From positions 8,729 to 42,745 of the forward strand of contig JANLGA010000007.1 in assembly GCA_024653225.1 (NCBI GenBank): 34,017 nt of DNA, read 5' to 3'. The notes under the pieces are model-generated. The model saw only the letters and a program-made list of their open reading frames with translations, ran no database searches and was not told where the DNA came from. Shown piece by piece: positions 1-34,017 of the stretch (its first letter is position 1; every line of letters starts with the position of its first letter). This DNA is from Bacillota bacterium (GTDB lineage Bacteria > Bacillota > Sulfobacillia > JABLXB01). A program made the translations under genes and the position numbers.

Positions 1-713
1 ACCTCCACGCGTCCCTTGCCGCTCTGCAAGAATACGGGAACGTCGCGGTCACCGAGGCGGGTGCCCATTTCCGCCAACGGCATTTCGATGACGTGGGAGT
101 AGTAGGGCGAGTGTCTACAGAAATCGCAGGGTACGCTCCTCAGGTACGGCACGGGGTTACCCCACACGTCCTGCGCGTCTTCGGTAGGCCCCCCCGATGT
201 GGAGTGATACACCGGGTCCACCGGCAACCCGTCGAAGGTCATGATCAGGCCCGCGGTGGATTCGACCGCCTGCTCTATCTTGGAGAGGTAGCGGCCGAAG
301 TTCAGCGGACCCCAGGTCCGCCTCATTTCGTCCTCCGTCATCCACGCCTGCCCATGGGCCGCATCGGTGCAGATGTCCGCTTCGGGATGTTCGGGAGAAC
401 CCGCGCCGCCGAAGGACCTCATCCTCTTCGCCACGTACGTCCTGGCTGCGACGGCCTGTGCCTTCAGCGCCTCCGGCGCGAACTCCGCCGGCATCTCCGC
501 GGCCACGACGCCTACCACGTACCTCTCTAATGGGATGTCTTCGACCTGCTCCCTTGAGTGCACGAGTACCCTGACGTTCAGCGGACCTGAAAGGCGGATC
601 TCCCCCGGGGGCCTCGCCCGCGGGGTCAGGTCGAGCCCCCTCACGATCAGAGCGGGAACGAGGAGCATGACTACGAGCTCGACGATGAGTACCCACAGGG
701 CGGCGCGCTTCAA
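1..713 (-). CDS. spoIID: Stage II sporulation protein D (SpoIID), 3' end truncated by window edge
   Basis: Not in the ORF track (runs off the edge, TTG start). Manual minus-strand translation gives LKRAALWVLIVELVVMLLVPALIVRG...VRVLVHSREQVEDIPLERYVVGVVAAEMPAEFAPEALKAQAVAARTYVAKRM...VESTAGLIMTFDGLPVDPVYHSTSGGPTEDAQDVWGNPVPYLRSV, with typical SpoIID motifs (ERYVVGVVAAEMPAEF, LKAQAVAARTY, FHSTSGG-like). GGAGG lies about 9 nt before the TTG at 713. Follows murA as in Bacillus. Confidence 0.93.
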   Translation of the reverse strand, partial: MKRAALWVLIVELVVMLLVPALIVRGLDLTPRARPPGEIRLSGPLNVRVLVHSREQVEDIPLERYVVGVVAAEMPAEFAPEALKAQAVAARTYVAKRMRSFGGAGSPEHPEADICTDAAHGQAWMTEDEMRRTWGPLNFGRYLSKIEQAVESTAGLIMTFDGLPVDPVYHSTSGGPTEDAQDVWGNPVPYLRSVPCDFCRHSPYYSHVIEMPLAEMGTRLGDRDVPVFLQSGKGRVE

Positions 714-822
714 TCGGCAACGCCTCCGGAAGAGAGAGTGCGGCCCGGTGCCGGGCGAGGACGAGGTCACACATGAAGTCTATTAGGAGGGGTCGAGGGC
801 TATGACGGGGGTCGGGGGGATG

Positions 823-2145
823 TCACAGATCGAGCCGCCGGGTGGCCGCGGACTCCAAGAATGCCTCGGTGGCGGCCTCGCGCGCCCTTACCACCTCCGC
901 GCCGATGGACCTCATTTTCCCGGCAAAGTCGCTGTACCCCCGGTCAAGGTGCTGCACGCCGAGGATCTCGGTGGTTCCGTGCGAGCGGAGCCCCGCGATC
1001 AGCAGCGCCGCGCCCGCCCGCAGGTCGGTCGCTCTCACGACCGCCCCCGTCAGGTGGTCCACGCCGCGCACCACGGCGGTCCGCCCGTCCACGTGAATGT
1101 TCGCCCCCATTCTCTTGAACTCGTCCACATGCATGAACCTGTTCTCGAACACTGTCTCCGTGACCATGCTCACGCCGCCGGCGACGCTGAGGAGCGCCAT
1201 CATCTGCGGCTGCATGTCGGTCGGGAAGCCCGGGTACGGCAGGGTCCTGACGTCGGTGGCCCGGGGCCGGTCGGGGCCGACCACCCGTATGGAGCCTTCC
1301 GGATCCTCGCTCACCTCGCACCCGGCGTCGAGGAGTTTCGCGATGATCGGCTTGACGTGCTCGACTACTACGTTCTGGACGAGGACGTCGCCCCCCGCGA
1401 TGGCCGCGGCGGTCATGAACGTCCCGGCCTCGATCCGGTCGGGGATGATGGAGTAGGTCGTGGGTCGCAGGCTGTCGCATCCTTCTATCCTTATCATCTT
1501 GGTGCCCGCGCCGGTCACCCTCGCGCCCATGCAACACAAGAAGTTCGCCAAGTCAACGACCTCGGGTTCCTCCGCGGCATTGTCTATGCACGTGAACCCC
1601 TCGGCGAGACTGGCGGCCATCATGAGATTCTCGGTCGCCCCGACGCTGGGGTAGTCGAGGTATATCCTGGTGCCCTTCAGTCTCGGCGCCGACACCTCGA
1701 CGAATCCCCTATCACAGGTCACCGCGGCGCCCATCAGCGCGAATCCCTTCAAATGCAGGTCAATCGGTCGGGCGCCGATCGCGCATCCGCCGGGCAGGCA
1801 GGCCCTCGCAAGACCGGTGCGGGCGAGCAGGGGACCCATCACAAGCACTGAGGCCCTCATCTTCCTCACGAGGTCCTGCGGGGCCTCGCTGGTCCTGATC
1901 CCGTCGAACCGGACGACCACCTCGTCAGCGGCCGTTCTCGACACCGCACCGCCCAGCCTACGCAAGACGCTGCACATGGTCCCGACATCGTCGAGCTCCG
2001 GCACGCCCAAAATGCGGGATTCCCCGTCGGCGAGGAGGCATGCGGCGAGGACGGGAAGGGCGGCGTTCTTCGCCCCTTCCATCCGCACGACGCCCCTGAG
2101 CGTGTTGCCGCCCCTCACGAGCAACCTGTCAAACGCCTTGTCCAT
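823..2145 (-). CDS. murA: UDP-N-acetylglucosamine 1-carboxyvinyltransferase MurA
   Basis: ORF 440 aa: [41 protein letters not shown]..., [36 protein letters not shown]; typical MurA motifs. Confidence 0.97.
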
Positions 2146-2183
2146 GGAATTCTCTCACACTGGATAATAGAATCGTCCGGGCT

Positions 2184-2213
2184 TATTATCTTCGGGGGCT
2201 ATCCGCGTATTCA
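2184..2213 (-). promoter_or_regulatory. Possible sporulation-sigma (SigG/F-like) promoter upstream of murA-spoIID
   Basis: Minus strand TGAATA-N17-GATAATA; resembles SigG consensus TGAATA-N17/18-CATAnTA. Weak evidence by eye. Confidence 0.25.
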
Positions 2214-2232
2214 CGGATCACCCACAATGAAA

Positions 2233-2259
2233 CGGGTTTGCGGCCGGTCCGCAAACCCG
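2233..2259 (-). terminator. Hairpin at the end of the V-ATPase operon (terminator-like)
   Basis: Perfect 11-bp inverted repeat CGGGTTTGCGG-ccggt-CCGCAAACCCG just downstream of ntpD; only a short U-rich stretch follows on the minus strand. Confidence 0.6.
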
Positions 2260-2276
2260 CGCGCCCGCAGGGCGGT

Positions 2277-2903
2277 TCAGTGCGCCCTCACGATGTCCTT
2301 GATCTTCATGAGCCTCGAAGCGTTGGACCGCTCCATCTCGCTCAGTCTCATCGCGATGCTCTTGACGGATTCCTCGAGCTCGGGGATGAGCACGTATTCG
2401 AGGGCGTTGACTCGACGCCGGGTTTTCTCTATTTCCTCCGAGAGCAGCTCGACCGCCCTCTCTATGCCCGCGAGCTCTATCATCGGCGGCAACACGTCCG
2501 CATAATGGGCCACAGCCTCGTCGAGGTCTTCAGAGGTGCCGGCCAGCCCGTAGCTCATCCAGTTGCCCTCGGTCGAGACCCGAAACTCCGGAACCGGAAC
2601 ATTCATGATGGACCTGGCGCCCGTCTCGACCCTGACGGTCCTGGTGGGAATCATGAACGATTCCTCGAGTATTGCCTCCGAGAGCACCGCCTTGGAGACA
2701 AGGAACGCCCTGTAGGCCGAGGACAGTTTGCGTTCGACGGTCTCCCTCAGGTCTTTGTCCCTGCGGATGAGCCCCAGGAATTCCTTCATCAGCTCGTCTC
2801 GCTTGTCCTTGAGGAGCTTGTGGCCCCTCCTCGCCATCTTCAGGCGGTTCTTCAGTTTCTGGAGCTCCTGCCTGGTGGCGTTGACGGTCGCCCCTATCAT
2901 CAC
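2277..2903 (-). CDS. ntpD: V/A-type ATPase subunit D
   Basis: 208 aa coiled-coil [40 protein letters not shown]..., typical V-ATPase subunit D N-terminus; next to A and B. Confidence 0.95.
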
Positions 2904-4309
2904 GAGTCACTCCCGGCGGCCGTGCTCCCCGCCTTCGCCCCGGAGGGCATGTACTTCGCGACCATTTCGTCGCTGACCCGCTTCAACTCAGTCCTCGGTA
3001 TGAGTGTGAGGAGCTCCCACCCGATGTCGAGCGTCTTCTCGATGGGCCTGTCCTCGTCCTCGCCCTGCTTGACGAATCTCGATTCGAACTCGTCGGCGAA
3101 CTTCAGGAACCTCTTGTCGGACGGGGTGAGCGCCGCTTCGCCCAGCACCACGGCCAACTCTCGCGCCTCCTTGCCGCGGTCGTATGCGTCGGACAGCTGG
3201 TTGAGCACCCCGGCGTGGTCCTCCCGGGTCTTCCCGGGTCCGATGCCCTTGTCCTTGAGCCTCGACAGTGACAGGGAGACGTTCACCGGCGGATAGATGC
3301 CCTTCTTGTGCAGCTCGCGACTCAGGATTATCTGGCCCTCCGTAATGTAGCCCGTGAGGTCGGGAATCGGATGGGTCTTGTCATCTTCGGGCATGGTCAA
3401 GATCGCCATTTGCGTTATCGAGCCCTTCTTCCCCTTGATCCTGCCGGCTCTCTCGTATATCGTCGCGAGGTCGGTGTACATGTACCCGGGATAGCCCCTC
3501 CGCCCCGGCACTTCCTTCCTGGCGGCGGACACCTCTCGCAGGGCCTCGCAATAGTTCGTGATGTCCGTCATGATCACGAGCACGTGCATGTCCTTCTCGA
3601 ATGCCAGGTACTCGGCGCAAGTCAACGCCATCCTCGGGGTCGCCAGCCTCTCGATGACCGGGTCGTTCGCCAGGTTGACGAACATGACGGCCCTGTCAAT
3701 CGCGCCCGTCCTGCGGAAGTCGCTGATGAAGTAGTCGGCTTCCTCGAACGTGATGCCCATCGCGGCGAAGACGACCGCGAATTTCTCTCCCGACCCGCGA
3801 ACCTTCGCCTGCCGTGCGATCTGCGCGGCCATCCGCGGGTGGGGCAATCCCGCCCCGGAGAATATGGGCAGCTTCTGCCCGCGCACGATGGGGTTCAGGC
3901 AGTCTATCGCGGAAATGCCCGTCTGGATGAATTCGGATGGGTAAGCGCGGGCGTACGGGTTGAGCGGGTTTCCGTTTATGTCGAGGCGCTTCTCCGGGAT
4001 GATCCTGGGGCCGTTGTCCTTGGGCCGGCCGAACCCGTCGAACACCCGTCCGAGCATGTCGGGCGACACGGGCAATTCGATCACGCGGCCGAGGAAACGC
4101 ACCTTGCTCCCGGTCACATCCAGTCCCGCCGTCCCCTCGAACAGCTGGACCAGCGCACGACCCGCGTACGCTTCGAGAACCTTCCCCCGTCGAACGCGGC
4201 CGTCGGGCAATTCCACCTCGACCAGTTCGTCGTAATGGATGTTCTCGACGTCCTCCACGAACATCAACGGTCCGGAGATATTCGAAATGGTCCTGTACTC
4301 CTTGAGCAT
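2900..4309 (-). CDS. ntpB: V/A-type ATPase subunit B
   Basis: 469 aa; [78 protein letters not shown]; typical V-type B subunit. Confidence 0.97.
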
Positions 4310-4321
4310 CGGCTCAGCCTC

Positions 4322-6067
4322 CTACCTTGGCATCTCGGCCTTGATGCGGGCCTCGATGTCGCCGAAGTCGTCCAGCCTGTCCTCGGGGATGAACCTGGCC
4401 CTCGCTATCGCCTGCCTGACGGGCAGCTCCAGTATCGCGTCGAGCGGCGCTCCCGCTTCGAGGGCCTTGTCGGCGGTATGGTGGAACAGGAGGATTACCC
4501 TCAGCAGCCGGTACTGCTTCTTCATGGAGCAGTACGTGTCTATCTCGTGGAAGGCGCTCTGGTACAGGAAGTCCTCGCGCAGGGACTTCGCCGTCTCGAG
4601 CGTCATGCGCTGCTTGGGAGAGAGGGCGTCAATCCCGACCAGCCTCACGATCTCGAGGAGTTCGGCCTCCTGCTGCAAGATACTCATGGCCTCTTCCCTC
4701 AGGTCCGGGAAATCGCGCCCGATGTTCTCCTTAAGGTAATCGGCAAGGCGCTCGGCGTACAGCGAGTAGCTGATGAGCCAGTTGATGGCCGGGAAGTGCT
4801 TCCTGGCGGCGAGCCTGTCGTCGAGCCCCCAGAACACCTTGACGATCCTCAGGGTCGCCTGCGTCACCGGCTCCGACAGGTCCCCACCCGGCGGGGACAC
4901 CGCGCCCACCGCGGAGAGGGACCCTTCCCTCCCGTCGCCGCCCAGGCAGATGACGCGCCCGGCCCTCTCATAGAACTCCGAGGCGCGGGACCCGAGGTAG
5001 GCCGGGTAGCCCTCCTCCCCGGGCATCTCCTCCAGGCGACCTGATATCTCTCGCAGCGCCTCGGCCCACCGGGAGGTGGAATCCGCCATCAGCGCCACGG
5101 TATAGCCCATGTCCCGGTAGTACTCCGCTATCGTGATCCCCGTATAGATTGACGCTTCGCGCGCGGCGACCGGCATGTTCGACGTGTTCGCGACGAGAAC
5201 CGTCCTCTCCATCAGCGGCTTGCCCGTGGTGGGGTCGGTGAGTTCCGGAAACTCGATCAACACGTCCGTCATCTCGTTGCCCCGTTCTCCGCACCCGATG
5301 AACACGATGATCTCCGCGTCCGACCACTTAGACAGCTGGTGCTGGATGACCGTCTTTCCGCTGCCGAAGGGACCCGGGATACAGGCCGTCCCCCCCTTCG
5401 CTATGGGGAAGAACGTGTCTATCACGCGCTGACCGGTGACCATTGGGGCGACCGGGGCGAGTTTCTCGCGGTACGGCCGGGCCAGGCGGACGGGCCACCT
5501 CTGCAGCATGGTAACCTCTACGAGACGCCCGTCGCACTCGATCTTCGCGATCACGTCGTCAACGGTGGCCTCCGCCGGAGCGATCTCCTTCAGGACGCCG
5601 GCCGGCACCCCCGGCGGTACCATTACTCGATGTTCGACGATCTCGCTTTCCTGTACCGTGCCTAGCACATCCCCGGCGACCACCCGGTCGCCGACTTTCG
5701 CCTTGGGGACGAACCGCCATTTCTTGGAATGATCGAGGCCGGGGATTTCGATTCCCCTGGCGACATAGTCTCCGGACATGGTCATGATCGCGTCGAGCGG
5801 TCGCTGGATTCCGTCGAATATCGAACGTATCAGGCCGGGGCCCAGCTCCACGCTGAGAGGTTGCCCTGTACTCGTGACCGGCTCGCCGGGCCCGAGTCCG
5901 GAGGTCTCCTCGTATACCTGGATGGACGCCCGATCGCCGCGGAGCTCGATTATCTCGCCGATCAGCCTCTTATGGCCGACCCTCACCACGTCGTACATCT
6001 TCGCGCCGGCCATTCCTTCGGCGACGACCAGGGGCCCGGATATCTTAACGATCCTTCCTTCCGTCAT
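4322..6067 (-). CDS. ntpA: V/A-type ATPase catalytic subunit A
   Basis: 581 aa; Walker A GPFGSGKT, long non-homologous region typical of V-type [46 protein letters not shown]. Confidence 0.98.
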
Positions 6068-6405
6068 CGGTTGCTTCCCTCTTCCTTGAATAAGATGTCA
6101 ACCCCGATGGCCTTTTCCACCTGGGATTTTATCCGTCTCATCCCGAGCCCGGAGTTCCCCCTGTTGTCCGGTATCACGGTTATTACCGGGGAAGGCCTGG
6201 ACTTGATGCTCTTGATGAGCGGCTCGAGCCTCGACGCGTAGGGCTCCGTGACGAACACGACGGAGAATTCGAGTCTCGACGCCTCCTCCAGGGCCTTCTC
6301 CGCTTGCTCCGCGGTGGAAACCGGGAAGACACTCACGCCGAGGGTCTTGAAACCGAGCACCGCATCGCGGTTGCCAATCACCGCCACCCTAGACATAGGT
6401 ATCAC
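6064..6405 (-). CDS. V/A-type ATPase subunit F (E. hirae NtpG equivalent)
   Basis: 113 aa; [25 protein letters not shown]..., [14 protein letters not shown]; position between C and A. GTG at 6405 or ATG at 6396. Confidence 0.92.
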
Positions 6406-7399
6406 GCAGCCTTTCGCGAATGGTCGCGGCGGGCAACCCGTTCACTTTCCCGGTGAGGATGATCCGCAGGTTTCGGATCTCCATCTCCTTGGCCAGGACG
6501 TAGGCTATGACCGGTTCCGGGCCGAAGGGCTTGTGCTTGGCCTTTCGGAGAAACCCGATTACGAAGTTGTCCGCGAGGAGATCGAGCCGGGAACCTTCCT
6601 TGAGACCATCTCCAGCCAGCCCTGCGTACCTGGTGGACCCCAGGGCGTCCACTACCGCCCCGGGCGGTGCTCCATGCAGGCCGAACAGGACGGAGGTGGG
6701 CAACAGGCCGCCCTCGATGAGGCACCGCTCCAGGAACTCCTTGCTCCTGCCCATGCGATTTATCCTCACGAGGCTCCTTATGTTCGTGACGTCTATGAGA
6801 GCAGTCCACACCTGCTCCAGGAACTCGAAACCGCTCGCCCTCGCGATCTCCAGGCCGAGCGCGAACATCCCGGCGTCCACCACCAGGTCAATTGACTGCG
6901 GATCGCCGGTCTTCTCGACGGCTTCCTCGGCCCGCACTATTATCTCGGCATAGTCGGGCGGGAGCTCCCGCAAGTCCCCCTGCGAGATCGCGCGCCTCCC
7001 GATCTCCGGGTCCAGTGCACCGCCCTTCGTGAAAGCGGCCGGGACCGCGGAACCACCGAGGTATTTCTCCTTCAGCAGGACTTTCACGTTGTGAAGGTCG
7101 AGCCGCAACCCCGCCAGGTCGAGGAGCGCGGGGTCGGGACAGAACCTGCGCACGTAGTCGTACACCCTGCCCAGCTCGGCGGAGAGCACGGCCTCGAACC
7201 CCGCCGGCTCCGAAATCGTCCTCAGGGCCTCGGCGTACTCCGTCTCCGACAGGATGCGCAGCGCCTCCTCGGGCGTCGCCGAATCCACCAGTCGATCGAG
7301 CACGGCCCTGTCCAGGAGGCGCGTTTCGAGCACCCGGACCCTCGCCACGGAGTAAGCGTACTCGGTTTCGTCCTTCACTTGGAGCGCTATCGCGGGCAA
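6389..7399 (-). CDS. ntpC: V/A-type ATPase subunit C
   Basis: 336 aa; YAYSVARVRVLETRLLDRAVLDRLVDS..., DLHNVKVLLKEKYLG, NIRSLVRINRMG; operon position. Confidence 0.93.
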   Translation of the reverse strand: MPAIALQVKDETEYAYSVARVRVLETRLLDRAVLDRLVDSATPEEALRILSETEYAEALRTISEPAGFEAVLSAELGRVYDYVRRFCPDPALLDLAGLRLDLHNVKVLLKEKYLGGSAVPAAFTKGGALDPEIGRRAISQGDLRELPPDYAEIIVRAEEAVEKTGDPQSIDLVVDAGMFALGLEIARASGFEFLEQVWTALIDVTNIRSLVRINRMGRSKEFLERCLIEGGLLPTSVLFGLHGAPPGAVVDALGSTRYAGLAGDGLKEGSRLDLLADNFVIGFLRKAKHKPFGPEPVIAYVLAKEMEIRNLRIILTGKVNGLPAATIRERLRDTYV

Positions 7400-7422
7400 T
7401 CAAATCACCCCTGCAAGACGCC

Positions 7423-8022
7423 CTATTCCCCGAACAGCACCGCGGCCACCTCGGGCTCGAGGTCCTCGCGCCTGAGCCTGAGCGCGACGTCGAAAGTGTT
7501 GTTCGACTCGATCTTGCCCTCGACCAGTATGAAGCCGCCAAGCATCGGCCTCGTCTCCTCGGATATCCTGAGGTTGCCCTTCCTCCCGGAGGCCGCCAGG
7601 TCCTCGTTTATGGCCGCGATGAATGATCCCGTCAGCCTTGCCTTGTCTCTCGGAGACAGGATCACCTCTTCGTCGCCCGTCTTCGCGGCCTGGAGGAGCA
7701 TCTTTCGAATGAGGGGCAGGTATTCGCCGTCCTGAATGTCGCGCAGTCTCTCCGCCGCCCGTTCGAAAGCGCTTGCGACCAGTTCCTGCCTGATCTCGAG
7801 ATCCCGCCTCCTGGCGTCCAGCCCCGCGAGCGTGATCAGGCGCCTCGCCTGTTCCTCGGCGGCGGCCTGGGCCCTGCGAACGATTTCCGCCGCCAGGGCC
7901 CGTCCTCTCTCCTCCGCCCGCCGGAGAATCGCCTGCGCCTCCTCGGCGGCATCGGCCTCGATGCGAGCCGCCTCCGCCGCGGAGTCCGCCTCTATCTTGC
8001 CTATGATTGCGTCAAGTCCCAT
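7423..8022 (-). CDS. ntpE: V/A-type ATPase subunit E
   Basis: MGLDAIIGKIEADSAAEAARIEADAAEEAQAIL...; coiled-coil, operon position. ORF track starts at TTG 8037; ATG 8022 with GGGAG upstream is preferred. Confidence 0.9.
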   Translation of the reverse strand: MGLDAIIGKIEADSAAEAARIEADAAEEAQAILRRAEERGRALAAEIVRRAQAAAEEQARRLITLAGLDARRRDLEIRQELVASAFERAAERLRDIQDGEYLPLIRKMLLQAAKTGDEEVILSPRDKARLTGSFIAAINEDLAASGRKGNLRISEETRPMLGGFILVEGKIESNNTFDVALRLRREDLEPEVAAVLFGE

Positions 8023-8037
8023 CAAGGACACTCCCAA

Positions 8038-8649
<612 letters not shown>

Positions 8650-8662
8650 CTACCCGACCAGG

Positions 8663-10669
8663 CTATTCGATGATAACGTACTTGGATTCCCTCTTGAACG
8701 GAGTGAATCCCCTCCCCCCTCCCTCGAAGAACTTGGTGAAGAACTCAACGAACTGAAGGCGCCCGGAGTGGATGAACGCGCCCAGCACGTTGATGACCAG
8801 GTTGAAGGCGTGCCCCCCTACCAGGATGACGGCTCCGATTAGGTAGCCGAGTATCGGTATCATCTTCGCGAGATCGCCGATCTGGTTGATCACGTTGCCG
8901 ATGACCCCCGTGGCGAGCCCCAGTGCAAGCAACCTGGTGTAAGACAGCACGTCGCTGAAGTATCCGACCCCGCCGTACAGCGCGTACAGCCCCACGAACG
9001 GCTTTGCGAGGATGCTCTTCGTGTTCCGGCCCTGGGTCACCACCACCGCCAGCGCCGCGGCCGCGGCCAGCCTGCTGAACAGCGTATAGAGTGAAGCGAA
9101 GATCCCCGCCGATGAAACGGCCATCATCACGAGCGAGGGTATGAGGATGAGCCAGGGCAGTTGGTCGCACAGGGCGTCCCTCGCCGAGCCGGCCCTGATG
9201 CCGGAGACCATCTTGACCAGGATCCCGAACCAGACCTGGACGACTCCCAGGGCGAGCGATACGATCATGAATTTCAACGGCTCGATCATGGGATCGAACA
9301 CGAAGAAGGCCTCGCGGAACCTCCTCAGGAACACCATGCCCTTCGGGGCGAACTCTATGAGGTTGCCGAACCAGCCCCCCGCCATGGCCCCGAAGATGGT
9401 CGTGGAAATCCCACCGTATATCATCAGGACGAAGAACTTGCGCCCGTCCTTGGGCACCCTGTACTTCCTCATCAAGTACCAGAATGCCAACGCCAGCACT
9501 ATCCCGTAAGCCGCGTCCGTGAGCGCAAGTCCGAAGAACACGAAGAAGAAGGGGGCCAGTAGCGGCGTCGGATCCTGCTCGCCGTATTTCGGCCACCCGT
9601 AAATGTTGGTCACGACCTCGAACGGTTGGATCAGCGGGTGGTTCTCCAGCGCGACGGGGACGTCGTCGTCGGGGCCCGGGTCTTCGGCAATTACCTCGAC
9701 GGCTTCCGAGACCGAGCCGAGCCGAGCCTCCACGTCCTTCACCCTGTTCGCCTTGACCCAGCCCTGGACGGCAAAGGCGGCGCCCGTCTCCGCGAACTTC
9801 TCCTTGACCTGCTCCCTGGACCTGATCCCGGACAGGTAGTCGTGCAACACCAGGAGGTCCAGCTTGTGCTTCAGCAACCCGATCCCGCGCTCGGTGATTT
9901 GCTTCTCAAGGACCTCGATTTCGCGCAGCCGGCTCTCGGCATCCGCCAGGATGGAGGCAGGAGTCCCTTCCAAGTCGCCGAACGAAACCCTCGAGACGCC
10001 GTGACGGGCGAACGCCTCGGCGACGTCCCGGTCGCCGGAAAAACAGAAGGCGACGAAACGCGCGGTCCCCGCGGATTCGCCCACCTGCTGAAGGTGAACG
10101 GGTGCACCTCGGAGGTCTTCTTCGAGCAGTGAATACTCTGTGACGCTGCAAGAGGCCGCTATGGCGCACACCCCGGCGCGCTCGCCGAGCTCTCGCAGCG
10201 GCAGGTCCAGTGCGGCCCACCCCCTGAGGGCCGCCACCTGGCTCTCCAGCCTCGCCCTGTCCGCCCTCGCCTGGGTCGCGGCATGCTCGTCCGCCACGCA
10301 CGACTCGTACAGGGGCACCTCGTCGAACCCCTCCAGGATCTCCCGGAGCCGCGAAGCCGGTACCCTCGTTTTCTGCCCGATGAAGCTTTCTATGAGTCCT
10401 TTCCGGGCGGTCTCGAACCGCTCGATGTAGGCGATGCAGTGAGCCACGCGGGACAGTCTCGCATCCGCGCCGTCGGCAGCCTCGTCCGCCTCCGCCGCCG
10501 GCAGCAGGCGGCCCCTGCGGCCGCCGAGCGATGCCGCGTCCTCGGGAGTGAGGCTCTCTCTGAGGTCGGTGACCTGCACACACCCCATGTCCTGGAGCGC
10601 GGACACCACCTCGTTCAAGACGGAGCGGTGACCGACGATGGTCACCTTCTTCATCCTAGCTACCGCCAT
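8663..10669 (-). CDS. ntpI: V/A-type ATPase subunit I (a-subunit)
   Basis: 668 aa; N-terminal cytosolic half then multi-TM half (FFFVFFGLALTDAAYGIVLAL, LSYTRLLALGLATGVIGNVIN, GHAFNLVINVLGAFIHSGRLQFVEFFTKFFEGGGRGFTPF), typical of subunit I. Confidence 0.97.
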   Translation of the reverse strand: MAVARMKKVTIVGHRSVLNEVVSALQDMGCVQVTDLRESLTPEDAASLGGRRGRLLPAAEADEAADGADARLSRVAHCIAYIERFETARKGLIESFIGQKTRVPASRLREILEGFDEVPLYESCVADEHAATQARADRARLESQVAALRGWAALDLPLRELGERAGVCAIAASCSVTEYSLLEEDLRGAPVHLQQVGESAGTARFVAFCFSGDRDVAEAFARHGVSRVSFGDLEGTPASILADAESRLREIEVLEKQITERGIGLLKHKLDLLVLHDYLSGIRSREQVKEKFAETGAAFAVQGWVKANRVKDVEARLGSVSEAVEVIAEDPGPDDDVPVALENHPLIQPFEVVTNIYGWPKYGEQDPTPLLAPFFFVFFGLALTDAAYGIVLALAFWYLMRKYRVPKDGRKFFVLMIYGGISTTIFGAMAGGWFGNLIEFAPKGMVFLRRFREAFFVFDPMIEPLKFMIVSLALGVVQVWFGILVKMVSGIRAGSARDALCDQLPWLILIPSLVMMAVSSAGIFASLYTLFSRLAAAAALAVVVTQGRNTKSILAKPFVGLYALYGGVGYFSDVLSYTRLLALGLATGVIGNVINQIGDLAKMIPILGYLIGAVILVGGHAFNLVINVLGAFIHSGRLQFVEFFTKFFEGGGRGFTPFKRESKYVIIE

Positions 10670-10976
10670 CGGCCCTCACGACCCTTTCCACGATGAGGTC
10701 AACGGCGCGGTCCATCCTGGCGGCCGCGGCGGCCGAGCACTCCCGAGCGGCCGCCTCGGCTCGGTTCCTGATCGCGTCCGCTTCCTGCCTGGCCGACTCC
10801 AGGATGGACTCAGCGACCTTCGCTGCTTCCTTCTCCGCCGCTTCCCTGTGCCGCTCGATCACTCTCTCCGCTTCCTCGCCGGCCTCGGAAACGACGGCGG
10901 CGGCGCGCTCTCTCGCGCGGCGGATCCTATCCTCGGCGTCCCGTTCCGCCCGGCGGATCCTGTCAAGTACCTCCAT
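10656..10976 (-). CDS. V/A-type ATPase G/H-like coiled-coil subunit (NtpF-like)
   Basis: MEVLDRIRRAERDAEDRIRRARERAAAVVSEAGEEAERVIERHREAAEKEAAKVAES...; internal ATG of the 159-aa ORF chosen; first gene of the operon, 14-nt overlap with wecB. Confidence 0.85.
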   Translation of the reverse strand: MEVLDRIRRAERDAEDRIRRARERAAAVVSEAGEEAERVIERHREAAEKEAAKVAESILESARQEADAIRNRAEAAARECSAAAAARMDRAVDLIVERVVRADGGS

Positions 10977-12129
10977 GCTCAAACCGACCACCATCCCCAA
11001 AGAATGCAAACTCTGCGGGCATCTCGTCGGAAAGTCCCAGGTAATGCAGCAGGGCTCCCACCACGCGTTCGGCCGCCCTTCCATCCCCGTACGGGTTCGA
11101 CGCCCGGGACATCCGCTCGTAGCTCGACGGGTCATCCAGGAGCTCGTTAACGGAATCCACTATGGCGGCGGGATCGCTGCCCACCAGCCTGACGGTCCCC
11201 GCCCTCAATGCCTCCGGCCTCTCGGTCTTCTCCCTCGCCAGGAGCACCGGCTTGCCGAGGGAGGGCGCCTCCTCCTGCAGCCCGCCGGAGTCCGTGACTA
11301 TCAGGTGGGAGCGCTTCATCAGGTGCGCCCAGTCCACGTACTCGAACGGGGCGAATAGGTGTACGCGCGGGACACCCCCGAGGACCTTCTCCACCACCCT
11401 TTTCACGTTCGGGTTCGGATGAACGGAAACGACCAATTCGATGTCGCGCCTCGACTCGGCGATCGTCCGCAAGGCCCGGCATATCCTGCGGAGCGGTTCG
11501 CCGAAGTTCTCGCGGCGGTGCACCTCGACAAGGATGAACCTCCGCCTCACCAACGACTCCAGGAACGAGTCCGAGAATTCGTGGAGCCCCGCGACGGTCA
11601 TGAGCAACGCGTCAATTGCCGTGTTGCCGGTGACCACCGTGCGCCCGCGCCCGAGCCCCTCGCGCAGGAGGTTGTCCCGCGCCCACTCGGTGGGCGGGAA
11701 AAGCAGGTCACTGAGGTGGTCGGTCAGCGTCCTCATCATTTCCTCTGGAAACGGCGCCGCCTTGTCCCACGTTCTGAGCCCGGCCTCGACGTGGCCCAGC
11801 CTGCATCCACCGAAATAGGCCGACAGCGCCCCCGCGAGGGTCGTGAGCGTGTCACCGTGAACCAACACCATATCCGGCTTTTCAAATGAGACGACCCGGC
11901 CCAGGCGCGCAAGGGTCCGCGCCATGGTCCCGGTCAGGTCCTGGCTCGGTTTCATTACTTTCAGATCGTATTTCGGCGCGATCCCGAAGTGGTTCAGCAC
12001 GCTGTCGAGCATCTCGCGATGCTGGCCGGTGACCGTCACGACGGTCTCGAGCGCATCGCGGAGCGATTCCAGCCGCCTGACTACAGGAGCCATCTTTATG
12101 GCTTCCGGCCTCGTCCCGAACACTACCAT
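10963..12129 (-). CDS. wecB: UDP-N-acetylglucosamine 2-epimerase (non-hydrolysing), WecB/MnaA
   Basis: MVVFGTRPEAIKMAPVV..., TGQHREMLDSVLNHFGI, VHGDTLTTLAGALSAYFGGCRLGHVEAGLRTWD, EVHRRENFGEPL, DSGGLQEEAPSLGKPVL. The ORF extends to 12210; start probably at 12129 or shortly upstream. Confidence 0.95.
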   Translation of the reverse strand: MVVFGTRPEAIKMAPVVRRLESLRDALETVVTVTGQHREMLDSVLNHFGIAPKYDLKVMKPSQDLTGTMARTLARLGRVVSFEKPDMVLVHGDTLTTLAGALSAYFGGCRLGHVEAGLRTWDKAAPFPEEMMRTLTDHLSDLLFPPTEWARDNLLREGLGRGRTVVTGNTAIDALLMTVAGLHEFSDSFLESLVRRRFILVEVHRRENFGEPLRRICRALRTIAESRRDIELVVSVHPNPNVKRVVEKVLGGVPRVHLFAPFEYVDWAHLMKRSHLIVTDSGGLQEEAPSLGKPVLLAREKTERPEALRAGTVRLVGSDPAAIVDSVNELLDDPSSYERMSRASNPYGDGRAAERVVGALLHYLGLSDEMPAEFAFFGDGGRFEHGGT

Positions 12130-12163
12130 TACCCTGGGTCTCAACAACGCATCCACCGCCCGG

Positions 12164-13201
12164 CTAGCGCGCCTTCGTAACCCGCCCGCGTTGCCGCAGG
12201 TCCAGTACACCGAGCATCCTGGCCCCGACCAGCATCCCGAACAACACGAGCAGCGTGATGGATATCGCGCTCCTGAACTCGAGGGCGGAGGAGAGTATGG
12301 CGGTCAGCCCGAGGAGGCCGCTCGCCATGTACAGCAACACGACCGCCTGTCTCTGGCTCAGCCCCGTCTCCAGCAGCCTGTGGTGGATGTGTCCCCTGTC
12401 AGCTTTCGCCACGGGCTGCCCGTTCATGATCCGGCGCACTATCGCGAACGCCGTGTCGAAAATGGGCAGGCCCAGGGCAATCACCGGAACGAGGGCTATC
12501 GCAGTCGCGCTCTTCAGCGCGCCCTCCACCGAGACGACAGCCAAGGCGCTGCCGAGGAACATGGCCCCCGCGTCGCCCATGAATATCCTGGCGGGGTTGA
12601 AGTTGTAAGGGAGAAAACCCAGCGAACCGCCCGCGATGGCCCCCGCGACGATCGCCACCGCCGTTTGCGCCCGCTGAGCGGCCACGAACATCAGCGTCAT
12701 CGAGGAGATCGCCACGGTCCCCGCGGCCAGGCCGTCGAGGCCGTCTATGAGGTTGACCACGTTCATCAGGGCGACGATCCAGAAGACCGTGAGCGGGGCC
12801 GACAATCCACCCAGCAGGATCAGGCCCCCCACCGGGTTCGTCAAGAATTCTATCCTCACACCGAAGAGTACCAGCACGACCGCTACCGCGACCTGTCCGG
12901 CCAGCTTCAACGATGCCCGCAAGGGGCGGAAGTCGTCAATCATTCCGAGGATCAGCGCGAGGCCGCCCCCGACGAGACAGCCCCGGACCTCGGCCCCTGG
13001 GCGCCCGAGGGCTACTATCACCGAGCACAGGAACGCGGCATAAATCGCCAGTCCCCCCAGGTGCGGAACCGGCACCGTATGCACGCTTCGCGCGCCGGGC
13101 ACGACCCGGGCGCCGACCTTCAGCGCCACGACCCGGACCACTGGAGTGAGAACCAGGCTCACGAGTCCGGACACCAGCAGAGCCTCAACGTACCTGGCCA
13201 C
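12164..13201 (-). CDS. tagO: Undecaprenyl-phosphate GlcNAc-1-phosphate transferase (WecA/TagO family)
   Basis: 345 aa multi-TM; VPHLGGLAIY, GMIDDFRPL, NVVNLIDGLDGLAAG, FLPYNFNPARIFMGDAGAMFLG, HIHHRLLETGLSQRQAV; GTG start. Confidence 0.95.
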   Translation of the reverse strand: MARYVEALLVSGLVSLVLTPVVRVVALKVGARVVPGARSVHTVPVPHLGGLAIYAAFLCSVIVALGRPGAEVRGCLVGGGLALILGMIDDFRPLRASLKLAGQVAVAVVLVLFGVRIEFLTNPVGGLILLGGLSAPLTVFWIVALMNVVNLIDGLDGLAAGTVAISSMTLMFVAAQRAQTAVAIVAGAIAGGSLGFLPYNFNPARIFMGDAGAMFLGSALAVVSVEGALKSATAIALVPVIALGLPIFDTAFAIVRRIMNGQPVAKADRGHIHHRLLETGLSQRQAVVLLYMASGLLGLTAILSSALEFRSAISITLLVLFGMLVGARMLGVLDLRQRGRVTKAR

Positions 13202-13233
13202 GGGCGAAACCCCCTACCCGGTGAACCCCATCT

Positions 13234-13263
13234 ATTATAGGCTTGACCCAGGAAGAGCGTCAA
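13234..13263 (-). promoter_or_regulatory. Sigma-A type promoter for the tagO-wecB-V-ATPase operon
   Basis: Minus strand TTGACG-N18-TATAAT about 33 nt upstream of the GTG of tagO. Confidence 0.75.
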
Positions 13264-13277
13264 TCTTCCGCGGCGTC

Positions 13278-13294
13278 CCGGCGCCGAGCGCCGG
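13278..13294 (-). terminator. Stem-loop directly after the MazG-like gene (weak terminator candidate)
   Basis: CCGGCGC-tcg-GCGCCGG perfect 7-bp stem just after the stop; no U-tract. Confidence 0.35.
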
Positions 13295-13296
13295 CG

Positions 13297-13620
13297 TCAT
13301 ATCACGAGATAGCCCTTCCTGATGAGCTTGTCCACGTGCTCCCCGAGGGCGCGCTCCACGTCCACGTCGTAGTGCTCCTCCAACACGAACATCATCGTGA
13401 CGGCAGTCTGAGCCACGTCCAGCAGCTCCCTCAGCAGCACGTGCGCCGACTGGTGATCCAGGTCCCGCTTCGGCTGGTCAAGGCCGCGGAACCTGATAAT
13501 GGCAGCGGCGAGCTCGCCGGCCTCCTCCATTAGCTTCAACGCGGTCGACTCCAGCGTCGGCCTCAGGTTATTGGGCCGCGGTAAGGCAATGGTCTTGGTT
13601 TTGACGGGCAGGTCAGCCAT
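13297..13620 (-). CDS. MazG-like family protein
   Basis: 107 aa; LRPTLESTALKLMEEAGELAAAIIRFRG, typical MazG-like EExxE region; overlaps the dCMP deaminase start. Confidence 0.8.
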   Translation of the reverse strand: MADLPVKTKTIALPRPNNLRPTLESTALKLMEEAGELAAAIIRFRGLDQPKRDLDHQSAHVLLRELLDVAQTAVTMMFVLEEHYDVDVERALGEHVDKLIRKGYLVI

Positions 13621-14071
13621 CCATACCCCTCCGGAACTCCTCCACCTTTATGTGCCCCTCCGTGAGTATCTGCCGTGCCAGGTCATCGGGGTACCGGTCC
13701 CGGTAGACTACCTTGACGATCCCGGCGTTGATTATCATCTTCGCGCACATTATGCAGGGCTCGGCGGTGGTGTAGAGGATTGAGTCCTTGACGCTGATGC
13801 CGTGGCGGGCCGCCTGTGCGATGGCGTTCTGCTCGGCATGCAGCGCCCTGCATATCTCGTGACGCTCCCCCGGGGGGACGGCCATCCTCTCACGTAAACA
13901 GCCGACTTCCTCGCAGTGCAGAAGTCCCGTCGGCGCGCCGTTGTAGCCCGTGGCGAGGATCCTCTTGTCCTTGACCAGTATGGCTCCTACCTGCCTTCTC
14001 CGGCAAGTCGATCGCTTGGCGACGACCTCCGCCACTTCCATGAAATACTCGTCCCACGAGGGTCGGGTCAA
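13613..14071 (-). CDS. Deoxycytidylate (dCMP) deaminase / ComEB family
   Basis: 152 aa; RRRQVGAILVKDKRILATGYNGAPTG, CRALHAEQNAI (HAE), TTAEPCIMCAKMIINAGI (PCxxC). Confidence 0.95.
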   Translation of the reverse strand: MTRPSWDEYFMEVAEVVAKRSTCRRRQVGAILVKDKRILATGYNGAPTGLLHCEEVGCLRERMAVPPGERHEICRALHAEQNAIAQAARHGISVKDSILYTTAEPCIMCAKMIINAGIVKVVYRDRYPDDLARQILTEGHIKVEEFRRGMDG

Positions 14072-14083
14072 GGGCAGCCCCCC

Positions 14084-14725
14084 TTACTTCGTGCCGAATA
14101 GGCGGTCCCCGGCGTCGCCCAGGCCCGGCACAATGTACCCGTGGTCGTTCAGCCGTTCATCCACCGCCGCGGCGTATATCTCGGCGTCCGGGTGTTTCCT
14201 CCTGACGAGCGCGATCCCCTCGGGGGCCGCTATGAGGCACATCGTCTTGATGGTCCTCGCGCCCTTCTCCTTCAGGATGTCGAGGGCCCGGGCCACCGAT
14301 CCGCCCGTGGCGAGCATCGGGTCCACGAGCACGACGTCTCGCTCGTGGATGTCGGCCGGCAACTTGCAGTAATAGAGCATCGGCTCCAACGTCTCTGGGT
14401 CGCGATATATTCCCACGTGGCCGACCTTGGCGCCGGGGATCAGCCTGGTTATCCCGGGGACCATGCCCAGGCCGGCACGCAGGATCGCGACCACCGCGAG
14501 CTTCTTGCCTTCGATCACCCAGGAGCGCGCGGGCGCCACCGGGGTGATCACCTCCACGGCATGCAGGGGTAGGTCCCTCGTCACTTCGTAGGCCATGAGG
14601 AGCGACATCTCCTCGGTCAGCTCCCTGAATTCCTTCACGCCGGTGCGGTTATCCCTGATGAGAGTGAGTTTGTGCTGAATGAGCGGATGCTGAAGGAGGT
14701 GAACACCGTGAGTTCCGGTATCCAT
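14084..14725 (-). CDS. upp: Uracil phosphoribosyltransferase
   Basis: 213 aa; [68 protein letters not shown]. Confidence 0.98.
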
Positions 14726-15309
14726 TACCGGTCCACCCCTTTCCCGAACTCCGTCTCTATCGCGTCTTTCTTGTATACGGCCCGCTCTCCCCCGACGAGC
14801 TTGGGCCGCGTTCTCGCCATGACGACGCCGGCTTCGCCGACTTTCTTGGTGGGAAGCCTCACGGGCACGGCCACCGGCCTCAGGTGCATGCCTATCAACG
14901 TATAGCCGATGTCAATGCCGGCGTGTGCCTTCACGGACTCCACCACTACGGGGTTTTCGAACACCCGCATCGCGGTGCCGGCAAAGGGGCCCCCCGCTTG
15001 GGGCACCGGCAGCACGGTCACGAGGTCCAGCCCGTACTTCTCCGCACACGCCTCCTCCACCACCAGCACCCTGTTGAGATGCTCGCAGCACTGCGCGGCA
15101 AGGTAAATGCCCAGCGGCTTCAGGATTCGGAGAAGTTCGTCCAGCACCGCCTCTGCGACCTCGACGCTGCCGGCCGAGCCGATGCGCTTGCCGAGAATCT
15201 CGCTCGTGCTGCACCCCACCACGAGTATCTGCCCCGGCTTGAGCCTCGCCACACCTAGCAGTCCCTCTACCGCCGCCCTGACCTGTGACCTTATGAGAGC
15301 GAGATCCAA
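14725..15309 (-). CDS. ywlG: TIGR01440/DUF436 family protein (YwlG-like)
   Basis: 194 aa; [69 protein letters not shown]; conserved neighbour of upp and rpiB. Confidence 0.9.
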
Positions 15310-15352
15310 GTCCGAATTCCCCCCGATGACCGGCCGAGTCCGTTCCGCTCGT

Positions 15353-15817
15353 TTACTGCCGGCGTGAGCAATACTCCCTTTCGATGTCCGCTATCTTCTG
15401 GACCCTCCGGGCGTGCCGGCCGCCCGCGAATTCCGCGGCCAGCCACGTCTTCACTATCTCCTTGGCTATTTCACTGCCCGTAACGCGCGCGCCGATGGCG
15501 AGCACGTTGGTGTCGTTGTGCTCGCGCGTCAGCCGGGCGCACACCACGTCAGTGCAGAGAGCGGCCCTGATCCCGGGGATCTTGTTGGCGACTATGCTCA
15601 TCCCTATCCCGGTGGCGCACACGACGATGCCGCGGTCGAATTCCCCCGATGCGACGCGGACGGCAACCTCCCTGCCCGTGTCCGGGTAGTCCACGGGATC
15701 CTCGGAGTGGGCGCCGAAGTCGTGCACCTCGTGGCCCAGGTCCCGGATGAACGGCTTCAAGAACTCCTTCATCTGGTATCCCGCGTGATCGCTGGCGATG
15801 GCTATCTTCAAGGGCAC
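15353..15817 (-). CDS. rpiB: Ribose 5-phosphate isomerase B
   Basis: 154 aa; KIAIASDHAGYQMKEFLKPFI, DFGAHSEDPVDYPDTG, GIVVCATGIGMSIVANKIPGIRAALCTD. Confidence 0.97.
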   Translation of the reverse strand: MPLKIAIASDHAGYQMKEFLKPFIRDLGHEVHDFGAHSEDPVDYPDTGREVAVRVASGEFDRGIVVCATGIGMSIVANKIPGIRAALCTDVVCARLTREHNDTNVLAIGARVTGSEIAKEIVKTWLAAEFAGGRHARRVQKIADIEREYCSRRQ

Positions 15818-15853
15818 ACCCCCGGGATCGGATCGCTTGCAGCGCCCACAGTT

Positions 15854-15886
15854 CGGGGCCTACCCTCTCCGGAAAGGGAGGCCCCG
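15854..15886 (-). promoter_or_regulatory. Stem-loop at the predicted 5' end of the rpiB transcript
   Basis: CGGGGCCTaCCCT...AGGGAGGCCCCG (about 12 bp, one bulge) starting a few nt downstream of the predicted TSS. Confidence 0.5.
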
Positions 15887-15895
15887 TCTTGTCTC

Positions 15896-15925
15896 ATTAT
15901 ACAACTTATCGTTGAAGAAAGTAAA
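15896..15925 (-). promoter_or_regulatory. Candidate sigma-A promoter upstream of rpiB
   Basis: Minus strand TTTACT-N18-TATAAT; perfect -10, 4/6 -35. Confidence 0.55.
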
Positions 15926-16405
15926 CTAACCGCCCTCCTTCGCGGCTTCGCGGCGCATCCGCTCCAGCGCGGCCGCAAGCGCGGTCTCTATGTCGCGCGC
16001 TACGCGATCGTATGTCTCCACGGGCCGCCCCCACGGATCCTCTATTTCAGCGCGCCCGGCGCCGGGAAACGCGTATTCGTTGAGCGTGAATACCTTGGAC
16101 CCGCCCCCGAACACCGAAGCGACGCGCGACTTCTGGGATTCGGTCATCGTCAGGACTATGTCGGCCCATTCCACGAGGTCCGCGCTGAGCCTCCGCGACC
16201 TGTGGTCGGCGAGATTGATTCCCCTCTCCCTCATCACGGACACGGCGTGGGGGCTTGCCGGCAAGCCGTCGGCGGCCGCGACTCCGGCCGACTTCACTTC
16301 CACCTCGGGAGCCCCCGGCGAGGAGGCCAACCGCTTGAGCAGCGCCTCCGCCATGCTGCTCCGGCAGGTGTTGCCGCTGCATACGAGCAGGACCTTAAGA
16401 GCCAC
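15926..16405 (-). CDS. ywlE: Low-molecular-weight phosphatase family (YwlE-like protein-arginine phosphatase)
   Basis: 159 aa; VLLVCSGNTCRSSMAEALL (CX5R loop), VEWADIVLTMTESQK, DPWGRPVETY; gene order as in Bacillus. Confidence 0.92.
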   Translation of the reverse strand: MALKVLLVCSGNTCRSSMAEALLKRLASSPGAPEVEVKSAGVAAADGLPASPHAVSVMRERGINLADHRSRRLSADLVEWADIVLTMTESQKSRVASVFGGGSKVFTLNEYAFPGAGRAEIEDPWGRPVETYDRVARDIETALAAALERMRREAAKEGG

Positions 16406-17486
16406 TCCTCAACACTCTCCCCTCGGCTGCCTTGAGCAATCTGTTCATTATCGCGAGCCCCATGCCGGTCTCGGGAAACACCTGCGCCAACACCACGTCC
16501 GCGCCGAGGTCGTCGAAGCGCCGCAGGTTATCGAATAGGCGGGCCGCCACCTCATCCAGGTCGCGCTCGCTCCCCGCGTCGAGCCAGGCCGTTCCCTGGT
16601 CGTCCCATTCACCCGTCGGCTTCCGCGACGTTCCTCCCTCCGCGAGCACCTCGCTGCTCGCGAGCACGCCCACCCTGTGTCCGCGCGCGGCGAACTCCGC
16701 CGCGAACTTGCGCAGCAATCCGCCGGCTGGAACGCGGCCGGGGTCCACGAGGAAAACGCGGGCCGACGGGGCATAGTGCCTGTACTTGGTGCCCGGGGAC
16801 TTCGGTCCGCCGGCATTGACCACCGTGGCATCGAGCACCACGTCCCCCAGCACTTCCTCGACGGCCTCCCGCGTGGTCCCACCGGGCCGCAGAATGGCCG
16901 GGGGTTCAACCGTCAGGTCCAACACGGTGGACTCGACCCCGATCCCGCACGGACCCCCGTCAACCACGGCCTCGATCTTGCCGCCGAGGTCGCTCAGCAC
17001 GTGCGACGCGGAGGTGGGGCTGGGTCGGCCCGACGCGTTCGCGCTGGGCGCGGCGACCGGCACCCCCGAAAGCCTTATCAGGTTCAGGGCGACGGCGTGA
17101 TCGGGCATCCTTATCCCCACCGTGGCGAGCCCGGGGCTCACATTCTCCGTCACCAGGCGCGATTTTTTGAGCACCAGGGTAAGCGGGCCGGGCCAGAACC
17201 GGTACATCAGGACCTCCGCCCGCGCGGGGAGTTCGGCGACCAGCGGAGGAACCGCGTCGTACGAGTGTACGTGGACGATCAGCGGATTGTCCTGCGGCCT
17301 GCCCTTCGCCTCGAAGATCCTCGAGACGGCCGCCGCGCTCGTGGCATCCGCCCCGAGACCATACACCGTTTCGGTGGGAAAAGCGACGAGACCGCCGTTC
17401 CTCAAGATCTCGGCGGCTGCTCGGAGCAAGTCTCCCCGCGGGACCAGGGGGTCAACGGTGAATACCCTCGTGACCACTTCACCCAC
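16395..17486 (-). CDS. L-threonylcarbamoyladenylate synthase (Sua5/YwlC/TsaC)
   Basis: FPTETVYGLGADATSAAAVSRIFEAKGRPQDNPLIVHV, PGPLTLVLKKS, TVGIRMPDH, SANASGRPSPTSA plus Sua5 C-terminal domain (SPGTKYRHYAPSA). ORF track start 17525; GTG 17486 or 17477 is more likely. Confidence 0.95.
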   Translation of the reverse strand: MGEVVTRVFTVDPLVPRGDLLRAAAEILRNGGLVAFPTETVYGLGADATSAAAVSRIFEAKGRPQDNPLIVHVHSYDAVPPLVAELPARAEVLMYRFWPGPLTLVLKKSRLVTENVSPGLATVGIRMPDHAVALNLIRLSGVPVAAPSANASGRPSPTSASHVLSDLGGKIEAVVDGGPCGIGVESTVLDLTVEPPAILRPGGTTREAVEEVLGDVVLDATVVNAGGPKSPGTKYRHYAPSARVFLVDPGRVPAGGLLRKFAAEFAARGHRVGVLASSEVLAEGGTSRKPTGEWDDQGTAWLDAGSERDLDEVAARLFDNLRRFDDLGADVVLAQVFPETGMGLAIMNRLLKAAEGRVLRSGS

Positions 17487-18414
17487 CCCCTTCCCGCTTC
17501 CTCTCACAATAGACGACTCGGTCAACCCCGCCGAGGTCCTTCCTCGTGCCGACGTCGCAGTAGTGCCCGTCTGCCGAGAACACGTCCGCCACGAGCTCGG
17601 CAGCGCCGTACCCCACCTCGACGGCCAGCAGCCCGCCGGGCCGCAACAGCCCCGCCGCCTGGTCCGCCAGTCGCCCGTACAGTCCCTCCGTGTCGGGACA
17701 AACCAATGCCTCCCGCGGTTCGTAATCCCTGACCTGCGGGTCCAGCGATTCGTATTCGTCCGGGGTCACATACGGCGGGTTGGATACGACGCATTCGAGC
17801 GTCCCGCCCAGGCCGAGTCCTTCGAGTGGGGAAAGCAGGTCTCCCACCAGGAACACCAGCCTGTCGGCCACCCCGTGCCTGCGCGCGTTCTCCGTCGCGA
17901 CCTCGATCGCGCCTCGGCTCGAATCGAGGGCGAAGCCACCGCAATCCCCGTACTTGGCTATACTCACGGCGACTGCGCCGCTCCCCGTGCCGACGTCCGC
18001 GAACGACCCGCGAACCGGAGCGCGCCGGGCCAGGTGCTCGAGAACGACTTCCACGAGGGTTTCCGTGTCGGGCCTGGGTATCAACACGCGCTGGTCAACC
18101 GCGAACGCGAGCGACATGAACTCCTGGACGCCCGTGATGTACTGGATGGGCTCCCGCGAGCACCTGCGAGCGATGGCCTGCGCGTATCTCGCCGACGCCT
18201 CCGGTTCCACGAGGTCCAACCGGGCGTACATTCGGCACGTCGGAATGCCCAGGCAGTGCGACAGCAGGATCGCCGCTTCTCTCGCGGCCCCCTCGCCGCG
18301 CGCCACGCCGGCATCCGCCAGGCGCTTTGCTCCCCATCGCAACGCCTCCCTGAGCCCCCACGTTCCCTCGGCCAGCGTCGGCACGTCGGTTCCGCCCACC
18401 GGCACCGTCCTCAC
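17479..18414 (-). CDS. prmC: Peptide chain release factor N5-glutamine methyltransferase PrmC
   Basis: 311 aa; [44 protein letters not shown] (NPPY motif). Confidence 0.96.
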
Positions 18415-19481
18415 CCCAATTCGGCGAGCAGCCTTGCCTGCTCGTCCGCGGCGAGGGCGTCTATTATCCCGCCTATGTCCCCGTCCATGACGGCCTCCAG
18501 GTTGTGGATGGTCAGGCCGATCCTGTGGTCCGTCACCCGGGACTGGGGAAAATTGTACGTCCTGATCTTCTCGCTCCTCTCTCCGGTCCCCACCTGGGAC
18601 CGGCGGGTCTCCGCGAGCTCCTCCTTCTGCGCCCGTCTGGCCATGTCGAGGAGCCGCGCGCGGAGTACCCTCATTGCGCGTTCCCTGTTCTTGAGCTGCG
18701 ACTTTTCGTCCTGGCAGCTCACCACCAAGCCCGTCGGCAGGTGCGTTATCCGGACGGCGGAGTACGTCGTATTGACGCTCTGGCCCCCGTGACCGCTCGA
18801 GCAGAATGTGTCCACGCGAATATCCCCGGGGTCTATTTCCACGTCCACTTCCTCGGCCTCGGGCAACACCGCCACGGTGGCGGTGGACGTATGAATCCTG
18901 CCGCCCGACTCGGTGACCGGGACCCGTTGCACCCGGTGAACGCCGCTCTCGTACTTCAGCCTGCTGTATGCGCCTTCGCCGTCTACGGTGAATATGACCT
19001 CCTTGAATCCGCCAATGTCGGTGGGATTGCTGCTCACGAACTCCACCTTCCAGCCCTGGCGCTCGGCGTAGCGGGCGTACATCCTGTACAGGTCGGCGGC
19101 GAACAGGGCGGCTTCTTCGCCGCCCGTTCCCGCCCGGATCTCCACGATCACGTCCCGATCGTCGTTCGGGTCTCTCGGGAGCATGAGCACCCGCAGGTCC
19201 CTCTCGACCAGGTCGCGCTCGCTTTCGAGCCGCTCGACCTCGGACCCCACGAACCGGGCGAAGTCCGGGTCGCCGCCGTCCGCCGCCAACGTCCTCGCCT
19301 CGTCGAGTTCCCGGGTTATAGCCTTATACTCCCGGTACTTCTCCATCATCGGCGACAGGCGCTTGTACTCCCTCGCAAGCTTCTGGTATTCCCGGGGGTC
19401 GGAGAAAACGGACGGATCCGCCATCCGCGCGGCCAGCTTTTCATATGTCTTCTCCAGCATTTCGAGCTTGTCTACGATCAC
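18411..19481 (-). CDS. prfA: Peptide chain release factor 1
   Basis: 356 aa; [22 protein letters not shown] (GGQ region: [28 protein letters not shown]), [22 protein letters not shown]. Confidence 0.98.
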
Positions 19482-19516
19482 CTGACATCACCCGTCCAAA
19501 TCGAACGACGCTTCCG

Positions 19517-20386
19517 TCACCGGGCCGCCTCCAGGGCTCTCAACGCCACCTCGAGCATGGAATCGTCGGGCTCGCGCGTCGTGAGCCGTTGAAGCATGAG
19601 GCCCGGTCCGGCCAACATCCCGATGATGGGGGATGAAGACCTCGCGCTCGCCCTGATGAACTCGTACGACACGCCGGCGACCACCGGGAGCAGGGCCAAC
19701 CGGATCAGGATCCTCTGGACGACGCCCGGCCATCCGAAGAAGGAGAACAAAACCACGCTGGTCATGACTACCACCAGCAGGAAGCTGGTACCGCAGCGCG
19801 GGTGGATCGGGTCCATCCCCCGCGCCGATTCCACGGTCGGCTCCAATCCCCTGTCAACGGCGTTGATCACCTTGTGTTCCGCGCCGTGGTAAGCCAGGAC
19901 CCGCTGGACGTCCCCCAACCGGCTGACGGTCCAAAGGTAGCCGAGCACTATCGCGAGCCTCAACGCGCCCTCGAGCAAGTTGGCGACCCACCGGCCGGAA
20001 GCCAAGCGACTCCTCACGAACGACACGATCACCGTCGGAAGGACCACGAACAACCCTATCGCGGCGACGACCGAGAAGATGACGGTGACCGTGACTTCTC
20101 CCTTTCCGAGCCTTTCGCCGTCCGACATGCCCTCTTCCGCCGAGTACATGAGGGCCTCGATCCCGACCACGAGCGAATCGGCCAGAGAGACGGCCCCACG
20201 GATCACGGGAAGTGACAGTACCGGGTGGAGCCGGCAGTACTGCAGGCGGTCACGCGAGGTGACCGCAATGCTGCCGTCCTGCCTGCGGATTGCGATGCCC
20301 ACCTTGGAGGGGCCTCTCATCATCACGCCCTCTATGACGGCCTGCCCGCCGAAGACGGGGCCGGAATCGTCGCGGCCCGCCTCCAT
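19517..20386 (-). CDS. DUF1385 family membrane protein (YqhQ-like)
   Basis: 289 aa; GGQAVIEGVMMRGPSKVGIAIRRQDGSI, LAYHGAEHKVINAVDRG, HPRCGTSFLLVVV; typical DUF1385 motifs, commonly near prfA in Clostridia. Confidence 0.93.
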   Translation of the reverse strand: MEAGRDDSGPVFGGQAVIEGVMMRGPSKVGIAIRRQDGSIAVTSRDRLQYCRLHPVLSLPVIRGAVSLADSLVVGIEALMYSAEEGMSDGERLGKGEVTVTVIFSVVAAIGLFVVLPTVIVSFVRSRLASGRWVANLLEGALRLAIVLGYLWTVSRLGDVQRVLAYHGAEHKVINAVDRGLEPTVESARGMDPIHPRCGTSFLLVVVMTSVVLFSFFGWPGVVQRILIRLALLPVVAGVSYEFIRASARSSSPIIGMLAGPGLMLQRLTTREPDDSMLEVALRALEAAR

Positions 20387-20445
20387 ACCTCCACCTCCCT
20401 ACCTCCTCGCTCGACCGCGTCTAAACGGGAACTCAACGGTCCAAA

Positions 20446-20470
20446 GAAAAAAGCAGAGCCCGAGCTCTGC
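20446..20470 (-). terminator. Rho-independent terminator downstream of rpmE
   Basis: GCAGAGC-TCGG-GCTCTGC followed by TTTTTTC on the minus strand. Confidence 0.92.
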
Positions 20471-20485
20471 CGCGTCGTCGGCACG

Positions 20486-20686
20486 CTACTTCATGCCGTA
20501 CCTTCTCTTGAACCTCTCGACCCTTCCGCCCGTGTCCACTATCTTCTGCACCCCCGTGAAGAACGGGTGGCACCTCGAGCATATCTCCACGCGGATGTTT
20601 TTCTTCGTGGACCCCACGTGGTAAACCGCGCCACACGCGCAGGTTACAGTCGTCTTCTCGTACTTGGGGTGTATCTTGTCCTTCAA
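20486..20686 (-). CDS. rpmE: 50S ribosomal protein L31 (zinc-binding form)
   Basis: 66 aa; [63 protein letters not shown] (CxC...CxxC). Confidence 0.97.
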
Positions 20687-20720
20687 TCCCTCTCACCTCT
20701 CAAGGGCCGATAACGCTATG

Positions 20721-20749
20721 ATTATAGCACAGGGGATCGTCGCGTTCAA
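20721..20749 (-). promoter_or_regulatory. Sigma-A promoter for rpmE
   Basis: Minus strand TTGAAC-N17-TATAAT, about 35 nt upstream of the rpmE start. Confidence 0.85.
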
Positions 20750-20769
20750 CGACGCCCCCGCACCGGCCG

Positions 20770-22026
20770 TCAGCCCCCTCGCAACTCCTTCTGCAGGGAG
20801 TTGAGGAAGTCCCGGTTGGAGCGCGTCTTGGAGAGCTTGTCAATGAGCATCTCGAGTACCGTAGAGGGCTCCCTGTCGTTGGTCACCTTCCTCAACATCC
20901 ACATTATCTCGAGTTCTTCCGGCTTGAACAGCAGCTCCTCCTTGCGAGTGCCCGACCGCTTTATGTCAATGGCGGGGAATATGCGGCGTTCGGACAGCTT
21001 GCGGTCGAGGTGAAGCTCCATGTTGCCGGTTCCCTTGAATTCCTCGTATATCACGTCGTCCATGCGGCTGCCTGTGTCTATCAGGGCGGTGGCGATGACC
21101 GTCAGGCTGCCGCCCTCTTCTATGTTCCTCGCGGCGCCGAAGAACCGCTTCGGCTTGTGGAAAGCCGTCGGGTCCATCCCGCCGCTCAGTGTGCGTCCCG
21201 AGGGGGGCAACACCAGGTTGTATGCGCGGGCCAACCTCGTAATGCTGTCGAGCAGTATCACGACGTCCTTCTTGTGCTCCACCAGCCTCTTCGCCCGTTC
21301 GAGCACCATCTCGGCAACGCGGACGTGGTTATCCGGTATCTCGTCGAAAGTCGAACTCACCACCTCGCCCCTCACGGACCTCTCCATGTCCGTGACTTCC
21401 TCCGGCCTCTCGTCAATGAGGAGCACTATTACGTGGACGTCGGGGAAGTTGGTGGTGATGGCGTTGGCGATCTTTTTGAGGAGCACCGTCTTCCCTGCCT
21501 TGGGGGGGGAAACGATCAGGCCTCGTTGACCGCATCCTATGGGGGCTATGAGGTCAACGAGCCTGGACGAAATCTCGTCGCGGGTGGTCTCAAGCACGAG
21601 TCGCCTGTTGGGGAATATCGGCGTCAATCCCTCGAAGTAGGGGCGTTCCTTGGCGACGTCCGGATTCTCCCCGTTCACCGCCTCTACTCTGAGCAGGCCG
21701 AAATACCGCTCGTTGTCCTTGGGCGGCCTGACCTGCCCGGAAATGAGGTCCCCGGTCCTGAGGTCGAACCTCCTGATCTGCGAAGGTGAGACGTAGATGT
21801 CCTCCCGGCTCGGAAGGTAGAAGTTGGGCCGGAGAAACCCGAAGTTCTCGGGCATTATCTCCAGTATGCCCTCGGCGAAGATCAGGCCTCCCTGTTCCGT
21901 CCTGGCCTTGAGGATTTCCAGGATGAGTTCCTTCTTCCTGAGTGCGGAATAGCCGGTGACGTTCAATTCCCTGGCTATCTTCTGGAGTTCAACAAGTGTG
22001 AGGGCTTCGAGCTCGCCGATGCTCAA
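20770..22026 (-). CDS. rho: Transcription termination factor Rho
   Basis: 418 aa; N-terminal Rho domain ([31 protein letters not shown]), [56 protein letters not shown] start. Confidence 0.98.
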
Positions 22027-22251
22027 TCAGACCACCTCGTTTGGATTTGTTTCCAACCACATAGGAGCTTATGCAGCAAGGAAAAGCATGGATCGAACGC
22101 GAGCGGAAACGCGAACGGGTTCGGGCAGTCCTTCAACTACATTCCTCCAGGGCAGTCCTCCCAAGGGATTGGAGCGGACGGAGATTGCTGTGGAAAATGC
22201 ACATTCAAGAGTAGTTCCGATGGCTCCCGGCGGCTACCCGTGCACACGCCG

Positions 22252-22288
22252 AAAAAACTAGGCCTCCGAGACACCTTATCGAAGGCCT
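22252..22288 (-). terminator. Rho-independent terminator between fsa and rho
   Basis: Minus strand AGGCCTTCGA-taaggtgtc-TCGGAGGCCT (10 bp, one GU) followed by AGTTTTTTC. Confidence 0.85.
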
Positions 22289-22424
22289 CCTGCATAGAAA
22301 ACCGAGGAGGATGTAATAATGTAGGCCACTACCCGAACAATAGTGTAACATCCTGGTTTTCAGCAGTCAAGCAGGTAGACCTACGAAACGCTACGGTGCG
22401 ACCGACGCCGCCGCGCCCCGTCTC

Positions 22425-23078
22425 CTAGCGGCCGCCGGCGATCTTCGCCCAGTCTTCAAGGAACTTCTTGATCCCCGCGTCCGTCAGCGGATGCCTGGTC
22501 ATCTGCTGGAGGACCGCAAACGGGATCGTCGCCACGTCGGCCCCGGCGAGAGCGGCCTGAAGGACATGCATGGAGTGCCTGATGCTGGCCGCGATCACCT
22601 GCGACTTGATTCCGTAGTTCCGGAACACCGTCACTATGTCGCGGACGACTTCCATGCCGTCCATGCTGATGTCGTCGAGCCTGCCGATGAACGGGCTGAC
22701 GTAGGTCGCCCCGGCGGTGGCCGCGAGAAGGGCCTGGTTTGCGGAGAAGACCAAGGTCACGTTGGTCTTGACCCCTTCCGCCGTCAACCTGTGTACCGCC
22801 TTCAGCCCCTCCACACCCATCGGTATCTTGATGACCACGTTCGGCGCCACGGCCGCGAGGTCGCGGGCCTCGGCGGTCATGGCGTCGGCCTCGAGGCTGA
22901 GAACCTCCGCGCTGATGGGGCCCGAGACGATACCGGCTATCCTGCGGACTACCTCCCTCATGTCGGAGGTCTTCTCCTTCGCCACCAGGGAGGGATTCGT
23001 CGTGACCCCGGCCACCACGCCCCACGATGCCGCCTCGCGTATTTCCTCGATGTTTGCAGTGTCTAGAAAGATCCTCAT
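22425..23078 (-). CDS. fsa: Fructose-6-phosphate aldolase / transaldolase-like (TalC/FSA)
   Basis: [35 protein letters not shown]..., [55 protein letters not shown]. Internal ATG 23078 with GGAGG upstream chosen over the 288-aa ORF. Confidence 0.96.
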
Positions 23079-23115
23079 TGAATTGATTCCTCCCTGTTTC
23101 GGCGTCGCCCGTCTC

Positions 23116-23814
23116 TCAGCCCCTTCTCTTCGGGCCCGCGCGGGTCGTCTTCTTCCCCTTCGCCACCGCCCGCGCCCCGACCCCGACGCGGGAACGCGCG
23201 CGCCGCCCGGTCGCGTCAAGCGAGGCCGGAAGGCGTGCGTTCGTGGCACCGCGGCGACGCCCGCGTTCGTCGGGACTCTCCCGGTCCCCAACCAGGATCG
23301 CCAGAGTCGTACTGCACGCGGAGCAGCAGATCTCCACTCCTTCAGAGTATACTTCCACGTCGAGGAGATTATTGCAGGTCGCGCACCTCATCTTTCCCTG
23401 GTCGTCGAGCTCGAGGATCTTGGTCAGCGCTCTCAGCCCCGCGGCGGGGTCTCGGAAGAGGGAGGCGACCTTCGGGAGCAGTTCGTCGCGGGTGCCGGCC
23501 AGCCGCATGATGTTCCACGGCGGCCCGATGTAACCTATTTCGGCGCCCGTGTCGGGGCACAGTATGGACTTTATCTCCCTCGACCAGAAGTCCCTGTTCG
23601 AGAACTTGAACAGGTGAACGCCCTCGCAGAGGAAGCATGCGAGCTGGGTCCATACATCCGGGCCCCTGCGGCTTATCGTGAGGATGTGCCGTCCGCACGC
23701 GCAGCGGAACTCGCGCCGGCTGGATCCCAGGGTGAACACGGATATGGGGAAAAGGCTGGTGCCCCCGCAGGACGAACATCTGAGCATTATCGCCGTCTGC
23801 CTGCGCGTCAGCAT
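23116..23814 (-). CDS. Uncharacterised multi-zinc-ribbon protein with Arg/Lys-rich C-terminal tail
   Basis: 232 aa; knuckles RCSSCGG/RCACG, ACFLCEG, RCATCNN/CCSACS, then a basic low-complexity tail. Internal Met (MLRCSSCGG) may be the true start. Confidence 0.75.
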
Positions 23815-23881
23815 CGCACGTCCCCTTTCAGCTCATACTTTCGCCCGAGGCGGGAGGAATTCCTTTCCCCGGCGCGACCGG

Positions 23882-26431
23882 TCAGAGCGCGTACCCGAGC
23901 CCCATCGCCCCGCATATCTTCCTGACGAGCTCCAGCTCCTCCTCGAGGTCCGGTGCTTTCTGCACGACCCGCGCGACCTTACCCTTATCGCTGTCAACCT
24001 TCCCCGCGGCTATCTCCCCCAGGGCCGACCACAACTCGGCCCTCTGCGAGATCTCCCGGACCTTCGACCGCAACGGCTCCTTCAGCTCGGACGCCATGAG
24101 GCCGCCCTGTCCGAGGAAGAACATCGCCTGCGCCCGATACAGCCGCATCACGGCCGTCACCGCTATCCCCTCCGGCGGCGAATACTTCCTGAAGCGTTCG
24201 GGAATGGATGCCTTCGCCTTTTCGAGGAGGTCCATGACCTCAAGCGCCCTCGTGAATGCCTGCCGGGCCTCGTCCACGTTCGAGCCCAGCGCCAGGCGCT
24301 TTCCGGTTTCGAGGTACATGCCGGTGAGGACCTCGTACCCTTCGGGCATGAACCTGTTGTTGGATATCGCCACGGCCGTGTGCCTCAGTGCCGCGGAAGA
24401 CTGCCCCGTCTTGAGCAGGACCGCCGCGTAGTGAAGCCTCGTCACCGAGTCGTACGGGTTCAGCCTCACCGCGGTCTCGAGGTTCACAACCGCATCCCTC
24501 ATGAGGTCCTTGTCGCGTCTCTCCTCCGCCGCTTCCTGGAAGTACAGCCCCAGGGTCAGGCGCGCGGACGCGTCGAGTGGGTCGAAAAGGGTGGCCCTCC
24601 GAACGAGGGAGAGAGCGACCTCCCGCTCGCCCTCCTTCCACGCCCCCTCCCCGGCGCTCCGCAGCGATGCGCCGGCCAGGCACGTGGAGGCAACCAGCGC
24701 CGACAGGACGAACGCATACAGGAAGGCCTTGACCGTCCCCCTTCGCGCGAGCACCTCCCGGGCCCTCTCGTAGAGCGCCGGGCCTGACCGCACGCTCACG
24801 GCGTCACCGTCGCCGGTCTCGGCAGCGAGGTCGGTCGCGCCGCCCACCACGCCCATCAGCGTCCACAGTATTGCCGCCACGGCGGGAAGACTGAGGCTGA
24901 AATCGCCGACGCTGTGGAGACCGAGGCAGATTGCGGCCGAACCGGCACCCCAGGCCGACACGCGCAGGCGGTCGTCCGCGAGCCGCAGGGCGCGACGCAT
25001 GTTGCCTAACAGCGACAACCACAGCACACAGTAGGCGGCGAGTCCGACGATGCCGGCGTCCACGAATACCTGCGCCAGGTGGTTGTGAACCAGTTTCGTG
25101 TAGTAGGGAAACGCCTTGTACTTGTGGTACAGCGTCGCCCATCCGCCGCCCCCCGCACCCGTTATGGGGCGACGCAGCCCTATCCTCACGGCGTCCAGGG
25201 TCCAAATGATCCTCTCCTGAACGTTCCTGTCCATCAACACGGTCGAGGACACTCGTTTCAAGGGTCCCGCGGCGATGGCCTTCACGTCGGTGGCGACCCC
25301 AGCGACGGGGAGAATCAGCAGGACGGCGGCCCCCAGTCCGGCGACGACCAGTGCCATGCGCGGAAAGCCGGTGAACCGCGCGCCTGCGGCTGCAGCAGAT
25401 AACTTCGCCCCACGCGCCCGCCCGAGGGCGTCACACGCGGAGACCAGGCAGTTCAGACCCACGGCCCCGCACAGGGGAGCGAGCAACACCCAGCGCCACG
25501 CCGACCCGACATTCATGGGATTCAGGGCCGCGGAGAACTTCGTCGCCGCCGCGATCCCGAGCAGCACACTCGATGCCACGCAACCAATGGCGGAGATCCT
25601 GAAACCCCGAGGTTGACCCCAGGCGAACAACACCGCGGCCACCGGAAGAACCAGCCAGGCACCTCTCGATTGGGTCAAGACGAACGCGGCGAGGAGAAAG
25701 CCCGCGTTGGCGCTCCACGCGAGCCGGATCCCCCAAGCCGCCGGCAGCCCGCCCCAGGAGCCGGGGTTCGAGGGTGGTGACCCGCCCTGCACCAGCGATT
25801 TCACCCACAGGGTGGACGACGCGAAAAAGGCCGCCATCAACACGGAGGCCGCTGTATTGGCATACTGCAGCGTGGAGGCCAACCTGCCTCCCACCCACGC
25901 GCCGGGATACGGGAGGACTCTCGTCGCGGTCGTCAGGCCGAGGGTCGCGACCACCGTGCCGGACAGCGCGACGGCCCCGAGCAGCAGATCGGAACCGCCC
26001 ACCTCGCCGCAACAGTCGTAGACCAGCCACGTCATCCCGAACAGCATCGTGGCAACCAGGGCTTCCACGACCGCCGCCTTGCGGTACACCGCCAGGGGCA
26101 CCGCGAGCCAGTACGCGACCGCCACCGCCAGCGCGGCGACCCCGAGGTGTGTCCCCGGGAACCGTGACACCGCGAAGTCCCGCCCGCGCGCCTGCGCCCG
26201 GACGGACAGGGCCGCGGCACACGATACGAGGACGCACGACGCCAGGCGCTGCTTCTCGAAGTACAGTCCCTGGAAGAACGGTGCCGAGAATATCGTCGCC
26301 GCGAGCACCGCAGCCGGGACCCGGCCGGAACGCGGCCGGAACGCGCGGCTTTCCGATGCGGGGGTCTCCTTCTCTCGACCGTGAGGGGGAGTACCTGTCG
26401 CTCTCATAGTGCCGTCCCGAACAAGGGTCAC
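23882..26431 (-). CDS. O-antigen ligase / Wzy-like polytopic membrane protein with C-terminal TPR-like region
   Basis: 849 aa; many TM segments, TQSRGAWLVLPVA, ITGAGGGGWATLYHKYKAFPYYTKLVHNHLAQVFVDAGIVGLAAY (Wzy_C-type loop), C-terminal helical repeats (AAEERRDKDLMRDAVVNLETAVRLNPYDSVTRLHYAAVLLKTGQ). GTG at 26431 or ATG at 26407. Confidence 0.88.
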   Translation of the reverse strand: MTLVRDGTMRATGTPPHGREKETPASESRAFRPRSGRVPAAVLAATIFSAPFFQGLYFEKQRLASCVLVSCAAALSVRAQARGRDFAVSRFPGTHLGVAALAVAVAYWLAVPLAVYRKAAVVEALVATMLFGMTWLVYDCCGEVGGSDLLLGAVALSGTVVATLGLTTATRVLPYPGAWVGGRLASTLQYANTAASVLMAAFFASSTLWVKSLVQGGSPPSNPGSWGGLPAAWGIRLAWSANAGFLLAAFVLTQSRGAWLVLPVAAVLFAWGQPRGFRISAIGCVASSVLLGIAAATKFSAALNPMNVGSAWRWVLLAPLCGAVGLNCLVSACDALGRARGAKLSAAAAGARFTGFPRMALVVAGLGAAVLLILPVAGVATDVKAIAAGPLKRVSSTVLMDRNVQERIIWTLDAVRIGLRRPITGAGGGGWATLYHKYKAFPYYTKLVHNHLAQVFVDAGIVGLAAYCVLWLSLLGNMRRALRLADDRLRVSAWGAGSAAICLGLHSVGDFSLSLPAVAAILWTLMGVVGGATDLAAETGDGDAVSVRSGPALYERAREVLARRGTVKAFLYAFVLSALVASTCLAGASLRSAGEGAWKEGEREVALSLVRRATLFDPLDASARLTLGLYFQEAAEERRDKDLMRDAVVNLETAVRLNPYDSVTRLHYAAVLLKTGQSSAALRHTAVAISNNRFMPEGYEVLTGMYLETGKRLALGSNVDEARQAFTRALEVMDLLEKAKASIPERFRKYSPPEGIAVTAVMRLYRAQAMFFLGQGGLMASELKEPLRSKVREISQRAELWSALGEIAAGKVDSDKGKVARVVQKAPDLEEELELVRKICGAMGLGYAL

Positions 26432-26449
26432 ACCTCGCTTGGAACGCTC

Positions 26450-29400
26450 CTACGGGTTCACTTGCCCCATCCACTTCAGCAGAATGCCGCGGAGCCTTTC
26501 TTTCTCGGGGTCCGGTTGGAGATCCGGAACGCGCCCTGGGATCTTCGACCGGATCGGGGCGATATCCTCCACGGGGAATTTCACCGAGAAAGCGGGTGTA
26601 CCGTCCAGGTAGAGCTCCAACTTCACCTCCCCGCCCATCGGCTTGCTGAGCGTCACCGCCCCGTCGCCGGTGCATTGCGTCATTCCGTCCACCACGAGGG
26701 TGGCGCGTCTCCCGGCGAAGCGTTCGCCGTCAACCGTAATGGAAACGTATCTCCCGCCGTCGGGGGCCGCCTGCCCCAATCCCACAGACAGCGGCAACCC
26801 GGGTTCCCGCACGAGCGCGAGCGGAAGCGTCGCCACCAGCCGGTTGGTCGTGGTTTCGACCAGGTGCACCTCGATGAGGTTCTCGTCCTCGCTCTTCGCG
26901 GGGTCCAGCGCCAGCCGCACTTGGAGGGGGTCGCCCTGCTTCAGGAACACCGCGCCTTCCCGGTCCCATGAGACGGAGGCGCTCTTCCTGTATGCGGTGA
27001 TGCTCACCTCGCACTGTGACTCGGCGGGTTCGCCCGACTCGATGTACAGAGCGTAGCTCCCCTGGCGAGGCCCTACCAGGTCCACGACCTCGGGGGAAGT
27101 GCCGTCCGTCGCGGACGACGCCACCTCCGTCCACCCCGCGGAAGGGTCGAACCAGTGGAGATACGCATCCAGGTCGGCGCCCCCATACGAAGGCTCGGAG
27201 ACTCGAATGACCAACCGCTCGACGTCCCGCCCGACCGTGAAGACCTTGCTGAACGTTCCCCGGGCAGGAACAGTCACGGACAATGTCCCCATGGAACCGC
27301 TGTCGGGGAGGGCCACGCTCGGGACGACCTTCAGCCACGAATCCGTCCGGTGGTTCACCACCTGGAAAGCCAGGCCCGCACCGCCGGGGTTTCGTTCCCC
27401 CGCAATCACCCGCCATTCCGGCGGCCACGGCGAAACGGCCAATCCCCGCGCCGTCAACTCGAGCGATATCACGGTCCCCGACTCGCCCTCCCCCATGACC
27501 ACAATCTCCCATGTCCCGGTGCCGGGGTACGCGATGTCCGTGGACCACTCCGAGCGGGGCGCGACGACACCGGACCTGACCCTTTTCCCCTGTTCGCCGA
27601 TGACCCGGATCTCCGCGGCTTCCCAGCCCGTGTTGACCGCCCTGAGCCTCACGGTCGTGGCCCCCGGGAGTACCCGGAAAAACCGGCGGAAGAACTCGCC
27701 GGCCTTCAACTCCGCGCCGGGCTCCAGGACCAGGGTCTCGCCCGGGCCGACCGCACCCGGCTGCACGAACGTGTGCACCAGTCGGGCCAGCGTCCGGCCC
27801 GACTCGGCATCCCGCGCGCGCGTAACTGCCGAGTGCAGCCCGGGACCAGGGCTCCGGTACTCGAAATGGACGGCCCGCTCCCCCACGGGGGGCAGCATCA
27901 GGACGCGTTCCTTCGCCTCGATCCAGTCCGGCGCACCCTCAAACACCAGGTTCACGGGCCTCGCCGAGAAATTGTCCACGAAAAAGCGCACCGACCCGGG
28001 GATCGCGTCCCGCGCGAACAGGCCGCCGACGCGATACCCGTCAGTCTCCTCGCATACCGTAGTGAGCGGGGCATCGTACCCGTCGCGCAGGAGCTCGAAC
28101 GTCCCCCGCGCGTTGACAAGGCCGCCGCCCTGTTCTATTGCCGCGCGGCTCTCCAGCTCGGTCCCCGCCTCCGTCATTGCGCCCAGGATCTCGGCCGGCC
28201 CGGGTCGCAGCCCCGCTTTCCCGCAGGCCTCGATCACCAGGGCGGCGCAGCCCCCCACGTACGCCGCGGACACGCTCGTGCTTTCGGCAAGGGCGTAGCC
28301 GCTCCGCGACACCCAGCTCGGCACCGCGGACGAACCCGCCACCGGAGCCAGGATCCCGGGCGCCGCGCCGCCCGCCGGAGTGGGTCCCACGGCGCTCCTC
28401 GCCCATACCCTTGCCCGGCCCCCATCGTACACGGCGCCCCCCACGGCAACGCCCGAGGCGCCGTCCACCGGGGCCCTGCTCGTCTGGAGACCGGGCCCCC
28501 CGTCTCCCGCCGGAAACACGACGACAGCCCTGTACCGGACCGCCGCGTCATAGACCGACTCTTTCAGCCTATCCACGTCCCCCGGCCGCACGGCCTCCCC
28601 GTGGAGGTCAACGACTATGACACGCGCGCCTCTTTCCCCCGCGTAGGCCAGGGACTCGACGACGGCCTCGACGGAGCAGCGCCCCGACGAATCGCACGCC
28701 TTGAGCGACATCAGCGACGCACCGGGGGCGATCCCGTTCATGCCCTCCGCGGTGCTCCTGGCCGCGATCAGACCCGCGAGGAAGGTGCCCGTCCCCGCCC
28801 CGTCAAACCCGAGCCGGGCCTCGGAACCGTCCGGGGCAATCCGCGCGCACACGAAGTGGACGGCCCCCGCCGGCGCCGCACCGCTCCCGTCCCGGAAACG
28901 GGAAAAACTCCGGGTTTCCCCGTAGATCCCCAGCGGGATCTCGTCCGTGAAGTCCCTGTCCTGGTTCGTGTCCACGTACACCCTGGTGTACACGCCCCTG
29001 CGCACGGGATCCACGATGAGCACGGGGAACGTGTCGCCCGTGGCGCCGTTGCCGTTGAGGTCTTGACGAAGGGCGCCGTCCGGGGGCAGATCCGCCTCCC
29101 GGAGCATGCCGACCCTGAACGTCCCGCTCTGGCTCCTGATGCCGCCGGTCCTGAGCCGTCCAAATCTCGAGTCCACCCATCCGCCCGACGACGGAGCGGG
29201 TTCGCTGCGGACGAGTCCCTCGCTGGTGAAGTCCATCCAATCGGTCAGCTTGGGCAGTCCCCCCGCGGAGGACACCTGGAGGTCGGGGTGACCGGGGTCA
29301 ATCCCCGAGCCCACGACGGCCACGACCACGCCGGTGCCGTCCACGCCCTGTTCGCGCGAGATGTCGCTCGCGCCCGTCTCGAGGCCCGCCCGCGACACCA

Positions 29401-29617
29401 TTTCCGGGAGGTGCGCCTCGATGGGCACCAGCGTGAACCCGGCGGGACCCGTCCTGCCGCCCCGCTGCGTCGCCGCGGCAACGGGCGCCGAGCCGGGCCC
29501 GCCGACGCCCGGGGCGCCGGGCAACAGCACGCCCAGGGTCAAGCACACGACAACCGACAAGCACTTAAGCGACGAGTTCCTGCGCACGGCCCTTCCCTTC
29601 GCGCGGGTGTTCCGCAC
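26450..29617 (-). CDS. Secreted subtilase-fold (S8-like) protein, catalytic residues degenerate
   Basis: 1055 aa, GTG start, signal-peptide-like N-terminus; GTGVVVAVVGSGIDPGHPDL (Asp region), GAGTGTFLAGLIAA (His region), VVVFPAGDGG (Asn region), ESTSVSAAYVGGCAALV (Ser region) recognisable as the four subtilase blocks. Confidence 0.85.
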   Translation of the reverse strand: MRNTRAKGRAVRRNSSLKCLSVVVCLTLGVLLPGAPGVGGPGSAPVAAATQRGGRTGPAGFTLVPIEAHLPEMVSRAGLETGASDISREQGVDGTGVVVAVVGSGIDPGHPDLQVSSAGGLPKLTDWMDFTSEGLVRSEPAPSSGGWVDSRFGRLRTGGIRSQSGTFRVGMLREADLPPDGALRQDLNGNGATGDTFPVLIVDPVRRGVYTRVYVDTNQDRDFTDEIPLGIYGETRSFSRFRDGSGAAPAGAVHFVCARIAPDGSEARLGFDGAGTGTFLAGLIAARSTAEGMNGIAPGASLMSLKACDSSGRCSVEAVVESLAYAGERGARVIVVDLHGEAVRPGDVDRLKESVYDAAVRYRAVVVFPAGDGGPGLQTSRAPVDGASGVAVGGAVYDGGRARVWARSAVGPTPAGGAAPGILAPVAGSSAVPSWVSRSGYALAESTSVSAAYVGGCAALVIEACGKAGLRPGPAEILGAMTEAGTELESRAAIEQGGGLVNARGTFELLRDGYDAPLTTVCEETDGYRVGGLFARDAIPGSVRFFVDNFSARPVNLVFEGAPDWIEAKERVLMLPPVGERAVHFEYRSPGPGLHSAVTRARDAESGRTLARLVHTFVQPGAVGPGETLVLEPGAELKAGEFFRRFFRVLPGATTVRLRAVNTGWEAAEIRVIGEQGKRVRSGVVAPRSEWSTDIAYPGTGTWEIVVMGEGESGTVISLELTARGLAVSPWPPEWRVIAGERNPGGAGLAFQVVNHRTDSWLKVVPSVALPDSGSMGTLSVTVPARGTFSKVFTVGRDVERLVIRVSEPSYGGADLDAYLHWFDPSAGWTEVASSATDGTSPEVVDLVGPRQGSYALYIESGEPAESQCEVSITAYRKSASVSWDREGAVFLKQGDPLQVRLALDPAKSEDENLIEVHLVETTTNRLVATLPLALVREPGLPLSVGLGQAAPDGGRYVSITVDGERFAGRRATLVVDGMTQCTGDGAVTLSKPMGGEVKLELYLDGTPAFSVKFPVEDIAPIRSKIPGRVPDLQPDPEKERLRGILLKWMGQVNP

Positions 29618-29620
29618 CCC

Positions 29621-30937
29621 TCACGGCCCCGCGATGCTGAAGAACTGCATGAACAAGATGTTGCCGTCCGCGTCCACGGCGCCCTGGAAGAAGTCGCCCC
29701 GCTTCACTCCCTCCAGGCCTGCGAGGACGCCCGACGCGTACAGGACGCTCTCCTCGGCCACCTTGAATGACAAGGTCCCCCCGCCGGTGACGCGCCCCAC
29801 GATGACCGACTTCTCCGGATACACTTCTATGACCTTCCCGCTCACGTTCATGCGGAACACACCGAGCATGCGGACGCACCCGGAGGCAGAAGAATAGACC
29901 ACGTACACCCGGTCACCCACATGGACAGAGTTGAGGTCCGACAGGTTCCCCTGGACGTACACCGTGGCACTCGCGGGAACCGGGACCGCCTTCGCGACGC
30001 CGTTCCTGTCCACGTACTTCAACACCCCGGATCCGGCGTCGGCGGTCTCGACGATACCCACGTCGTCGGCATACCACGCCGCCACGACGGTCCGCCGCCC
30101 CCCGCGCCCGTTGACGACGAACACCTCGTCGAGCGGCTTCAGGTCGTCCACGACGCTCGGGGCGCCGTTCCTGAACACGGCAGCACCGGCAGGGATGACG
30201 ACGCGCATGTCCCCGATCGCGGTGTCCAGGAAGATCGCGCGCTCCGCCGGGTCCACGAGGCTGACGACCCCGTGAAGGTCCCCCGCGAGGCCCCATGTGC
30301 CGGCCGCCCTCCAGATGAGGGCGCATGCCTCCGCGAGCGTCACCGGGTCAGTCAGCCTCAGGTCACCATCGGGGTCGCCGGTCAACCAACCGAGCGACAG
30401 CGCCGCTCTCACGCTCCCGGCGGCCCACGGCGGGCAGGAGGCGGGGGCCTGTTCCCAGACAGATGCCGCTTCACCGGGTGCATCCTCCCTAGCAGGGCTG
30501 AACGCGCGGTCCAGCACCACCACCGCCTCGGCCCGAGTGATCGCCACGTCCGGTCGGAAGAGCCCGTTTCCGCACCCCTTCACCCAGCCCAGCTCGTACG
30601 CCCTGCGGATTGACGGCAGGGCCCAGGAGTCCCGCCCCAGGTCCGTGAAAGGAGACGCCTGCTCCCTGCCTTCAGGCTCCGAGCCCTCCGGCCGCAGGAA
30701 CGCGGCGAGGATGTGGACGAACTGCGCCCGCGTCACGGCCCCGCCGGGCGACAACGGGCCGCCGATCCGGTCGAGGCAACCCCTGGCCCTGACCGCCTCG
30801 ACATACACGTCCGACCACGCGGCGCTGCACGTCCCCGACCACTGCGCCGCCAGCAGAGCGCCACCGGCCAGGACAGCGGCCACGGCGACTGCGATGCTGA
30901 CCCGTAACGATCTCAACGACCCCACCCCGACGGACAA
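29621..30937 (-). CDS. SLH-domain-containing surface protein
   Basis: 438 aa; signal peptide, SLH-like repeats (FTDLGRDSWALPSIRRAYELGWVKGCGNGLFRPDVAITRAEAVVVLDRAF; LGWLTGDPDGDLRLTDPVTLAEACALIWRAA). Start may be further in (GTG/TTG) because TTG 30937 lies next to a terminator hairpin. Confidence 0.85.
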   Translation of the reverse strand: MSVGVGSLRSLRVSIAVAVAAVLAGGALLAAQWSGTCSAAWSDVYVEAVRARGCLDRIGGPLSPGGAVTRAQFVHILAAFLRPEGSEPEGREQASPFTDLGRDSWALPSIRRAYELGWVKGCGNGLFRPDVAITRAEAVVVLDRAFSPAREDAPGEAASVWEQAPASCPPWAAGSVRAALSLGWLTGDPDGDLRLTDPVTLAEACALIWRAAGTWGLAGDLHGVVSLVDPAERAIFLDTAIGDMRVVIPAGAAVFRNGAPSVVDDLKPLDEVFVVNGRGGRRTVVAAWYADDVGIVETADAGSGVLKYVDRNGVAKAVPVPASATVYVQGNLSDLNSVHVGDRVYVVYSSASGCVRMLGVFRMNVSGKVIEVYPEKSVIVGRVTGGGTLSFKVAEESVLYASGVLAGLEGVKRGDFFQGAVDADGNILFMQFFSIAGP

Positions 30938-30941
30938 GAAT

Positions 30942-30970
30942 CGGGGGCAAGCCCCTCGGGCCTGCCCCCG
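30942..30970 (-). terminator. Intrinsic terminator / attenuator between the S-layer gene and the SLH gene
   Basis: CGGGGGCAGGCCC-gag-GGGCTTGCCCCCG (13 bp, one GU) followed by ATTCTTGT on the minus strand. Confidence 0.7.
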
Positions 30971-31004
30971 CGCCGCTTTCGTTACTTCGTTACGCGGTTA
31001 CCGG

Positions 31005-33503
31005 TTACCGCACGACGATCCACTCGAGCACCTTGTCGCCGCCCTTGTCGTAGAAGTCCACCGTCATTCCGGAGACAAGGTCGGACAGCGTGCAGTAGAC
31101 CAGGTCGTCGCCCGAGTAGTCGTAGATCACGGTGTCGTCGTCCACGTGGTACCAGACGCCGTCAATCTTGATCCTATCGTCGGACGCGGCAACCGAGTAG
31201 ACCTCCTTGCCAACCGTGACGCCCGGGTCGCCCTCGATGAGCACGTCGAACGCGCTGATCTTGCCGCCCGTCAGCTTGAAGCTGAGCATGTTGCCGTCGG
31301 CGACGTCAAGCCACTCATCCACGTCGCAGCTGTCGGTCAGGTTGTACGTCTTCGTCGTGCCCTTGACGTCCAGCTTGATGAACTTCCCGTCGGCGTTCTT
31401 CCCGCGCAGGAGGGCCATCGCGTAGTCCTCGATGCCGGTGATGTCCGGGTCAGCTACGACGAGGTACTTGATCTTCCCGTTGTCCTCGTCGAGCTCGTAC
31501 CGGGCCTCGACATCGTTCCTGTCGGCGACGTACGCCTCGAGGTCGGCATACGGGACTATCTTCCAGTCGCTCGAGCTGGTCGCGCTGATCTCGAACACGA
31601 CCGCGCCGGAGGCATAGTACCAGTCGGTGTCGTCGAGCTCGAGCCTGTGCGTGTCGTCGTCGGCGTCCGTGAGCTGCGCCACGTCCGTGATCACCTTCAG
31701 GTCGTCAATCGCGCCGTTCGACTGGAGGCTGAACTTCACGAAGTCGCCCTTCGCGAGGCCCTGGCAGTCGTCGTCGGAGTCCTCGTCAACCTCGTACGAG
31801 GCCTTGGTGCCGTCCGACTTGAACACGTCTATCTTGGTGACGGTCTCGCCCTCGTCAGTAATGGTGCTGTAGGTGCGCGCGACGATTGCGCGGGTGTACG
31901 ACGCGACGGTGACGTCGGAGATGATCGCCCGCACGTAGCCGAAGCCGTCGAGCAGGCAGGTGACCTCCTCGCCACGGACATCGTCCAGGTCGTCGTCACT
32001 GTCGATCGCCTCGAAGCTGTCGGCGTCGCCCGCGTCGGTGGAGAGCAGGATCCTGCCGACCGCCCTGCCGGACCTGTACTTCGTCCCGTCAATGTAGACG
32101 TCCTTCCGGCCCTCTGCCGTCCAGTCGCTGCTGGTCTCGGTCAGCTCGCCCTCGACGGTCTTCGCCCAGACCTCGACCAGGTAGTCCGCGCCGTGCGCGT
32201 CGTCATCGTCGTATATCCACACCAGGTCGTTCTTCTTCAGGTCCTTGAGCTCGCACGGAGCGCCGTTCCTGAGGAAGATTACCGTCTTGGTGTCGTCCTT
32301 GAGGGCGGTGTTGAGCGCGTTGGTCTCGCTCTGCTGGCCCTTGTCGAGGTAGGTTATCTTCTTCGACGTCAGGTTGACCGCCTCGACGATCGCAGGCGTG
32401 GCTTCCTGGGCGAGCTTCGTGAACTTGACGTAGACGACCTCACCGCTGGAGTTCACAGTCATCGAGATGCGATCGTAGGTGACTTCATAGGTCTCATTGT
32501 CAAGATCCTCGAAATCCCCGATGTCGCCGTTCTCGTCTTCGTAAATGGCATCGGATGCCACAGTGAAGATCTTGTCGTTGATCTTGAACTTGGTGTCGCT
32601 GATCTTGGTGGCGGAACGGGCGAACTCGTTGCCGTAGTCCTTGGCCTCGATGTACATCGCCTCGTCGTCGTCGTTGAGGATGTAGTCTACCAGCTTGCCC
32701 CTGAAGCCGGACACGTGATCGGCGTTCACCAGCGTGACGTCAGGCGCAACGACGACCGTCGTGCCGTCCTTCAAGGTCAGCTTGTACTTGCCGGCGACGT
32801 ACTCCCATTCCGTGACGAGCTTCCTCTTGCTGATGCCGCCCTCGAAGCTCTGGTGATAGAGGTCGTTCACCGCATCGGGGTCCTCGTCCTTGAACTTCTC
32901 CTGGTCTTTGTCCCAGTACACCGTCTCCTGGCCCAGCGACTGCTCGGCGAAGAACGCCACATCGCCCCTGGTGGCCGGCTCGGAAGCGTCGAACGTCACG
33001 TTGTCGCTCACGCCGAGATCGGCGGCCTTGACCAGGTACTCGATGGGCCACTCACCGGGAAGGTTATCGTTGTACCCGATGATCCTCAACAGCACCGTGA
33101 GAACCTCGGCGTTGCTGATGTTCGCGCTCGGCTTGAACGTCCCGTCAGGATAGCCCTTCATGTATCCCTGCGACGCCGCGAGGTTGACCCAACCCGTGTA
33201 CCACTGGCCCACCGCGACGTCAGAGAACTTGGACGGGCTATTCTTCAGGATGTCCCCGCTCGACTTCAAGCCCGCAACGATGCACGCGATCTTGGCGAAC
33301 TCCGCACGGGTGATGTTGTTGTCGGGCTTGAACGTCCCGTCAGGATACCCGGCGAGAACACCGAGAGCCGCGAGCTTCGCGATCTTGTTCTTCGCGGGGT
33401 GATTGGCGGTGTCGCTGAACGCGGCACCCGCGACGCCCGTAAACCCTGCGATGATCATGGAGACCACGAGCAAGGTCACGAGTGTCTTCCTGAGTTTCAT
33501 CAT
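31005..33503 (-). CDS. S-layer protein with N-terminal SLH domains
   Basis: 832 aa; signal peptide MMKLRKTLVTLLVVSMIIAGFTGVAGAA, SLH repeats FSDTANHPAKNKIAKLAALGVLAGYPDGTFKPDNNITRAEFAKI and KFSDVAVGQWYTGWVNLAASQGYMKGYPDGTFKPSANISNAEVLTVLL; GGGGAGG RBS. Confidence 0.94.
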   Translation of the reverse strand: MMKLRKTLVTLLVVSMIIAGFTGVAGAAFSDTANHPAKNKIAKLAALGVLAGYPDGTFKPDNNITRAEFAKIACIVAGLKSSGDILKNSPSKFSDVAVGQWYTGWVNLAASQGYMKGYPDGTFKPSANISNAEVLTVLLRIIGYNDNLPGEWPIEYLVKAADLGVSDNVTFDASEPATRGDVAFFAEQSLGQETVYWDKDQEKFKDEDPDAVNDLYHQSFEGGISKRKLVTEWEYVAGKYKLTLKDGTTVVVAPDVTLVNADHVSGFRGKLVDYILNDDDEAMYIEAKDYGNEFARSATKISDTKFKINDKIFTVASDAIYEDENGDIGDFEDLDNETYEVTYDRISMTVNSSGEVVYVKFTKLAQEATPAIVEAVNLTSKKITYLDKGQQSETNALNTALKDDTKTVIFLRNGAPCELKDLKKNDLVWIYDDDDAHGADYLVEVWAKTVEGELTETSSDWTAEGRKDVYIDGTKYRSGRAVGRILLSTDAGDADSFEAIDSDDDLDDVRGEEVTCLLDGFGYVRAIISDVTVASYTRAIVARTYSTITDEGETVTKIDVFKSDGTKASYEVDEDSDDDCQGLAKGDFVKFSLQSNGAIDDLKVITDVAQLTDADDDTHRLELDDTDWYYASGAVVFEISATSSSDWKIVPYADLEAYVADRNDVEARYELDEDNGKIKYLVVADPDITGIEDYAMALLRGKNADGKFIKLDVKGTTKTYNLTDSCDVDEWLDVADGNMLSFKLTGGKISAFDVLIEGDPGVTVGKEVYSVAASDDRIKIDGVWYHVDDDTVIYDYSGDDLVYCTLSDLVSGMTVDFYDKGGDKVLEWIVVR

Positions 33504-33778
33504 TGTCCGTTCTTCCTCCCCTTTACGAAAGTGTGGTCTACACTAACGTGCCTCTCTACGATTCCTCCTCGGTTGTCAAATCCCCCCCTTCAACTCCCAA
33601 ACCTCTGACTGGTTTTCCACGCTTACCTGTTCGCAGCATCGGTGGAAGGTACGAACTTAATGCCCACAAATTCGATGATGTTGCGCATTTTTCCTGCTCA
33701 GGTCCATTTCACTCGTCAAGGTAATTGCTGGGAGCCGGCGAGCTCTGCGAAGATCCCCAAAACCTACCAGTATGCTAC

Positions 33779-33807
33779 ATTGTACCAGACAAACCTAATA
33801 CAGTCAA
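33779..33807 (-). promoter_or_regulatory. Sigma-A promoter for the S-layer gene
   Basis: Minus strand TTGACT-N17-TACAAT; about 270 nt upstream of the S-layer ATG. Confidence 0.8.
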
Positions 33808-33935
33808 CAACGGCACGCCGCCGCGCGCTTCGCCCGGCTGGCGGCCGGAGCGTCGTTCTTCCCATCCGACCATCTATATTCGCCGATACGCCGGCCTTTG
33901 TGCGGAAACTCTGTGCCTGTATTCGCCGGGTACTT

Positions 33936-33957
33936 GAAAAATCCTCCACGCGAGGAT
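33936..33957 (-). terminator. Short hairpin plus T-tract (possible weak terminator)
   Basis: Minus strand ATCCTC-gcgtg-GAGGAT followed by TTTTC; only 6 bp. Confidence 0.4.
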
Positions 33958-34017
33958 GGCAGGCCGGGAAGCGTCTGCCTGCCTCGGTAGTCGCGCGAAC
34001 GCCGCGCGGACACCACA

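Follow-up and report, generated by a model that had tools for sequence, protein, structure and literature searches.

Does a bacterial gene whose product looks like a subtilase, with three of its four catalytic positions substituted, encode a non-catalytic protein, a cryptic enzyme, or a decaying copy? The question is raised by a 1055-aa open reading frame at 26450–29617 on the minus strand of the 34,017-nucleotide stretch of Bacillota DNA analyzed here (hereafter the window). The original prediction held that all four subtilase blocks are recognizable, that Asp, His and the oxyanion Asn are lost and Ser is kept, and that the fold is retained as a non-catalytic surface protein. It named a Peptidase_S8 profile search, structure prediction with superposition, and an orthologue search as checks, and it took orthologues with intact D/H/S as the mark of a one-off mutation.

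Catalytic positions and fold of the window protein

The gene starts with a GTG located 3 bases past the stop of the adjoining upstream gene (SLH438), has no internal stop over its 1055 aa, and encodes a putative signal peptide at about aa 1–50, as read by eye. The product matches PF00082 (Peptidase_S8) over residues 94–465 with 61.5 bits (cut-off 21.8), and its orthologues also clear that cut-off (64–78 bits). In a phmmer search of solved structures, subtilisin Carlsberg and others line up with the product at all four blocks (Asp, His, Asn and Ser). The block alignment and the PF00082 score indicate that the substitutions sit in a true subtilase frame rather than arising by chance, and the four blocks are thus recognizable, as originally proposed.

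Within this frame, the catalytic Asp position is occupied by Gly (G103, in VAVVGSGIDPGHPDL; 29309–29311, on the minus strand like all residues of this gene), which agrees with the prediction to the base. The catalytic His position is Thr (T276, in GTGTFLAGLIAA; 28790–28792) and the second His of the same block is Phe (F279, i.e. GTH to GTF; 28781–28783), while the oxyanion-hole Asn position is Asp (D372, in VVVFPAGDGG; 28502–28504), all as anticipated. A further acidic residue, D337 (28607–28609), stands at a conserved Ser position, which is equivalent to subtilisin Ser125 by motif position. The catalytic Ser is present (S448, in STSVSAAYVGG; 28274–28276), with loss of the Gly that precedes it (STS for GTS). 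At the Asp-His-Ser triad and oxyanion Asn of an active S8 peptidase, the window protein therefore has G, T, S, and D.

No I9-type prodomain is detected in the pseudo-forms or in eight intact relatives, so the idea that this domain was lost alongside catalysis is rejected. That idea is also undercut by intact relatives with equally short N-termini, and by the fact that the very long N-termini of intact relatives represent SLH fusions.

An AlphaFold2 model based on 46 sequences has a pLDDT of 89 and a pTM of 0.88. Its best solved match in Foldseek is TPPII (E 5e-39), and the TM between its catalytic-domain part and subtilisin BL is 0.87, normalized to the subtilisin BL chain. The predicted structure thus points to retention of a subtilisin-like fold, and the superposition comes out as the original prediction expected. 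The family profile also ranks TPPII (3lxu) first, at 267 bits, with the Asp block and profile positions 205–640 matched, and this match runs colinearly from the Asp block through the core and on for about 200 residues. The window protein is TPPII-like in both its long Asp-His insert (aa 114–268; 28814–29278, minus strand) and its colinear downstream region, which is the first part of a beta-rich C-terminal region (aa 516–1055; 26453–28072, minus strand). The positions that we take to be the double Glu of TPPII, a motif that anchors the N-terminus of the substrate, oppose other residues of the bacterial profile in the 3lxu alignment. Two motifs in the insert, DLNGNG and DTNQDRDFTDE, resemble calcium-binding loops, a function that we infer from their residues.

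Losses across the order and intact relatives in the class

The draft genome of the host comprises 1.86 Mb in 128 contigs and is 91% complete. Its family in our collection consists of the host and two other genomes, G001 (contig JAHDPS010000079.1, from the metagenome bin Bacillota bacterium isolate SM1-B18.1) and G002, and the same three genomes make up the whole order in that collection, with three genera. Both sister genomes carry an orthologue of the pseudo-subtilase, with 42–45% identity among the three proteins, and the losses are common to all of them: Asp is replaced by Gly in each, His by Thr, Thr, and Ala, and the oxyanion Asn by Asp in each. Phe at position 279 and Asp at position 337 are also found in all three. 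By contrast, the catalytic Ser position differs, i.e. Ser in the host, Ala in G002, and Arg in G001. The retention of Ser claimed for the window protein is thus correct for that protein and fails as a family feature; given the Ala and Arg of the orthologues, Ser448 appears to be incidental, and a cryptic Ser-dependent activity is a poor candidate for the conserved function.

As a control group, we used the 66 of 154 genomes of the class with a homologue at E <= 1e-20; a total of 66 loci were read from 65 genomes (one gave two), and these cover 28 families besides that of the host. Outside the order, Asp, His, and Ser are intact at every readable site of these loci. Specifically, the positions of G103, T276, and D372 are invariably Asp, His, and Asn, respectively, in 43 of 43 intact relatives (for Asn, in alignment A2), and the position of D337 is Ser in 39 of 43. 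Of the columns with at least 80% conservation in the 43 intact relatives (129 in total), the three pseudo-forms all differ in 12, among them Asp, His, and Asn (hypergeometric P = 6e-4). A partial copy at a contig end (L106, genome G148, family f23) reads AAGDGG, with Asp at the oxyanion Asn and with both Asp and His intact; its contig stops ahead of the Ser block.

The tree groups the three order members with full support (100/100), and the stem leading to them has 0.98 changes per column; a single episode of loss is thus enough to explain the shared substitutions. Intact D/H/S orthologues do exist, in other families only, and the reading of them as the mark of a one-off mutation fails; judged from these sequences, they would instead mark a single ancestral inactivation that was afterwards kept. 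A one-off mutation or assembly error is rejected by the orthologues with the same losses in two other genera.

An intact copy of the SLH-coupled subtilase was not found in the three order genomes, each of which has one typical S8 protein, unlinked and of 403–405 aa. The host genome also has a second divergent subtilase, distinct from the window gene (L043; G000:C113, 1011–2282, plus strand; 423 aa, PF00082 41.5 bits), which keeps Asp (AILDQA), His (SMHGPA), and Ser (GGLSWAVPYVAG), and in which the AAGN oxyanion block is not recognizable (VFVASCSMPET).

The three ORFs of the order are intact at 1055–1057 aa, with about 43% identity, and divergence between members is 32–36% at second codon positions vs 60–66% at fourfold sites. 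This difference among codon positions points to purifying selection on the pseudo-subtilase, and together with the stop-free frame and the uninterrupted ORFs of the two orthologues it upholds the view that the gene is not a decayed pseudogene. The pseudo-subtilase and its neighbor genes diverge at equal rates.

Constraint is also distributed differently along the protein. In the pseudo clade, the Asp-His insert is the best-conserved region, with 61–62% identity vs 50–54% for the core, i.e. an insert/core ratio of 1.14–1.22. In 593 intact pairs, which were chosen at similar core divergence and are not mutually independent, this ratio has a mean of 0.78 (sd 0.13) and a maximum of 1.11. These values suggest a shift of constraint away from the catalytic core and onto the Asp-His insert, for which the evidence is strong but unreplicated, since the comparison uses non-independent pairs and the order represents a single event with three sequences.

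Gene order and coupling to an SLH anchor

Directly upstream of the pseudo-subtilase lies SLH438 (29621–30937, minus strand), a wall-anchor protein with three SLH motifs in its model and tandem small beta-barrels; this model (pLDDT 84) matches solved SLH wall-polysaccharide-binding domains. A profile search finds no SLH motifs in the pseudo-subtilase itself, and its place in an SLH-anchored surface system comes through this partner. The next gene upstream, SLH832 (31005–33503, minus strand), encodes an acidic SLH protein that is probably an S-layer protein and is found at the same place in all three order genomes, so that the order SLH832–SLH438–pseudo-subtilase is common to the host and its two relatives. 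A consensus scan alone places a G+C-rich stem-loop of 13 pairs between SLH832 and SLH438 (30942–30970, minus strand) and an extended -10 promoter-like site (10/12) upstream of SLH832 (33779–33807, minus strand). With these two elements, SLH832 may be strongly transcribed, and fewer transcripts may read through into SLH438 and the pseudo-subtilase. An Rfam search of the locus gives no match.

Past the pseudo-subtilase, the order in the host and G002 is Wzy_C/TPR–FSA–Rho. The first of these, the next gene in the run (23882–26431, minus strand), encodes a Wzy_C/O-antigen-ligase-like membrane protein with a TPR region, and is seen beside the subtilase in these two genomes only; the G001 contig ends 1.1 kb beyond the subtilase, and the partial ORF located there is not Wzy-like. 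Other genomes of the class encode homologues of the Wzy_C/TPR protein away from this locus, and a role in S-layer or wall glycosylation is possible. Elsewhere in the window, V/A-type ATP synthase genes (catalytic, regulatory, and I subunits) occupy 2900–10669 on the minus strand, and UPRTase, PrmC, RF-1, and DUF1385 genes lie between these and Rho.

The same arrangement is found around the intact enzymes. A detailed comparison of six genomes of the class places SLH438 directly upstream of the subtilase in each, and FSA (usually with Rho) downstream in five. Because the order SLH438–subtilase–FSA–Rho is common to intact relatives, the pseudo-subtilase is orthologous by position to the intact enzyme. 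Among the 58 loci with readable upstream sequence, a homologue of SLH438 is directly upstream on the same strand in 38 and is fused into the subtilase ORF in 19, i.e. it is adjacent or fused in 57, with one locus showing neither. The fused ORFs, all with an intact subtilase (e.g. L010, L014, L020, L085, and L114), have about 940–1760 aa as read, several of them being cut by the end of the locus or contig. Fusion is a classical sign that two products work together; since all of these fusions belong to intact lineages, a physical pairing of SLH438 with the subtilase in the pseudo clade is putative.

Interpretation and known systems

Fold retention as a non-catalytic surface protein, the central claim of the original prediction, is strongly supported by the order-wide losses, the AlphaFold2 fold, and the coupling to an SLH anchor gene. 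The explanation that we favor, and consider quite likely, is that a secreted TPPII-like subtilase lost catalysis once, in a single episode in the ancestor of the order, and has been kept as a non-catalytic binder or scaffold. Its product would be secreted and then tethered at the cell wall or S-layer by SLH438, and is predicted to have no proteolytic activity; its present role is probably to bind or hold a target instead of digesting it. The candidate binding surfaces are the Asp-His insert and the old cleft, which would carry two conserved acidic residues (D337 and D372) where Ser125 and Asn155 were, and the ligand is perhaps a basic peptide, a cation, or an S-layer subunit. A broader reading, which we hold tentatively and at slightly less than even confidence, is that, in the whole order, the sole SLH-coupled surface protease of the TPPII-like type has become a part of the wall or S-layer with a structural or receptor role, with the cleft remade acidic and constraint moved to the Asp-His insert, and with relatives in the class keeping an active wall-tethered protease at the same locus.

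Other explanations have to be weighed against the favored binder or scaffold. Some residual or altered catalysis could persist if Ser448 were used through substrate-assisted catalysis or with an unrecognized base, giving a very slow or specific protease that perhaps acts only on itself or on SLH438. Engineered subtilisins without His64 do keep weak substrate-assisted activity, and the Ser is present in the window protein; however, Asp, His, and the oxyanion Asn are lost together, the Gly before Ser448 is gone as well, and a conserved family function cannot need a Ser that is Ala and Arg in the orthologues. We regard both forms of this explanation as very improbable. Gene decay, or an error in the sequencing or assembly of a single draft genome, receives almost no credence from us: the fragmented and incomplete state of the host assembly would allow it, but it is refuted for the order as a whole by losses common to three separately assembled genera, by three intact ORFs, by the conserved gene order, and by second codon positions that are far better conserved than fourfold sites.

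The protein could also be a sensor or regulator, passing on a signal after binding a small ligand or partner protease, in the manner of CspC and CspA. Subtilase pseudoproteases with such roles provide a precedent (PMC6636752), and the acidic residues newly conserved at the former active site would suit this role, but the adjoining genes encode no active partner protease and the sole typical S8 protease of each genome is unlinked. The protein is also no member of the CspC/CspA germination pseudoproteases, with a score of 19 bits against the NCBIfam CspC cut-off of 675. Overall, we find a sensor or regulator unlikely, while giving it more weight than residual catalysis.

Among known systems, TPPII (PDB 3lxu) is the best solved relative of the window protein by both sequence profile and fold, and it shares the long Asp-His insert. 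However, TPPII is a cytosolic, active exopeptidase, whereas the window protein has a putative signal peptide and an SLH anchor partner, and lacks Asp, His, and the oxyanion Asn. Closer in context are the intact SLH-linked TPPII-like subtilases of the class (G020, G023, and about 60 others), which share the locus, the domain order, and the SLH438 partner, with 23–33% identity to the pseudo-form across the aligned region; these differ in keeping Asp, His, and Ser where readable, and in having the SLH anchor fused in 19 loci.

Pseudoproteases of the subtilase family are already established in CspC, CspA, and PIMMS2, and a 2008 survey found 42 inactive proteins, subtilases among them, in 966 serine protease homologues from 91 genomes (PMC2605481). 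CspC and CspA of Clostridioides difficile show that, in Bacillota, a subtilase fold can lose its catalytic residues in one family and keep them in relatives (PMC6636752). CspC has Thr at the His position, as does the window protein, but it keeps the Asp that is lost here and has Gly in place of Ser; both belong to the spore and carry a prodomain and a jelly-roll insert, and neither has an SLH anchor. PIMMS2 of Plasmodium is subtilisin-like and thought to be a pseudoenzyme, with different triad residues lost among orthologues (PMC5520436), although it is eukaryotic, has a transmembrane domain, and has an architecture unrelated to that of the window protein. The STABLE protease bound to tetrabrachion in Staphylothermus marinus is a subtilisin-family protein on an S-layer stalk (PMC5744192), but it is active and archaeal, and its anchor is unlike SLH438.

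Our literature search found nothing direct on bacterial TPPII-like or SLH-coupled pseudo-subtilases, nor a class-wide coupling or fusion of a TPPII-like subtilase with an SLH anchor. As such, the kind of protein is known, while the pseudoprotease clade, its SLH-coupled architecture, and the shift in constraint appear to be new. The locus offers a natural case of an enzyme turned non-enzyme at a fixed position, with neighbors and anchor partner unchanged and residues lost across a single branch. It allows one to ask what non-catalytic role a wall-tethered protease can have, and whether the intact relatives have such a role too, with the coupling or fusion to SLH438 supplying a concrete partner for testing.
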